Assembly: GCA_028287235.1 (NCBI GenBank) | Contig: JAQBQB010000023.1 | Span: 124,001 to 188,000 of the forward strand | Length of the DNA: 64,000 nt | Source: Gemmatimonadota bacterium | GTDB taxonomy: Bacteria; Gemmatimonadota; Gemmatimonadetes; Gemmatimonadales; Gemmatimonadaceae | Direction of reading: 5' to 3' | Made by a program: the position numbers and the translations under genes | In this document: piece after piece, positions 1 to 64,000 of the stretch | Layout: every line of letters begins with the position of its first letter | How positions within the stretch are numbered: the stretch's first letter is position 1 | The notes under the pieces: model-generated | Databases searched by the model: none | What the model saw: only the letters and a program-made list of their open reading frames with translations | What the model was told of the DNA's origin: nothing

Positions 1-198
1 CGCCATGATCGCGAAGAAGCTCGCGTCGGTGGCCGTCTGCACGAGCGTATGAGAGTTCCAGAAATTATTGATCGAGATGCCGCTGGCCCGGTCGAGATGC
101 GAGCCGGCAAGCAGCGTCAGAGCCATCGTCGCAGCGAAGAGCACTGCGACCAATCCGGTTTCCTGCGAGCCGGCAAGCCGGCGGGCATAGTCTCGCAC
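1..198 (-). CDS. Sugar ABC transporter permease, N-terminal part (cut by window edge)
   Basis: Only the first 66 residues are in the window. Reading leftward from a GTG at 198 gives a short basic start (VRDYARRLAG), one hydrophobic helix (about residues 16-33) and then INNFWNSHTLVQTATDASFFAIMA. This pattern is typical of RbsC/XylH-type permeases just before their second helix. A GAGG Shine-Dalgarno lies ten bases before the GTG, and the frame is closed by a TGA shortly upstream, so this start is well supported. It begins 18 bases after the xylulokinase stop on the same strand, so it probably imports xylose or a related pentose. The sugar specificity is inferred from context only. Confidence 0.72.
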   Translation of the reverse strand, partial: MRDYARRLAGSQETGLVAVLFAATMALTLLAGSHLDRASGISINNFWNSHTLVQTATDASFFAIMA

Positions 199-216
199 GT
201 TTGGCCTATCCTCACG

Positions 217-1722
217 TCAGGTGACCGGATCCGCGGACACGTGCGCCGCGTGGTACGACTCCCGAAAGCGTCGATACGGACGATCGTACTCCGCATGCGC
301 TCCGGGCGCGGGATGCTCGAGCGGTCCGCGCGTGAGCATCGCGGCCGCGGCGCTCGCGAGATCAGGATACGCCCCGGCTCCGACCGCCGCTAGAAGCGCC
401 GCCCCATATGCCGGCCCTTCCTCCCGATTCACCGTGCCCACGGGCAGCCCGAACACCTCGCTCTGCAGCCGGCGAACGAACGCGCTCTTTGCGCCGCCGC
501 CGGTGAGCAGCATGCTCGTGGGTGCAACGCCGAGCTCCTCGAGAATCGAGACGGAGTCGCGCAGCGCGAAGCAGATGCCTTCGAGGACGGCGCGCGTGAG
601 GTGGGCGCGGGAGTGCGCGAGGCTCAAACCCACGAATGCTCCGCGCATCGAGGCATCGCGGTGTGGCGTCCGCTCGCCCTGGAGATACGGCAGAAAGGTG
701 ACGCCGTTCGCGCCGCGGGCGATCGTTGCCGCCTCGGCGTCGAGCCGCTCGTTCGCCTCACCCGCCGCCGAGAGGTCGCGCGCGAGCTGATCGCGAAACC
801 AGGCGAACGCACCGCCGGCCGAGAGCACGACGCCCATGAGATACCACGTACCCGGCGCGACGTGACAAAAGGTGTGCACTCGCATGCGGGGATCGACGTG
901 CGGCCGCGCCGTGGGCGCGAGCACGGTACCCGACGTCCCCCAACTCGTCACGGCTTCGCCGGGACCAATCGCGCCCACGCCCGCGGCGCCGCAGGCATTG
1001 TCGGCGCCTCCGCCCACGACCGGCGTGCCGACGGCGAGACCAGTGAGTCGCGACGCGCGCAGCGTCACCGTCCCCAGCACGTCGGCGGATCCGCCCACCG
1101 TGGGGACGATCGAGTGCGGGAGGCCAACCGCGTCGAGAACCTCGGTGCTCCACCGCTGATGCGCGGTGTCGTACATCAGCGTCGCCGATGCGTCGGAGGG
1201 CTCGGTGGCGAGCACGCTGGTCAGACGAAAGCGAATGAAATCCTTCGCCAGCAGCACGGTGGCCAGACGCGCGAAGGCGGCCGGCTCGTGGTTGCGGAGC
1301 CAGAGGATTTTGGGAAGCGTGAAGCCCTCGAGCGCCGGATTGGATGCCAGATCGCGTAACCGCGCTTCACCGCCGACGCGCTCGGTGATCTCGCGGCATT
1401 CTGCTGTCGTGCGTCCGTCGCACCAGAGAAGCGCGGGCCGGATCACGTCGCCGGCTGCGTCGAGAAAGACGGACGAATGCATCTGGCCGGAGATGCCGAC
1501 GGCAGCGACCGACGCGCGCGGCACGGCCGCGAGCACGGTACGAATCGACGCGATGCTGGCCTGCCACCACGACTCGGGATCCTGCTCGGCCCACCCGGGA
1601 AAGGGAGTGGAGAGCTGCAACGGCGTGACTGCGCTGGCCAGCACCTCGCCGCCGGCCGCAACCAAAATGGCTTTCACAGCACTCGTGCCGACGTCGACGC
1701 CGAGGAAGCACGGCGCCGCCAC
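217..1722 (-). CDS. xylB: Xylulokinase
   Basis: FGGY-family sugar kinase of 501 residues, the usual length, that phosphorylates D-xylulose to D-xylulose-5-phosphate in the cytoplasm. The N-terminus carries the ATPase-fold motif LGVDVGTSAVKAILV, followed by GISGQMHSSVFLD and LLWCDGRTTAEC, which are characteristic of xylulokinases. The C-terminal half has the second nucleotide motif LLTGGGAKSAFVRRLQSEVF and EEGPAYGAALLAAVG. The start is a GTG that follows the xylA TGA with no gap (TGAGTG), so translation is probably coupled to xylA. The sugar permease gene starts 18 bases after its stop. Specificity for xylulose rests on the family motifs plus the xylA neighbour. Confidence 0.95.
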   Translation of the reverse strand: MAAPCFLGVDVGTSAVKAILVAAGGEVLASAVTPLQLSTPFPGWAEQDPESWWQASIASIRTVLAAVPRASVAAVGISGQMHSSVFLDAAGDVIRPALLWCDGRTTAECREITERVGGEARLRDLASNPALEGFTLPKILWLRNHEPAAFARLATVLLAKDFIRFRLTSVLATEPSDASATLMYDTAHQRWSTEVLDAVGLPHSIVPTVGGSADVLGTVTLRASRLTGLAVGTPVVGGGADNACGAAGVGAIGPGEAVTSWGTSGTVLAPTARPHVDPRMRVHTFCHVAPGTWYLMGVVLSAGGAFAWFRDQLARDLSAAGEANERLDAEAATIARGANGVTFLPYLQGERTPHRDASMRGAFVGLSLAHSRAHLTRAVLEGICFALRDSVSILEELGVAPTSMLLTGGGAKSAFVRRLQSEVFGLPVGTVNREEGPAYGAALLAAVGAGAYPDLASAAAAMLTRGPLEHPAPGAHAEYDRPYRRFRESYHAAHVSADPVT

Positions 1723-2895
1723 TCAACGAGCTCCGAGAATGATCTCCATCGTGAGCTGGTCGAGCTTTTCGTAGCCGTAGCCCTGGGCGCGCATTGCGTG
1801 GAGGTCGAAGGTCCGTTCCTTGAGACCGGCGGCGGCGGCGCTGAACTTCAGGGCCTCGCCGCCGGCGCGCTTGCGCAGCGCACCGACGAGCTCTTGGATC
1901 TCCGCATCGGCGTTGAACCGCGCCACCTTCTCCTTGAGGATGAGATAGGTGCGCATACTGCCCGCCGCGAAGTCCCACACGCCGGCTTCGTCCTCGGTGC
2001 GGTAGGCGTGGCTGTCGAAGTGCAGCATTCCCGAATAGCCGGAATCTTCGAGCAGTTTCACGAGGAAGAACGCCGCCTTGATGTCTTCGCTGCCGAAGCG
2101 GAGGTCCTGGTCGAAGCGTCCGGGCTTCTGGGCGTTGAGGTCTATGTGGAAGAGCTTTCCTGCTTCGATCGCCTGGCCCACGCCGTGGGAAAACTCGAGG
2201 CCGGCCATCGTGTCGTGAGCGACTTCGGGATTCACCCCGACCATGTCCGGATGGTCGAGCGTATAGATGAACGCGAGCGCGTGGCCGATCGTCGGCAAGA
2301 AAATGTCGCCGCGCGGCTCGTTCGGCTTGGGCTCGAGCGCAAACTCGAGCTCGTACTTCTGCGCACGGACGTACTCGCACAGGTAGTTGATCGCTTCACG
2401 GAACCACTTGATTGCGTCGCGCGGATCTTTGGCGGCAGCGGTGTCCGTGCCTTCGCGGCCGCCCCAGAACACGTACGTTTTCGCGCCGAGCTCCACGCCG
2501 AGGTCGATGGCGCGCATCGTCTTCTGGAGCGCGAAGGCGCGCACGCGAGCGTCGTTGCTCGTGAAGGCTCCGTCGCGGAAGACGGGATCGCCGAAGAGGT
2601 TCGTCGTCGCCATGGGGACTTTCATTCCCGTGTCGGCGAGTGCGGCTTTGAAATCGCGGACGATGTCGTCGCGCTCGGCCGCCGTGGCGTCGCGCGGAAT
2701 GAGGTCGTTATCGTGAAGGTTGACGCCGTACGCGCCAAGCTTGGCGAGCTGCTCGACGATGCGCCGCGCGGGAATCGGCGCGCGCACCGGACCGCCAAAC
2801 GGGTCGCGGCCAATGTTGCCGACCGTCCAGAGGCCGAAGGTGAAGCGATGTTCGGGGCGAGGGGTGAGGGCGCCCGAGGCGGGTGCCTGCGGCAT
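1723..2895 (-). CDS. xylA: Xylose isomerase
   Basis: TIM-barrel aldose-ketose isomerase of 390 residues, of the shorter class I (actinobacterial-type) length. It converts D-xylose to D-xylulose with two divalent metals. Recognisable family segments are [31 protein letters not shown] with the catalytic His, [23 protein letters not shown] with metal-binding Glu and Lys, and [13 protein letters not shown]. The ATG at 2895 is preceded by a GGAAGGAA Shine-Dalgarno. The stop codon abuts the start of xylB, so the two are co-transcribed, and a sugar permease follows. No xylR-type regulator is visible in the window. Confidence 0.96.
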
Positions 2896-3066
2896 GGCGA
2901 TTCCTTCCGGGTGTTCGGACGACGAGTATGCGAATTGTGCGACTCCGGCGCTAGAGATGACTGCTCGTTTGGGTCACGAGCACCGAACCGCAGCCAACGC
3001 GGACACGTGCGACCACGTGCGAACACGCGCTGGCTGCAGTTCCAATCAGCCGCTCGGAAGCCACAC

Positions 3067-3552
3067 CTACCGCCCTCGAAGCGCGACCAGCACCACCCCG
3101 CGCTTGCCTCGCGGTCCGTACGGCGCCGTCTCCACCGAGTCCGTCATCAGGTCGATTCGCTCGACGCTCGGCGCAGCGATCGTCACGAAGAAGTCGTCGG
3201 AGAGCGGAACGCCGTCGATCACGAACAACGCGCATCCATCCGCAGAGCCGGCGGAGCGGCCGCCGAGATGCAGCTTGGCGACTCCACCGACGCGCTCGAC
3301 CGAGACGCCGGACACGCGGCTCGCGACGATCTCGCGCAGCGACGACTCGACCTGTTCGGCGTCGTCGGGGTCGATGGAGAGGCTCGTCTGCTCGGACATG
3401 ACACGAAGAACGCGCGTGCCGGACTCGGCGCGCCGGCTCCTGGGCGGCGCGCCGAGCCGCAGGGCCGCGGATCCGCGCGGTGTGGCGCACGACGGAAGAG
3501 TGGCGGCCATCGCGAGCGCGGTGAAACTTCGTCGCCAGATACGTGCTGTCAT
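3067..3552 (-). CDS. Small lipoprotein with an orphan TonB-receptor plug-like domain
   Basis: 161-residue predicted lipoprotein. The start is set by an AAGGAG ribosome-binding site before the ATG at 3552. Residues 1-22 form a signal ending LPSC. The rest resembles a lone TonB-dependent-receptor plug: SSLREIVASRVSGVSVERVG, then CALFVIDGVPLSDDFF, a segment on the pattern VERIDLMTDSVETAPYGPRG and a terminal GVVLVALRGR. In full receptors this sequence leads into a 22-strand barrel, but here the protein ends at that point. The role is unknown. It could be a degenerate receptor relic or an accessory partner. It stands alone between xylA and gltD. Confidence 0.7.
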   Translation of the reverse strand: MTARIWRRSFTALAMAATLPSCATPRGSAALRLGAPPRSRRAESGTRVLRVMSEQTSLSIDPDDAEQVESSLREIVASRVSGVSVERVGGVAKLHLGGRSAGSADGCALFVIDGVPLSDDFFVTIAAPSVERIDLMTDSVETAPYGPRGKRGVVLVALRGR

Positions 3553-3669
3553 CGGTGCTCCTTGAAGGGTGTACTCGCACCCTAGCAGCGGCGCACCGCA
3601 CGCGTCAACCGACACTTTAACGTTTTCTAAACGTACAATCGGGCTCGGTGGTTTGGCGGCGAGACGGGC

Positions 3670-3688
3670 AAAAAGCTACGCGAGCTTT
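3670..3688 (-). terminator. Probable intrinsic terminator of gltBD
   Basis: Directly after the gltD TGA the transcript strand has AAAGCT-CGCGT-AGCTTT followed by further T residues: a six-base stem and a short T tract. The stem is short, so confidence is moderate. Confidence 0.45.
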
Positions 3689-5140
3689 CAGTGATGCACG
3701 CTCGGCGCCGCCGCCAAATAGCGATCGATTGCCGCGGCGGCGTCGCGTCCTTCGCGAATCGCCCAGACGATGAGCGACGCGCCGCGCCGGGCATCGCCTG
3801 CCGCAAACACACCGTCCACCGGCGTGTGGTGGCTCGCGTCGGCCACCAGCGTTCCGCGCTCTTCATGCACGCCGAGTCCGCGCACGAGCGGTGTGTCCTC
3901 CACACCGGCGAAGCCCATTGCCAGGAGCACGAGATCGACTTTCGTCGTGTACTCCGTGCCTCTCACCGGACGGTGCACGAAACGACCGCCGTCCACGGGC
4001 TGGGTCTCGACACGCACCGCGTGCAGCGCGCGGACGATACCACCGTCGCCGTCGCCCTGCGCGCCGCCGGAGAACGCCGTCGTCGCCACGCTCCAGTCGC
4101 GCTCACAACCCTCTTCGTGTGCATGGCTGCTGCGAAGCTGCATCGGCCAGAGCGGCCACGGCGTGGATGACGCGCGGTTCTCAGGTGGCCGCGGCAACAG
4201 CTCGTACTGGCGCACGCTCGCCGCGCCTTGCCGCACGCATGTGCCGGCACAGTCGGAGCCCGTGTCGCCGCCGCCGATGATGATCACATGCTTGCCGCGC
4301 GCGCTGATCGCGCGCCGCGGATCGACGACGTCGCCGGCCAGCCTTCTGTTCTGCTGTGTCAGAAAATCCATCGCTTGATGAACGCCCGCGAGCTCGCGCC
4401 CCGGCACCACGAGGTCGCGCGCGCGTTGCGCGCCCACGGCCAAGCAGACTGCGTCGAATTCGCGGCGCAGCGCCTGGGCGGTGACGTCCTCGCCGACATT
4501 GACGCGCGTGCGGAACTCCACCCCTTCGGCGGCGAGCTGCGCGAGCCGCGCGTCGAGCACCGACTTCTCGAGCTTGAACTCCGGAATTCCGTAACGAAGC
4601 AGACCGCCGATTCGGTCGGCGCGCTCGAAGACGACCACACCGTGGCCGGCGCGCCGCAGTTGCTGCGCCGCGGCGAGCCCCGCCGGACCGGAGCCAACGA
4701 CCGCCACACGCCGGCCCGACTCGCGTCGCGGAGGACGCGGAACCACCCGCCCGTCGCGGAATGCACGGTCGGCGATGCTCTGCTCGATGTTCCGGATGGT
4801 CACCGGCTGGTCGATGAGCGAGAGCACGCACGCCGATTCGCACGGCGCGGGACAGAGACGTCCGGTCAACTCGGGGAAGTTGTTCGTCGAGTGCAGCACG
4901 TCCGCTGCATCCGCCCACCGCTCCGCGCTCACCAGATCGTTCCACTCCGGAATCACATTCTGCACCGGACAGCCGGAATCGCTCTGGCAGAATGGAACGC
5001 CGCAGTCCATGCATCGCCCGGCTTGCGCGCGCAGCTCGTCGCCGGGCATCGGTGCATAGAACTCGCGCCAGTGCCGCGTCCGCGTCTCCACCGGCTGCCG
5101 CTGCGGCGTCGAGCGACGAAGCTCGAGAAAACCTCGTGAA

Positions 5141-5148
<8 letters not shown>
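3688..5148 (-). CDS. gltD: Glutamate synthase [NADPH], small (beta) subunit
   Basis: 486-residue flavoprotein that passes electrons from NADPH through FAD and iron-sulfur clusters to the large subunit GltB. The N-terminus has the cysteine-rich adrenodoxin-reductase-like region (CMDCGVPFCQSDSGCP, then LCPAPCESACVL). Next come the FAD site VVGSGPAGLAAAQQLRRAG, the NADPH site HVIIIGGGDTGSDC, and a C-terminal GVFAAGDARRG. The ATG at 5148 lies inside the end of gltB and overlaps it by eight bases (ATGGGTGA), which gives translational coupling. The frame extends further upstream, but that part is antiparallel-looking sequence within gltB and is not taken. Length and motifs are normal for the family. 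Confidence 0.95.
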
Positions 5149-9661
<4,513 letters not shown>

Positions 9662-9799
9662 GCGGTCAATACGATGGACGATTGCACTTCCAACCTACAA
9701 AGTCGCTCCATATTGAAACTCTAAATTACAATCGTCGCCCGCGCATGGGCGTTGTACATTCGTCGCTGTACGACTCCCCAACCGCGGAGCACACGCGCG

Positions 9800-11095
9800 A
9801 TGCTGAACGCAGGGTCCATTTCGGCCGGTGACACGGCGTGGGTATTCGTCTCCTCCGCGTTGGTGCTGCTCATGGTGCCGGGCCTGGCGCTGTTCTACGC
9901 AGGATTGGTTCGGCCGCGCGCCGCGCTCAACACCGTGATGATGAGCCTCGTCGCGCTCGCGGTCGTGAGCGTGCAATGGACGCTCGTCGGCTACTCGCTC
10001 GCGTTCAGCTCGGGCTCGATCGTTGGGAACACGAGCTGGTTCGGATTGTCCGGCGTCGGCGCCGCACCCGGCCCGTACGGCGCAACCATTCCGCACCTCG
10101 CGTTCTCCATCTTCCAGGCGATGTTCGCCGGCATCACCGTGGCGCTCATCTCCGGCGCCGTGGTCGAGCGAATCCGCTTCTCGACCTTTCTCATCTTCGC
10201 CGTCGCCTGGACGACCTTCGTCTACGATCCACTCGCGCACTGGGTGTGGGCGAACGACGGATGGCTGCACAAGCTCGGCGCGCTCGACTTCGCCGGCGGA
10301 ACGGTGGTGCACATCAGCGCGGGCACGGCGGCGCTCGTCGTCGCCGCCTTCGTTGGACCGCGCGGCGACGGCGGCCACACGCCCGGCCGGCCGCACAACG
10401 TCGTCTTCACGACGATCGGCGCCGCATTGCTCTGGGTCGGCTGGTTCGGCTTCAACGCGGGTTCGGCGCTCGCCGCCGATGGCGTGGCGGCGAACGCGTT
10501 CGCCACTACGCACGTCGCCGCCGCCACGGCGATGGTGGCGTGGTTGCTCCTCGAGCGCCTACGCGGTGGCAAGCCGAGCGGTGTCGGAGGCGCGACGGGC
10601 GCGGTGGTCGGCCTCGTTGCCATCACACCAGCCGCCGGCTATGTGACTCCCATGGCGGCGCTGGTGATCGGCGCCGTCGCAGCGGCGGCGAGCCACACCG
10701 CGATGCGCTTCCGCGACCGCCTGCGGGTAGACGACGCGCTCGACGTCTTCGCCTGCCACGGCGTGGCGGGCATCGTCGGCGCGCTGCTCACCGGCGTGTT
10801 CGCCACGACGGCGGTGAACTCCGGCGGCGCGAACGGGCTGCTCGCCGGCAACGCGCGACTGCTCTGGGTACAAGCGCTCGCCGTCGTTGCGACCATCGCG
10901 TTCACGGCGCCGGTGACGGCGATCGTAATGGCGGCGCTCAAGGCGACTGGAGCGTTACGCGTCTCGATCGATGCCGAGGCGGACGGAGTGGACGTCGCCG
11001 AGCATGGCGAGCGGGCGTACGCAGACGAGCTCGATTCGGCGGGCGATGCACTCGTGTTCACGTCGGCGCCGGCTTCGCGAGCCGACGCGGCGTGA
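9800..11095 (+). CDS. amtB: Ammonium transporter (Amt/MEP/Rh family)
   Basis: 431-residue inner-membrane ammonium channel with about eleven helices. Family signatures seen are ALFYAGLVRPRAALN, a DPLAHWVW segment, DFAGGTVVHISAG with the pore His of helix V, GWFGFNAGSAL, and DALDVFACHGVAGIVG with the second pore His. The C-terminal tail (GVDVAEHGERAY) is the cytosolic region that normally docks a PII protein, but no glnB/glnK gene lies beside it. The ATG at 9800 is chosen because it has GGAG about a dozen bases upstream and places the first helix directly after the start. Its position divergent from gltBD links ammonium uptake to glutamate synthesis. Confidence 0.94.
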   Translation: MLNAGSISAGDTAWVFVSSALVLLMVPGLALFYAGLVRPRAALNTVMMSLVALAVVSVQWTLVGYSLAFSSGSIVGNTSWFGLSGVGAAPGPYGATIPHLAFSIFQAMFAGITVALISGAVVERIRFSTFLIFAVAWTTFVYDPLAHWVWANDGWLHKLGALDFAGGTVVHISAGTAALVVAAFVGPRGDGGHTPGRPHNVVFTTIGAALLWVGWFGFNAGSALAADGVAANAFATTHVAAATAMVAWLLLERLRGGKPSGVGGATGAVVGLVAITPAAGYVTPMAALVIGAVAAAASHTAMRFRDRLRVDDALDVFACHGVAGIVGALLTGVFATTAVNSGGANGLLAGNARLLWVQALAVVATIAFTAPVTAIVMAALKATGALRVSIDAEADGVDVAEHGERAYADELDSAGDALVFTSAPASRADAA

Positions 11096-11124
11096 TCAAC
11101 GTTCGGGGCGAAAGCGGGGACCGC

Positions 11125-12096
11125 TCACTGCGACCATTCGGTCGGTGTGCGGTCCCAGCGATGCTCGCGTAGCTGATCGAGGAGCCGTGGCTCGAGCGGC
11201 TCCCCATCGCTCGTCGCGATGTTGGCGCGTACGTTCGCCGGCTTGCGCATTCCAGGGATCACGACGTCGACGTCGCGATTGGCGAGAATGAATCGCAGCG
11301 CGAGCTCCGGCATCGTCATCCCGGCGGGCACGAGCGGCGCGAGCGCATTGGCGCGCGCTACCGATGACACCAGGTTCTCGCGAACGAAATAGCTGTTGCG
11401 CCAATCGCCATCGGGCCAGCGGCTCTCGGTCGTCAGCGTTCCCGTGAGCGACCCTTCGTCGAAGGGCACGCGCGCGATGACGCCGACGTCGAGCTCACGG
11501 CAGAGCGGAAAGAGCTCGTCTTCCGGTGCCTGATCGAAGATGTTGTAAATGACCTGCACCGCGTCCACGAGTCCCGTACGCAGCGTTTGCACGACATTCG
11601 TCGGCTCCCAGCGGTTCACGCTCACGCCGATGGCCCGCACGAGTCCCTCTCGGCGCAGGTCGTCCGTTACGCGCTGCCAGCGCTCGTCATTGGCCCACGC
11701 GTCTTCCCAGACGTGGAACTGCAGCAGGTCGAGAAACTCCAACCCGAGATTGGCCAGGCTTCGCTCCGCGTACTCGCGCACGTACTCCGGCGGAAAGACG
11801 TCGTCGATGCGGTCACCGCGCCGCGTGGGCCATCGCCGGTTTTTCGGCGGAATCTTCGTGGCCGTGTAGAGCGTCTTGCCGGGGTTGGCCTTCACGAGCC
11901 TGCCGAGCAGCTGCTCGCTGTGTCCGTCGCCGTAGGCCCACGCGGTGTCGAAGAAATTGCAGCCCAGGTTCACAGCGAGCTGCATCGCGTCGAGCGACTG
12001 TGCGTCGTCGGAGCCGGTCCAGCCGGCCATGCCCCACATGCCGTAGCCGATCTCGCTGACGTTCCATCCCGTGCGGCCGAAGCGGCGATATTCCAT
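11125..12096 (-). CDS. Aldo/keto reductase family oxidoreductase
   Basis: 323-residue NADPH-dependent aldo/keto reductase barrel. It has the family start YRRFGRTGWNVSEIGYGMWG, the Asp/Tyr active-site segment NFFDTAWAYGDGHSEQLLG, the Lys region TATKIPPKN, the His strand LDLLQFHVW, and the cofactor-binding C-terminal segment VVIPGMRKPANVRAN. The exact substrate cannot be told. The sequence is closest in style to the YghZ/general-stress AKR groups. It follows the gamma-glutamylcyclotransferase-like gene by 39 bases on the same strand. It has its own TAACGT hexamer seven bases before the ATG and no Shine-Dalgarno, which suggests a leaderless internal transcript. Confidence 0.9.
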   Translation of the reverse strand: MEYRRFGRTGWNVSEIGYGMWGMAGWTGSDDAQSLDAMQLAVNLGCNFFDTAWAYGDGHSEQLLGRLVKANPGKTLYTATKIPPKNRRWPTRRGDRIDDVFPPEYVREYAERSLANLGLEFLDLLQFHVWEDAWANDERWQRVTDDLRREGLVRAIGVSVNRWEPTNVVQTLRTGLVDAVQVIYNIFDQAPEDELFPLCRELDVGVIARVPFDEGSLTGTLTTESRWPDGDWRNSYFVRENLVSSVARANALAPLVPAGMTMPELALRFILANRDVDVVIPGMRKPANVRANIATSDGEPLEPRLLDQLREHRWDRTPTEWSQ

Positions 12097-12103
12097 GGGA
12101 AGA

Positions 12104-12109
12104 ACGTTA
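12104..12109 (-). promoter_or_regulatory. Candidate leaderless -10 element for the aldo/keto reductase gene
   Basis: TAACGT followed by exactly seven bases and then the ATG at 12096. No Shine-Dalgarno is present. It is one of ten such TANNNT-N6/7-start arrangements in the window. Confidence 0.5.
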
Positions 12110-12135
12110 CGCCGCGCCGGCGCGCGACGCGACCG

Positions 12136-12579
12136 TCAGCGCAGCTCGTACAGATTGGCGAGGATGACCATGCCGTCGCTCGAACCGGCCGATTCGGTGA
12201 CCGGAACCAGGATGCGCAGATAGTCCGGGCCCTCGAACTCGTCGAGCGCCGGCCAGTGTTGCGGCAGAGCGCTCGCCGAAAGGAGCTGGATGCGCACGCT
12301 GTCCGCATCGGGAATCCATTGCATGCCGGGAAAGCCATGCGCCGCGCCCCATCCGTTCTGTGAGAACTTGCCGGAGACGTAGCCGCTGCTCCACGTGCCG
12401 CCGATGTGGCTCACGACGTGATGATTGATTTCCCCGGGCGCGAGCGTGCCGTACACGGCGAGGTGTTCAGCGGGCGCAAAGTGGCGCTCGAGCTCCAACT
12501 CCGCCGCGGAGTCGTGGAGCCCGCGACGCCGGGCGGCATTCGCGTGTGCGACGAGGTCGAGGAGTGCGGGGCGCCTCAA
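12136..12579 (-). CDS. Gamma-glutamylcyclotransferase / AIG2-like protein
   Basis: 147-residue protein of the GGCT/AIG2-like fold. It has the hallmark opening LAVYGTLAPGEINHH after a short N-terminal stretch, the middle part GWGAAHGFPGMQWIPD, and the acidic catalytic region LDEFEGPDYLRI, where the Glu of DEFEG is the expected general base. Members release 5-oxoproline from gamma-glutamyl amines or peptides; the substrate here is unknown. No ATG exists before the conserved core. The best start is a TTG at 12579 that overlaps the upstream TGA as TTGA, preceded by AAGGA, so translation is coupled to the 80-residue gene. The aldo/keto reductase gene follows. Confidence 0.78.
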   Translation of the reverse strand: MRRPALLDLVAHANAARRRGLHDSAAELELERHFAPAEHLAVYGTLAPGEINHHVVSHIGGTWSSGYVSGKFSQNGWGAAHGFPGMQWIPDADSVRIQLLSASALPQHWPALDEFEGPDYLRILVPVTESAGSSDGMVILANLYELR

Positions 12580-12818
12580 TCCTTGCTCTTCAGCTCCGCG
12601 TCGTGCGCCGCCATGAACGCGCGAATCTCGTCGGCCATGTCGAGCAGCTTGGTCCACTGTTCTTTATAGAAGGTGATCGGGAACCGTCCGAGTCCGTAGA
12701 CGGACAGTCCGCCCTTCTCGCTCACCTTCATCGAGACGCCGCGCGCGGCGCCCTTTTTCAGAGCGTCGTTCTCTTTCCGCAGCCGTTCCAGCTCGGCCAG
12801 CATGTCTTCGTCGGCCAT
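12576..12818 (-). CDS. Conserved small protein of unknown function, 80 residues
   Basis: Small soluble protein starting at an ATG with GGAG nine bases upstream. Residues 3-20 (DEDMLAELERLRKENDALKK) look like a short coiled coil. The rest contains the well-formed globular segments KGGLSVYGLGRFPITFYKEQ and LLDMADEIRAFMAAH. I do not recognise a named function. The composition is that of a real, cytoplasmic protein. Its stop codon overlaps the TTG start of the gamma-glutamylcyclotransferase-like gene, so the two are made together. Confidence 0.75.
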   Translation of the reverse strand: MADEDMLAELERLRKENDALKKGAARGVSMKVSEKGGLSVYGLGRFPITFYKEQWTKLLDMADEIRAFMAAHDAELKSKD

Positions 12819-12925
12819 CGGTGCTCCGTGTGGGTGGGACCAGCATCCTACCGGCGGGAATCTTACGGGCCAGCGGAGCTCGGGGCCAGTCGTCGCGCAC
12901 ACGGATCAGCGGTGGGTATGGCGAG

Positions 12926-13285
12926 CTACCAGTGGTGACGCAACGCACGCATTCTGAGCGCCCGGTTGGCGTCGAGGCGCTCGCGGAGTCTGAAGCTCCG
13001 GTCGACGCGCGAGAAGTCGGCACGACCGAAGCATCTCGCGGAGTAGGCTCGGGCTTCGGCGCGTGTTTCGGCTCGAACCTGGGCTCGCGCCTCCGCACGG
13101 TCGGCCCGCTCGACGGCTCGCGCCCGCTGGCGTTCGATACGCGCTTCGGCATCGTCGTAGCGCGAACAGCCGTATCCGTAGCGGACGCAGTCGCGCGGCA
13201 GCATGCGCTGCGCGCTCGCTGTGGCCGGCGCGGCGGCCAGGCCGAGCGCAACGATGCTCGACAGAACCAAGAGTCTCGAACGCAT
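12926..13285 (-). CDS. Exported Arg/Ala/Glu-rich protein of unknown function
   Basis: 119-residue protein with a clean Sec signal (MRSRLLVLSSIVALGLAAAPATASAQ). The start at 13285 is fixed by GGGGAGAGGATC upstream. The mature part begins with a short Cys/Tyr stretch (CVRYGYGCSRYDD) and then runs into a helical repeat rich in Ala, Arg and Glu (EARIERQRARAVERADRAEA and similar) that should form a long charged single helix or coiled coil. It ends in another Arg-rich segment with one more Cys. Periplasmic location is predicted. No function is recognisable. Confidence 0.65.
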   Translation of the reverse strand: MRSRLLVLSSIVALGLAAAPATASAQRMLPRDCVRYGYGCSRYDDAEARIERQRARAVERADRAEARAQVRAETRAEARAYSARCFGRADFSRVDRSFRLRERLDANRALRMRALRHHW

Positions 13286-13611
13286 ACGTGATCCTCTCCC
13301 CCGCAAAACGGTTTGGTCATGCACCCTGGTAACGGTAGGACAACCGGATCGGCGGAAGGGTTGAGTCGCGCGACGGATACGTGGACTCCGTCGCGCGTCG
13401 CATGCCGCGTCCGCCGGGTGTGGCGCGAGCTCCTTCGGGAAGTTGCCGTTCATCGCTATCTGATCGGGATGAGCGTTTGCTCGAAGTGGTCGGAGTTCTT
13501 TTCGACCTGTCCGACGAATCAGATTTGCTGGCCGTGATGGGCACGAGCAACAAGCGATGGGCTACGTCAGCCACCGATTCGCGCGAATCTGACACCCCCA
13601 GGAGCAACGAA
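13286..13611. other. Intergenic stretch without a recognised gene
   Basis: Between the exported Arg/Ala-rich protein and the tRNA-Gln terminator I find only short open frames with Ser/Arg-rich, unconvincing translations on both strands. The right-hand end leads into the terminator hairpin. The left end must contain the leader of the gene starting at 13285 (GGGGAGAGG ribosome-binding site), but no clear -35/-10 pair is visible. Confidence 0.5.
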
Positions 13612-13646
13612 AGAGCCCGACAACGCATTACGCATTGTCGGGCTCT
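13612..13646 (-). terminator. Intrinsic terminator of the tRNA-Gln transcript
   Basis: A perfect 12-base stem (AGAGCCCGACAA with TTGTCGGGCTCT) around an 11-base loop, followed on the minus strand by TTTCGTT. It begins four bases after the 3' end of the tRNA. Confidence 0.85.
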
Positions 13647-13649
13647 CAG

Positions 13650-13722
13650 TTGCCCCTCCTAGGCTCGAACTAGGACTCTCCTCATCCAGAGTGAGGCGTG
13701 TTGCCAGTTACACCAAGGGGCA
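13650..13722 (-). tRNA. tRNA-Gln (anticodon CTG)
   Basis: 73-nucleotide cloverleaf on the minus strand. The acceptor TGCCCCT pairs with AGGGGCA, with the U1-A72 pair typical of tRNA-Gln, and the discriminator is A. The D-arm is GTGT/ACAC. The anticodon stem is CCTCA/TGAGG with loop CTCTGGA, anticodon CTG, reading CAG. The T-arm is CCTAG-TTCGAGC-CTAGG. CCA is not encoded. It has its own promoter about 40 bases upstream and a strong terminator directly downstream, so it is a single-gene transcript. Confidence 0.95.
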
Positions 13723-13761
13723 GTATTTCCAATCCTCGCTCCAGTCGCCCAGAGCCCTTTG

Positions 13762-13790
13762 ATTATACTTTGAGGAGCACCGCCGATCAA
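13762..13790 (-). promoter_or_regulatory. Promoter of tRNA-Gln
   Basis: On the minus strand TTGATC, a 17-base spacer, then a perfect TATAAT. Transcription should start near 13755, giving a leader of about 33 bases before the tRNA 5' end. This is the best consensus promoter in the window. Confidence 0.85.
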
Positions 13791-13849
13791 CCCCGACGGA
13801 CCCCTCGGCACCCCGCCGATCCGCCGGTAACCTCAGAAACGACTATCGC

Positions 13850-15181
13850 TTGCACAACTCGCGCTATTCCGCGCCGCTGTGGCGTCGCCGGGCCGCCTGC
13901 GCCCTCCTCGCCCTCGCCGCACTCTCCGGAATCGACGCCTGCAGCGACTCCCTCCGCTCCATTGGACCGACCCCAGCCATAGCGGACACCCAGGCCGACC
14001 AGCTCTTCGAGGCATTCAAGACCCGCTTCACCCAGGTCGAGCTCTCGCCCAAATACGACGTCGTCCGCACCAAGCTCGCCCAGGCCGCGCTCGTCCCCTC
14101 CAAGATCTTCGGCGACGATGCCGTGTGGGAAGTGAAGCCATCGGCCACCACGCGCCTGGTGTACGTCAGCGGCACCGCGATCGACGGACGCTACAAGCTC
14201 GAGACGCGCGCCACGCCGCCCGACATCGTGCGCCTCGCCGACTCGCGCCACGCCGTGTCGCTCGAGCAGACGGGCGGCTCGACCTATCGCTGGGACACCA
14301 AAGTCGACATCGGCATCGGCAGCATCAGCGCCGAGGGGATGAGCGTTCTCATAACGTCGCTCCTCGCGGCGCCCGAGGGCCGCACGGAGCGCGAGCTGCG
14401 CGACGACTATCGCGCGGCGTTTCCGCGCGCCATGGCCGCATTCGGCCGCGGCTTCTCCGTCGATTCGCTGCACGTCGCGCCCGGACCAGCCGGCACGACG
14501 GCCGTGGCCATGAGCGTCGGCTTCCATCCGGACCTCATGCGGCCCGCCTACCCGGCGCTCGCCGACTACCTCGACAAGTACCTGGGGCCGGCCAAATATC
14601 ACTTCGCGCTTTCCGACCACTCGGGCGTCGCGCTGCTCGACATCGTAGGCCGCGACCGCATGATGACGGTCAAGTATCGCGTGCAGGGGGGAAAGCTCAC
14701 GTCGCTCTTCGGGCCGCCGCGCCCGTGGGCGGACAGCCTGCTCCTCACGTCCGACGTCTCACTCAAGGTGAAGATCTTCACCGTGGGTTTTCACAGTATG
14801 CTCACGGACTTCGTCGTCGGCAATTCGGGTCACGAGCGCGCGTGGACCGTCGTGGCGCAGCACGAGCCGAAGTGGGACCTGCCCTTCGTGGCCGAGCGGC
14901 TGATTCGCTCGCCGCTGCGTCGGCCGTTCGAGGGAGCGGGCACGCTGTTTCGCCTCGCCGTGCGCGACAGCGCCGGCGCGCAATCGGTGTTCTCGCGGCG
15001 CACGCGGCTCGACGTGCAGGAGAGCACCATCATGCGCTTCCTCGGCGGGCTCGCGTCGCACGCCGTGGGCGACATTGACACGAAGGTCGAGCTCGACGAG
15101 CACCGCTTCCTGCGCGAGGGCTTTAGTGCAATGCAGGCCGATCTTGCCGGGTTGACGCGGCGCCGGTCCGGCGCCGAGTAA
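13850..15181 (+). CDS. Predicted exported protein of unknown function
   Basis: About 443 residues with a basic start and a hydrophobic segment (ACALLALAALSGIDAC), so it is exported and possibly lipid-anchored at Cys31, although the lipobox (IDAC) is imperfect. The mature part is a long soluble sequence with regularly mixed hydrophobic and charged residues and no motif I recognise. The assigned start is a TTG without a Shine-Dalgarno. There is no better upstream choice, because the tRNA-Gln promoter lies close by on the other strand. Its last 59 bases overlap the convergent LysR-type gene. Codon pattern and the signal sequence support a real gene. Function unknown. Confidence 0.68.
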   Translation: MHNSRYSAPLWRRRAACALLALAALSGIDACSDSLRSIGPTPAIADTQADQLFEAFKTRFTQVELSPKYDVVRTKLAQAALVPSKIFGDDAVWEVKPSATTRLVYVSGTAIDGRYKLETRATPPDIVRLADSRHAVSLEQTGGSTYRWDTKVDIGIGSISAEGMSVLITSLLAAPEGRTERELRDDYRAAFPRAMAAFGRGFSVDSLHVAPGPAGTTAVAMSVGFHPDLMRPAYPALADYLDKYLGPAKYHFALSDHSGVALLDIVGRDRMMTVKYRVQGGKLTSLFGPPRPWADSLLLTSDVSLKVKIFTVGFHSMLTDFVVGNSGHERAWTVVAQHEPKWDLPFVAERLIRSPLRRPFEGAGTLFRLAVRDSAGAQSVFSRRTRLDVQESTIMRFLGGLASHAVGDIDTKVELDEHRFLREGFSAMQADLAGLTRRRSGAE

Positions 15182-16076
15182 CGCGACGCACCGTCGCCTC
15201 GCGCGTCGCGACCTTCGACAGGATCAACTGTACGAACGCGCGCGCCGCCGGCGTGGCCGGCGTGGTGCCGAGAAAGGAGATGGCTGCGTCCCACATGGCG
15301 AGCGCCGGACGAAAGGAGACGAAGCGCACCGTCGACGAGAACTGTGCGGCGATCTCCGGAAGAATCGCGACGCCGAGCCCCTCCTGAACGAGATCCAGGA
15401 GCAGCGGCAGGCGATTGACTTCGAACGTGCTGCGGCGCTCGATACCGGCGTCGGCGAATGCGCGATCGACGAGCCGCGTCGTCAGCCAACTGGCGGGCGT
15501 GTTGATGAAAGTGTCGTCGCGGAGCGCGGCGAAGGAGACGGATCGCCGGTTGGCCAGCGGATGCTCGTCGGAGCAGACGAAGGCGAGCGGATACTGCCCA
15601 ATCGGAATCGCCGTGAAGCCCGGCGGCGCGTGCCCAGGCCCGATCGCAACGTCGACTGCACCGCGGCGTACCACATCGTACAGCGGATCTGACAGCTCCT
15701 GAATCGAGATCGACACCGCCGGGTGTGCGCGATGAAACTGCCGCAGCAACGCCGGAATCTCCAACTCTGGCGGCAATGTTTGTATCAGGCCGATGGTGAG
15801 CGATCCGCTCAACCAGCCTCCGGTCGCCACGGCGGCGGCGCGAGCCGTTGCCAGCGCCGACAGCGTGCGACGCGCCTCGACGAGCAACGCCTTCCCAGCT
15901 TCCGTCAGATCCACATGATGCTTGGACCGGTAGAAGAGCGTTACCCCGAGCTCTCGCTCCAGTGCGCCGATCGACGCCGACACTCCCGACTGCACGATAT
16001 GCTCACGGTGCGCCGCCCTCGTAAAACTCCGCTCCTCGGCGACTGCGACAAAGAGTGCCAATTGTCGAAATTCCAA
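15123..16076 (-). CDS. LysR-family transcriptional regulator
   Basis: LysR-type DNA-binding regulator of about 317 residues. The winged helix-turn-helix occupies residues 1-60 (EFRQLALFVAVAEERSFTRA to LGVTLFYRSKHHVDLTEAG), followed by the periplasmic-binding-protein-like effector domain (GSLTIGLIQTLPPELEIPAL through DLVQEGLGVAILPEIAAQF). I prefer a TTG at 16076, which gives the usual MEFRQL start and has GGAG eight bases upstream. An ATG at 16106 and a TTG at 16112 in the same frame lack a ribosome-binding site. It lies 107 bases from, and divergent to, the histidine kinase gene, whose promoter it might control. Target and effector are unknown. Confidence 0.88.
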   Translation of the reverse strand: MEFRQLALFVAVAEERSFTRAAHREHIVQSGVSASIGALERELGVTLFYRSKHHVDLTEAGKALLVEARRTLSALATARAAAVATGGWLSGSLTIGLIQTLPPELEIPALLRQFHRAHPAVSISIQELSDPLYDVVRRGAVDVAIGPGHAPPGFTAIPIGQYPLAFVCSDEHPLANRRSVSFAALRDDTFINTPASWLTTRLVDRAFADAGIERRSTFEVNRLPLLLDLVQEGLGVAILPEIAAQFSSTVRFVSFRPALAMWDAAISFLGTTPATPAARAFVQLILSKVATREATVRRVTRRRTGAASTRQDRPALH

Positions 16077-16183
16077 TGCTCGATCTCCGATCCCGATGAC
16101 GACCATCGACAACTCGTATTTGACCGCGGTAGGACGAACGGAAGAATCTTAACTATTCGGTAGGGACCCAAGGAGACATCTGC

Positions 16184-17959
16184 ATGTGGTCCGCGATTCC
16201 CACGCGTGTTTCACCGCTACGCATACGTTTGCCGACAGTCGTCGCGGCGCTGCTCGCCGTCTGCACGGCCGGTGTCGTGACAGCTTCGTATCAGGTAGTG
16301 CGCAGCTCCTTGACCAACGCCACCGCCGAGCGGCTGCACTCGGCAGGAGAGCGCGTCGTCGAGCTGCTCGCTCCGTCGATCCGCCGCGTGCCCGTCGACG
16401 CGCGCCGAGTGGCGTCGACACCGGCCGTGGCGCGCTGGCTGGCGACGGGACGGAGCGACGCCGCAATCCAAACGTTTCTCGACAGTGCGCTCCACGACAC
16501 GCCGCAGAGCGTCGCCGTGGTGCTCGCGCGGAAGAACGGAGACCACGTCGTTGCGGGCGATACGTCGCAGACGCACGCGGCAGACGGCGCGGCAGCGGTC
16601 ACCGGGCCATTCGTCGCGCGCGGCGACACGGTCCGCTACTGGACGTCGTCGCCGCTCGTCGTCGGCGCCGATACCGCGGGACGGTTCATCGTCGTGCGAT
16701 CGATGAGCGCCGCGAACACCGCGGCAACGACGCTGATTCGCAATCTCGTCGGGAAAGACGTGTCGGTCCTGATCGGCAACGCCGACGGGAGTCAGTGGAC
16801 CGACTTCGTTGCCGCCATGCCGCCGCCGATCGACGCTGCGCTCCTACCCAAGACGGCCGGCAGCAGCACGATCCAGACGGCGAGCACCATCGCGGTGGTG
16901 ACTCCCCTGCCGGGCACTCCGTGGATCGTTTGGGTTGGACAAAGCGTCGTCACCGCCCTCGATCCGGCGACCTCGCTCGTGCGCCGCTTGACGCTGCTCG
17001 CCGCCGCGGTCGTGCTGCTGGGCGCGCTCATCGCGTGGTGGACGATCCGCCACATGACGGCGCCGCTCGACGACTTGATGCAAGCGTCCGAGGCGCTGGC
17101 GCGCGGAGATTATCAGCGGCGCGTGGAGCGCACGACGTCGACCGACGAGATGGGCCGCGTCGCCGTTGCGTTCAACGCGATGGCCGAGAAGATCGAGGCG
17201 CATCATCACGAGCTCGAGGTGCAGGTGTGGGATCGCACCGTGGCGCTCGAAAAGGCGATCTACGATCTGCGGATTGCGCAGGAGGAGAACGTGCGGCAGG
17301 AGCGGCTCGCGATCCTCGGCCAGCTCGCGGGCGGCGTGGGCCACGAGCTGCGCAACCCGCTCGGCGTGATGACCAACGCGCTGTACGTGCTCGAGTCGGT
17401 GATCGACCGGCCCGACCCCATGGTGCGCGACTATCTGGGAATTCTCAAGGGACAGATCTCGCTCTCGGAAAAGATCGTGTCCGACCTGCTCGACTATGCA
17501 CGGACGCGCGCACCGAACTCCCGGACCATTTCCGTGGACACGCTCGTTCGCCACCAGGTCTCGCGACTTGGTCCCCTCGGCGACGTCGCGCTCAGCTACG
17601 ACATTCCGCCGTCGCTCCCGGCGGTGAGCGTGGACGACGTGCAGATCGGCCAGGTGCTGTTCAACCTCCTGACCAACGCGATGCAGTCCATGGGCGACAC
17701 AGGCTCCATCGTGTGCAGCGCGCGCCAGGACGGCAACGACACCGTCGCTCTCGCCGTCTCCGACTCCGGCCCCGGCATTCCGCCCGACGTGGCGCGCCGG
17801 ATCTTCGAACCGCTGTTCACCACCAAGGCGCGCGGGCTCGGGCTGGGATTGACCGTCTCGCGAATGCTGGCCGAAAGCAACGGCGGCAGCCTGACGTTCG
17901 AGAGCACGCTCGGCCGCGGGACCACCTTCACCCTCCGACTGCCGACCGCCGCTCAATGA
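16184..17959 (+). CDS. Membrane sensor histidine kinase (HAMP, HisKA, HATPase)
   Basis: 591-residue sensor kinase. The first transmembrane helix is at about 14-36, an extracytoplasmic sensor region runs from 37 to 270, and a second helix (LTLLAAAVVLLGALIAWWTI) is near 272-292. Then come a HAMP linker, a coiled coil and HisKA with His387 in GGVGHELRNPLGVMTNAL. The HATPase domain has NLLTNAMQSM, DSGPGIP, FTTKARGLGLGLTVSRML and GRGTTFTL. The ATG is preceded by AAGGAG. The gene overlaps the next one by ATGA, so kinase and double receiver are produced together. The ligand is unknown. There is no DNA-binding partner in the operon. Confidence 0.93.
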   Translation: MWSAIPTRVSPLRIRLPTVVAALLAVCTAGVVTASYQVVRSSLTNATAERLHSAGERVVELLAPSIRRVPVDARRVASTPAVARWLATGRSDAAIQTFLDSALHDTPQSVAVVLARKNGDHVVAGDTSQTHAADGAAAVTGPFVARGDTVRYWTSSPLVVGADTAGRFIVVRSMSAANTAATTLIRNLVGKDVSVLIGNADGSQWTDFVAAMPPPIDAALLPKTAGSSTIQTASTIAVVTPLPGTPWIVWVGQSVVTALDPATSLVRRLTLLAAAVVLLGALIAWWTIRHMTAPLDDLMQASEALARGDYQRRVERTTSTDEMGRVAVAFNAMAEKIEAHHHELEVQVWDRTVALEKAIYDLRIAQEENVRQERLAILGQLAGGVGHELRNPLGVMTNALYVLESVIDRPDPMVRDYLGILKGQISLSEKIVSDLLDYARTRAPNSRTISVDTLVRHQVSRLGPLGDVALSYDIPPSLPAVSVDDVQIGQVLFNLLTNAMQSMGDTGSIVCSARQDGNDTVALAVSDSGPGIPPDVARRIFEPLFTTKARGLGLGLTVSRMLAESNGGSLTFESTLGRGTTFTLRLPTAAQ

Positions 17960-18696
17960 CGACCCCACGCCGACGGATCCTCATCGTCGATGATGAAATC
18001 CTCATGGTCCGCACGCTGAGCGACATTCTCCGCATGCGCGGCTGGGACGTTCACGGCGTACACGCCGGCGAAGAGGCGCTCGCCTTCCTGCGCAGCGACG
18101 CGAACGCCGTGGACATCGTGCTGATGGACGTGCGCATGGGCGGCATGACGGGCGTGGACGCCCTCAAGCAGATTCGCGAGGAGCGTCCCGGGCTGCCGGT
18201 GATGCTCATGACGGCGTACTCCACCACCGAGCTCCTCGCCGAGGCGGAGCGCCAGGGTGCCGTGCGGATTCTGTCCAAGCCGCTGCTGATCTCCGGCTTG
18301 CTCGAGATGCTGGAGACGATCGCCGATCCGCCGCGGCGGGTGCTCGTCGTCGACGACAACCACGCGTACCTGGCGTCGCTCGCCGACATCATCCAGTCGC
18401 ACGGCTACGTGGCGCTTCGCGCCGATTCGCTGAGTGTGGCGCTGCGGCTCCTGGCCGAGCGGTCTCCCGGCGTGGTGCTGCTCGACATGCGGCTCGACGG
18501 CGTCAACCCGGAGACGTCGGTCCTGGCCATCCGGCGCGTGGACCCGTCGGTGAACCTGATTCTCTACAGTGGGTCCGAGGCGTCGCTGCGCGAAGGCGAG
18601 TCGAGCGACGTTTCGCGCGACGTGTACGCCACCCTGCGCAAGCCGTTCGCACCGGAAAAGCTCGTGGCCATGCTCGGAGACATCTTCGATGGCTGA
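17956..18696 (+). CDS. Double receiver-domain protein (REC-REC)
   Basis: 246 residues made of two CheY-like receivers and nothing else. The first has the acidic pair in VDDE, phospho-acceptor Asp58 in VLMDVRMGG, Thr at MTAYS and Lys108 in LSKPL. The second begins near residue 128 (RRVLVVDDN) with Asp177 in VLLDMRLDG, Ser at LYSGSE and Lys229 in LRKPF. Both keep all catalytic residues, so both should be phosphorylated. No output domain is present, so it probably passes phosphate along a relay or acts as a sink. It overlaps the kinase before it by ATGA and the hybrid kinase after it by eight bases. Confidence 0.9.
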   Translation: MTTPRRRILIVDDEILMVRTLSDILRMRGWDVHGVHAGEEALAFLRSDANAVDIVLMDVRMGGMTGVDALKQIREERPGLPVMLMTAYSTTELLAEAERQGAVRILSKPLLISGLLEMLETIADPPRRVLVVDDNHAYLASLADIIQSHGYVALRADSLSVALRLLAERSPGVVLLDMRLDGVNPETSVLAIRRVDPSVNLILYSGSEASLREGESSDVSRDVYATLRKPFAPEKLVAMLGDIFDG

Positions 18697-20086
18697 CCGC
18701 CTTCCAATCCTGATCGTCGACGACGACGCGCAGATGCTTCGCACGATCGGCGACATTCTCCGCGCTCGGGGCTACGATCCAATCCCGGCGCGGTCCGGCC
18801 AGGAGGCGATCGAGGCGGCCGAGGCGCGGCCGCCGGCGATGGCGCTCGTCGATCTGAAGCTGCCCGACATGGACGGCATCGACGTCGTGTCGCGCGTCCG
18901 CGGCGTCGCGCCGCTCGTCGAGATCATCATTTTCACCGGGAACGCGAGCGTCGAGAGCGCGGTGCGCGCGCTGCGCGAACAGAGCTACGACTACCTGCTC
19001 AAGCCCGTCGCGCCGGAAGAGCTGCTCACGTGCATCGCGCGCGCCGGCGACCGCTGGCGGCGACGGCGCGCCGAGGCCGCGCTCGAGGAGAGCGAGATTC
19101 GCCTGCGGCGCATGTTCGAGTCCGTGAGCGATTCGGTGTTCATCACCGACGGCGACGGCGCGATCATCGACGCGAACCCCGCGGCCACCACGCTGCTGGG
19201 CTCCTCGATCGAGACGTTCCGCGGAGAGCGAATCGAGGCACTGCTAGCGCCGTCGCTCGAGTCGCTCGACGTGCGCGTCAGCGCGTTCGCGCCCGGCCTC
19301 TACGTCCATTCGGTGCGCGACCTCACCGAGCAACGCCGGCTCGAGGCCGCACTCCGTCACGGGCAGAAGATGGAAGCGATCGGGCGTCTCGCCAGCGGCG
19401 TCGCGCACGACTTCAACAACATGTTGACCGTGATCATCAGCCTGGGGTCGCTGCTCAAGGAAACCCATCCGAAGACCAATCCGGATCGCGAGATGCTCGA
19501 CGACATCGTCGAAGCGGCGCAGCGCGGTGCCGCGCTCACGCGCCAGCTGCTCGCCTGTAGCCGCAAACAGGTCATGCGCCCGCGGGTGATGGACGTGAAC
19601 GCAACCATCAATGGACTGCGCGCCATCCTCGCGCGGCTCGTCGGCGACGGGATCTCCGTTTCGCTCGACCTCGACGATTCCGTGGATCTGATCTTCGCCG
19701 ATCCGGGGCAGATCGAGCAGGTGCTGATGAACCTCGCCGTCAACGCGCGCGACGCGATGCCGGACGGAGGCACGTTCACGATCGCCTCGTCGAACGTGGA
19801 GTCGGCGGGCGATCAGTCGGCGGCCAGCCACGTGGTGCTGAGCGTCTCGGATTCCGGCCAGGGTATTCCCGCCGACGTGGTCGACCACATCTTCGAGCCG
19901 TTCTTCACGACCAAGGAAGAAGGGAGCGGCACGGGGCTCGGGCTCGCGATGGTGCACGGCATCGTGGAGCAATCGGGCGGATTCATTCGCGTGCACAGCG
20001 AGCTGGAAAAGGGCACCACGTTCTGGATCCATCTTCCACGCGAAGAGGGAGCCGCGCGCGGCTCCCTCGCGACGTCCGGAAAATAA
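18689..20086 (+). CDS. Soluble hybrid histidine kinase (REC-PAS-HisKA-HATPase)
   Basis: 465 residues, no membrane helix. An N-terminal receiver (residues 5-118; DDD, Asp55 in LVDLKLPDMDG, Lys in LKPVAPEE) is followed by a compact PAS domain (about 138-212, SDSVFITDGDGAIIDANPAA) that looks shortened in its middle. HisKA follows with His240 in ASGVAHDFNNMLTVI and an ATPase domain (NLAVNARDAM, DSGQGIP, GSGTGLGLAMVHGI). HDFNN is the sub-type often seen with N-terminal receivers. The receiver-first order suggests it accepts phosphate from the upstream kinase and then signals through its own His. The partner for its own kinase is not encoded here. A bidirectional terminator follows at once. Confidence 0.92.
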   Translation: MADRLPILIVDDDAQMLRTIGDILRARGYDPIPARSGQEAIEAAEARPPAMALVDLKLPDMDGIDVVSRVRGVAPLVEIIIFTGNASVESAVRALREQSYDYLLKPVAPEELLTCIARAGDRWRRRRAEAALEESEIRLRRMFESVSDSVFITDGDGAIIDANPAATTLLGSSIETFRGERIEALLAPSLESLDVRVSAFAPGLYVHSVRDLTEQRRLEAALRHGQKMEAIGRLASGVAHDFNNMLTVIISLGSLLKETHPKTNPDREMLDDIVEAAQRGAALTRQLLACSRKQVMRPRVMDVNATINGLRAILARLVGDGISVSLDLDDSVDLIFADPGQIEQVLMNLAVNARDAMPDGGTFTIASSNVESAGDQSAASHVVLSVSDSGQGIPADVVDHIFEPFFTTKEEGSGTGLGLAMVHGIVEQSGGFIRVHSELEKGTTFWIHLPREEGAARGSLATSGK

Positions 20087-20087
20087 A

Positions 20088-20121
20088 AAAACGCCACCGA
20101 GCGGTGAGGCTCGTGGCGTTT
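20088..20121. terminator. Bidirectional intrinsic terminator
   Basis: AACGCCA-c-CGAGC, loop, GCTCG-TGGCGTT hairpin with a poly-A run on its left (a T tract when read on the minus strand) and TTTA on its right. It can end the kinase operon on the plus strand and the tRNA-Ala transcript on the minus strand. Confidence 0.8.
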
Positions 20122-20262
20122 ACAGTCCGGTCGGCACTTCTCGCCGGAACTGCCTCGCGCGCCGTCATTGGAACTCTGCGTCCTACCGAACGGCGGCGGG
20201 CAAACTCCGGAAAGCGAGAATTGTGCCGACCGATTTATCTATCGCAGCGGGAAGCTGCATTA

Positions 20263-20335
20263 TGGAGCTGACCGGGATCGAACCGGTGACCTCTGCAGTG
20301 CGATTGCAGCGCTCTCCCAGCTGAGCTACAGCCCC
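20263..20335 (-). tRNA. tRNA-Ala (anticodon CGC)
   Basis: 73-nucleotide cloverleaf on the minus strand. Acceptor GGGGCTG/CAGCTCC contains the G3-U70 wobble pair that identifies tRNA-Ala, and the discriminator is A. The D-arm is GCTC-AGCTGGGA-GAGC. The anticodon stem is CTGCA/TGCAG with loop ATCGCAC, anticodon CGC, reading GCG. The T-arm is ACCGG-TTCGATC-CCGGT. CCA is not encoded. The terminator at 20088-20121 lies about 140 bases downstream. Confidence 0.96.
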
Positions 20336-20378
20336 GCATGAGTACAACGAAAGGCATGAGCCGAGCGTCGCACCACGG

Positions 20379-20402
20379 AAAAGGCCCCGCACCTGCGGGG
20401 CC
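20379..20402 (-). terminator. Terminator-like hairpin in the leader of tRNA-Ala
   Basis: On the minus strand GGCCCCGC-AGGT-GCGGGGCC (perfect eight-base stem, four-base loop) is followed by TTTT. It lies between the apparent promoter (20418-20446) and the tRNA 5' end at 20335, so it would be transcribed about ten bases after the start. No minus-strand gene upstream needs this terminator. It may attenuate or mark processing of the tRNA leader. Confidence 0.6.
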
Positions 20403-20417
20403 GCTCCCGACCAGCTA

Positions 20418-20453
20418 AACATAGAGAGCAAAGCGTGATACGTCAAGTTGACG
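20418..20453 (-). promoter_or_regulatory. Promoter of tRNA-Ala with back-to-back divergent -35 boxes
   Basis: Minus strand: TTGACG (20446-20441), 17-base spacer, TATGTT (20423-20418). The plus strand has a second TTGACG at 20448-20453, so the two boxes form the palindrome CGTCAA-g-TTGACG. Seventeen bases further the plus strand has only TAACGC, a weak -10, on the way to the ammonia-lyase gene. Confidence 0.75.
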
Positions 20454-20515
20454 CGCGGGCTTGGCGAAGGTAACGCCGCCGGCTGACAGCCGGGGCGGTG
20501 CGCTTTGGACTGCAT

Positions 20516-20521
20516 TAGACT
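20516..20521 (+). promoter_or_regulatory. Candidate leaderless -10 element for the ammonia-lyase gene
   Basis: TAGACT, six bases, then the ATG at 20528. No Shine-Dalgarno precedes the gene. Confidence 0.5.
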
Positions 20522-20527
20522 CCGCCC

Positions 20528-21502
20528 ATGCTCGCCACTCTCCGCGCCGCTCTCCGCGCCACCGACGTCGTTGCCGCAGCCGACCGCATTCGGCCGTTCG
20601 TGCGGCGCACGGAGCTCGTGCTCAGCGACCGCCTGAGCGAGATCGCGCACGGCGACGTCTACCTCAAGCTCGAGAACCAGCAGATCACCGGGTCGTTCAA
20701 GTTGCGCGGCGCGATGAACGTGCTCGCCACGCTGACGCCCGACGAACGCAAGCGCGGCGTGGTCGCGTCGTCGGCCGGCAACCACGGACTCGGCGTCGCG
20801 TTCGCGGCAAAGCACTTCGGCGTTCCGGCCACGATCTTCGTTCCGAGCACCGCGGCGCAGGTGAAACGCGACGGCATCGCCGCGCTCGGCGCTGAGCTCG
20901 ACTCCACGCAGCCGCACTACGACGCGGCGATGGAGGCGGCGATCGATCTCGCCGCCAAGCGCGGCGCCACGTTCATCAATCCCTGCGCGGGCAACGCGCT
21001 GCTGGCCGGACAGGGCACGATCGCGCTGGAGATTCTCGGCGAGCTTCCGGAGCTCGCGACCTTGATCGTGGCGGTGGGTGGCGGCGGCTTGTTGGGCGGA
21101 TGCGCGAGCCTGGTAAAGGCCGTGGCGCCGGACACCCGCATCTACGGCGCGCAGAGCGAGAACACCGCGGCGATGTCCGTGTCGATGGCTGCGGGCCGCG
21201 TAGTGGAGATCGAGAATCGGCCGACGATCGCCGAAGGTCTGGCGGGCCAGGTCGACGCCTATGCGCTCGACATCGGCCAGCGCACGCTCGATGGAATCGT
21301 CACCGTGAGCGAGCAGGACATCGCCGACGCGATCGGGTGGCTGTGGGTGGCGCACCAGCAGCGCGTCGAGGGCGCGGGCGCCTGTGCGGCCGCGGCGGTG
21401 CTGGCTGGAGTGCTTCGCGACTTCCCGACGCCGGCGGCGATCGTGGTGAGCGGCGGCAACATCGATCCCGCGCGCTTCGAGCGTCTGGTGGCGCGGCCCT
21501 GA
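20528..21502 (+). CDS. PLP-dependent threonine/serine ammonia-lyase-type enzyme
   Basis: 324-residue fold-type II PLP enzyme of the catabolic threonine dehydratase / serine racemase group. The PLP lysine is Lys58 in ITGSFKLRGAMNVL. SSAGNHGLGVAFAAK is the substrate-loop motif and VAVGGGGLLGGCASL the phosphate-binding glycine loop. The protein ends after the catalytic domain (VVSGGNIDPARF) and lacks the C-terminal ACT-like regulatory domain of biosynthetic IlvA, so it is probably not isoleucine-regulated. It could be a threonine/serine dehydratase, a racemase or a hydroxyaspartate ammonia-lyase; sequence alone does not decide. It is a single gene with a leaderless-type start. Confidence 0.88.
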   Translation: MLATLRAALRATDVVAAADRIRPFVRRTELVLSDRLSEIAHGDVYLKLENQQITGSFKLRGAMNVLATLTPDERKRGVVASSAGNHGLGVAFAAKHFGVPATIFVPSTAAQVKRDGIAALGAELDSTQPHYDAAMEAAIDLAAKRGATFINPCAGNALLAGQGTIALEILGELPELATLIVAVGGGGLLGGCASLVKAVAPDTRIYGAQSENTAAMSVSMAAGRVVEIENRPTIAEGLAGQVDAYALDIGQRTLDGIVTVSEQDIADAIGWLWVAHQQRVEGAGACAAAAVLAGVLRDFPTPAAIVVSGGNIDPARFERLVARP

Positions 21503-21545
21503 ACCGCGTTGGTACGGACAAAGCGCGCGAAGCACGGGCGAAACA

Positions 21546-21581
21546 GAAAACCCCCGGGCGGCTACGAGGAGCGCCCGAGGG
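21546..21581 (-). terminator. Intrinsic terminator of the KGG-repeat gene
   Basis: On the minus strand CCCtCGGGCG, loop, CGCCCGgGGG is followed by TTTTCTGTTT. It lies about 40 bases after the stop of the minus-strand KGG gene. Confidence 0.75.
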
Positions 21582-21620
21582 TGGTCTGATGGGCGGCGCG
21601 AACGCCGGCCAATTTCTACA

Positions 21621-22229
21621 CTAGTGGTTCCCGAAGCTCTCGCCGCGGCTCGATGCGTCGTTGGCGTTGCCGGAGTTGCCGAGGTTGTTGTTCGGCCGGC
21701 GCTCACCACCTAACGAGCTGTTGCCACCGCGCGTGCCTTGGGTGTTGGCGCTCACACCGTCGTTCTGGTTGTCGATCGCCACCTGGCGGTCGGCGTTGGA
21801 GGCGGCTCCGCGGGAGTTCTGAAAGCTGCCTTCCTGATTGCTGCCAGATCCGCCGCTGTTCGTCTGTGAGGCGCCGCGCCCGCGCGACTGGCCGCGCGCT
21901 TCACCGCCGCGACGTCCGATCGCGGCCATGTGCTCGCGATTGCGGCTTACCGCGACGCCGCCCTTTCGGCCGGCTTCGCGCGCTTCACCGGAATCGAATT
22001 CGTGCGCGGTGCCCTTGGCGTGCGCCGCTTTGCCGCCTTTGCTGGCGATCTCTTTCTGTTTATCGCGATCCATGGACGCAAAACCGCGATTGCTCCGGGT
22101 GCGCGCCTGAGCGCCGCCCTGCGAGCCGTTTTGACGTGCGCTGTCGCTGGAGACGTCGCGCTGCCCGCCACGGTTGGTGTTGTCACCCGCCGCCGTGTTG
22201 CGATCGTCGTTGCCCGGTCTATTCGGCAT
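21621..22229 (-). CDS. KGG-repeat stress protein with a disordered Asn/Gly/Ser-rich tail
   Basis: 202-residue hydrophilic protein. The middle (residues 48-110) contains the YciG/GsiB-type repeats: RGFASMDRDKQKEIASKGGK, GEAREAGRKGGVAVSRN, and EHMAAIGRRGGEARGQ. Such proteins accumulate in stress and resemble plant LEA group 1 proteins. The flanks are almost pure Asn, Gly, Ser, Gln, Asp and Arg, and the C-terminal half (from about 115) is unusually long for the family and predicted to be fully disordered. The ATG has AGGAGGAGC upstream, a very strong ribosome-binding site, which suggests abundant expression. A terminator follows. Confidence 0.85.
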   Translation of the reverse strand: MPNRPGNDDRNTAAGDNTNRGGQRDVSSDSARQNGSQGGAQARTRSNRGFASMDRDKQKEIASKGGKAAHAKGTAHEFDSGEAREAGRKGGVAVSRNREHMAAIGRRGGEARGQSRGRGASQTNSGGSGSNQEGSFQNSRGAASNADRQVAIDNQNDGVSANTQGTRGGNSSLGGERRPNNNLGNSGNANDASSRGESFGNH

Positions 22230-22504
22230 CCTGCTCCTCCTAAAGATTTGGCTCTTTCCGATCGTGGACGTTCAGTCCCGCAACGTGCATTCGGGCCAGA
22301 CGCCGTGTGCTACAGGCCCCCCCGGGCCGACTTGCGGACTGTACAAGTGCAAATGACGGACCGGAGCGTTGCCGGACGGGGGAAAGTTGCCGCTAGCCCG
22401 CCGTGGTCTGTGTTCCAAGCAAGGTCAGTACCTCCGTATGCTGTCGCGCGAATCGACTCTTTCACGCGAGCGGACCGCGCGGCAAGAACCGGTCCCGCGA
22501 CGGC

Positions 22505-22510
22505 TATATT
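22505..22510 (+). promoter_or_regulatory. Candidate leaderless -10 element for RNase Z
   Basis: TATATT, seven bases, then the ATG at 22518, without a Shine-Dalgarno. The rest of the 288-base gap after the KGG gene (22230-22504) shows no gene that I can support. Confidence 0.55.
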
Positions 22511-22517
22511 CTGCTCC

Positions 22518-23444
22518 ATGTCTTTGCACATTCGTCTTCTCGGGACGTCGGCGTCACGCCCCACAGTGGAGCGGAACGTCTCGTCGCTCGCGATTCACCG
22601 CGAGGGAGAGACGCTGATGTTCGATTGCGGCGAAGGCACGCAACGGCAGATGATGCGCTACGGCGTGTCGTTCGCGCTCGAGGACATCTTCTTCACCCAC
22701 ATGCACGCCGACCACCTGCTCGGCGTGATCGGGCTGATGCGCACGATGGCCCTCCAGGGCCGCACCGAGCGTTTACGCCTGTGGGGGCCGCGCGGCGCGA
22801 GCCGGGTGCTCAAGCGCGCCGAAGGGCTAGGCTTCGAGCGGACGACCTTTCCGTTAGAGATCCTTGAAGTCGACGCGGGCCAGCGCATCGAACGGACGGG
22901 GTACGCGATCGCCGCCTTCGCCGTGGACCACCGCGGCTCGGCGTCGCTCGGCTACGCCTTGGTGGAGGAGGAGCGGAAGGGGCGGTTCAACCCCGACCTG
23001 GCGCGCGAGCTCGGGATTCCGGAAGGGCCGCTCTGGGGGCAGATCCACCGCGGCCTCGCCGTCACGCTCGACGACGGCCGCGTGATCGAGCCGCATGTGC
23101 TCGTGGGCGAGAAGCGCGCGGGGCGGACGGTGGTCTTCACGGGCGACACCCGGCCGTGCGCCGCGACGATCGACGCGGCCCGCGGCGCCGACCTGCTCAT
23201 CCACGAGGCCACGTTCGGCGACGAGGAGGCCGTGCGCGCGCTGGAGACGGGGCATTCCACGGCGCGCGAAGCCGCCCAGGTGGCGCGCGACGCGGGAGTG
23301 CGCCGGCTGCTGCTCACCCACTTCTCCGCGCGCTACTCGCGCGACGCGATCGAGCTGCAGCGCGAGGCGAAGAGCGTATTTCCCGACACCGTTGCCGGGA
23401 AAGATGGAATGGAGATCGAGGTGGCGTTTGCCGACGGCGGCTGA
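22518..23444 (+). CDS. rnz: Ribonuclease Z
   Basis: 308-residue metallo-beta-lactamase-fold endonuclease that removes 3' trailers from tRNA precursors. This is a needed activity here, since the two tRNA genes in the window do not encode CCA. Zinc ligands are visible as HMHADH (61-66), DHRGS, the Asp in VFTGDTRPC and the His in LLTHFSARY. IHEATFGDEE is the HEAT motif of the RNase Z / ElaC group. Length is that of the short bacterial form. The stop abuts the convergent small gene on the other strand. Confidence 0.94.
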   Translation: MSLHIRLLGTSASRPTVERNVSSLAIHREGETLMFDCGEGTQRQMMRYGVSFALEDIFFTHMHADHLLGVIGLMRTMALQGRTERLRLWGPRGASRVLKRAEGLGFERTTFPLEILEVDAGQRIERTGYAIAAFAVDHRGSASLGYALVEEERKGRFNPDLARELGIPEGPLWGQIHRGLAVTLDDGRVIEPHVLVGEKRAGRTVVFTGDTRPCAATIDAARGADLLIHEATFGDEEAVRALETGHSTAREAAQVARDAGVRRLLLTHFSARYSRDAIELQREAKSVFPDTVAGKDGMEIEVAFADGG

Positions 23445-23735
23445 CTAGCCGTTCGAGGCGGCGCGCGGCAAGAGCGGGTCAGGCCTCGAGATCTTCATCG
23501 AGCGCCGATACAGGGTCTGAAGATCCTCGTCCTTGAGCGATTCCAGGACTTTCGTCTTCGACAGATGCGACGTCACGCTGCGCGCTTCGGGGCCGTTGCT
23601 GATGTACCAGTTGTAGCGGTCGAGCCGAGAGCTCGCGCCGGCGGGGTGGCGGAAGATCACCATCGCGTTGCTCGAGCCGGGGAGGTCGACGTCCACGCCC
23701 CAGCTGATGCCGTCGGGGGAATGCCAGGTTCTCAT
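23445..23735 (-). CDS. Conserved small protein of unknown function, 96 residues
   Basis: Small soluble protein starting MRTWHSPDGISWGVDVDLPG and containing AMVIFRHPAGASSRLDRYNW. It is rich in aromatic residues in a pattern that looks like a small beta fold. The C-terminal half is helical and charged. No named family is recognised. The ATG at 23735 is ten bases after the stop of the DUF2203 gene, and a TAACTT hexamer that includes that TAA stop lies seven bases upstream of it. An in-frame TTG at 23753 is less likely. It converges with rnz with no spare bases. Confidence 0.65.
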   Translation of the reverse strand: MRTWHSPDGISWGVDVDLPGSSNAMVIFRHPAGASSRLDRYNWYISNGPEARSVTSHLSKTKVLESLKDEDLQTLYRRSMKISRPDPLLPRAASNG

Positions 23736-23742
23736 GACGCGG

Positions 23743-23748
23743 AAGTTA
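23743..23748 (-). promoter_or_regulatory. Candidate leaderless -10 element overlapping a stop codon
   Basis: TAACTT followed by seven bases and the ATG at 23735. Its first three bases are the TAA stop of the upstream DUF2203 gene. Confidence 0.4.
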
Positions 23749-24147
23749 ACCAACCAGCTCGGGAAAGAGCGGCTGGCGACCCGCGTAGCCGGCGTCGACT
23801 TCGTGCCAGAACTGCACTTCCGGCTCGCCCAGGCGCCAGCAGAGCAGCACGTGGCGGCCGCTCATCTCGCTGGGGAAATCCACCAGGCCGAGCCGCCGGT
23901 CCTTGAGCTGAATGCCAAGCGCTTCGAGCTCTCGCTGATAGCCGTCGAGCTCACGCGCGAGCAACTGCGCTTCGCGCTCGAGCTGCTCGGCGCGATCGCG
24001 CGGGTCGTCGGGGCGCGCCGTGGACGCGACGAGGTCGAGCTCCAGAATCGCCTCGCGCCACCGGCGGTGCTGCGCGACGACGTCTTCGACGATTCTCCGA
24101 ACCAATGGGAGGGTCCGATTCGACTGCTCAACGGTAAAGAGATGCAT
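23746..24147 (-). CDS. DUF2203-family protein
   Basis: 133-residue protein with the DUF2203 beginning MHLFTVEQSNRTLPLVRRIV, a long charged helix region (DPRDRAEQLEREAQLLAREL), and the conserved end LGLVDFPSEMSGRHVLLCWR and GEPEVQFWHEVDAGYAGRQP. The family is widespread but its function is not established. The ATG at 24147 matches the family start. The frame stays open further upstream, through repeat-rich sequence that is not coding. The upstream gap contains the telomere-like inverted repeats described separately. Confidence 0.85.
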   Translation of the reverse strand: MHLFTVEQSNRTLPLVRRIVEDVVAQHRRWREAILELDLVASTARPDDPRDRAEQLEREAQLLARELDGYQRELEALGIQLKDRRLGLVDFPSEMSGRHVLLCWRLGEPEVQFWHEVDAGYAGRQPLFPELVG

Positions 24148-24159
24148 CAAACGACAGGA

Positions 24160-24310
24160 TTTAGGGGGTGGGGCATACGGTTTGGGGTAGGTGTGCGGCG
24201 CGTCAGGGGCGCGCCGCCCGGTATGGGGATGCCGACAAGTCTTCTCGTCGAGTCGCGCCAACGGCGCGACGTACCATCCCTAAACCCTATACCCCAAACC
24301 CTACACCCTG
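24160..24310. repeat. Telomere-like inverted repeat element in an intergenic gap
   Basis: The gap between the thioesterase and DUF2203 genes begins and ends with G/T-rich and C/A-rich telomere-like runs. The left arm (24160-24195) contains GGTTTGGGGTA at 24179-24189. The right arm (24277-24310) is a run of CCCTAAA/CCCTATA/CCCCAAA-type units with the exact complement TACCCCAAACC at 24290-24300. The 100 bases between them include a perfect hairpin GTCGCGCC-AAC-GGCGCGAC (24252-24270). Nothing here looks coding. Confidence 0.65.
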
Positions 24311-24316
24311 CTTCTT

Positions 24317-24805
24317 TCACGCTTTCTGTTTCTCCTCAGCCTGTCGCTCTTCGAGGCGCCGTTGGCGCCGCTGCTTCGCCGCCTCGTACCGCCTGAGCTC
24401 ATCCTCCGTTTCCGGCAAGAGCTCGGGTACCTCCACGGGACGACCGTTTCGGTCGACGGCAACGAACGTGAGGTAGCAGGAATTCGTGTGCCGTCTGTTG
24501 CCCGTCAACAGGTCTTCCGCCTCCACGCGCACACCCACTTCCATCGACGATCGACCCGCGAAGTTGACGCTCGATCGCATGATCAGCAAGTCGCCCAGGT
24601 GAATGGGCTCGCGAAAGTCGACGCGATCAATGGAAGCGGTCACGACGCTGTTGCGGCTGTGACGATAGGCGGAGATCGCGGCGCACTTGTCCATCATCGA
24701 CAGCACGACCCCTCCGAACACGTGGCCCATGTTGTTGGCGTGCTCGGGCATCATGAGCTCGGAAGTCTCGTGCTGGCTGTCGCGAACGGGCTTGGTGGTG
24801 CGCAT
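24317..24805 (-). CDS. Acyl-CoA thioesterase (hot-dog fold, YciA/BACH type)
   Basis: 162-residue single hot-dog domain enzyme that hydrolyses acyl-CoA. Family features are the start RDSQHETSELMMPEHANNMG, HVFGGVVLSMMDKCAAISAY, with the catalytic Asp in MMDK, ASIDRVDFREPIHLGDLL, and NSCYLTFVAVD. The tail is Arg/Glu/Gln-rich. The first 60 codons are overlapped in another frame by the end of the upstream lipoprotein gene. The thioesterase frame is clearly the conserved one here, so the overlap is probably an artefact or a frameshift in the neighbour. Chain-length preference cannot be read from the sequence. Confidence 0.9.
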   Translation of the reverse strand: MRTTKPVRDSQHETSELMMPEHANNMGHVFGGVVLSMMDKCAAISAYRHSRNSVVTASIDRVDFREPIHLGDLLIMRSSVNFAGRSSMEVGVRVEAEDLLTGNRRHTNSCYLTFVAVDRNGRPVEVPELLPETEDELRRYEAAKQRRQRRLEERQAEEKQKA

Positions 24806-25973
24806 GGCTGATCACGAGAAAAAGGTTCGGCGCGGCGCGGCGTGCGGCGACGCGCGTGTTCTCATCATACGACGCCGCCTGGTTGAACGCCCGAGTCAGG
24901 GCTTTGCGGTCGGCGGGGGTTACCGGTGGGCGGTCGAGCCAAGTGACGTACCGCAGCGGCGCGGTCACCGCGCCGATGGGCCACTCCATCTTCGACGAGT
25001 CGGCAATCGACAGGCGCGCGATCTGGCCCGACGTGTCGTAGCGCGCGAGCACCTGATACCCGGGGCCATTCCACCGGTCGTTTCCGGCGTCGTCGGTCGT
25101 CGGCGCGTCGGCGCGAAGCGCGCGCCACCAATCGACCACGTCGACGGCGAGCGGATCGAGCTCCACGATGTTGCCCGCCGCACCCACGCCGTGGCCGGGA
25201 ACGCCGAAGCTCACCGCCGGACGGCCGTTCACCGCGGTGAGCGAGAAGCTGCGCTCGTCGAATTGCAGTTGCCGTAGCGCGTCGGCGGCACGGCGATCGT
25301 CGCCCTGCAGCGAGGCACGAGCGCGCACGATCGAATCACGCGTGGCCTCGTAGACTCTGCGTCCGTTCGCGGCAACGCGGATGCCTGTCGCCTCGCCAAA
25401 CAGATCGGCGACGCGCGCCTCCCTGCCCGACCGGAGATCGAGCACGCCGCGGCGGGTGGAGTGCCACGGACGCCGGTTCGGCAAGCCCACGTCGACATGG
25501 TATTCATACGATAGATACGGACCATCGACGTCGAGAATGTCGACCTCAGCCGTGGCCGACGTACTCGGCTGTGCGCTGCCTTCGTCGTTTGGCGCGAGAG
25601 GTCGTTCGTCGGGATGCGCGCGCGCGTACGCGGCGGCGATGCGCGGAACGGTCGTGTCGGCGAACACCAGCGCGCTGTCGCCCGTGACGAGGTCGCGGCG
25701 ATAGAGACGCTCGCCGAGGAGGAGCGCGTCGTCGTACGAGAGATCGGTGGCGGCGGTGTAGAGCTCGTAGTACCGGCCGTCGAAGCGCGCGAGGATGAGC
25801 GGAACGCCGCGCATGCGCGTCTCGCCGGAGGTGGTCGTCACCCAGAACGTCGAGTCGGCGCTGTTGACGAGAAACTCAGCGCGGGGCGGCGGTGCGTCGA
25901 CCTTGGCGGCGCGCGAGGCGGAGCAGCCGGCGAGGACGATGAGCGCGGCGCGGCGAAGGCGAGGGACGAGCAT
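24627..25973 (-). CDS. Predicted lipoprotein of unknown function, probable 3' frameshift
   Basis: Lipoprotein signal MLVPRLRRAALIVLAGC, with a good lipobox LAGC and Cys17. The mature part is a soluble domain with DILDVDGPYLSYEYHVDVGL and RRGVLDLRSGREARVADLFG, which recalls RsiV/DUF3298-like domains but is too weak to name. The last 60 or so residues are Arg/Gln-rich and lie antisense-like inside the thioesterase gene in another frame. At the run of five T (24819-24823) the removal of one base would end the protein NLFS-stop at 24812, six bases before the thioesterase ATG. I regard the natural end as near 24812. TATATT seven bases before the ATG suggests a leaderless start. Confidence 0.65.
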   Translation of the reverse strand: MLVPRLRRAALIVLAGCSASRAAKVDAPPPRAEFLVNSADSTFWVTTTSGETRMRGVPLILARFDGRYYELYTAATDLSYDDALLLGERLYRRDLVTGDSALVFADTTVPRIAAAYARAHPDERPLAPNDEGSAQPSTSATAEVDILDVDGPYLSYEYHVDVGLPNRRPWHSTRRGVLDLRSGREARVADLFGEATGIRVAANGRRVYEATRDSIVRARASLQGDDRRAADALRQLQFDERSFSLTAVNGRPAVSFGVPGHGVGAAGNIVELDPLAVDVVDWWRALRADAPTTDDAGNDRWNGPGYQVLARYDTSGQIARLSIADSSKMEWPIGAVTAPLRYVTWLDRPPVTPADRKALTRAFNQAASYDENTRVAARRAAPNLFLVISHAHHQARSRQPARDFRAHDARARQQHGPRVRRGRAVDDGQVRRDLRLSSQPQQRRDRFH

Positions 25974-25980
25974 CGTGGCA

Positions 25981-25986
25981 AATATA
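25981..25986 (-). promoter_or_regulatory. Candidate leaderless -10 element
   Basis: TATATT, seven bases, then the ATG at 25973 of the lipoprotein gene. No Shine-Dalgarno. Confidence 0.5.
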
Positions 25987-26065
25987 CTGTGCAGGCGGCT
26001 TGTCATCCCACGGAATGACGAGCCGTCAGTGGCTTACATTTCACATCTCTCCTTCCCGGCTCTCC

Positions 26066-27286
26066 ATGTCTGGCATTCGCCGTTCCCTGCTCGCTCTCTG
26101 CATTGCTGCCGCTTGCACCCCCAGCGAACACGCCGATCAGGCGTCAAAGCCCGTGGGTACAGCCGCGGGCACGGTCGACACCAGCCACGCCGTCGCGAGC
26201 ACGCCCGCGGCGAGCGTTTCGGCGAGTGTTCCCGCGAGCGCGCCGGCAGCGAGCGGCAAGGCCGCCGATCCGCTTCCATCGACCGCGGTGCGCGCGCTGT
26301 ACGTGAATCGCTGGGCGTCGCAGAGCAGGAAGCGCATGGCGAAGCTGATCGCGGCGGCGGACGAGACGGAGATCAACGCGCTCGTGATCGACATGAAGGA
26401 CGAGTTCGGGTTGAACTACAAATCCGAAAACGCCGACTTCGTGAAGAACGCCGGCACGGCGACGGTGGTGCGCGACGTGAAGGGCCTGCTCGACACGCTC
26501 AAGGCGCACGACATTCTGCCGATCGCGCGCATCGTCGTGTTCAAGGATTCGGTGACGGCGCGCGTCCATCCGGAATGGACGATCCGCAAAGCCGACAACT
26601 CGATCTGGCGCGACAAGAAGGGCATCGCGTGGGTGAACCCGTACCACCGCGAGCTGTGGGCCTACAACATCGGCGTGGCGGAAGAGCTGGTGAAGCTCGG
26701 CTTCGGCGAAGTGCAGTTCGACTACATCCGCTTTCCCGAGCCGTATCCAAGCCTGCCGCCGCAGGTCTTTCCCGAATCAAAGGGACTCTCCAAACCCGAC
26801 GCGCTCGGCGCCTACCTGAAGGAGGCGAAGGAGCGTCTCAACAAGCTCGGCGTGCGCTCCACGGCGGACATCTTCGGTCTCGTCACCACGGTGGGCGGAC
26901 CGCTCGAGGTGGGACAGCAGTGGGAGAAGGTGGCGCCCAACCTCGACGTCGTGCTGCCGATGACCTACCCGTCGCACTATCCGCACGGCGAGCTCGGCGT
27001 GGCGAACCCCAATGCCGAGCCGTATGCGATCATCTTCAAGTCGATTGCCCGGGCGCGCGAGCGCGACAAGAAATTAGGGATCTCTGAAGCCGAGCACATT
27101 CGGCCGTGGCTGCAGGCGTTCACGCTGGGGAAGCCGGCGTACGGTCCGGAGCAGCTCGAGGCGCAGAAGAAAGCGGTGTACGACGCCGGCTACGACGGCT
27201 GGGTGCTGTGGAACCCGGGCTCGATCTACGATGTCTTCATGCCCGCGCTGGAAAAGACGCTCGTCTCGCGAAAGAAGACGATGTAG
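26066..27286 (+). CDS. Putative glycoside hydrolase lipoprotein (DUF4015 type)
   Basis: 406 residues. A lipoprotein signal (MSGIRRSLLALCIAAAC) and an Ala/Ser/Val-rich linker to about residue 70 are followed by a TIM-barrel domain of the DUF4015 (GHL) family. Its strands read RALYVNRWASQSRKRMAKLI, ALVIDMKDEFGLNYKSE, LPIARIVVFKDS, IAWVNPYHRELWAYNIGVAE, FGEVQFDYIRFPEPYPS, and the C-terminal GYDGWVLWNPGSIYD. The Asp in VQFDYIRFPE is the conserved acidic residue of the family. The substrate is not established for the family and none is evident here. It converges with the CarboxypepD-like gene with seven bases between them. Confidence 0.88.
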   Translation: MSGIRRSLLALCIAAACTPSEHADQASKPVGTAAGTVDTSHAVASTPAASVSASVPASAPAASGKAADPLPSTAVRALYVNRWASQSRKRMAKLIAAADETEINALVIDMKDEFGLNYKSENADFVKNAGTATVVRDVKGLLDTLKAHDILPIARIVVFKDSVTARVHPEWTIRKADNSIWRDKKGIAWVNPYHRELWAYNIGVAEELVKLGFGEVQFDYIRFPEPYPSLPPQVFPESKGLSKPDALGAYLKEAKERLNKLGVRSTADIFGLVTTVGGPLEVGQQWEKVAPNLDVVLPMTYPSHYPHGELGVANPNAEPYAIIFKSIARARERDKKLGISEAEHIRPWLQAFTLGKPAYGPEQLEAQKKAVYDAGYDGWVLWNPGSIYDVFMPALEKTLVSRKKTM

Positions 27287-27293
27287 CGCGTCG

Positions 27294-28973
27294 CTACCGA
27301 ACGATGAGTGTGACCGCCATCAGCCGGCTGGCCCACTCGACGCGCATGTCGGCGGTGCCGGCGTCGCTCACGCCGTGCAGGCGAACGGGCTGCGTCATGG
27401 GCGCGCCGCAGACGGCGAAGCGTCCGTCGTCGTCCACGTCGGCGGTGCGATCGGGCTTGAGCTGATCGGCGGCGGGCGACGTCTGACTCCAGTGGGCTTC
27501 GATGCGGGCGCTGAGCACCGCGCCGCCGTCGGCGTCGGTAACGCGCCCGAGCAGAATGCCGGTGCCGTCGGGAATCACTTGGCCGTGACAACGCGCCCCG
27601 AGCACTTCGAGCACGCCGAAGTAGAAGATGAGCACCGGCTCGACGCGTTGTTTGGTGGCGTCGACACCGGCCCACCCCCGCGTCACGCCGACCGCCGCCA
27701 GCGTGCTGTCGGCGGCGCGCACCGCATAGCGGCCCGGCACCACGTCGGGAATCACGAAGTATCCGAGGGAGTCGGTGGTCGTCGTGTCGGAGGTGTTCTC
27801 GAGCCACACGCGCGCGCCAACGCCCGGCCGTCCGTTGAGCTGCGTCACCTGGCCCGTCACCTCGCGAAGGCTCGTGCCTGGCACGTGCGTTCCTTTCCAG
27901 TCGGACCACGCCACGGCGCCGCCAAACTCGTGATAGGCGAGCAGGCGCGAGCTGCCGCGCTGCACTCGGTCGGGCAGGCGATGGCGCAGCTCGCCGGCGC
28001 GTGACGGATTGTCGAACGCGATCTGCGCGGACTTGATGCTCCACCGCTCGATCATCGGCGCGCCGTTGGGCATGGAGCGGAACACGATTTCTCCGCCGCT
28101 TCCTCGCGCCGCCGGCTCGAGACTGGTGTACTGGAACTCCATCGACCGCAGCTCGGGCGTTCCGCGGCGAAGCCAGAGCACGCCGGTGATGTCGACGAGC
28201 GTGTCGCGGCCGTGCTCGCCCACGGGCTCGAACGCGATGCCGACCTCGTCGCGCCGCGGGCCGCGTCCTTCGATGACGTGCATGCAGTGCGTGCCGGCGA
28301 ATGTCGGATCGAGCAGCACGCCTTCGTCGGGCGCGAAGAACGTCCGCTCGCCGTTCTTCGCCTCGAGCATGTAGCCTTCCTCGGCGAACGCCCATCCGGG
28401 TCGGCCCGCGACATACGACCGGTCGCCAAGCTGCGTGCGGCTGCGCACGGACTGGTGCGTCACCTGCCCGGTGAGCGCATCGATCTTTCGCGAGAAGGAC
28501 ACGACGCGAATGCTCGGCGGGGTCGCCTCGCGCGACACGACGCTCGCCAGCAGCGCGGCGCGCGCCTGCTCCCACGCGTCGAGCGCCTCGCCTGTTCCTT
28601 TCGCGCCGCCGCACACGCGCCGCCCCGACGCCGACATGGGCGCGAGCAGCGGCGGAAGCGTCGACATGCGAAGGGTGAACATGGTATCGTTCGCGGCCGG
28701 ATCGAACGCCAGCTCCTGCGGCCGGAATCCGATCCGCACGGCATGCAGGCGCGCCGAACCGACGAGGCGCATCACGGCGAACCGGCCCTTCTCGTCGCCC
28801 ACCGATCGCGCGAGGAAATTTCCGGCGGAGTCGGTCAGCCACACCACGGCGCCGGGGATCGGCTCACCCGACGCACTGTCGCGCACCGTGCCGCGCACGC
28901 GCTGCGCTGCCGCGGGTGTGGTCGCGACGACCGCCGACAATGCCAGGAGTACGACCACCACGAGGCGACTCAC
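27294..28973 (-). CDS. Exported protein with CarboxypepD regulatory-like domains
   Basis: 559 residues from a GTG at 28973. The signal peptide VSRLVVVVLLALSAVVATTP ends AAAQ. Directly after it comes a carboxypeptidase-regulatory-like beta sandwich (RVRGTVRDSASGEPIPGAVV, DEKGRFAVMRLVGSARLHAV). The middle part (about 130-370) is a domain seen in similar exported proteins, with DEGVLLDPTFAGTHCMHVIE. A second sandwich (TGQVTQLNGRPGVGARVWLE) and a third (GILLGRVTDADGGAVLSARI) follow. In Bacteroidetes and Gemmatimonadota such domains precede TonB receptors, but here there is no barrel, so a surface or periplasmic binding role is only a guess. The start follows the aminotransferase stop by 26 bases. 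Confidence 0.8.
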   Translation of the reverse strand: MSRLVVVVLLALSAVVATTPAAAQRVRGTVRDSASGEPIPGAVVWLTDSAGNFLARSVGDEKGRFAVMRLVGSARLHAVRIGFRPQELAFDPAANDTMFTLRMSTLPPLLAPMSASGRRVCGGAKGTGEALDAWEQARAALLASVVSREATPPSIRVVSFSRKIDALTGQVTHQSVRSRTQLGDRSYVAGRPGWAFAEEGYMLEAKNGERTFFAPDEGVLLDPTFAGTHCMHVIEGRGPRRDEVGIAFEPVGEHGRDTLVDITGVLWLRRGTPELRSMEFQYTSLEPAARGSGGEIVFRSMPNGAPMIERWSIKSAQIAFDNPSRAGELRHRLPDRVQRGSSRLLAYHEFGGAVAWSDWKGTHVPGTSLREVTGQVTQLNGRPGVGARVWLENTSDTTTTDSLGYFVIPDVVPGRYAVRAADSTLAAVGVTRGWAGVDATKQRVEPVLIFYFGVLEVLGARCHGQVIPDGTGILLGRVTDADGGAVLSARIEAHWSQTSPAADQLKPDRTADVDDDGRFAVCGAPMTQPVRLHGVSDAGTADMRVEWASRLMAVTLIVR

Positions 28974-28999
28974 TCCCGGCCCCCACCGGATGAGAAGCT

Positions 29000-30265
29000 C
29001 TACACTAGCGCTTGGACCCCAATAAGCAATCGGGCAACTTCGTCCTCGGTCGTGTAGCAGCTGCAGCCCACGCGCACCAACCCGCCGGGAACCAGCCCCA
29101 GCCGATCGATGATCGTCGCGGCGTAGAAGTCGCCGTTCGAGACGAACACACCGCGCTTGGCCAGCTCGACGGCGACGTCGTCCGTGCTGTAGCCGCGCAG
29201 CGTGAACGTCAGCGTCGGGGTGCGCGGCGTGCCCGGCTTGGGACCGTAGAGTGTGAGTCCGTCGATGTCTTCGAGGCCGCCCCACAGTCTCGCGAGCAGC
29301 GCTTCGCCGCGCGCGTGAAGCGCGGTGAACGTGGTGCGCAGCGAATCCCGGCGCGGTCGCACGCCCTGGCCCGCGGCGAGCGACGCGAGAAACTCGACCG
29401 CCGCCGCCGCGCCGACGATGCCTTCGTGATTCTGCGTTCCCGTCTCGAGGCGCTCCGGCGACTCCTGCGGCGCGGGCTCGAGGCGCGGCACGTCGAGCGC
29501 CTCGATGATGTCGCGTTTCGCCCAGAGCACGCCGATGTGCGGACCATAGAACTTGTACGCCGAGCAGGCGAGGAAGTCGCAGCCGATCGCCTGCACGTCG
29601 GTGAGAAAGTGCGGCGCGTAGTGCACCGCGTCGACGAAGACTTTCGCGCCCACGGCGTGCGCATGCTTGGTGGCGCGCGCGATGTCGGTCACCGTGCCGA
29701 GCGCGTTGGAGGCCGCGTTGATCGCGACGAGCTTGGTGCGGGGTCCGAGCGCGGCCTCGAAGTCGCCCCAATCGAGCTGGCCGTCTTCGGTGCGCATCTT
29801 CACCATGCGCAGCGTGACGCCGCGGTCTTTCACCAACGCCTGCCATGGCGCCACGTTGCCGTGGTGATCGAGCTCCGTCACGACGATCTCGTCGCCCTTC
29901 CCCCATTCGCGTCCGAGAGCGCGCGCGAGGTGGAAGGTGATGGTCGTCATGTTCTGGCCGAAGGAGATCTCGTCGGCACGGCCGTTGACGAAGCCGGCGA
30001 GCGTTTCGCGCGCGTGCGCGATGAGCGTGTCCGTCTCTTCGCTCGTCGGATAGCGCCAGTGGGTGTTGGCGTTGTGGTTGTAGAGATAGTCCTCCATCGC
30101 GCTGACTACGGGGCGCGGCACCTGGGTGCCGCCCGGTCCGTCGAAGTACGCGACGCGAAATCCGTCGTGCTCGCGGTCGAGCGCGGGAAAGTGCGTACGA
30201 ATGCTCTCCACCGACGCGACGTCGGTGATAGACGGCTCGATGGTCGTCGTCGTTGTCGTCGTCAT
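29000..30265 (-). CDS. Cysteine desulfurase-like class V aminotransferase (TIGR01976 type)
   Basis: 421-residue PLP enzyme of the class V aminotransferase fold. The start [12 protein letters not shown] overlaps the dehydrogenase stop (ATGA). Motifs are VAYFDGPGGTQVPRPVVSAM, NANTHWRYPTSEETD, a HHGNVAPWQ segment, VFVDAVHYAPHFLTDVQAIG and the PLP lysine in CSAYKFYGPHIGVLW. These match the cysteine-desulfurase-like TIGR01976 proteins rather than IscS or SufS proper. No conserved catalytic-loop Cys typical of desulfurases is obvious, and no SUF or ISC genes are near. The substrate is unknown. The genetic link to a 3-hydroxyisobutyrate-dehydrogenase-type gene suggests amino acid or amino-alcohol metabolism. 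Confidence 0.88.
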   Translation of the reverse strand: MTTTTTTTIEPSITDVASVESIRTHFPALDREHDGFRVAYFDGPGGTQVPRPVVSAMEDYLYNHNANTHWRYPTSEETDTLIAHARETLAGFVNGRADEISFGQNMTTITFHLARALGREWGKGDEIVVTELDHHGNVAPWQALVKDRGVTLRMVKMRTEDGQLDWGDFEAALGPRTKLVAINAASNALGTVTDIARATKHAHAVGAKVFVDAVHYAPHFLTDVQAIGCDFLACSAYKFYGPHIGVLWAKRDIIEALDVPRLEPAPQESPERLETGTQNHEGIVGAAAAVEFLASLAAGQGVRPRRDSLRTTFTALHARGEALLARLWGGLEDIDGLTLYGPKPGTPRTPTLTFTLRGYSTDDVAVELAKRGVFVSNGDFYAATIIDRLGLVPGGLVRVGCSCYTTEDEVARLLIGVQALV

Positions 30266-31149
30266 GCGATCTCCACTCCGGCCCATTGTTCGACCATCTT
30301 CACCGCCTCCACGTGATCGGCGATCTCGCCGAGCTCGCCGCGAGCGATGCGAAACAGGTCGGCGGCGAGCTGCGTCATCGGCGCCGGCACACGAAGGTCG
30401 CGCGCGATCTCCGCGGCGATACCAATGTCTTTCTCGAGCAGCGCGAGCCGAAAGGTGCGCGGAAAGGCGCGCGTCAGCACGCGCTCGGGAAACAGATTCA
30501 TCGACGTGTTCGAGCGCCCGCTCGACGCATTGATGACGTCGAGCGCCACCTTGGGATCGACGCCCGCCTTGGCGAGCGTGGCGAGCCCTTCGGCGGTGCT
30601 GAGAATGTGCACCGCCAGAAAGGCGTTGTTCACCGCTTTCACCGCGTCGCCCGCGCCGACGCCGCCGCAGTGCACGATCTTTTGTGCGAAGGTGTCGAGC
30701 ACCGGGCGAACGCGCTCGAGCACGGCGGCCTCACCGCCCACCATCGCCGTGAGCGCGCCCTTCTCCGCACCGGCGACGCCGCCGCTCACGGGGGCATCTA
30801 TATAGCTGATGCTTGCCGACGCTAGCCGCGCGGCGATGGCGCGCGACGTGGCCGGGTCGCCGGAGGTGCAGTCGACGAGCGTCGTGTCGGCGCGCATGCC
30901 GGCGAGCAAGCCGTCGGGGCCGTCGAGCAGCGCGGCGACGTGGCGCGACTCCGGAAAGCAGGTGATGACGACGTCTGCGTCGCGCGCCGCGTTGGCAGGC
31001 GTGGCGGCGTGCGTGGCTCCGGTCTCGCGCGCGAATTGTTCGGCGCGCTCGGCGGTGCGATTCCAGACGGTCAGCGGGAATCCTTTCGCCGCGATGTGCG
31101 ACGCCATCGGGCGCCCGATGGCGCCAAGACCCAGGAAGGCGATTTTCAT
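30262..31149 (-). CDS. NAD(P)-dependent beta-hydroxyacid dehydrogenase (HIBADH family)
   Basis: 295-residue 6-phosphogluconate-dehydrogenase-like enzyme. The Rossmann motif [20 protein letters not shown] is at the N-terminus, with WNRT after strand 2 pointing to NADP(H). The substrate motif is [20 protein letters not shown], and the catalytic Lys lies in [20 protein letters not shown]. The C-terminal helical domain ([16 protein letters not shown]) is complete. Candidate activities are 3-hydroxyisobutyrate, tartronate-semialdehyde or succinic-semialdehyde reduction. The ATG at 31149 fits the family. A TAATTT hexamer lies seven bases before it. The plus-strand HMA gene starts only 34 bases away. 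Confidence 0.9.
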
Positions 31150-31156
31150 GCGGATC

Positions 31157-31162
31157 AAATTA
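31157..31162 (-). promoter_or_regulatory. Candidate leaderless -10 element for the dehydrogenase operon
   Basis: TAATTT, seven bases, then the ATG at 31149. It lies only nine bases from the opposite-facing TATCTT of the HMA gene. Confidence 0.5.
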
Positions 31163-31171
31163 CCTACGCGC

Positions 31172-31177
31172 TATCTT
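31172..31177 (+). promoter_or_regulatory. Candidate leaderless -10 element for the HMA gene
   Basis: TATCTT, six bases, then the ATG at 31184. No Shine-Dalgarno. Confidence 0.5.
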
Positions 31178-31183
31178 TCGCGC

Positions 31184-31414
31184 ATGATCACCCGGGCCCG
31201 CGTCGAGGGAATGACCTGCCAGCACTGCGTCCGCGCCGTCTTTACGGCCCTGGCCGGGGTGGACGGGATTGCCCGGGCCAACGTGGGGATCGGGGCGATC
31301 GAGGTGGAGCACGACGGGTCGGTGACGGTCGAGCGGCTGCGCGAGGCGGTCGCGGTGGCGGGGTACGTGGTCGGGGAGGCGGAGACCAATCGGCGGGTGT
31401 TGCCGCTGGCGTAG
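31184..31414 (+). CDS. Small heavy-metal-associated (HMA) domain protein, CopZ-like
   Basis: 76 residues forming one ferredoxin-like HMA domain. The metal site is GMTCQHC at residues 9-15, followed by VRAVFTALAGVDGIARANVG and the second half ending VAGYVVGEAE. Such proteins bind Cu(I) or a similar soft metal and pass it to a P-type ATPase. No ATPase or copper regulator lies beside it. It is a single gene with a leaderless-type start, divergent from the HIBADH-type gene. Another HMA protein is encoded at 40345. Confidence 0.87.
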   Translation: MITRARVEGMTCQHCVRAVFTALAGVDGIARANVGIGAIEVEHDGSVTVERLREAVAVAGYVVGEAETNRRVLPLA

Positions 31415-31433
31415 GGCAATCAGCGCGGGATGG

Positions 31434-31459
31434 CAGGGGCGGACAGGCGCCGCCCCCTG
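31434..31459. terminator. GC-rich hairpin between convergent genes
   Basis: CAGGGGCGG, loop ACAGGCG, CCGCCCCCTG (one bulged C) fills the 51-base gap between the convergent HMA and bioB stops. It has no T tract, so it may act as a barrier or depend on Rho. Confidence 0.35.
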
Positions 31460-31465
31460 TCGTCC

Positions 31466-32521
31466 TCAAGCAGGCTGCGGCACCGCGCCCAAGAGCTCAT
31501 CGAGGCGCGACGCATCGAGCGCCGTGCCATCGGGCGCCTCCAACACGAAGCCCGCATCGCGGATCATCTCGTAGTCCGCATGCGCCGTCTGCCCCGGCGT
31601 CGTGAGATAGTCGCCGATGAAGATCGAGTTCGCCGCGTACAGGCCGAGCGGCTGCATCGACCGCAGGTGCACCTCGCGGCCGCCCGCGATGCGGATCTCC
31701 TGCGACGGCAGGATGAACCGATAGAGACAGAGCACGCGCAGACAACGCCGAGGATCGAGCCCGCTCCGCTCCTCGAACGGCGTTCCTGGAATGGGAATGA
31801 GGAAGTTCACCGGTACGCTGCGCACGTTCATCTCACGCAGCGCGAGCGCGAGGTCGATGACGTCGTCGTCGGTCTCGCCCATGCCGATGATCCCGCCCGA
31901 GCAGGTCTTCATGTTCGAGCGGCCCACGTGCTCCACCGTCGAGACGCGGTCGCCGTAGCTGTGCGTCGTCACGATCTCGTCGGTGAAACGCTCGGAGCTG
32001 TTCAGGTTGTGGTTCACCTGGTCCACGCCGGCCTCCTCCAGCTGGCGCACGTGCTCCTCGGTGAGCAGCCCGAGGCAGGCGCAGACGTGCATGTCGTGGC
32101 GCGCTTTCACTTCGCGCACCGCGTCGAGCACCTTCTCGAATACGCGGCCGCCCGGCGCGCGCCCGGAGATCACCATGCAGAACGTGCCCACGTTGAGGCT
32201 GGCCGCGCGGTCGGCGGCGGCCAGAATCTTCTCGCGCGCCATGAACGGATACTTCTCGATCTCCGCCATCGATACCGACGACTGCGAGCAGTAGTGGCAG
32301 TCCTCCGGACACAGGCCGCTCTGCGCGTTCAGGAGGAAGTGCAGGCGCACGCGGTTGGCGAAATGATGGCGGCGAACGCGGTAGGCGGCCGCGAGCTGAT
32401 CGAGAATCACCTCGTCGGGCGCCTGCAGCACGGCACGCGCGTCGTCGCGCGAGATCACGTCGCCGGCGAGCGAGCGGTCGGCGAGCTCGTTCCAATTGGG
32501 AAGGGGAAGCACGGTGTCCAT
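31466..32521 (-). CDS. bioB: Biotin synthase
   Basis: 351-residue radical-SAM enzyme that inserts sulfur into dethiobiotin. The SAM cluster cysteines are 71, 75 and 78 in [10 protein letters not shown]. Further family segments are [58 protein letters not shown] and [17 protein letters not shown], which include the 2Fe-2S ligands. The ATG at 32521 is eleven bases after the bioD stop. It is the last gene of bioFADB. Normal length and no missing residues. Confidence 0.96.
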
Positions 32522-32532
32522 GTGGGAGATCG

Positions 32533-33243
32533 TCAGACGGATGGCGGCACGGCAGCGGGAGCGGCGATCAGGTCGACGAGTCCGCTGCGCTCGACCAGGT
32601 TCGCGGCTACGGCAAGATCGTCGACCGTGGGCGCGCGCGGAAGTTGGACGATGGGGACATGCTCGAGCAGGGCGATCAGCCGCGCGTTGTCGCCCACCGA
32701 CCGGTCGGAGCCGTCGCCGCCGATCTGATTCAGCACGACCGCCCGAACGGTGAGCCCCGCCGCGCGCGCCGCGGCGATGGTGAGGCGCACGTGATTGATC
32801 GCCCCCAGCCGATTGACGGCGACGATCACGACGTCCAGCGACCATCGCGCGAACAGCTCGGCGTACGAAACCGCCGCGGTGATCGGGACGAACAGCCCTC
32901 CCGCGCCCTCGAGGAGCAGAACGTCGCAGTCCTCCGCGGCCTTCTCCACCGCCCGGTCGAGCGCGTCGAGGTCGATCGGCCGAGCGGCCAGCTCCGCGGC
33001 GAGCATCGGCGCCACCGGCTCCTGAAACGTGAGCGGCGCGACGACCGCCAGACCCCGCGTCTCGTTCGCGGCGCGGGCGAGCCGCGCGCCGTCGCGATTC
33101 GGATCGTCGAACTCGCAGCCCGTCTCGATCGGCTTCACCGCGGCGACGCGGAAGCCGCGCCGCGTGAGCGCGGCGGCGAGGGCGGCGGTCACCAGCGTCT
33201 TGCCCACACCGGTGTCGGTTCCGGTCACACCAATACGGATCAT
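32533..33243 (-). CDS. bioD: Dethiobiotin synthetase
   Basis: 236-residue P-loop ligase that closes the ureido ring of 7,8-diaminononanoate with CO2 and ATP. The N-terminus is [20 protein letters not shown], the signature GTDTGVGKT Walker A. KPIETGC contains the substrate Lys, and [14 protein letters not shown] is the Walker B region. [16 protein letters not shown] gives the nucleotide-specificity helix. It overlaps bioA by ATGA, so it is coupled, and precedes bioB by eleven bases. Confidence 0.95.
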
Positions 33244-34517
33244 AGCGCCTCCGTGAACTCGGCGATCGCGTCGTACGCCCGCGCGAGATCATCCTCGGTG
33301 GCGCAGTACGGCGGGAGCAGATAGACCGTGTCGCCGAGCGGGCGAAGGAGAATGCCGCGGTCCAACGCGAACGTGCGCAGCGCCGGTCCGACGCCGCTCA
33401 GATACCCCCGGTCGGGCGCCCCGAGCTCGAAGGCGAGAATCGTCCCGAGGACGCGAGCGCCGCTGACGTTCGGCAGCGCCGCCAACCGCGAGGCCGCGCG
33501 GAGGTGGGCGCGCTCGATCGTGCACCGCCGTTCGGCGCACCGGTCGCCGAAGAGCGCCAGCGACGCGAGCGCCGCCGCGCAGGCGATCGGGTTGCCGGCG
33601 TATGAGTGTCCGTGAAAGAGCGTTCTCTTACGATCCTCCGATCGAAAGGCCGCGAACAGCTGCTCGGTGGCGAGGGTGGCGCCGAAGGGCACGAACCCGC
33701 CGGTGATGCCCTTGGAGAGACACATCAGGTCGGGCGAGATACCGGCGTGCTCGCAGGCGAACAGTGGCCCGGTGCGCCCGAAACCGGTGAGGACTTCGTC
33801 GGCGATCAGCAGAATGCCGTGCGCGGCGGTCAGCTCGCGCAGCCCGGCCAACGCCTGCGCCGGCCACATTCGCATGCCGCCCGCGGCCAGCACCATCGGC
33901 TCGACGATGACCGCCGCGATCTCGCCGGCACGCTCGGCGATCAACCGCTCGAGGGCGGCGACGACGTCGTGCTCGACCGGATCCGGCAGCCGCGCGACCT
34001 CGAAGAGGTGATCGGCAAACGGATCGGTGAACAGCCCGCGCGCGCTCACGCTCATGGCACCGAAGGTGTCGCCGTGATACGCGTTCTCGAGCGCGACGAC
34101 GAGCCGGCGCCGCTCGCCGCGATTTTGCCAATATTGGAGTGCGATCTTCACGGCGACTTCCACCGCGGTTGAGCCGTTGTCCGAGTAGAACACGCGCTGG
34201 AGACCGGCCGGCGCGCGGCGCGCCAGCTCGGCGGCGAGCCGCACACCCGGCTCGTGCGTGAAGCCGGCGAAAATCACCTGCTCGAGCGTCCGCGCCTGCT
34301 CGGCGATCGCGTCCGCGATCTCGGGCTGCGCGTGGCCGTGGAGCGTCACCCACCAGGAGGAGATGGCGTCGAAGATCGCGCGACCATTCGTGTCGTACAG
34401 ATAGGCACCCGAGGCGCGCGCGATGGCGATGGGGTCGCCGGCGATTCCGTGCTGCGTGTACGGATGCCAGACATGCCGCCTGTCGGCCTCGGCCAAGTCG
34501 AACGGTTGCGCCGTCAT
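33240..34517 (-). CDS. bioA: Adenosylmethionine-8-amino-7-oxononanoate aminotransferase
   Basis: 425-residue fold-type I PLP aminotransferase that makes 7,8-diaminopelargonate using SAM as amino donor. Motifs are [10 protein letters not shown] at the start, [60 protein letters not shown] and the PLP Lys in [18 protein letters not shown]. Tyr and Trp residues in the N-terminal WWVTLHG segment are those expected for the SAM-using enzyme. The ATG at 34517 overlaps the bioF stop (ATGA). Everything upstream in the same frame lies within bioF and is not used. Confidence 0.95.
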
Positions 34518-35704
34518 TCGCGGATGCTCGCGGCCAGCGCGCCGGCCAGGTCGCGGATCTGCGCGTCGGTGTGCGCCGCGCACGCAGTGATGCGCAATCG
34601 CGACGTACCCTCCGGAACGGTGGGCGGACGCACCGCGCCCACCAGAAATCCGCACTCGGCGAGCGCGGCGCCGATTTGCATCGTCCGCTCGGCGTCGCCG
34701 ACGAGGACTGGGACGATGTGCGCGGTGTCGTCACCCACCGGCTCGACGCCGGCGCTGCGCAGCGCGGCGCGCAATTGGCGCGCGTTCGCCAACACCCGCT
34801 CGCGCCGTTCCGGCTCTGTGCCCGCAATGCGAATTGCCTCGCGCGCCGCCGCGGCCTGTGCGGGGAGCATGCCCGTGGAGAACACGAACGACCGGGCGCG
34901 GTTGAGCAGATATCCGCAGAGCGCCGCCGAGCCGTAGGCGAACGCGCCGGCCGCGCCGAACGCTTTGCCGAGCGTGCCGACGGTCACGTCGACCTCGCCG
35001 TGGATGCCGGCGACCGACGCGCTTCCCCGCCCGCCTTCGCCGATCACGCCCACCGCATGTGCGTCGTCGAGGTAAGTCCACGCGTCGAAGCGCTGGGCCA
35101 GCTCGACGATTCTCGCAAGCGGCGCGTTGTCGCCGTCCATGGAGAAGACGCCGTCCGTCACGATCAGCGCGCGCCGCGCGGATACGCGGCGCGCGTCGAG
35201 CATCGACTCCAGCGCATCGGCGTCGGCGTGCGGATACACGTGCACCGTCGCGCGACTCAGGCGACAGCCATCGATCAGTGACGCGTGGTTCAGCGCGTCG
35301 GCGAAGATCACGTCTTCGCCGCCAACAAGGGCCGGAATGATTCCGACATTCGCCGCGTAGCCGCTCGAGAAGCTCAGCGCGCGCTCCGCGCCGAAGAATT
35401 CGGCGACCGCGACGTCGAGCGCCTCGTGCTCCGGCCCGTTGCCGCCGATCAGCCGCGAGGCGGTGGCGCCCACGCCGTGCTCGTGGAGCGCGCGTGTCGC
35501 CGCGGCGATGAGCCGCTCGTCTGAGGCGAGGCCGAGGTAGTCGTTCGACGAGAAGTCGACGGCCGAACCCTTTGTGGTTTCCACGGCGGCACCGTGGCGG
35601 CGACCCACCGTGCGTAGCGAGCGCTCGAGGCCGCGGGCGCGAAGGGCGGAGAGCTCGGCGGTGAGGGTGTCGTCGAGCGAGGTGGTGAGAGCGGAAGTGT
35701 GCAC
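34514..35704 (-). CDS. bioF: 8-amino-7-oxononanoate synthase
   Basis: 396-residue alpha-oxoamine synthase that condenses a pimeloyl thioester with alanine. Motifs include [88 protein letters not shown] and the PLP Lys in [15 protein letters not shown]. It is first in bioFADB. The start is a GTG at 35704 with TACCCT six bases before it and no convincing Shine-Dalgarno. No bioC, bioH or bioW is present, so the pimeloyl precursor genes must be elsewhere. A perfect 11-base inverted repeat lies just upstream. Confidence 0.94.
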
Positions 35705-35710
35705 ACTTCC

Positions 35711-35716
35711 AGGGTA
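35711..35716 (-). promoter_or_regulatory. Candidate leaderless -10 element of bioFADB
   Basis: TACCCT, six bases, then GTG at 35704. The region upstream that would hold a -35 box is occupied by the inverted repeat at 35721-35752. Confidence 0.45.
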
Positions 35717-35720
35717 ACGT

Positions 35721-35752
35721 GGCAGGTGGCGAATGGCTATCCGCCACCTGCC
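35721..35752. promoter_or_regulatory. Perfect 11-base inverted repeat upstream of bioF
   Basis: GGCAGGTGGCG and CGCCACCTGCC are separated by ten bases. It lies between the DUF5916 stop (35766) and bioF. There is no T tract on the minus strand, so it is a poor intrinsic terminator. Its position over the bioF promoter fits an operator. It does not match the usual BirA half-site (TTGTAAAC-like). Confidence 0.5.
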
Positions 35753-35754
35753 GT

Positions 35755-35790
35755 CAGTACGACAATCAGTACGACACCCAGTACGACCCT
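35755..35790. repeat. Three tandem 12-base units at the 3' end of the DUF5916 gene
   Basis: CAGTACGAC plus three variable bases is repeated three times in register. On the minus strand each unit reads as Ser-Tyr, and two of them end in TGA, so the gene has two in-frame stops twelve bases apart. Confidence 0.7.
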
Positions 35791-38345
35791 TTCACGAGAA
35801 ACACATTCCCGGGGTGCGCCTTTGCCAACTGCCCGATTCCCGAAAGCGCGGCTCGCGCCTCGCTCCCGTCCGCGCTCAACGTCCGCTCCTGCGCCCAGAC
35901 GAAGAAGAGCGCGGATCCAGGCCGGTATTCCCAGCGCACGACCGTGTTCGACCGATACTGCTTGAAGTCGAACGCCCCCGGATCGCCGCCGTCGAACGGG
36001 CGGTAGCGGCTCGTCCACTGCGACGCGCGGGCGTTCACCACCTCGAGCCAATCGGAGTACGTGCCGCGAGTCGCGAACGGCGCCGCGTACACCTGGAGCG
36101 ACAGGTTGGGCGTCGCCGTGACACCCAATCGCATGGTGAGCGACCGCGTCGTTTGATCGAGGCGCGCCACCGTGTAGTGCGTCGTGTCCGACCCGATCGC
36201 GCCGAAGTTGCCGTTGAACTGCGTGGCGTTGATGCCGCGGCCGTAGTTGTACGAGACGCTTCCCGTCACCCGGCTCGTGACGCGAAAATCGGCGGCGGGC
36301 GAGAGGTTCCAGTTGTGCGAGCGGCCCTTGTCGCCTGCGCCCCAGCTGCCGTTCAAGTACGGAATCACGACCCATCGCGGATCGCCTTCGACGGACGCCC
36401 AGCCCCAGGTCGAGCGTTCCTGCCGAAGCGCCGGACCACCGCGCGTGCAGTTGTCGCAGTACGCCGGCGCCGCCGCGTTCACCCCCTCGCCGAGATGCAG
36501 CCACATGCTGTTCTTGAATTGCATGTGCGCATTGACGTTGCCGCCGGCGTCGGTACGCGTGCCGTCGTAGGTGTAGTTCGTCCACTGGTTGACGTTGAAG
36601 TTCCAGAATCGGTAGATGCCGTGCGGCGTGTTCCTGTGGTACTGCGCCCAGAAGAACTGGTTGCGTGCGTTGGCGCGCGACAAAAAGCCGACGTCGTTGA
36701 CCTCGAAGCCCGGCGAGAGGATCTGGTAGCCGGTGTTGAACAGCGTCGAGCCACCGCCGCGCTTGCCGAGCACGAACTGCGCCGAGTAGCCGCCGAGGCT
36801 CGTGCGCGTGGAGTCGAAGCGCAGGTTGTCGTCGGGACGCTGGTAGTTGTGCACGAAGCTCTGCTGGGTGAGCGCGATGGCCGGCCGCGAGCCCTGCACC
36901 TGGCTCCGCGCGTAGTAGCCCGTGATCTCGAAGTTGCGGTCGAGGAACTGGTGGCGGAAATCGACCCCGCCGGCGAGCGCGCTCGAGCGCAGCGAGTCGC
37001 TCGTCCATCGGTCGAGATTGCGCCGCACGCTCGTCGTCATGAAGCCGATGGCGCTGGCGCCCTGGCGGAAATCGCGCTGCAGGCGGCCGACGAAATAATT
37101 CGTCTGCGGCTCGATGGTTTGCGTGGTCGGCGCGAGCTCGCGCTGCGTGACCGCGTCGAGCACGCCGACTGACACGCCGTTGCCGAGGCGGCCGGTGAGC
37201 TTCGAGGCGCCGAGGATCGTCGACGAGCTGCCGTTGGTCGCGTCGCCATAGGCGTTCGCGAGCTGCGGGCCGCGGCCGATGCGCCGCGAGTAGAACAGCC
37301 CCGAGCAGTTGCCGTCGTTGCAGTTCAGGTCGAAACGGAACAGCCCCTGGCCCTCGAGGAAGAACGGCCGCTTCTCCGGAAAAAAGGTCTCGAACGCCGA
37401 GAGGTTGAGCACCGACGGATCGGCTTCGACCTGGCCGAAGTCGGGATTCACCGTGGCGTCCACCGTGAGGTTCGACGTGATGCCGTACTTCACGTCGGCG
37501 CCCATCGTGGCCTGGCTGTGCTGCGCGTAGCCGCGCGCCACCGGTGCGTTGTAGCTCTTGGCGAGCGTGTACGGCGCAACCTCCAGCCGGCGCGGCGACG
37601 CGATGCCGTCGATGCCCGAGAGCTCGCCGAGCTGCGACGCGAGTCCGCCCTTGGAACGCGAGTACAGCGGCCACGAGTATCGCTCGTTGAACCGCGCCAC
37701 GTCGCGCCAGATGGCGAAGCCGAACGTGTGCGTCGAGTCGGAGGGATAGCGGAGCTGATTGAGCGGCACGCGAAACTCCGCGACCCAGCCGAGCGAGTCG
37801 ACGCTCGTGCCGACGTCCCAGACTCCGTCCCACGATTCGTCTTCTTCGCCGTCGTTCAGCACGGCGTAGTCGCGCTTCACGCCGACGGGGTTCACGGCGA
37901 GCTCGATGCCGGTGCGCCGGTCGTGGTAGCCGTCGATGATGATCTTGACCCACTCGGATTGCGTGCGGACGTCGCGCCGGCTGAGGAGCGCCACGAGACT
38001 GTCCGGGTGCGGGTCGAACGCGCGGACGAGGACGTAGAGGTTGTGCGCGTCGTACGCCACGCGCGCGTCGGTGCGGAAGCGCGGGTCGCCGTTTTCGACG
38101 GGGTCGAAGGTGCGAAAGCCGTTGATCAGCTGCGCCGTCGACCAGATCGAGTCGTCGGCCTTGCCGTCGATCACCGGCGCCTTCGCGGCGCGCGAAGCCA
38201 GGGCATGCGTGGCGGTCGCGACCTCCGGCGCGGTGGCGATCACCACGGGATAGCGGGTGGTCGTGGCCTGTTGTTGTTGCGCCCACACGAGCGACGGAAG
38301 CAGGAGCGCGCCCGCGACGACAAAACGAGAAACGGCAGCTTTCAT
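35766..38345 (-). CDS. DUF5916 / CBM9-like outer-membrane barrel protein
   Basis: 859 residues. A signal peptide (about 1-22, ends VWAQ) is followed by a CBM9-like carbohydrate-binding domain (residues 45-250: APVIDGKADDSIWSTAQLIN, VAYDAHNLYVLVRAFDPHPD, WVAEFRVPLNQLRYP). Then comes a long DUF5916 region of aromatic, alternating strands typical of an outer-membrane barrel (FFPEKRPFFLEGQGLFRF is diagnostic). It includes Cys pairs in DLNCNDGNCSG. Such proteins are common in Bacteroidetes, Gemmatimonadota and Acidobacteria. Their role is not established, but sugar binding or uptake at the surface is plausible. The tail ends GSYWVSY within the 12-base tandem repeats. It is a single gene upstream of the biotin operon. 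Confidence 0.9.
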   Translation of the reverse strand: MKAAVSRFVVAGALLLPSLVWAQQQQATTTRYPVVIATAPEVATATHALASRAAKAPVIDGKADDSIWSTAQLINGFRTFDPVENGDPRFRTDARVAYDAHNLYVLVRAFDPHPDSLVALLSRRDVRTQSEWVKIIIDGYHDRRTGIELAVNPVGVKRDYAVLNDGEEDESWDGVWDVGTSVDSLGWVAEFRVPLNQLRYPSDSTHTFGFAIWRDVARFNERYSWPLYSRSKGGLASQLGELSGIDGIASPRRLEVAPYTLAKSYNAPVARGYAQHSQATMGADVKYGITSNLTVDATVNPDFGQVEADPSVLNLSAFETFFPEKRPFFLEGQGLFRFDLNCNDGNCSGLFYSRRIGRGPQLANAYGDATNGSSSTILGASKLTGRLGNGVSVGVLDAVTQRELAPTTQTIEPQTNYFVGRLQRDFRQGASAIGFMTTSVRRNLDRWTSDSLRSSALAGGVDFRHQFLDRNFEITGYYARSQVQGSRPAIALTQQSFVHNYQRPDDNLRFDSTRTSLGGYSAQFVLGKRGGGSTLFNTGYQILSPGFEVNDVGFLSRANARNQFFWAQYHRNTPHGIYRFWNFNVNQWTNYTYDGTRTDAGGNVNAHMQFKNSMWLHLGEGVNAAAPAYCDNCTRGGPALRQERSTWGWASVEGDPRWVVIPYLNGSWGAGDKGRSHNWNLSPAADFRVTSRVTGSVSYNYGRGINATQFNGNFGAIGSDTTHYTVARLDQTTRSLTMRLGVTATPNLSLQVYAAPFATRGTYSDWLEVVNARASQWTSRYRPFDGGDPGAFDFKQYRSNTVVRWEYRPGSALFFVWAQERTLSADGSEARAALSGIGQLAKAHPGNVFLVKGSYWVSY

Positions 38346-38457
38346 GCTTCGTCAGACAGCCGTTCGACCGCGAAGGGTTGGGAAAAAGTTGTCGCGCAGT
38401 TGTCAGGAATTCGTTCGAACTTTTTTCGGCCTTAATAGGATTCGCGCGTTTTAAGGG

Positions 38458-38487
38458 TTGTCCGAGCACAGCCGCGTTGCGTAAGTT
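38458..38487 (+). promoter_or_regulatory. Promoter of mgtE
   Basis: TTGTCC, an 18-base spacer, TAAGTT. Transcription should start near 38494, and the short leader carries GTGAGGA nine bases before the ATG. The leader is far too short for an M-box magnesium riboswitch. Confidence 0.65.
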
Positions 38488-38517
38488 GCCGTCGCGAACC
38501 CACGTGAGGACGGCACG

Positions 38518-39960
38518 ATGGCGCTACAGCCGCGAAATCCAGAAGACCGTCCGATCGCGGCGCTGCTCGCGCCCGATATCCTCGCGCTCCTCGAGGAATC
38601 GCCGGCCGACCTCGCCGCCGAGACGGAAGAGATCCATCCAGCGGACTTGGCGGACGTCGCCGAGGCGCTCGATCGCGACAAGCTCCAGGCGTTTCTCGCC
38701 GCGCTGGGGCCCGCTCGCGCGGCCGACGTCCTCGAGTATCTCGACGAGGAGCTGAGAACCGAGTTCCTCGAGTCGGTCACGCCGCGGCAGGCCGCGGAGC
38801 TCGTCTCGCAGATGACGCCGGACGATCGCGCCGACACGCTCGAGGAAATCGACGAAGAGCACGTCGAGGACATCCTCTCGGAGATCACGCCCGAAGCGCG
38901 ACAGGAAACCGAGCGGCTCCTGTCCTACGAGCCGGACACGGCCGGCGGTCTGATGACGACCGAGTTCGTCTCGGTCGCCGCGAACATGACGGTGGAGGTG
39001 GCGCTGGAGAATGTGCGGGCGGTGGCGCGCTCCGGCCGCAAAGAAGCGATGCACAACATCTACACGACCGACGAGCAGGGGCGCATTGCCGGCGTGATGT
39101 CGCTGCGCGAGCTGCTGGCCGCCCCGTCGGGCGCGCGGATCAGCGAGATCGCGTGGAGCGAGGTCGTGAGCGTGGCACCGCAGGCCGACCGCGAAGAGGT
39201 GGCGCGCGTCATCTCGAATTACGACATGGTGGCCGTGCCGGTGGTGAGCGAGTCCGGCCACATGATGGGCGTCATCACCGTCGACGACGTCATCGACGCG
39301 ATCCAGGAAGAGCAGACGGAAGACGTCCAGAAGTTCGGCGGTATGGAGGCGCTCGACGAGCCGTACATGCAGATCGGCTTGATGACGATGATCAAGAAGC
39401 GCGCGGGGTGGTTGAGCGTGCTCCTGGTGAGCGAGATGCTCACGACCACGGCCATGCAGCACTTCGACGTGGAGCTGCAGAAGGTCGCCGTCCTCTCGCT
39501 CTTCGTACCGCTCGTCATGAGCTCCGGCGGCAACTCCGGCTCGCAGGCGACGTCGCTCGTGACGCGCGCCATGGCGCTGCGCGAGGTAGAGCTGCGCGAC
39601 TGGTGGCGCGTCTTTCTCCGCGAGCTGCCCTCCGGGCTCATGCTTGGCGCGATCCTTGGCGTGATCGGGATGACGCGTATCTCCCTCTGGCAGTATCTGG
39701 CAACGAATCATCCGTCGTTTCCAATCGGCTACAATTACGGCGCGCACTGGGGGCTCATCGCGACGACTGTGGGTTGCTCGCTCGTGGGCATCGTGACGTT
39801 CGGCACCCTCGCGGGATCGATGCTGCCCTTCGTCCTGCGACGGATGGGCTTCGATCCGGCGAGCGCGTCGGCGCCGTTCGTCGCCACGCTCGTGGACGTG
39901 ACCGGATTGAGCATCTACTTCCTCGTCGCGCTCATCGTGCTGCACGGCACGCTCCTCTAG
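38518..39960 (+). CDS. mgtE: Magnesium transporter MgtE
   Basis: 480-residue channel-type Mg2+ transporter of the inner membrane. The acidic N-terminal superhelical domain (residues 15-135, e.g. EIHPADLADVAEALDRDKLQ) and two CBS domains (about 140-265; EPDTAGGLMTTEFVSVAANM marks the first) sense cytoplasmic Mg2+. From about 290 there are five helices with the pore signature VPLVMSSGGNSGSQATSLVT, and DVTGLSIYFLVAL lies in the last helix. All expected parts are present. It is probably feedback-gated by Mg2+, as known for the family. A short basic gene follows nine bases after the stop. Confidence 0.95.
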   Translation: MALQPRNPEDRPIAALLAPDILALLEESPADLAAETEEIHPADLADVAEALDRDKLQAFLAALGPARAADVLEYLDEELRTEFLESVTPRQAAELVSQMTPDDRADTLEEIDEEHVEDILSEITPEARQETERLLSYEPDTAGGLMTTEFVSVAANMTVEVALENVRAVARSGRKEAMHNIYTTDEQGRIAGVMSLRELLAAPSGARISEIAWSEVVSVAPQADREEVARVISNYDMVAVPVVSESGHMMGVITVDDVIDAIQEEQTEDVQKFGGMEALDEPYMQIGLMTMIKKRAGWLSVLLVSEMLTTTAMQHFDVELQKVAVLSLFVPLVMSSGGNSGSQATSLVTRAMALREVELRDWWRVFLRELPSGLMLGAILGVIGMTRISLWQYLATNHPSFPIGYNYGAHWGLIATTVGCSLVGIVTFGTLAGSMLPFVLRRMGFDPASASAPFVATLVDVTGLSIYFLVALIVLHGTLL

Positions 39961-39968
39961 CGAGCGGC

Positions 39969-40286
39969 ATGTTGTCCACTCCGGACCGTCCCAAGCCGGC
40001 CCTGCGGCCGTCGCCACCGAGGCAGTCGCGTCCGAGCCTGGCGAGCGCCATGGGCGGACTGCCGCTGCCGCTGCCTCACGCGAGGCCGCCGTCTCCGCGC
40101 GTCATGAAGCCGGCGCCCGCCTCGCCGGCGCGTCCGTCGTCGTCGAAGCCGCGGTCGTCGCAGGCATCCAAGCCGGTGTCGAACGTAGCGAGCGTGCTGA
40201 GCGTCGCGGGCCGGCTCGGCGCGTTTCTCCCGCCGCGCCTCGAGACCGCCAAGCCGCCCAAGGGAGGCGGAACGCGACGTCGTTGA
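39969..40286 (+). CDS. Small Pro/Ser/Arg-rich basic protein (uncertain)
   Basis: 105 codons starting at an ATG just after the mgtE stop, with GAGCGGC as a weak ribosome-binding site. The translation is rich in Pro, Ser, Arg and Lys (PALRPSPPRQSRPSLASAMG, SPRVMKPAPASPARPSSSKP) and predicted disordered, with one short hydrophobic stretch (SNVASVLSVAGRLGAFLPP). G and C dominate third positions as in the neighbours, which supports coding, but low-complexity GC-rich sequence can do the same by chance. No function can be suggested. Confidence 0.4.
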   Translation: MLSTPDRPKPALRPSPPRQSRPSLASAMGGLPLPLPHARPPSPRVMKPAPASPARPSSSKPRSSQASKPVSNVASVLSVAGRLGAFLPPRLETAKPPKGGGTRRR

Positions 40287-40344
40287 GCGCTGATTGCCGG
40301 GCTCGTTCCTTCGTTAGCTTTCGCGCACACCCGAGAGGACGACG

Positions 40345-40554
40345 ATGGAACGACTCAATTTGACGATCGAAGGCATGACGTGTGAACACTGTGTCCGTGC
40401 CGTGCGCGGACGCCTCGAGAAAACGCCGGGCGTGAAGCTCGATGACGTGCAGGTCGGCTCCGCCACACTGGACTTCGATCCGTCCGTGACGAACATTGAT
40501 GACATCGAAGAAGCGATTGCCGACGAGGGCTATACGGCGTTTGTGCCGGGGTGA
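40345..40554 (+). CDS. Heavy-metal-associated (HMA) domain protein, CopZ-like
   Basis: 69 residues, a complete HMA domain: LNLTIEGMTCEHCVRAVRGR with the metal-binding CEHC, then GVKLDDVQVGSATLDFDPSV and IEEAIADEGYTAFVPG. The ATG has GAGAGGACGACG upstream. It resembles the HMA protein at 31184 only in the shared motif, so it is not a recent duplicate. Four bases after its stop the ATG of a TPR-like exported protein begins, so the two are one operon. No metal ATPase is nearby. The metal could be copper or another thiophilic ion. Confidence 0.88.
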   Translation: MERLNLTIEGMTCEHCVRAVRGRLEKTPGVKLDDVQVGSATLDFDPSVTNIDDIEEAIADEGYTAFVPG

Positions 40555-40558
40555 CGTG

Positions 40559-42361
40559 ATGGTGCGGTTCGACCGGGGGGCGGTCTGGGCCTTTCTGCTG
40601 GCGGCCGGCAGCGTTACAGCGCAGGCGCAGAAGAAAAAGGACACACCAGAGTTCACGAAACAGGGACTGCTCATCGTGAATTTCGCGCCTGGTCCCGGCG
40701 CGGACATGCGACTGGGCCGCCGCGCCGCCGACGCCGTTCGATCGCGGGTGGGAAAGTTCGTCAACAAGCGCGAGGTCGACGTTTTGGACGGCGGCGACAT
40801 CGCCGACCAGATGGAGCGGGCCGGCTACAACGCGGATACCGTCTTCACGCTCACCGACGTCCGCGCGATCGGCCGCTACATGCGCGCCGACGAATTCGTC
40901 GTCGCGCGCGTCGCGAACGGGCCGGCCGGCCCGCGGCTCACCGGACAGCTCGTCATGTTCCGCGACGAGCAGCTGCGCCAGCCACTCGCCGAGGTGTCGG
41001 CCCCCAAGCTCGACTCGGTGGCAGTGCTCTTTGCGAAGAGCATTGCCGCGGCGCGGACGCAGCTCATCCACCAGCGCCGCTGCGAGAACGCTCTCCGCGA
41101 GGGGAGCGGCGATCGCGCCATCGCCGCCGCGAAGGAAGGGGTGGCCGGATACGCGCGCTCCACGATCGCCAGAACCTGTCTCGTGTGGGCGTTGCGTCAA
41201 ACGAAAGCGCCGTCGGCCGAGGTGCTTGCGGTAGCGCGTGAGATCCTCGCGATCGATTCCGTCAACGTTCACGCGCTCGAAGCCGGTGCCGTTGCGCTCG
41301 ACTCGCTGAAGCGGCGCAATGAAGCGGCCGACATGTGGCTCCGGCTCGCCGACACCGACACCGCGAACATGGACCTGGCGTTGCGCATCAGCTATTCGCT
41401 GTTCGACGGCGGCAACGCGAAACGCGCCGAGCCGTTCGTGGTACGCGTGGCCGACGGACATCCCGACGATCTGCGGCTGACGCAACAGAAGTGGCGCATC
41501 GCCTACGAGAACAAGAGCTGGAAGCACGCGCTCGAAGCCGGCGAGTCAATGCTGGCGCACGACTCGGCCGCTCGCGGCGATTCGACTTTCTACCTGCGGC
41601 TCGGCACCGCGTACCACGCGTCGAGCCTTCCGTTCAAGGCAGTCGAGACGCTCGCCCACGGCGTGTCGTCGTTCCCGAAGGACGGACGGATGTATTCGCT
41701 GTACACACAGTACATCCGCGCGGAGTCGGACACGGTCATTCCGCGCGGGCTGGCGCTCTTTCCGCAGAGTGCCGACCTCGTGGCGCTGAACGCCAAGGAT
41801 TTGCGCGCCCGCGGCAAGATCGCCGAGTCGCTCGATGCGACGAAGCGCGCCGTGGCGCTCGACTCGACGATGGCGCAGGGCCAGCTGATGGTCGCGCAGC
41901 TGGAGCTCGAGCTCGGCCGGCCCGACAGCGCGCTCGCCGCGCTCCGCCATGCGGCGGCGGGCGGCGAGGATTCGTCGCTCGTCGCGCAGTTCGCGCTCGC
42001 CAAGGGCAACGCGCTCTATCGCGCCGCGAACGGCACCAAGACCAGCGGAGACTTTTCGCTCGCGATGCGCTTTCTGGCGTTCGCCGACACGATACGCTCG
42101 ACGCAGCAGTCGAAGTTCCTCATCGGCGCCGCGGCGCTCGGCATCGCGCAGTCGGCGTTGACCGAGGCGACGAAGCTCAAGGACAAGGTGGAGAGCTGCC
42201 GCCTCGCGCGAATGGGCGCGGACATGGTGCCGGTGGCGCGGCTCGGGCTCGCGGCCGGGCAGGAGATGTTCGCCGACGCCGCGAAGCAGTCGCTCGAATA
42301 CTTGGATCAGTTGGACCCGTACGTCGGGCAGGAGATCGCGGCGTACTGCGGAGCGCCGTAG
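40559..42361 (+). CDS. Exported TPR-like repeat protein
   Basis: 600 residues. A signal peptide (WAFLLAAGSVTAQAQ) is followed by a domain with KQGLLIVNFAPGPGADMRLG, typical of exported proteins that begin with a small alpha/beta unit. From about residue 180 it consists of degenerate helix pairs of tetratricopeptide type: VNVHALEAGAVALDSLKRRN, ADLVALNAKDLRARGKIAES, MAQGQLMVAQLELELGRPDS. It probably works in the periplasm as a protein-binding scaffold. Partner unknown. It follows the HMA gene by four bases, so a link to metal handling is possible but unproven. Confidence 0.8.
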   Translation: MVRFDRGAVWAFLLAAGSVTAQAQKKKDTPEFTKQGLLIVNFAPGPGADMRLGRRAADAVRSRVGKFVNKREVDVLDGGDIADQMERAGYNADTVFTLTDVRAIGRYMRADEFVVARVANGPAGPRLTGQLVMFRDEQLRQPLAEVSAPKLDSVAVLFAKSIAAARTQLIHQRRCENALREGSGDRAIAAAKEGVAGYARSTIARTCLVWALRQTKAPSAEVLAVAREILAIDSVNVHALEAGAVALDSLKRRNEAADMWLRLADTDTANMDLALRISYSLFDGGNAKRAEPFVVRVADGHPDDLRLTQQKWRIAYENKSWKHALEAGESMLAHDSAARGDSTFYLRLGTAYHASSLPFKAVETLAHGVSSFPKDGRMYSLYTQYIRAESDTVIPRGLALFPQSADLVALNAKDLRARGKIAESLDATKRAVALDSTMAQGQLMVAQLELELGRPDSALAALRHAAAGGEDSSLVAQFALAKGNALYRAANGTKTSGDFSLAMRFLAFADTIRSTQQSKFLIGAAALGIAQSALTEATKLKDKVESCRLARMGADMVPVARLGLAAGQEMFADAAKQSLEYLDQLDPYVGQEIAAYCGAP

Positions 42362-42393
42362 CGGCCGCGAAATTCCCGAACGGATGTCCTGCC

Positions 42394-44316
42394 CTACACC
42401 GGCTGCGGCACCTCGACGTTCCGCGCCGCCGTCGTCCGGCTCGCGGTGGTCGACGCTTCGTCGTCGAGCAGGCTGATGATCCCCGTCTCCAGCCACGCGT
42501 GCTCGCCCTTCATCACCTGCTGCGCCACGCGGTACATCTCGCCGTCGAAGTCGCCGTAGAAGCCCGCGAACAGCTGATCGATGCGCACCTTTGCCGCGCG
42601 ACAGAACAGGTCGGCCAGCGTCGCCGCTTCCTTGTTCCCTTGCTCCCCGAGCATCCGCGCCTTCACGCACGACGCCGTCATCGCGAACAGCTCGGCGCCG
42701 ATGTCCACGGCGCGGAAGAGCACGAGCTGCCGCCGCTCGAGCTTGGGGCCGAGCTTCACCATCGCGTGAAAGATCGCGCGGCCCAGCTTCCGCGCGTGCC
42801 GTTCGGCATACCGCATGTGGCCCGCGAGCTTCCCGAACTCGCCGAACGACCCGGGTAGCTGCCCCTTTCCGATCCACCGCGCCGGGTACCACGTCGGATA
42901 GAACTTCATCACGCGCCCAAACGCCGCGGCCTTCTCCGACTTCGACGAATCCTTGTCGACGAGCGCGAACGCCGTCTTGAAGTGGTGGTCCACCGCTTCG
43001 CGCGCGATGAACAACCGCATGATCTCCGACGACCCCTCGAAGATCAGGTTGATGCGCGAATCGCGCATCGCGCGCTCGATGGGAATCGGCTGTTCGCCGC
43101 GCGCGCGCAGCGAGTCGGCCGTCTCGTAGCCGCGTCCGCCGCGGATTTGCAGCGCGTCGTCGACGATGTGCCACCCGTGCTCGGTGTTGTACATCTTGGC
43201 GATGGCCGCTTCCAGCCGGATGTCGTAGTGCCCCTGCTCGGCGAGGCCCACGGTGAGGCCGGCGATCGATTCCATCGCGAAGGTGTTCGCCGCCATCATC
43301 GCGACCTTCTGCGCCACCGCTTCATGCTTGCCGATGGGCGCGCCCCACTGTACGCGCTCGTTCGCCCAGGTGCGCGACGCCTGCAGCAGCGCCTTGCTTC
43401 CGCCGGCGGCGCTCGCCGGCAGCGTGAGCCGTCCGGTGTTGAGCGTGATCAGCGCGAGCTTGAGTCCCTTCCCTTCGCCCCAGAGAATGTTCTCGCGCGG
43501 TATGCGCACGTTCGTGAATCGAATGACGCCGTTCTCGATCGCCTTGAGCCCCATGAAGCGGCAGCGGTGCACGACTTCGACGCCGGGCGTGCTCGCCTCG
43601 ACGATGAACGCCGTGATCTGCTTCCGCGCCTTTCCGTTGACGACCACGTCCGGCGTACGCGCCATCACGACGAACAGCTCGGCGCGCGTTCCATTGGTGC
43701 ACCAGAGCTTTTCGCCGTTGAGGATGAACTCCTTCCCGTCGGCCGACGGCTCGGCGTGCGCGTGCATGTTCGCCGGATCGGAGCCGGCGTCCACCTCGGT
43801 GAGCGCAAAGGCGCTGATCGCGCCTTTGGCCAGCCGCGGAAAGAATCTCTGTTTCTGCTCGTCGGTGCCGAAGAGCTTGAGCGGCTGCGGCAGTCCAATG
43901 GACTGGTGCGCCGAGAGGAGGGCGGTGAGCGATCCGTCTTTCGACGTCACCATCGCCATCGCCTTCACGTAGCTCGTGTACGAGAGTCCGAGCCCGCCGT
44001 ATTCCGTCGGAATCTTGATCCCGAAGGCGCCCATGTCGCGCAGCTCCTGGACGTATTCCTCGGGAATGTCGCCAGTGCGGTCGATCATGTCCGAATCGAC
44101 GCGCTTCAGGAAGTGGCGCAGCGTATCCATGAACGGCTTGGCGCGCGCCGTCTCCGCCGTATCCTCGGCTGGATGCGGATGGATCAGGTCGAGCCGGAAT
44201 CGTCCGAGAAAGAGCTCGCGAACGAAGCTGGGGCCCGACCACTCGCTCTCGCGCGCTGCTTCGGCGACGTCGCGGGCTTCTTTCTCGGACGCGAGACCAG
44301 CCGCATGCTGTGCCAT
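42394..44316 (-). CDS. Acyl-CoA dehydrogenase, very-long-chain (VLCAD/ACAD9) type
   Basis: 640-residue flavoenzyme for the first step of fatty acid beta-oxidation. The core is standard: IPEEYVQELRDMGAFGIKIP, ISAFALTEVDAGSDPANMHA (FAD-contacting), NGEKLWCTNGTRAELFVVMA, and LQIRGGRGYETADSLRARGE. INLIFEGSSEIMRLFIAREA carries the catalytic Glu in FEG. About 180 extra C-terminal residues (from VDHHFKTAF) form the second helical domain known from VLCAD and ACAD9, which favours long substrates and membrane association. It is a single gene. The 5' region contains a perfect eight-base palindrome. Confidence 0.93.
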   Translation of the reverse strand: MAQHAAGLASEKEARDVAEAARESEWSGPSFVRELFLGRFRLDLIHPHPAEDTAETARAKPFMDTLRHFLKRVDSDMIDRTGDIPEEYVQELRDMGAFGIKIPTEYGGLGLSYTSYVKAMAMVTSKDGSLTALLSAHQSIGLPQPLKLFGTDEQKQRFFPRLAKGAISAFALTEVDAGSDPANMHAHAEPSADGKEFILNGEKLWCTNGTRAELFVVMARTPDVVVNGKARKQITAFIVEASTPGVEVVHRCRFMGLKAIENGVIRFTNVRIPRENILWGEGKGLKLALITLNTGRLTLPASAAGGSKALLQASRTWANERVQWGAPIGKHEAVAQKVAMMAANTFAMESIAGLTVGLAEQGHYDIRLEAAIAKMYNTEHGWHIVDDALQIRGGRGYETADSLRARGEQPIPIERAMRDSRINLIFEGSSEIMRLFIAREAVDHHFKTAFALVDKDSSKSEKAAAFGRVMKFYPTWYPARWIGKGQLPGSFGEFGKLAGHMRYAERHARKLGRAIFHAMVKLGPKLERRQLVLFRAVDIGAELFAMTASCVKARMLGEQGNKEAATLADLFCRAAKVRIDQLFAGFYGDFDGEMYRVAQQVMKGEHAWLETGIISLLDDEASTTASRTTAARNVEVPQPV

Positions 44317-44613
44317 TGATGACTCACTGAAGGCGGACGACGGAGTTGGTCGATCGCCGGAATGCCGGCGATTCAGACTCCGATTCCTCTCCTCGAATTA
44401 TGCACCGCTCGCGCCGAAAACGGAGGGCGTGGCATTCCGGGAACGTCATCCGCGCGAGCGAGCTGCTCCAACCGTACCGGCCACAACCTGCTTGGCTAAT
44501 CACACGCTGGCACGGTGACGTGCGGCACTCAGCGTTTCGGGGTCCCGCGCCCAGCTTTAGGCGCATGGCGATGCCGCCACAATTCGATCCTTCCCCGACA
44601 CACTCGGTGAATC
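44317..44613. other. Intergenic region upstream of the acyl-CoA dehydrogenase
   Basis: About 300 bases without a supportable gene. It holds a hairpin ATCGCCGG-AATG-CCGGCGAT at 44353-44372 in the leader of the acyl-CoA dehydrogenase. On the minus strand TGCATAATTCG near 44400 offers a possible -10 (CATAAT) without a clear -35. Nothing else stands out. Confidence 0.5.
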
Positions 44614-44913
44614 ATGCATCGTCAAACTCGAGACAGGGCCACCCTGCAATTTCCACTGGCAGACCGGCTGGCCGAGTGGCTCCTGGCCTACTGCCCGTTC
44701 TCGACGCTGGCCCTGTTGACCTTCCTCGTAGCCGGACTCACGCTTTCCGGGCCGCGCCCCTGGGCCTTTCTCGGCTCCATGGTCCTGGCCGACGTAGGCG
44801 TCAACGTCGTCCGGCGAGCACGAATCCGGCGCCGGCCAGGGCAATCACGGCAAATGCGAACCACTGGAGCGCATAGCCCATATGGGGGCCGTCATCCAGC
44901 GGCGGGACACTGA
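44614..44913 (+). CDS. Possible small membrane protein (uncertain)
   Basis: 99 codons. The middle has two hydrophobic segments (FSTLALLTFLVAGLTLSG and PWAFLGSMVLADVGVNVV) preceded by a charged N-terminus. The last third overlaps the convergent SURF1 gene by 113 bases and is Arg/Gly-rich, as expected of a shadow, so the true protein may not extend that far or may not exist. The ribosome-binding site is weak (CGGTGA). No family recognised. Confidence 0.33.
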   Translation: MHRQTRDRATLQFPLADRLAEWLLAYCPFSTLALLTFLVAGLTLSGPRPWAFLGSMVLADVGVNVVRRARIRRRPGQSRQMRTTGAHSPYGGRHPAAGH

Positions 44914-45490
44914 GCCGCGCCACCCTGTCCGCGGCGACTGCCGAATCCCCGAGCACCACCACGTACACCGGTGCGACGGGATACGGCAGCGCCTTCCGAA
45001 CGACGTCGGCCGACATGTGCGCGATGATGCGCGGCTTGCCGGTGTACGTCGAGCCGCCGAACGACGGCAGCTCTTCCACGTAGCCGGTGAACGTCGAGTC
45101 GCGATCGTGCCATTTGCCGAGATCGACGGTCGCGCCATCGGGCGCGTAGACCCAGCCGCGGTCGACGATCACCGCCGTGTCCCGACCCGGAAAGCGCACG
45201 GGCGTGAGCAGATTCACCCCCGGCGATCCTTTGTACGACCGCGCCGCGTACACGAGCTCGTGCTCGTAGTCGGGAATGCCCGAGACGCGGACGCGACGGA
45301 AGCGCGCCAGCGTCGTGTCACCCGGCAACGAGGTGACGTCGATCTCCGCCGAATCCAGCCGAGCGGTGATGAGCGCGTTGCGCGCGCGCCGCTCCTCCCG
45401 CCGATGAAGCTGCCAGAACCCGAGCCGAACGAACACCGCCGCTGCAACGATCGCGAACGCCACGAACAACCAGACCCGGGTGCCTTTCAA
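44801..45490 (-). CDS. SURF1-family cytochrome oxidase assembly protein
   Basis: 229 residues with the SURF1 plan: an N-terminal helix (VWLFVAFAIVAAAVFVRLGF) followed by WQLHRREERRARNALI, a periplasmic domain with FRRVRVSGIPDYEHELVYAA, the central GVNLLTPVRFPGRDTAVIVD and RGWVYAP, and a C-terminal helix after HMGYALQWFAFAVIALA. SURF1 proteins help insert heme a and build the Cu-heme centre of aa3-type oxidases. The start is TTG, overlapping the upstream stop as TTGA. No oxidase subunit lies in the window. It is the last gene of the three-gene operon 48173-44801. Confidence 0.92.
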   Translation of the reverse strand: MKGTRVWLFVAFAIVAAAVFVRLGFWQLHRREERRARNALITARLDSAEIDVTSLPGDTTLARFRRVRVSGIPDYEHELVYAARSYKGSPGVNLLTPVRFPGRDTAVIVDRGWVYAPDGATVDLGKWHDRDSTFTGYVEELPSFGGSTYTGKPRIIAHMSADVVRKALPYPVAPVYVVVLGDSAVAADRVARLSVPPLDDGPHMGYALQWFAFAVIALAGAGFVLAGRR

Positions 45491-46989
45491 TGAACGTCCA
45501 CGTCGAATGTGCCGGTAAGAACCCGGTCGTGCGGCTTCGCCTGGATCCAGATGCGATACCGGCCGGGTTTAGGAAACTCATATGGGAAGGACAATGCGCC
45601 GGACATCGACATCGCCGACATGTCCGGCAGCGCCGAGGAATCTAGGGCGTTGGTGTTGAGCCGGCCGCGGACCGTGGTGTCGCCGCGGTCGCGCGCCACG
45701 AAAATCTGCTGCGCCGCCGTGGCGACTGTGCCCATCGGATGCAGATGGATGAACACCGACTGGTCGTCCCGAATGACGACGGCGTGGCCGGCCATACCGA
45801 GGTAGGGCTGCAGCGTCGTCACCGCGCCGCGTGCGTCGCGCACCGTGAAGCGGAGGTCCACTGGCGTGCGCGCCGCGAGCGGTGTTGGCCCGCCACTCCA
45901 CGCCATGGTGTATCCGTCGCCGAGCGTGTCCACCGCGCCCGGAACGGCACGCGGTACGGCCGGCGCGACATTCCACGCGTCGTCCGCGTCCGAGGGCGTC
46001 ACGCTTCCCTTCGTCGCGGGAATGTCCACCGTGTTCGATACGGTCAAGCTCAGCCCGTTCTCGAGGGTGATGTCGCCGAACAGGCGATACCGCCCCGCGG
46101 GAATCGCCGGCACCTCGGCCGTGTACGAGTGGAAGATCTCGGCCGAGTCGCGCTGGCTGGGATGCAGATGCGCGAAGGCGCTCATGCCGTGCGTGTCGAC
46201 GAGAAAGAGGTGCATCATCTTGCCGTGATCGGGCGCGACCGGAACGAAGATGGCGCGGAAGAACGCGGTGTCGTGCACGTCGAGTCGCAGCGTACGGTGC
46301 GACGCATCCACCGCGACGCTCGGCACCGCCGCCGGCGCGCCGTACATGTTGCGCCGGTATCTGCCGTCCTCGGCGCTCCACCACTTCGCGCCGCCGAACA
46401 GAAGCAGCGCGAGCAGCGGTGCCGCGACTGCTGTCACGAGATTCGCCTTGCGCCGCCGCGGCGCGTCGAACACGTCGCCCGGCGTCACCAAGCTCTCGCC
46501 CGACGCCGCGCGAATGATCGTGAGAAATCCCACGACCAACAGCGCGCCGAGGACGAGCAGCACCGCGCTCAGCCCGCGCGACAGCGGCAGCCGGCCGGTC
46601 GCGAACGACGCCACCGGAACGATGGCCGTTCCCGTGCCGCGTGGACCGCTGACCGTGACGTAGACGCTGTACGACCCATACGCCATGAGCCAGAGCTGGC
46701 CCGAGTAGACGCGATCCTGGCCGGCCACTCGCTTGATTGCGTCGCCCGCCGGAGCGCCGGCAACTCCCGCGCGCCAGAACACCGGCCGAATGACGACGCG
46801 CTCCACGTCCGGCGCGTCGGCGCGCACGACGACTTCCGCGAGTCCGGGAACGACTTCGGGCGGCCGAACGATCACGCGAACGGGATACGGCCCGGCGTTT
46901 CCGTCGAACAGCACGTTCGGGCTGCCGACGTGCGCCGACGCGATCACCGCGAGCACCATCGCGAACGCGACGCCGGCCAGCCGCTTCAT
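45487..46989 (-). CDS. Membrane-anchored periplasmic protein with two HLHP copper-like motifs
   Basis: 500 residues. A signal peptide (1-19) leads to an Ig-like N-terminal domain (to about 130), then two helices (RGLSAVLLVLGALLVVGFLT at 138-157 and LVTAVAAPLLALLLFGGAKW at 184-203). A C-terminal region holds two repeated beta domains. Each of these has the pattern seen in YtkA/FixH-like proteins: MMHLFLVD with AFAHLHP (His274, His276) and GHAVVIRD with VFIHLHP (His415, His417). A Met cluster (Met457, 460, 462) follows. The His and Met residues suggest copper binding. The gene overlaps both neighbours (ATGA and TTGA), which ties it to SURF1 and oxidase assembly. The exact function is not known. 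Confidence 0.75.
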   Translation of the reverse strand: MKRLAGVAFAMVLAVIASAHVGSPNVLFDGNAGPYPVRVIVRPPEVVPGLAEVVVRADAPDVERVVIRPVFWRAGVAGAPAGDAIKRVAGQDRVYSGQLWLMAYGSYSVYVTVSGPRGTGTAIVPVASFATGRLPLSRGLSAVLLVLGALLVVGFLTIIRAASGESLVTPGDVFDAPRRRKANLVTAVAAPLLALLLFGGAKWWSAEDGRYRRNMYGAPAAVPSVAVDASHRTLRLDVHDTAFFRAIFVPVAPDHGKMMHLFLVDTHGMSAFAHLHPSQRDSAEIFHSYTAEVPAIPAGRYRLFGDITLENGLSLTVSNTVDIPATKGSVTPSDADDAWNVAPAVPRAVPGAVDTLGDGYTMAWSGGPTPLAARTPVDLRFTVRDARGAVTTLQPYLGMAGHAVVIRDDQSVFIHLHPMGTVATAAQQIFVARDRGDTTVRGRLNTNALDSSALPDMSAMSMSGALSFPYEFPKPGRYRIWIQAKPHDRVLTGTFDVDVH

Positions 46990-48173
46990 CGCCGTACCTT
47001 GCGCATCCATTCGCCGCGCTGGAGTCCCAACCCGCTCGACACTATCGCGATGGCTGTCGCGATCAGCAGCGACACGGCAATCGGCGGATCGCCTGGCGCC
47101 GGCGGCAGGAACCGTCGCGTCGTCGCCTCGTAGGCTGGGCTCATCCAGTAGACATAGTTGTCCGCGTTGAACAGCGACCCGCGCGCGATTGGATTCTCGA
47201 CGAGGAACGTGGCGAACGGCCACTGCGCCGCCACGAACGTCGCGACGAACACCACGCCGATCACGACCGCGAGCACCGCGGTGTTGACCCGCCCGTCGAG
47301 CCGGTGCAGCACGAGGTCCATCGCGACGGCGGGCACGATGATCAGCAGTGGAAAGGAGAGTGCCGTCATGTGCGTGAGGTGTTGGTAGATCGGCCCGAGC
47401 TTCGGCGTCGCCGGAAAGAGCTGGATGATCCACATCTCGACGAGCATGATGCCCGTGAAGAACGACGCGGCCGCCGTGGCCGACCACCGGAGCTTGATCG
47501 CCCGCGCGACCGACGTTAGCGCGAATGGAAATGCCGCCGCGACGATCTGGTAGAACAGCGCGCCGTGCATGCGCTGCTTCTCACTGTATTCCGTGAGGAA
47601 GAGCGCGTAGTTCATGAGAAAGAAGCCCGACGTCGCGGCGAGGACCCACGCCAGCCGGCGGCGCTGATCGTCGTTCGCACGGTTCTGCTGCGCGAGCGTC
47701 AGCAACAGCGCGCCAATGACGATCGAGAAGATGCCGACCGCCAGCACCACGTGCGGCGGGCTGATGATCCGCACGTCGAGCCCGTAGGCGTTGTGCCACC
47801 AGTTGTCGAACGGCGCCGACGTGAGCATCGCGCCGCAGCCCCACACGCAGATCCACACGCCGAGGGGCGCACGGAAACCCCAGAAGCTCACCGCGGCGTT
47901 TCGTTCCTCGTCGGTGCCGCGAAAGGTCGTCCGCAGCGCGACGTAGCCCGAGGTGATGCCGGCGATCAGGCCGCCGGCCTGGATCAGCAGATGCGCCGGC
48001 GTCCAGAAGGTGTCGCGTCCGATCGACATGTGCCACGAGATGTCCCAGTACACCCCGATCATCACGCACGCCGCGGCGAAGACGACGGTGTACGCGTGCC
48101 ACAGGCTCGCGCCGCGTACGACCGTGGCGGCCGCGCTGTACGTCTTCCCGGGTTCGAATGCGAGAGTAGTCAT
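46986..48173 (-). CDS. Polytopic membrane protein of unknown function with conserved-looking His
   Basis: 395 residues with about nine to ten predicted helices. Histidines sit at helix ends: His48 (YWDISWHMS), His61 (TPAHLLIQAGG), His127 (NWWHNAYGLD), His141 (SPPHVVLAVG), His265 and His268. The arrangement, with aromatic residues around them, would suit heme or metal ligation, but no known family is recognised. It leads the operon with the HLHP protein and SURF1, so it may be a heme or copper factor for a terminal oxidase. The start has TAAAGT six bases upstream, which includes the TAA of the DUF72 gene. Confidence 0.72.
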   Translation of the reverse strand: MTTLAFEPGKTYSAAATVVRGASLWHAYTVVFAAACVMIGVYWDISWHMSIGRDTFWTPAHLLIQAGGLIAGITSGYVALRTTFRGTDEERNAAVSFWGFRAPLGVWICVWGCGAMLTSAPFDNWWHNAYGLDVRIISPPHVVLAVGIFSIVIGALLLTLAQQNRANDDQRRRLAWVLAATSGFFLMNYALFLTEYSEKQRMHGALFYQIVAAAFPFALTSVARAIKLRWSATAAASFFTGIMLVEMWIIQLFPATPKLGPIYQHLTHMTALSFPLLIIVPAVAMDLVLHRLDGRVNTAVLAVVIGVVFVATFVAAQWPFATFLVENPIARGSLFNADNYVYWMSPAYEATTRRFLPPAPGDPPIAVSLLIATAIAIVSSGLGLQRGEWMRKVRR

Positions 48174-48179
48174 GGGCGG

Positions 48180-48185
48180 ACTTTA
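48180..48185 (-). promoter_or_regulatory. Candidate leaderless -10 element overlapping a stop codon
   Basis: TAAAGT, six bases, then the ATG at 48173. Its TAA is the stop codon of the upstream DUF72 gene. Confidence 0.4.
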
Positions 48186-48992
48186 GAAAAAACTCATCTG
48201 TTCGCCGAGCTGCTCCGGCTCGACGGCGGTCTGGCCGGACAGGCGCTGAATCGCGCGCGCCGACTCCGGCGAGTGACCAGCGAAATGGTTGTTCACGTAC
48301 TCGAACGCCTCGTAGCCGTCCTCGGCGTACCGCTTGAGGACGTTGGTCCACGCCTCGATCTCGGCCGTCCTGTCTATTTGGATGCGCGAATAGTCCACGA
48401 TGCTCTGGTCCGCGCCCATCAAGCGAACGTACAGGAAGTCCGCCGTGGGGCGCTCCGCGAGCGATAGCATCTGTTTTCGCGGCAGCCACCGTCCGTCGCT
48501 CAGGGTGAGCGCCACGTTGTGCTCCGTGAGCAGCGCGAGAAGACCGTCGTGGATCCATCCGCGCTGCCGAAACTCGATCGCGAACCGAATGTCCTTCGGC
48601 AGCTTGGGCAGGAACTGCGCGACGGCGGGCAATTCCGCCGGCCCGAAGTCGGGGCCGAGCTGAATGAGGATGGGCCCCAGCTTGTGGCCGAGCTCGCGCG
48701 CGCGCTCGAAGAACTCCGCGGCGAGCTCGTCGCTGTTGCGCAGCCGCCGCTCGTGGGTGATCTCCTGCGGAAGCTTGAGCGAAAACGTAAAATCGTCCGG
48801 TGTGCGCTGCGCCCACCCGCGAACGGTCTTGCTGGCCGGGATGGCGTAGAACGTCGAGTCGACCTCGACCGTGTCGAACGCCCGCGCGTAGATGCCGAGA
48901 AAATCCGCAGGTCGAGTTTTCGACGGATAAAACGGTCCGACCCACGCGTCGTAGTTCCATCCTTGGGTTCCGACTCGAATCTTCGCGGCCAT
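48183..48992 (-). CDS. DUF72-family protein (YecE-like)
   Basis: 269-residue TIM-barrel-like protein. The N-terminus IRVGTQGWNYDAWVGPFYPS and FDTVEVDSTFYAIPASKTVR are the DUF72 hallmarks. Further matches are FTFSLKLPQEITHERRL, LGPILIQLGPDFGP, IAIEFRQRGW (as seen here: FAIEFRQRGWIHDGLLALL) and YEAFEYVNNHFAGHSPESAR. The family is widespread and its biochemical role is unproven. It lies next to, and on the same strand as, the oxidase-assembly-like operon, with nine bases between its stop and the next ATG. Confidence 0.92.
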   Translation of the reverse strand: MAAKIRVGTQGWNYDAWVGPFYPSKTRPADFLGIYARAFDTVEVDSTFYAIPASKTVRGWAQRTPDDFTFSLKLPQEITHERRLRNSDELAAEFFERARELGHKLGPILIQLGPDFGPAELPAVAQFLPKLPKDIRFAIEFRQRGWIHDGLLALLTEHNVALTLSDGRWLPRKQMLSLAERPTADFLYVRLMGADQSIVDYSRIQIDRTAEIEAWTNVLKRYAEDGYEAFEYVNNHFAGHSPESARAIQRLSGQTAVEPEQLGEQMSFF

Positions 48993-49096
48993 ACCTATGG
49001 AATCGGTACGTGTGCCACGGTGCAGTCAAGTGTTCGCGCGCTCTCAGCCGGTCTCTTTCTTGCGCGATTACCCAAGTACTTCTTCGGGGGCACACC

Positions 49097-49690
49097 ATGA
49101 GCGACGCGAACGACCGCGAATATTCCACCGACGGCCGCATCGAGCGGGCGAAAGACGCCGCCCTCGGCGCGCACGACTCGCACCCGAGTCACGGCGACGA
49201 GCTCGGCGAAGCGACCGGTGGCATCTCCGGCGTGCTCGTCGGCGCCGGCATGGGATCGGCCGCGGGCCCAATCGGCACGCTGATCGGCGGCATCGCCGGC
49301 GCGCTGGGCGGATGGTGGACGGGGCGCGCCGTTTCCGAAGCGGCCGGCGCACTAACGCACGACGACGACCGGTATTTCCGCGCGCACTACGACGCGCAGA
49401 CGAACCGGCCCGCCCACCGCGCGTACGACGACGTGCGCGGAGCCTACTATCTCGGACAGATCGCCGCGCACAACCCGAACTTCACGGCGCGGGAGTTCGA
49501 GGAGGTCGAGCCCGACCTCGCGCGCGGGTGGGAGTCGGGCGCCGACCGGTATGGCGCGTGGACGACCGTGCGTCCCTACGCGGCCGAAGGGTTCATGCGC
49601 GGACGGTCGCGCCTCGACGACTCGGCGCAGCGCGCGCGTGCACAGCAGGAGGCGCGCACGCCGGGAGAGATCGACGACCGGCGGGCCTGA
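49097..49690 (+). CDS. Glycine-zipper protein of unknown function
   Basis: 197 residues. The N-terminus is acidic and hydrophilic (about 1-40). A glycine zipper follows (residues 43-75, VLVGAGMGSAAGPIGTLIGG and AGALGGWWTG), which forms a close-packed membrane helix pair. The C-terminal part is soluble and acidic, with DDDRYFRAHYDAQTNRPAHR and YDDVRGAYYLGQIAAHNPNF. Similar proteins with a zipper plus HYD/YY motifs occur in soil bacteria as stress-induced envelope proteins. No function is established. It converges with the NlpC/P60 gene. Confidence 0.78.
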   Translation: MSDANDREYSTDGRIERAKDAALGAHDSHPSHGDELGEATGGISGVLVGAGMGSAAGPIGTLIGGIAGALGGWWTGRAVSEAAGALTHDDDRYFRAHYDAQTNRPAHRAYDDVRGAYYLGQIAAHNPNFTAREFEEVEPDLARGWESGADRYGAWTTVRPYAAEGFMRGRSRLDDSAQRARAQQEARTPGEIDDRRA

Positions 49691-49694
49691 GCTC

Positions 49695-50513
49695 TCAAAC
49701 GGCGAGCAGGCGCCGCGCGAACAGAAAGCGCTCGCGCAGCCGGTCGACATAGGGATCCTGTCGATCGTCGAGCCGTTCGATGGCATAGCCGCCGCGGCCG
49801 AGCGCGAGGTGGACCATGCGCCGCTCGCCGAGCGCAATTCCCACGTGCGTGACGCGTTTGTCTTCGCGGTCGGAGAAGAAGAGCAGGTCCGCGGCGTGTA
49901 GCTCGCCCACGTCGCGGCCCGCATCCTCGCCCAACTCCGCCTGTTGCCACGCGTCGCGCGGCAGCTGCAGTCCGTGCAGCGCGTAGACGCTCTGCGCGAG
50001 ACCCGAGCAGTCGGCGCCCCATGGCGTCACGCCGCCCCAGAGGTAGCTCGTGGCGCTGAAGTACTCCTGTGCGCTGCGCGTGAGGGCGAACGGCTCGAGA
50101 GGAAAGCGTTCGGCCAGCTTGATCGCGTCGATGACTTCGCCCGACTTCACGGTTTCATCGGGAGCGAGCAGCGCGCGCAGCGGCAGCGAACGCCGGTCGC
50201 CCGACGCCGTCTTGGTGACGCAGCCGAGCGATATGCGCACCGCTTGCCTGCTCTGGCGTGTCGTCGCCTGCGGTGCGCGCGCCAGAAAACCGGTGTGCAT
50301 CCATCCTTCATAGTCGTCGGCGCCCCGGGCGCGCACCCAATCGCCCTCCTCGTCGAGTATCTCGACGCGGTGGCCGGCCACCTGCTGCGACACCATCTGG
50401 CTGGCGATGCGCGGCTCGGCGTGCATCGGCGCGATGGGTGTGCGGACGGTCGCTGCGTACAGCACGGGTAGCTCGGGTAGCTCGGAATCGAGCGGCTGCG
50501 TTTCAGTCGACAT
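49695..50513 (-). CDS. NlpC/P60 peptidase with an SH3 domain
   Basis: 272 residues, no signal peptide, so probably cytoplasmic. An SH3b domain (about 22-78, TVRTPIAPMHAEPRIASQMV to YEGWMHTGFL) and a second, looser SH3-like part precede the NlpC/P60 domain. Catalytic Cys169 is in YLWGGVTPWGADCSGLAQSV, and His223 (VTHVGIALG) and His235 (MVHLALG) follow. Two-SH3 plus NlpC/P60 architecture is that of gamma-D-glutamyl-L-diamino-acid endopeptidases such as YkfC, which act on cell-wall peptides. It overlaps the P1 peptidase gene by eleven bases, so the two work in one operon. Confidence 0.9.
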   Translation of the reverse strand: MSTETQPLDSELPELPVLYAATVRTPIAPMHAEPRIASQMVSQQVAGHRVEILDEEGDWVRARGADDYEGWMHTGFLARAPQATTRQSRQAVRISLGCVTKTASGDRRSLPLRALLAPDETVKSGEVIDAIKLAERFPLEPFALTRSAQEYFSATSYLWGGVTPWGADCSGLAQSVYALHGLQLPRDAWQQAELGEDAGRDVGELHAADLLFFSDREDKRVTHVGIALGERRMVHLALGRGGYAIERLDDRQDPYVDRLRERFLFARRLLAV

Positions 50514-51501
50514 GGGCGTCGGCTAGTCCTGGAATGCCGTCACGTCCGCGCGCGAGTCGCACGGCTCGTTCAATTGCCTGCTCGAGCGCCGCCACCGCCA
50601 GCGCCTCCACGATCATAGGCTCGAAGCGCGCACGATCGCCCTGCTCCGGCGAGAGCGCGAACACGACGTCGCCGTCGAACGACGAGCCGCAGGGCGTGAT
50701 GCGCCGAAAGAGGGCCGCTCCCGCTGCCCGCGCGAGCTGGGTCAGCTCGGTGGCGTGCATCGGAGCGCTCACGGCGACGACCGCCAGCGTGGTATTCTGC
50801 ATCGCGACGTCGTCGAACTTCGCCGGTTGCGCGAGATCGCCGCTTCGCAACAGTCGCGTCGCGTCGGCAAACCCGCCGCCGGCCGCGCGTGCGCCGGCGA
50901 TGATCGCACCGTGCGCGTCGCGCACGTCGCCGAGCGCGTTCACGACGACCATCGCCGCGACGTGCAGTTGGCCGTCCACCGTGTGTTCGGTGGCGCATCC
51001 GAATCCGCCTTTCATCGCCATCGACGGTCCAAGAATCTTTCCCACCGTCGTACCGGTGCCCGCGCCGACGGAACCCTCGGCGACGTTCAGCGACACGGCG
51101 CTTTCGCACGCGTCGTATGCCATGCGCGTCGTGGGACGCGCGTCGAACCGGCCGAGTGGCGTGAGGTCGAAGACGACCGCCGCCGGCACGATCGGCACGA
51201 CGCCCGGCCCCACGGCGAGACCGCGGCCGCGCGCTTCCATCCATTGCATCACGCCGCCCGCCGCGTCGAGCCCGTACGCCGATCCGCCGGTGAGCACGAT
51301 CGCGTCGACGCGGCCGCCCACGAGGTGATCGGCCGATGCCGCAAGGAGATCGCGGCTTCCCGTAGCGCGGCCGAGGACCGCGAACCCGGCGCGGAACGGG
51401 CCGTCGTGCCGGCGGATGACGGTGAGTCCCGTTGCGCCCTCGGCGTCCGTCGCATGACCCACGGCGATGCCGAGCGGCGTGAGGTCCACGATAGCGGTCA
51501 C
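50503..51501 (-). CDS. P1-family (DmpA-type) self-processing peptidase
   Basis: 332 residues, beginning at a GTG that overlaps the zinc-ribbon stop (GTGA). N-terminal part: DLTPLGIAVGHATDAEGATG, DAIVLTGGSAYGLDAAGGVM. Middle: EGSVGAGTGTTVGKILG. The nucleophile lies in MQNTTLAVVAVSAP, where chain cleavage before Thr gives the two-subunit enzyme, as known for DmpA and BapA. C-terminal GGSSFDGD-like segment: PCGSSFDGDVVFALS. P1 enzymes remove N-terminal D- or beta-amino acids from small peptides. With the neighbouring NlpC/P60 gene this suggests peptide salvage, possibly of murein peptides. Confidence 0.9.
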   Translation of the reverse strand: MTAIVDLTPLGIAVGHATDAEGATGLTVIRRHDGPFRAGFAVLGRATGSRDLLAASADHLVGGRVDAIVLTGGSAYGLDAAGGVMQWMEARGRGLAVGPGVVPIVPAAVVFDLTPLGRFDARPTTRMAYDACESAVSLNVAEGSVGAGTGTTVGKILGPSMAMKGGFGCATEHTVDGQLHVAAMVVVNALGDVRDAHGAIIAGARAAGGGFADATRLLRSGDLAQPAKFDDVAMQNTTLAVVAVSAPMHATELTQLARAAGAALFRRITPCGSSFDGDVVFALSPEQGDRARFEPMIVEALAVAALEQAIERAVRLARGRDGIPGLADAHVD

Positions 51502-51692
51502 CCGTTGGCTTTTGCGGCCGCCGCGGCCGCGTCGCGCTTGGCCTGGCACGCGCGGCAGCGTGTGATCCCGCGCATGTCGCAGATGACGCAGAGAAAGGTG
51601 CCGCAGTCGACGCAAGGATAGCCTTCCGATGCGCGCTCCTCGTTGCCGCAGGAGCGACAGATCATCGCGTCGTGCTCGTGGATCTCGGTCAT
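51498..51692 (-). CDS. Small zinc-ribbon protein with four CXXC pairs
   Basis: 64 residues with CXXC at 12-15, 27-30, 35-38 and 46-49, which should bind two zinc ions in a double-ribbon or treble-clef fold. The C-terminus is an Ala/Lys helix. His5 and His7 precede the first pair. Function unknown; small ribbons of this type may bind nucleic acid or protein. The stop codon is shared with the GTG of the P1 peptidase. TATCTT six bases before the ATG indicates a leaderless start, and the stop of the upstream kinase is only 16 bases from the ATG. Confidence 0.82.
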   Translation of the reverse strand: MTEIHEHDAMICRSCGNEERASEGYPCVDCGTFLCVICDMRGITRCRACQAKRDAAAAAAKANG

Positions 51693-51698
51693 AGGGCA

Positions 51699-51704
51699 AA
51701 GATA
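51699..51704 (-). promoter_or_regulatory. Candidate leaderless -10 element of the zinc-ribbon/P1/NlpC operon
   Basis: TATCTT, six bases, then the ATG at 51692. No Shine-Dalgarno lies in the 16-base gap. Confidence 0.55.
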
Positions 51705-51708
51705 ACGG

Positions 51709-54537
51709 TCAGTGTTCGGCTTCCGCGAGCACGGCGGCGGCGAGCTCGTCGAGCAGGAACGGCTTGCTGATCGTGGGGCAGCCAGTCGCGTCGAGCACCT
51801 CGCGCGCCGCTTCGCTTTGCGTATCGCCGGTGATGAACACGACGCGGCCGGGCGCCGCAGGGAGTGCGCGCAGCTGTACCAACACCTCGTCGCCGGTGAC
51901 GTCGGGCAGCCGGAGGTCGAGGATCACCGCGTCGTAGTGCACATCCGCGGCGTGCGCGATGGCCTCGCGACCGGTGCCCGTGACATCGACGGTGTGACCG
52001 AGCGACCGAAAAAACATCGCGACGGCCTGTCGAATGGCCGGCTCGTCGTCGACGACGAGCAGACGGCGGCTCGGAGTGACGGGAGCCACGACGCCGGTTT
52101 CCACCGGCGCATCCGGCAGCGGCGGCGACACGTAGGGCAGCGCGATGATGAACGTCGTGCCCTGTCCCACGCGCGACTCGGCGCGAATCCGTCCGCCGTG
52201 CTCGCGAATGATGCCGTCGGAGATCGACAGGCCAAGTCCCGTTCCTTCACCAACCGGTTTGGTGGTGAAGAACGGATTGAAGATTCTCGGAAGATGCTCC
52301 GGCGCGATGCCCGGCCCGGAATCGGTCACGCGAATCACGAGCTCTTCCCCACTCTGCGCCGTCGTGATCTGGATGCGGCGCGGACCGTCCCACGCCGACA
52401 GCGCGTGCTCGGCGTTCGTGACGAGGTTGAGCACGACCTGCTGCAGCTGAAACGAATCTGCCCACGTGATCGGCAGCGCGAGATCGAAGTTCGTCTCGAT
52501 CTCGACCTGCGCCAGGCGCAGCGCGTACCGCCGCAGCTCGAGGGTGTCGTCGATGACGCGATTCAAATCGGTGATTGTGCGCTCGGGCTGATGCTGGCGC
52601 GCGAACGTCAGCAGGTTCGCGACGATCTTCGCCGCGCGCTTCGATTCCTGGTTGATCGCCTCGATGGCGCGCCGATCCTGCGGCGTCGCGTCGGGACCGG
52701 CGAGCAACAGTTGCGCGAACGCCATCACGCTGGCCAACGGGTTGTTCAGCTCGTGCGCTACACCGCTCACGAGCTGGCCGACTGCCGCCAGCTTCTCTTG
52801 CTGCATGAGTTGTTCGGCCAGCCGCTTCTCGTCCGTCACGTCGCGCACCACGCCGAGGGCGCCGGTGATCGCGTCGGCCTCGGTGAGCGGCGTGAGCGTG
52901 AGCGAGCAGTAGCGCGTTTCGCCGTCGGCCGCGGGGTAGCGCAGCTCCACGCGCCGCCGCTGCCCGTTGAACGTGTCGTTCAGCGCCTGGCTCGCGGCGG
53001 CCTGGTCGCGCGAATCAATCAGCTCGGCGAACGACGCGCCGACGAGCTCCGTGCGGATCTTTCCGGTCGATCGCTCCAGCGAACGATTCACCGCCGTCAT
53101 CGACCCGTCGGGAGCAACGGTGAAGATCGCGTCGGACGCCGACTCGACGAGCCGCGTGTAGCGCGCTTCCGACCGCTCCAACGCCAGCGCCCGCTCCCGC
53201 TCCTGCGTGACGTCGCGCGCCACGCCGAGAATCCCGATGACGAGCGAGCCGTGGCGTATCGGCGTGTTCGTCACCGAGGCGAGCCGTCGCGTGCCGTCGG
53301 ATCGCACGAAGTGACATTCGTATCGGCGCGCCGATCCCGTGAGCGCCGACTTGAAGTGCTCCTTCACCGTTGCCGCCTCGCTTGGCGCGACGAGCGGCAG
53401 TGGACTCCGGCCCAGCAACTCGTCGCGCAGCTTGCCGGACATCTCGCACGTCGCTTCGTTCACCGACGTGAACGACCCTTGTGTATCGAGCGTGTAGATC
53501 GCATCGGTCGCCGTCTCGAACAGGTTGCGGTAGCGCGCCTCGGATTGCGCCACGGCGTCTCGTGCACGGCGCTCGTCCTCCGACGCCTGGCGGTACCGAT
53601 CCGCGGCGCCCTTCGCCTCCTCGTACAGGCGAGCGTTCGCCACGGCTACCGCGACCTGATCGGCGAGCCGCTGCAACACGACCGCGTCGTCCTCGGTGAA
53701 CTCCGAATCGCGGTTGATCACGGAAAGCGCGCCGATTACTTCCTCGCTCGAGAAGAGCGGAGCGATGAGCGTGTTGCGCACGTTGGCCGCGATGCGCGTC
53801 GGTGTGTACGCCTCCGGCACCGTCGAGTCGTTCGCGATCACCGCCTGGCGCTCGAGGATGGCGCGCCCCATGACGCTGGCGTTGAGCGGCACCGGTGCGC
53901 CCACCAGACACTCGGCCGCGCCAATTCCGGCCACGAGGACGATCTGATCGTCGCGCAGCAGCCCGAGCGCGGCGCCCTCGGTGCGGAGCAGCGCCACCGC
54001 GTGGCGCAGGCTGAGCTGCATCACGTCGGCGAGGCGGAGCGACCCGCCCACGGCGCGCGCGATGTCGCCGAGCGCTTCGCCGCGTCCGCGCTCGCGCTGG
54101 CTCTCGTCGTACAGCCGCGCATTCTCGATGATCGACGCCACCTGTTGCGCGAACAACTCCACGGTTCGCACTTGCGCGAGCGTGGGCGGCCCCGACTGAT
54201 CGGCGTCGCCGAGCACGAGCGTCGCCACCGTCGCGCCGTCCACGGCGCGCACGGGCACGATCAACTCGTCCGAGTCGAGGAACGCCGACGTACTGATCCA
54301 CGCGACGACCGACGCGTCGGCCGGCATCGAGTAGTCGTGGCGCGTGTCCACGCGTCCGTATCCCAGCTTCTGGATGGCGCTAACCAAGATGCGCAGCCGG
54401 TCCTCGAGCGTACGCGCCCGTTCGACCTCGGCCAGTGCCTCGTGCAGCAGGAAGAGCTGGTCGCGCTCCCGCAACAGGCGCGCGATCGCGATGGGTGCTG
54501 GATCGTGGTCGGTCAACCGGGTCGGCGCGGACGTCAC
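51709..54537 (-). CDS. Hybrid histidine kinase (GAF-GAF-PAS-PAS-HisKA-HATPase-REC)
   Basis: 942 residues from a GTG at 54537 with GAGGTGAT upstream. A short N-terminal helix is followed by two GAF domains (about 25-145 and 155-300; DEFFA-like ends are absent, but VGAPVPLNASVMGRAILERQ is typical). Two PAS domains follow (about 325-445 and 450-570; SEARYRNLFETATDAIYTLD, SEARYTRLVESASDAIFTVA). HisKA has VSGVAHELNNPLASVMAFAQ, and HATPase has NLVTNAEHAL, DSGPGIAPE and GEGTGLGLSISDG. A C-terminal receiver carries VDDEPAIRQA, VILDLRLPDVTG and ISKPFLLDE. It is soluble. The start lies four bases after the lipid kinase stop, so it may respond to the envelope state. No output gene nearby. Confidence 0.92.
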   Translation of the reverse strand: MTSAPTRLTDHDPAPIAIARLLRERDQLFLLHEALAEVERARTLEDRLRILVSAIQKLGYGRVDTRHDYSMPADASVVAWISTSAFLDSDELIVPVRAVDGATVATLVLGDADQSGPPTLAQVRTVELFAQQVASIIENARLYDESQRERGRGEALGDIARAVGGSLRLADVMQLSLRHAVALLRTEGAALGLLRDDQIVLVAGIGAAECLVGAPVPLNASVMGRAILERQAVIANDSTVPEAYTPTRIAANVRNTLIAPLFSSEEVIGALSVINRDSEFTEDDAVVLQRLADQVAVAVANARLYEEAKGAADRYRQASEDERRARDAVAQSEARYRNLFETATDAIYTLDTQGSFTSVNEATCEMSGKLRDELLGRSPLPLVAPSEAATVKEHFKSALTGSARRYECHFVRSDGTRRLASVTNTPIRHGSLVIGILGVARDVTQERERALALERSEARYTRLVESASDAIFTVAPDGSMTAVNRSLERSTGKIRTELVGASFAELIDSRDQAAASQALNDTFNGQRRRVELRYPAADGETRYCSLTLTPLTEADAITGALGVVRDVTDEKRLAEQLMQQEKLAAVGQLVSGVAHELNNPLASVMAFAQLLLAGPDATPQDRRAIEAINQESKRAAKIVANLLTFARQHQPERTITDLNRVIDDTLELRRYALRLAQVEIETNFDLALPITWADSFQLQQVVLNLVTNAEHALSAWDGPRRIQITTAQSGEELVIRVTDSGPGIAPEHLPRIFNPFFTTKPVGEGTGLGLSISDGIIREHGGRIRAESRVGQGTTFIIALPYVSPPLPDAPVETGVVAPVTPSRRLLVVDDEPAIRQAVAMFFRSLGHTVDVTGTGREAIAHAADVHYDAVILDLRLPDVTGDEVLVQLRALPAAPGRVVFITGDTQSEAAREVLDATGCPTISKPFLLDELAAAVLAEAEH

Positions 54538-54541
54538 GGGA

Positions 54542-55438
54542 TCACCTCTGCTTCGGCACCAGAACGCGAACGGCGAGCGGCTCGACCACGACACTGAACG
54601 GAGTCGTACCCATCAGCTCCCCGTCGGCCTGCCACTGCTGCGGCGGTGTGGTATCGACGCGAATCTCCTTCCCCCGCCCGTACAGCATGCAGGGATCGGA
54701 CTCGAAATCGCCGCGCAGCATCCGCCACGCAATGCGCGTCGCGTCGCGAAGCGTGCGCGGCGAGAAGACGCAGCCGTCGAGCAAGCCGTCATCCGTCCGA
54801 ATCTCCGGGCCGAGGGTGATCCGCTTCCCGAGCACCGCGCCGAAGTTGGCCACCATCACGGCGGCCGCACGGCGCTCGTGGACTACGCCGTCGATCGTGA
54901 GGCGAACATCGAAGAATTCACGACGCAAAACCGCGCGCAGCGCGGCCCGGGTGCCCATCATCGTGTAAGCGAGGATACCCAATCGACGCTTCAACCAGGC
55001 TGGCGTTTCAGCCACCATGCTCGCGTCGATCCCCACGCCCGCCGCAATCGCGAACCGGCGCCCCGACTCGAAGCGTCCGAGATCGATCTGCACCTCGCCG
55101 CCGGAAAGCAGCGCGGGCACCGCCTGCTTGATCGACAGCGGAATGCCCAACGCGCGCGCGAGCAGGTTTCCGGTGCCTCCGGCGAGCACGCCGATTGGCG
55201 TGTCGGAGCCCGCCAACGCCCCCGCGACCTCCATCACCGTGCCGTCGCCGCCGAGGGCGAAGATCACATCGTAGTGCGGCGCATGCTGAAGGGCGAGCTC
55301 CGTCGCGTGCCCCGCGCGCTCGGTGAACACCAGGTCGCACTCGACCGAGCTGTCGGCCAGCAGCTGGCGAGCTCGCTCGGCGAGGCGATTGCCTTTGCGC
55401 GATGCGGGATTCGCGATCACGATCGCGCGCCCGATCAA
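54542..55438 (-). CDS. Diacylglycerol/lipid kinase family protein (YegS/LCB5-like)
   Basis: 298 residues of the DAGK catalytic fold. It starts with IGRAIVIANPASRKGNRLAE, followed by the nucleotide-binding FALGGDGTVMEVAGALAGSD and GVLAGGTGNLLARALGIPLS, and in the beta domain VQIDLGRFESGRRFAIAAGV and DDGLLDGCVFSP. The likely substrate is a lipid with a free hydroxyl; YegS phosphorylates phosphatidylglycerol in vitro. The start chosen is a TTG that overlaps the tamB stop (TTGA). A GTG nine bases upstream is an alternative. The linkage to tamB suggests a role in envelope lipid balance. Confidence 0.9.
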   Translation of the reverse strand: MIGRAIVIANPASRKGNRLAERARQLLADSSVECDLVFTERAGHATELALQHAPHYDVIFALGGDGTVMEVAGALAGSDTPIGVLAGGTGNLLARALGIPLSIKQAVPALLSGGEVQIDLGRFESGRRFAIAAGVGIDASMVAETPAWLKRRLGILAYTMMGTRAALRAVLRREFFDVRLTIDGVVHERRAAAVMVANFGAVLGKRITLGPEIRTDDGLLDGCVFSPRTLRDATRIAWRMLRGDFESDPCMLYGRGKEIRVDTTPPQQWQADGELMGTTPFSVVVEPLAVRVLVPKQR

Positions 55439-58400
55439 AAGCGCCACGTATGCGACAGCGAGAAGCTGAATTGGCCCGGCGTCGGCTGGAATCCGGTCAG
55501 CAGCTGCGACTCGCGCGAGCAGATTCGGTTCGCCGTGGGCGGGTCGTACGCAACCTGTGCCGAGAGCGTCGGATCGAACCGGTACTCCACCTTGGCGCCC
55601 AGGCTGCCGAGCGCCGTGAAGTTCGACGTGTTCTGCGTGAACCCGCACAGCCCGGTGTTCAAGTTGAAGTACAGGTTGCCGCCGAACTGCTTCTCGGCGC
55701 CGATTGTCGCGCCGTTGAGGTACTGGCTGAAGTTCCGCGGATCAAACGGATTCTGGCCCGTCGCGTTGTCGGCCGACCCAAGCTGGAATTGCAGCATGTC
55801 GAACCACGACCCGAGGTTCTGCCGCAGCCCCGCGGCCGCCACCGCGCTCAGGGTGGGAGCGAGCACGTTGGCCAGCACCTGCGACGCGCCGGTGTTGTTC
55901 GCGCCGCCGAGATCCAATCCCGGCCGTCCGGTGATCAGATAGCTCACCAGATCCGACTGCGAGATCGCGTACTCGGTGGTGCTCTTGAAGTCGATGTTCG
56001 GGTTCGGCATGCGCCCGTGCAGATTCACGATCACGCCGATGTCGCGGTCGCGATACTGCTTCACGTTGTACAACGCGTTGATGTCGAGGGTCGGCGTTTC
56101 CGGCGGCCCGTCGAAGGTCACGACGCCGTCGGGAAGCACTGCGAACTCGCGCTGCACCACGCCGAGGTTCAAGACGTACGTGCCGTCCACCGTGCGAAGC
56201 TGGCCCTCGAGCGACAGCTTCGGGATCAACGTACCCGACGCCGTCGCCCGCGTCGACCGCGCGGTCGACGTTCGGAGGTTCAGCGTGCCGGTCAGGCGCA
56301 CGTTCGCTTCGCTCGAGCGAAGCCGCACGTTGTCGCCGAGCGCGATCGTGACACCGCCCTGCAGGTTGGTGATCAACGTCGTCAAGAAGGAGGGCACCGT
56401 GGTCACGCCCGACGTCGACGTGCTGTCCACCACCTCTTCCACGACGAGCTTTCGCGCGAGGTCGCGGTCGGCGAGGTAGATCGCGCCGCGATCGACGCGC
56501 AGACGTCCCTCCAGCGTGTCCGCCCTGAGTGTGCCGTGCAAGCGCAGCGGGGTGGAGTCGGTCGAGATGTAGAGGTCCGCCAGCGAGCGCTTGTTCAGCG
56601 CGTGGAACTGCCTCGCCACCAGCCGCAGGTCGAGCAACGGCGACGTCTTCGATGCCCCAGGAAGATTGAACCACCCGTCGAGCTGCAGCGAGCCGCTCGG
56701 CTGTCTGTCGTTCGCCGCGGTGAACTTGACGGCGATGCTATCCTGCGTGCCCGCCGCATTCAGCGCGGCGAAGATGCTTCCGTCGATGTCGACGATCTTC
56801 ACGCCCATGGGGCGGACGACCACCGAGCCGTTGCGCACCGCGACGTTGCCGTTGAACAGCTCGGCGCCCCATTTGCCCGAGAGCCGCGCCGTCGCCGACA
56901 GCTTGCCCATCACGCTGTCGATGGTGCCCGGCGTGAGCATGCCGCCAATCGCGAGCAGCGTGCTCACGATCGACAGGTCGGTGGTGTCGGCGTGCAGCTC
57001 TCCCGAGAGCGATCCAGGAATCTTTCGCGGCGCGCTGAACAGCGCGATCTCGATCGGAAGATCGGCCTGCGCCGAGAGCGCGGTCTGCCCGCCGCGAACG
57101 AGGTGTCCCGTCGCGTTGAGCCGACGGTCGCGGTACGCCGCGCCGAGGGCGATCGAGTCGATTGGAAATCCATCGACCTTGAGCGACGTGAGCGACGCGC
57201 TCGCGGCGATGCGCGGACTCGATTTGGTCCCCGTGATTCCGGCAAGCACGTCGGCGACGCCCGATACGGTATCGCGGAACTGCGCGAGCGCCGCGAACTC
57301 GCCGAGCGGTATTCGCGATGCGCTGAGCTGCGCGCTCACCGGCCCCACGTCCGGCACGTTGGCGCTCAGCACGACGACGGCCGTATCGCGATTCCGCAGC
57401 ACGAGCGAGTCGATCCGCACTCCGGCGCTGTCCTTCGCCAACCGCACCGGTTGCGCGAGACGCCAGTCGTCCGCGCCCACGGTGAGCGCCATGGAGTCGA
57501 CGACGAGGGTTTTTGCGGCGGGCGTCAAGCTCCAGTTGCCCGCCGTCGCCAGCGTGGGGCCGTTGTGGCTCAACGCGCCAATCCCGAACCGTCCGCGCGT
57601 CAAGCTGTCGAAGCGGGCCGAGAGGCCGACCGTGTCGAGACGGACTCCGGCCAACACCGCCGTATCGACGCGTGCGTTCACCGAACCCGATCGCGCGCCG
57701 AGCAGGTCGTGAATGTCGAACGTGCCCTGCACTACCTCGCCGCGTTGACCGTTCACGTACAGGCTGCTGGCTGTCAGCCGGCCGCGCACGTCGAGCGAGT
57801 CGAAGGTGCCAGTTGCGACTCCGCTGATCACCCCGCCGCCCGAGAGCGAATCGGGCGGCGTCGCGGCCGCACCGAGCAGCGTCGTGTCGGGATGCGAGAT
57901 CAGCGGACGCCAGCCGCCGAGCGAGTCGACGGTGAGTGTGAAATGCAGCGAGTCGGCACGGCCGTTCGGCAAGCCGATCGCGCCGTTCGCCACGAGCGTC
58001 GCGGCCTTGGTCGGGACGCGCAGCGAATCGATGATCATGCGGCCGTCGGCGAAGCGCACGTGCGCGCGCGACGGATAGACCGGAATGCTGTCGATGATCG
58101 TTCGGTCGAGCGCGAGATCGGCGGCGCCGCGCAGCGTGGCGGCGTTCGCGCCGGCAACGTCGACGTCATAATGGCCGCTCAGCGTGCCGGCGGGAATGGT
58201 CGGCTTCTCGAGCAGCGCCGCGGGATTGAGCGCGCTGAACTGCCCACGGCCGCGCGCGGCGTACCCGCCCACGGAATCGATGTCGAGTCGTCCGTCGAAG
58301 CTGAACGCGCCGGCCGCGCCCTGCAGCGACGTCGCCAGCTCGAGGTCGGGCGACGACCCCTTGGCGCGAATCGGCCCGCTCATCAGCCCGCGGAGCGGCA

Positions 58401-60039
58401 GCGCCGGATAGGACCGAGCCAGCATCGTCCACGACAGCGGATGTGCGTCCATCACCACGTCGTAGCTCATGAACTTGTCGCCGTACGTCACCCGCCCGCT
58501 TCCGCTGGCGCGCGACGGCTCGCCCGGACCGTCCTGGTGCGCGATGTTCGCGTTCGAGAAGCGCAGATCGAGCCACGACGAATCGAGCGTGGCGGTGCCG
58601 GAGACAAAGCCGCCGAGGCGCGGGAAGCTGGGGAACAGATACTCGATCGACCGAAGATCGATCGAGCTGGCGTCCACGTTGAACCTGTGAAAGGTCGTGA
58701 ACGCGGGCAGCAGAATGTCGAGCTCTCCCTTGCCCGCGAAGCGCGACACGGCGCCGCGAACGTGCGCGTCCTGAAATACGCCGCGGGCATCGTCGACCAC
58801 GAAGTGCGTGAGCGGACCGCCGCGCGCCTTCACGGTGCCCACGATGTCTCCCTGAAAGTCCACGGGGAACTTCTTCCCGTTCAGCGTGCGGAGCAGGTCG
58901 AAGTTCACCGGATCGGCGCGCATGTCGACGTTCTGCACGAGCAGGATCGGCGCGCCCGTCGCGAACGTCATGTCGCCGACGACGTGAGACTTCGTGCTGC
59001 GCACGTCCATCTTCGCGAGCTTGAAGTCGATGATCTGCAGATTCCTGGGGTCGTTCTTGATCAGCAGGTCGAGCGTGCCGCCGCCGGTGCGCGGCAACGT
59101 GGGATACACCCAGTTCACGTCGTCGAGCGATACCGAGTCGCCGCGGATCGCGATGTCGTAGCGCATGGGCAGGTTGCTTCCCCACCACACCTTTCCCTTT
59201 CCGCTCCCGGTCGACGCCGGCATGTCGAAATGCGGAATGGCGAACCAGACGGAATCCTGGAGCCGCCGCACGTTCCCGCGCACGTGCCGGAACTTGAACG
59301 TCGGCTCGTACTCGTCCACGGAGAGCGAGTCGATCCGGAACTCCTGTCCCACTTTGCGATCGCTGTCGGGATCGGCCAACCGCGCGTGCGAGCTGAATCC
59401 GTGGGCGTTCGTCCAGGAATAGGTACGCGCGTAGCCGTCGAACACCTTCGAGACCATCTTCGCCGGATTCGACAGGTGCGCCTTGATCACGCTGTCGCGC
59501 GCCGTGCCGCGCTCGTCGGGCCGCCAGGGCAGCGACAGGTAGAACGACGCGTTGCGCGTGGACGTCGAGTCGATGACGATGTAGTCACCGAAGTTGCGCG
59601 TCTTCGCGTCCTTCGGCTTGCTCGGCTGGTTGTTGCCCGACGCGAAGATCTCCTGGAAATTCCACACGCCGTTGGCGTGCTGGATGAGATGCACGTAGGG
59701 GTGCTCGACGTTCAGACGGCTGATGTAGATGCGCGAGTCGATCAGATCGCGCGGACTGAGCGTGAACGTGATCGGCCCACTGCTCAACAACCGCTCGCCG
59801 CGTTTGTCGCGAATGTCGACGCTGTCGATCGCGAAGGTCGTGATCAAGTTGCCGCTGAGATGGCCGACGTAGATCGACCCGCCCTTGAAGTTCCGCGTCG
59901 CCAGTCCCTGCACCAGCTCGCGCAGCTTGCCCCGCCCCGTGTCCGAGCGCGTCACGAAGAGAACCGTGGCCACGGCCAGGATTCCCAACGTGACGAACAC
60001 GGCGGCGCTCACGAGCGCCACGAGGCGACGACGCTTCAT
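55435..60039 (-). CDS. tamB: Translocation and assembly module inner-membrane component TamB
   Basis: 1,534 residues: one N-terminal signal-anchor helix (LVALVSAAVFVTLGILAVAT, residues 7-26), a long run of beta-taco repeats of AsmA type (RNFKGGSIYVGHLSGNLITT near the start), and the C-terminal DUF490/TamB domain from about 1150. That domain contains NARVD-like and LRSSEANVRLTGTLNLRTST segments, and GTLIPKLSLEGQLRTVDGTY. It ends with the typical barrel-like strand SFSLSHTWRF, the final Phe being the OM-protein signature. TamB spans the periplasm between the membranes and is thought to carry phospholipids or help outer-membrane protein insertion. Its ATG follows the tamA-like stop by one base, so the pair is coupled. 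Confidence 0.93.
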   Translation of the reverse strand: MKRRRLVALVSAAVFVTLGILAVATVLFVTRSDTGRGKLRELVQGLATRNFKGGSIYVGHLSGNLITTFAIDSVDIRDKRGERLLSSGPITFTLSPRDLIDSRIYISRLNVEHPYVHLIQHANGVWNFQEIFASGNNQPSKPKDAKTRNFGDYIVIDSTSTRNASFYLSLPWRPDERGTARDSVIKAHLSNPAKMVSKVFDGYARTYSWTNAHGFSSHARLADPDSDRKVGQEFRIDSLSVDEYEPTFKFRHVRGNVRRLQDSVWFAIPHFDMPASTGSGKGKVWWGSNLPMRYDIAIRGDSVSLDDVNWVYPTLPRTGGGTLDLLIKNDPRNLQIIDFKLAKMDVRSTKSHVVGDMTFATGAPILLVQNVDMRADPVNFDLLRTLNGKKFPVDFQGDIVGTVKARGGPLTHFVVDDARGVFQDAHVRGAVSRFAGKGELDILLPAFTTFHRFNVDASSIDLRSIEYLFPSFPRLGGFVSGTATLDSSWLDLRFSNANIAHQDGPGEPSRASGSGRVTYGDKFMSYDVVMDAHPLSWTMLARSYPALPLRGLMSGPIRAKGSSPDLELATSLQGAAGAFSFDGRLDIDSVGGYAARGRGQFSALNPAALLEKPTIPAGTLSGHYDVDVAGANAATLRGAADLALDRTIIDSIPVYPSRAHVRFADGRMIIDSLRVPTKAATLVANGAIGLPNGRADSLHFTLTVDSLGGWRPLISHPDTTLLGAAATPPDSLSGGGVISGVATGTFDSLDVRGRLTASSLYVNGQRGEVVQGTFDIHDLLGARSGSVNARVDTAVLAGVRLDTVGLSARFDSLTRGRFGIGALSHNGPTLATAGNWSLTPAAKTLVVDSMALTVGADDWRLAQPVRLAKDSAGVRIDSLVLRNRDTAVVVLSANVPDVGPVSAQLSASRIPLGEFAALAQFRDTVSGVADVLAGITGTKSSPRIAASASLTSLKVDGFPIDSIALGAAYRDRRLNATGHLVRGGQTALSAQADLPIEIALFSAPRKIPGSLSGELHADTTDLSIVSTLLAIGGMLTPGTIDSVMGKLSATARLSGKWGAELFNGNVAVRNGSVVVRPMGVKIVDIDGSIFAALNAAGTQDSIAVKFTAANDRQPSGSLQLDGWFNLPGASKTSPLLDLRLVARQFHALNKRSLADLYISTDSTPLRLHGTLRADTLEGRLRVDRGAIYLADRDLARKLVVEEVVDSTSTSGVTTVPSFLTTLITNLQGGVTIALGDNVRLRSSEANVRLTGTLNLRTSTARSTRATASGTLIPKLSLEGQLRTVDGTYVLNLGVVQREFAVLPDGVVTFDGPPETPTLDINALYNVKQYRDRDIGVIVNLHGRMPNPNIDFKSTTEYAISQSDLVSYLITGRPGLDLGGANNTGASQVLANVLAPTLSAVAAAGLRQNLGSWFDMLQFQLGSADNATGQNPFDPRNFSQYLNGATIGAEKQFGGNLYFNLNTGLCGFTQNTSNFTALGSLGAKVEYRFDPTLSAQVAYDPPTANRICSRESQLLTGFQPTPGQFSFSLSHTWRF

Positions 60040-60040
60040 A

Positions 60041-62320
60041 CTAGAAACTGTTACCGATCGAGATGGTCAGCGTGAGCTTCTTGAAAAAATTCGAGGACTG
60101 CGGCTGTCTGAACGTGGCGGGACACCCGGTGTTCTCCTGGACGAGAGCGCCCGTGCTCGGATCCTTGTGAACGAGGATCGGCGCCGACCCTGTAGGACTC
60201 ACGCAGATCAGGGGCGCGTTGGGAGCGCTTCCCTCTGGGAAGTACGCCTGCGCCGCCGGACTCCCGTACGGATTGTACCCTGCGTTGACGTTGATGGGAC
60301 CGACCGGCGACGAGATACGGACGCCGATTCCCGGCGTGACGGCCAGACGCGTGAAGCCGAGGTTTTTCACGCCCGGCTGACGCGTCCACACCTCGCCCGC
60401 GTCGGTGAACAACGCGTACTGCAGCAGCTCCGGAAAGAATGGGTCGCGCAGACGGAGCTCGACGTTCGCCACGATCAGCTGGTTGCCGCCCACCGGCACG
60501 GTTCGCTGAGCCCGCTTTCCGTCGATAACGGTGTACTCGAAGGTCGTGTCGTCGATCGCCTTGATCGCCACCGCATCGGAATTCAGCAGATACACGACCG
60601 ACCCGAGCTCGTTCTGCTGGAAGCCTCGCACGCTCGTGGCGCCGCCCGCGTACAGGCGCTCTTCCGGCGTGGGCAGCTTGGTGCCGCCCACCGCGCCAAG
60701 GCGAAGCCGCGTCGCCAACACGGCACGCGACGGCAGCGGGTAAAACCAGGATCCGTCGAACGTCCCCTTGATGAACTTGAGCGCCGTGTCCGATCCGAGC
60801 CACGGCTCCGAGAGACGCAGCTCGCCGGCGACCGATGTGCCACTCGTCGGATCCACGGGGTTGTCGGTACGCGTGCGCCGGAGCGCGACGCTGGCGATCG
60901 CCGAGCGGAGGCGCCGCTGAATTTCATCTTGCTGCGGCTGCGTGCACCGGCTGAAGATGAGACAGAGCGTCGTCGGTTGCCCGCGGGTCTGTCCGAGCTC
61001 GAGAGTATAGGCCAGCCGCAGCGGCATGCCGAGCGCAATCGTGCGCGTGGCCGACGCCTCGCCGCCGATGTCGGTCCGGCGCAGATACGCTTCGTACTCG
61101 CCGCGCCGTTCGCTGTACAGCGAATACGACGGCACCCAGTGCGTCCCGAACAGGCTCGGCTCGCGCAGCGTGGCGCCCACGTAGTAGTTGACCGTGGAGC
61201 TGGCGATGCTGTCGTTGTCGAGATACCGCCGGTAGCAGAGGTTCTGCCGCGTGAACCGCCAATTCGTCGGATTGCCCCAGCCGAGCTTCGACGCGCGGCC
61301 CGTGAGCTCGAGGTGATGTGCGTTCTTCAGGAAATTCTTGTCCGTGTACTGCGCGCTCGCGCGCCCGCAGTCGAGTGTCGCCCAGCCTTCTTCCTGGTCG
61401 ATCTGCCGCATGTAGTCCTCGCGCAGATCGAGCGCGACGTCGGCGAGCGTGTCGCCGTGCTGCCACGTCGTGTCGAGCGCGATGCCGACGTGCCGGTACG
61501 CGCCGAGCTGGTAGAGATTCCGCTGCGCCTCGACGAGCGCGCGATCGCTGTACCAGTCGCCGGTTCGGAAGCCGAGCAGCCGCAACACCACGGCGCTGTC
61601 GATCTCCGGTGGCCCGCCATTCACCCCCACGCTGCGCACGGCGATCTCGTTGATGCGTGCGCGGGCGCCGGGTTGCACGTCGAGCGTCACGGTGGCGCGA
61701 TGCTCCTGCAGCTGCACCGACGACGCGGGATAGACCGCCGCGTGCGCGTAGCCGAAGTTGCGCAGGCGACCGACGATCGAATCGATGTCCGCGAACATCG
61801 AGAGAAAGCTGAAACGTCCTCCCACTTTGAGCTGGAGGTTGCGCAGGACTTCGTCGCGCTGCGGAACGGAGTCGAGCCCCGTGATCGTCAGCGAGTCGAG
61901 GACGATCGGCTGCCCTTCGTCGATCCGGAAGGTGACGGCGACCGCGTTCGGCCCCACCGCCTGGACGAGTGTGTCGACCTTGGTGTTGTAGAAGCCGTTG
62001 TTCCGGTAGAACTGCGTCAGCGCGCGAACGTCGGGCCCGAGCCCCACGCTCGGATAGCAGCGCGGCGTTCCGAACACGCGGAGATACCGCTTGGCGAACG
62101 ACGAGGGCGTCGTGAGCACGCGGGCCGAGAGGTCGTCGTCGGTGAATGTCCTGTTCCCTTCGAAGCTGAGGACCCGCACTTCCTTGCGACCGTCATCGCA
62201 GGCGACGTCCTGTGCGTGCGCCACGGCCGGCAACGCCGTCAGCGCGGTCAGTGCAGACAGGAGCGCGAGCGCCGCCACGACGAACGGCTGGACGGGCACT
62301 CCTCCGAACCGGAAACGCAT
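60041..62320 (-). CDS. Omp85-family outer-membrane protein (TamA/BamA-like)
   Basis: 759 residues. A signal peptide (1-37, ends AVAHAQ) is followed by POTRA repeats from about 45 to 330 (RVLSFEGNRTFTDDDLSARV, ALTQFYRNNGFYNTKVDTLV, NLYQLGAYRHVGIALDTTWQ) and a 16-strand barrel. The L6-type motif is in YAGGATSVRGFQQNELG (VRGF), and the last strand ends LTLTISIGNSF with the C-terminal Phe. It is followed at one base by tamB, so TamA is the best name, although true BamA is not excluded because another bamA is not in the window. The ATG shares one base with the stop of the small gene before it (TGATG). Confidence 0.9.
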   Translation of the reverse strand: MRFRFGGVPVQPFVVAALALLSALTALTALPAVAHAQDVACDDGRKEVRVLSFEGNRTFTDDDLSARVLTTPSSFAKRYLRVFGTPRCYPSVGLGPDVRALTQFYRNNGFYNTKVDTLVQAVGPNAVAVTFRIDEGQPIVLDSLTITGLDSVPQRDEVLRNLQLKVGGRFSFLSMFADIDSIVGRLRNFGYAHAAVYPASSVQLQEHRATVTLDVQPGARARINEIAVRSVGVNGGPPEIDSAVVLRLLGFRTGDWYSDRALVEAQRNLYQLGAYRHVGIALDTTWQHGDTLADVALDLREDYMRQIDQEEGWATLDCGRASAQYTDKNFLKNAHHLELTGRASKLGWGNPTNWRFTRQNLCYRRYLDNDSIASSTVNYYVGATLREPSLFGTHWVPSYSLYSERRGEYEAYLRRTDIGGEASATRTIALGMPLRLAYTLELGQTRGQPTTLCLIFSRCTQPQQDEIQRRLRSAIASVALRRTRTDNPVDPTSGTSVAGELRLSEPWLGSDTALKFIKGTFDGSWFYPLPSRAVLATRLRLGAVGGTKLPTPEERLYAGGATSVRGFQQNELGSVVYLLNSDAVAIKAIDDTTFEYTVIDGKRAQRTVPVGGNQLIVANVELRLRDPFFPELLQYALFTDAGEVWTRQPGVKNLGFTRLAVTPGIGVRISSPVGPINVNAGYNPYGSPAAQAYFPEGSAPNAPLICVSPTGSAPILVHKDPSTGALVQENTGCPATFRQPQSSNFFKKLTLTISIGNSF

Positions 62321-62553
62321 CACCCGTCGCGCTGTCCGCCGTCGGGCAATCGCCAACGCGCGGCGGCAATCCGACCGCCGCGATCGGGTACGAGCGGCGT
62401 GCGCTCGCGATAGAGCCGCGCGAGGTAGAATGCGGCGACTCCCGCGGCCACCCCAACCCCGATGACGGGCAGCAGCTCGCGAACGCTCAGCGAGCGCCGA
62501 TAGAAATACTCAGGAACCGCACGCTCGGCGCGCGGATCGCTCTTTGCAGGCAT
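62320..62553 (-). CDS. Small single-helix membrane protein preceding tamA
   Basis: 77 residues: a charged N-terminus (MPAKSDPRAERAVPEYFYRR), one helix at about residues 27-45 (LLPVIGVGVAAGVAAFYLAR), and a basic tail. The ATG at 62553 has GAGG upstream. The stop overlaps the tamA start by one base, so its product is made together with the Omp85 protein. No family is recognised. A role in the translocation module or in membrane insertion is a hypothesis from position. Confidence 0.65.
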   Translation of the reverse strand: MPAKSDPRAERAVPEYFYRRSLSVRELLPVIGVGVAAGVAAFYLARLYRERTPLVPDRGGRIAAARWRLPDGGQRDG

Positions 62554-62593
62554 GCCAACCTCGTGTGCCCCGGGGCCGCGTCGCACAAACAAC

Positions 62594-62624
62594 GCGCCCG
62601 CACGGGACAATGTCCGGCGGGCGC
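62594..62624. repeat. Long hairpin between the divergent tamA and peptide-binding genes
   Basis: GCGCCCGC and GCGGGCGC frame an inner GGAC-AAT-GTCC stem, together about 12 base pairs with a small bulge. It lies six bases before the -35 of the plus-strand gene and about 40 bases before the minus-strand start. It is followed on the minus strand by GTTGTTTG. It could be an operator or a leader hairpin. Confidence 0.5.
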
Positions 62625-62630
62625 ATCTGA

Positions 62631-62660
62631 TTGACGCTTAACGGCGGCACCGGGTAAGTT
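62631..62660 (+). promoter_or_regulatory. Promoter of the peptide-binding lipoprotein gene
   Basis: TTGACG, an 18-base spacer, TAAGTT: the same spacing and -10 as the mgtE promoter. A leader of about 15-20 bases follows before the ATG at 62684. Confidence 0.75.
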
Positions 62661-62683
62661 CTCGCGCCACTTTGCCACTGTCA

Positions 62684-64000
62684 ATGAAATGTATACGCTC
62701 GCTCGTCCTCTCGGTGGCCGCACTCGTGATCACCGGGTGCGGATCGACTGGCGCACCCACCCGGCATGAGCTGATCGACTCGCGGGACCAGTACGATCCG
62801 CGCTCGCTCGACCCGGCGCTCTCCACCGACGTACCCACCGGCCGCGCCGTCGGCTACGTGTTCGACGGCCTCACCCGCTTCGACCCCAACGCCCGGGTCG
62901 AGCCGGGGCTCGCCGAACGATGGGAGGTCACGCCCGACGGCCTCACCTACACCTTCCACCTCCGGCACGGCGTTCTGTTTCACGACGGAACGCCGTTCAC
63001 CGCGAAGCACGTCGTCAACAGCTGGCAGCGGGCGCTCGACCCGGTCACCAAGAGCGGCGCCGCGCAGTTTCTCTTTCCAATCCGGGGCGCGCGCGAGCTC
63101 AACGCCGGAACGGCCAAGATCCTGTCGGGCGTCACCGTGCACGACGACAGCACGCTCGTCGTCACCCTCGCCGAGCCGCTGGCCATCTTCACGAAGATGC
63201 TCGCCATGCCCGTCGCCGCGGTCGTTCCCAACGACGTGCCCGCGAACTTCGGCGAGCACCCCATCGGCACCGGGCCGTGGAAGCTCGTCGAGTGGAAGCA
63301 CGACGACTATCTGCTCTTCGCGCGGAACCCGTCCTACTTCGGCGGCGCGCCGAAGACCGACAGCCTCCGCGCCCGCATTATCGCCGAGCCGAGCACCGGC
63401 GTGGCCGAGTTCGAGAGCGGCAACGTCGACATCCTCCAGATCCCGGCCAGCGAAGCGTCGGACTGGCAGGAGGATGAGAGCAAGAAGCCGCTGCTCATGT
63501 CCACGCCGGCGCTCGAGCTGGTGTACGTCGGCATCAATACCACGCGCGGTCCACTCACCGACGTCCGCGTCCGCCAGGCGATCAACTACGCCATCGACAT
63601 CAACCGCATCATCGAGCGGCTGATCAGCGGGCGCGGTACACGCGCGGCGGGCGTCATACCGCCGGCGCTCCCGGGATACGACAGCACGCGCAAAGCGTAT
63701 CCGTACGATCCGGCCAAGGCGAAGCAACTGCTCGCCGCCGCCGGCCATCCCGACGGCATCGACATCGAGCTCTGGACGTCGGTGGCGCCGATCTACCTCC
63801 GCATGGCCGAGACGATGCAAGCGTACCTCAAGGCCGTGGGGATCCGCGCCAAGATCGTGCAGCGCGAATCGGCCGCGGTGCGCGGCGCGGCGCGCAAGGG
63901 CCAAGTGGACATGATCCTCAAGGACTGGTACGCCGACTACCCTGACGCCGAGGATTTTCTCTATCCATTGTTGCACAGCGCGAACCGAGGCGCCGGCGGC
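62684..64000 (+). CDS. Oligopeptide ABC transporter substrate-binding lipoprotein (cut by window end)
   Basis: The frame is open to the window end: 439 residues seen, about 80% of a typical OppA-type protein. Lipoprotein signal MKCIRSLVLSVAALVITGC with Cys19. Family 5 solute-binding domain segments include SLDPALSTDVPTGRAVGYVF, WEVTPDGLTYTFHLRHGVLF, HDGTPFTAKHVVNSWQRALD, TGPWKLVEWKHDDYLLFARN, and VRVRQAINYAIDINRIIERL. It binds peptides in the periplasm for an ABC importer whose other genes should lie to the right. The ATG is placed by the signal and by its promoter. Confidence 0.92.
   Translation, partial: MKCIRSLVLSVAALVITGCGSTGAPTRHELIDSRDQYDPRSLDPALSTDVPTGRAVGYVFDGLTRFDPNARVEPGLAERWEVTPDGLTYTFHLRHGVLFHDGTPFTAKHVVNSWQRALDPVTKSGAAQFLFPIRGARELNAGTAKILSGVTVHDDSTLVVTLAEPLAIFTKMLAMPVAAVVPNDVPANFGEHPIGTGPWKLVEWKHDDYLLFARNPSYFGGAPKTDSLRARIIAEPSTGVAEFESGNVDILQIPASEASDWQEDESKKPLLMSTPALELVYVGINTTRGPLTDVRVRQAINYAIDINRIIERLISGRGTRAAGVIPPALPGYDSTRKAYPYDPAKAKQLLAAAGHPDGIDIELWTSVAPIYLRMAETMQAYLKAVGIRAKIVQRESAAVRGAARKGQVDMILKDWYADYPDAEDFLYPLLHSANRGAGG

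Follow-up and report, generated by a model that had tools for sequence, protein, structure and literature searches.

Gene content and layout of the locus

The window, by which we mean the whole stretch of 64,000 nucleotides that was analyzed, belongs to a genome of 5.73 Mb and carries a tightly packed minus-strand gene cluster (Table 1). Five of its genes, encoding a small one-transmembrane protein, a TamA-like Omp85 protein, TamB, a diacylglycerol kinase (DGK) and a hybrid histidine kinase, overlap or touch exactly as a preliminary description of this DNA had claimed. The small gene shares a TGATG overlap with the TamA-like gene, a single base separates the latter from TamB, TamB and DGK overlap by four bases (TTGA), and four bases lie between DGK and the hybrid kinase. 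That description took the five genes for one operon, and the packed unit is indeed there, but five is an arbitrary cut, since at least three more genes follow downstream: ZnR, which starts 16 bases past the hybrid kinase stop; an S58 peptidase gene, joined to ZnR by a GTGA overlap; and an NlpC/P60 gene. A sequence scan of the operon returned no internal promoter-like or terminator-like sites above shuffled expectation, and the transcript probably extends past the five genes through ZnR, S58 and NlpC/P60.

Table 1. Genes of the TamB-DGK cluster and its divergent neighbor, in window coordinates.
Feature	Position	Strand	Remarks
Small one-TM protein, 77 aa	62553-62320	minus	First gene of the operon; restricted to some members of the window's family
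TamA-like Omp85 protein, 759 aa	62320-60041	minus	Pfam Omp85 + POTRA
TamB, 1534 aa	60039-55435	minus	Pfam TamB; N-terminal membrane anchor; TamB domain 1114-1499, C-terminal
DgkB/BmrU-type diacylglycerol kinase (DGK), 298 aa, soluble	55438-54542	minus	DAGK_cat + YegS_C; TTG start
Soluble hybrid histidine kinase, 942 aa	54537-51709	minus	GAF regions, PAS, PAS, HisKA, HATPase_c, Response_reg (REC); GTG start
ZnR, 64 aa, 8 Cys (four CxxC)	51692-51498	minus	No Pfam, NCBIfam or PDB match
Peptidase family S58	51501-50503	minus	GTG start overlaps ZnR stop
SH3 + NlpC/P60 protein	50513-49695	minus	Pfam; overlaps S58 gene
Family-5 extracellular solute-binding protein (SBP_bac_5)	62684-64000, runs past window end	plus	Divergent neighbor of the operon

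The TamA-like protein and TamB

In Escherichia coli, TamB, YhdP and YdbH serve glycerophospholipid transport to the outer membrane (PMC8593681, PMC8912898), and both the structure of TamAB and lipid transport have been reported (PMC12800296). The genes tamA and tamB share one operon (PMC4494059), and the present locus resembles the TAM operon of Proteobacteria in that an Omp85 gene is followed at once by TamB. It differs in that the TamA-like protein lies nearer to the BamA profile and far under the TamA equivalog score, and in that DGK, the signaling genes and ZnR are additions in the Gemmatimonadota locus. Neither "gemmatimon" nor "kinase" occurs in the main text of the paper on TAM evolution (PMC4494059).

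The C-terminal domain of TamB is clearly recognized (PF04357, 121.2 bits against a Pfam cut-off of 22.4). The NCBIfam equivalog scores stay below their cut-offs for both TamB (68.6 against 825 bits) and the TamA-like protein (73.9 against 625 bits), and we therefore label the pair TamA-like and TamB-family rather than equivalogs. The TamA-like protein aligns to positions 151-720 of the BamA profile, i.e. without the first two POTRA domains, which suggests a putative architecture of three POTRAs and a barrel; two POTRAs were matched in it. A full-length BamA is encoded elsewhere in the genome. The source genome also holds a second TamA-TamB pair (C1:233000-250000), which has no adjacent DGK.

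Conservation of the TamB-DGK linkage

Conservation was assessed in 40 relatives and in a separate phylum sample of 101 genomes, where a TamB and a YegS_C domain match were counted as linked if they shared a strand and were separated by less than 1.5 kb. Among the 40 relatives, the order TamA-TamB-DGK-(signaling)-ZnR-S58-NlpC recurs over many genera, and the four-base overlap between TamB and DGK is repeated in other genera. In the phylum sample TamB is present in 101/101 genomes and a YegS_C kinase in 94/101; DGK stands just behind TamB in 51 of the 101, and these represent five families, of which two lie outside the window's order. The linkage is found in 20 of 37 genomes of the window's own family (f1), in all members of its sister families (f2, 21/21; f3, 2/2) and in all those of two families outside the order (f7, 7/7; f8, 1/1). 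It is absent from f5 (0/23, same class), f6 (0/2) and f9 (0/5, another class), and in f4 the count is 0/3 under the 1.5-kb limit, although in 2/3 a single gene is all that separates TamB from DGK. Chance adjacency would occur in roughly 1 in 1000 genomes, a rough estimate that assumes one or two copies of each gene among several thousand and is to be read with the non-independence of related genomes in mind. The objection, anticipated in the preliminary description, that the order might not be conserved among relatives thus does not hold. Much of this arrangement is shared throughout the bacterial order, and a portion of it throughout the class. The coupling is nevertheless dispensable, because it is absent from 23/23 genomes of f5, from 17/37 of the window's family and from 5/5 of another class.

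Named Gemmatimonadota contigs repeat the gene order, some of them being the same records as sampled genomes (e.g. L191, L200). At DGK loci from outside the Gemmatimonadota no clear TamB neighbor was found, with a marginal match (7e-05) on one unclassified contig (L217). Two variants of the cluster were seen in passing. A gene for an M48 protease separates TamB from DGK in f8 and in two of the three f4 genomes (by Pfam on L134 and L135, by sequence likeness on L136), and in another order of the class the TamB-DGK cluster has Lgt, the prolipoprotein diacylglyceryl transferase, upstream of TamA (by Pfam on L131, by sequence likeness in L133).

Flanks of about 20 kb were compared in ten genomes, in eight of them on both sides, and the divergent SBP_bac_5 gene, which lies upstream of TamA in several genera, was the only further gene of the window to recur in other genera. 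Matches to two signaling proteins in a same-genus flank (G003) look like paralogs. Leftover synteny was accordingly rejected as an explanation of the linkage. The same comparison bears on a second possibility, namely that TamA/TamB, DGK, the peptidases and the signaling genes are co-expressed housekeeping genes that share a promoter for envelope growth with no direct lipid or regulatory link. TamB is kept in lineages where DGK has been lost or has moved, and the neighbors vary by family (Lgt upstream in one, the M48 protease in two), as this explanation would have it; against it, only the operon genes stay together while the flanks do not, and the TamB-linked DGKs form a distinct clade (below). 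We regard it as possible but doubtful.

The diacylglycerol kinase

Soluble kinases of the DgkB type act at the inner membrane, where they turn diacylglycerol into phosphatidic acid. The DGK of the window scores 132.4 bits against TIGR00147 (cut-off 118.65), which places it in the YegS/Rv2252/BmrU group. It carries DAGK_cat and YegS_C domains. The preliminary description called it YegS-like, but the protein resembles DgkB/BmrU more than YegS, and the best structure matches of its profile are DgkB/BmrU. The GGDGT and GTGN motifs and D272-G273 are invariant in 23 relatives, and the closest named relatives by DGK are Gemmatimonadota, such as a Gemmatimonas sp. MAG with 65% identity. Another DGK is encoded elsewhere in the source genome. 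In a tree of 60 DGKs, all TamB-linked copies (including L129, a TamB-linked copy of f7) form one clade (99/97), joined there by a few relocated copies of the window's family, and the other DGK of these genomes falls in a second, separate clade.

ZnR and the downstream genes

ZnR, which the preliminary description missed, was found in 52 of 101 genomes, all within the window's order, and in 51 of these 52 it is encoded on the strand of TamB, no more than 9 kb downstream. It is thereby the most faithful neighbor of TamB in that order. Its eight cysteines are invariant among relatives, and the cysteine pattern indicates that ZnR probably binds zinc. AlphaFold returned a confident small fold (pLDDT 87.6, pTM 0.65); a fold search of the PDB gave no significant match, the weak hits being cross-brace-like zinc fingers (ZZ, PHD, C1, RING; best E 0.44).

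The downstream genes invite a different reading, in which the signaling genes, the divergent SBP, S58 and NlpC/P60 jointly serve the scavenging of peptides or nitrogen, with TamA/TamB and DGK as passengers. SBP_bac_5 is kept next door, S58 and NlpC/P60 lie downstream in many loci, and the regulator of the relatives (below) is NtrC-like, all of which would suit scavenging. However, the regulator and ZnR remain with TamB and DGK where a match to S58 or NlpC is missing, and ZnR stands directly behind TamB in six genomes, so that we consider this reading unlikely.

The hybrid kinase and the NtrC-like regulator

The last of the five genes encodes a hybrid histidine kinase, with HELNNP, GTGLGL and the receiver Asp/Lys in its HisKA, HATPase_c and REC domains. 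By hydropathy it has no convincing transmembrane segment, and therefore any sensing is likely to be cytoplasmic and nothing points to the kinase reading outer-membrane supply directly. Among 38 linked loci in the window's order, some of which end early, a full NtrC-like regulator follows DGK in 22 and a kinase match was obtained in 17; in the sister families the NtrC-like regulator is present with no kinase match. The kinase is thus the variable part; the NtrC-like regulator and ZnR accompany the unit more often. Most relatives carry the NtrC-like regulator before ZnR, whereas in the window's genus the REC-bearing kinase is followed directly by ZnR and the operon has lost this regulator. The best NtrC matches in five other genomes of the genus reach 40-42% identity, whereas the operon copies of f2 and f3 reach 54-55%. 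The source genome encodes a 48% identical NtrC relative on another contig, and a receiver tree places it with the operon clade. We also considered the REC domain of the hybrid kinase as a remnant of a lost NtrC receiver; this was rejected, since the RECs of hybrid kinases group in a clade of their own (100/99) and a hybrid REC and an NtrC gene occur together in several relatives.

Integrity of the GAFTGA motif was used by Francke et al. (PMC3162934) to separate true sigma54 activators from other regulators. GAFTGA is absent from all operon-linked NtrC-like regulators examined (L031-L066, L137-L142, L184-L247): one branch has GAFTDA or a near variant, the other has no recognizable loop motif, and the Walker motifs are mostly intact. 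The canonical motif is present in the NtrC paralogs L156 and L158, and RpoN is encoded in the source genome. Autoregulation through sigma54 was rejected, as no -24/-12 site above shuffles lies upstream of TamA; across loci the scan found a site in 1 of 34 at p 0.01, about chance level. Comparable NtrC proteins without GAFTGA, i.e. receiver-AAA+-HTH regulators that have lost the sigma54 loop, act at sigma70 promoters in Caulobacter and Rhodobacter capsulatus (PMC10274813). The difference is that here the predicted regulator gene lies inside the TamB-DGK operon of the relatives.

These results bear on the lipid-homeostasis circuit proposed in the preliminary description, in which the kinase senses a shortage of outer-membrane lipid and corrects it through the operon. 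The conserved packed unit stands, and within the order most relatives do carry the kinase or the NtrC-like regulator in this cluster. Sensing of outer-membrane supply is not supported: the kinase is soluble and missing from many relatives, no sigma54-like site precedes the operon and the regulator has no GAFTGA. In the window's genus the operon contains no regulator and therefore no DNA-binding output for such a loop. We judge a circuit of this kind very improbable.

A proposed TAM operon with its own lipid kinase

We favor, at a probability of about 0.5, a TAM operon of Gemmatimonadota type in which a TAM conduit is co-expressed with a DgkB-type kinase and a variable signaling cassette. On the observed gene order, conservation, clade structure and motif states, we infer the following lipid flow and regulation. 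Judging by their families, the TamA-like protein and TamB would form a conduit that spans the envelope and carries phospholipids and/or outer-membrane proteins. The co-translated DGK would act at the inner membrane, phosphorylating diacylglycerol to phosphatidic acid; diacylglycerol would thereby re-enter phospholipid synthesis, and lipid would become available at the place from which TamB may draw it. Because the reading frames of TamB and DGK overlap, their translation may be coupled, which suggests matched supply and export. In most relatives from the order, the GAF/PAS kinase and/or NtrC-like regulator behind DGK probably tunes expression of the operon itself or of a different envelope unit; for the window's genus, whose operon has no such regulator, the soluble hybrid kinase would have to signal elsewhere, or may be in the course of being lost. 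ZnR would be a small accessory, probably zinc-binding.

The putative function of a lipid-supply module is read from gene order; the second TamA-TamB pair with no DGK beside it, the further DGK elsewhere in the genome, the lineages without the linkage and the presence of S58 and NlpC/P60, neither of them a lipid gene, count against it. A wider proposal, that TamB, its own DGK clade, ZnR and an NtrC-like regulator off sigma54 make up a class-wide lipid-supply module with export and recycling set jointly, is tentative and on balance rather doubtful.

Regulated diacylglycerol kinases do occur among envelope lipid genes, as in the dgkA-eptA-mdoB operon of Vibrio vulnificus, which is controlled by the two-component system CarRS (PMC10433830), and mcr-3 occurs with dgkA (PMC7559476). 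Those loci place a DgkA-type enzyme beside phosphoethanolamine transferases, whereas here a soluble DgkB type lies beside TamB. The preliminary description knew of no such system, and our search of the open-access literature agreed, yielding no account of a TamB-DGK link; the locus combines known families in a conserved arrangement not found described in open-access papers. The lipid kinase and ZnR, kept with TamB through deep divergence, are candidate partners that may feed or regulate TamB-type lipid transporters. If the proposed regulation is true, the locus would also offer a natural case of an NtrC-like regulator, devoid of the sigma54 loop, tied to envelope genes. In f3 a receiver protein is added between DGK and the NtrC-like regulator (L051, L052, L054, L056, L061, L062); where tested (L052, L062) it is a REC-HD-GYP protein, which hints at c-di-GMP.
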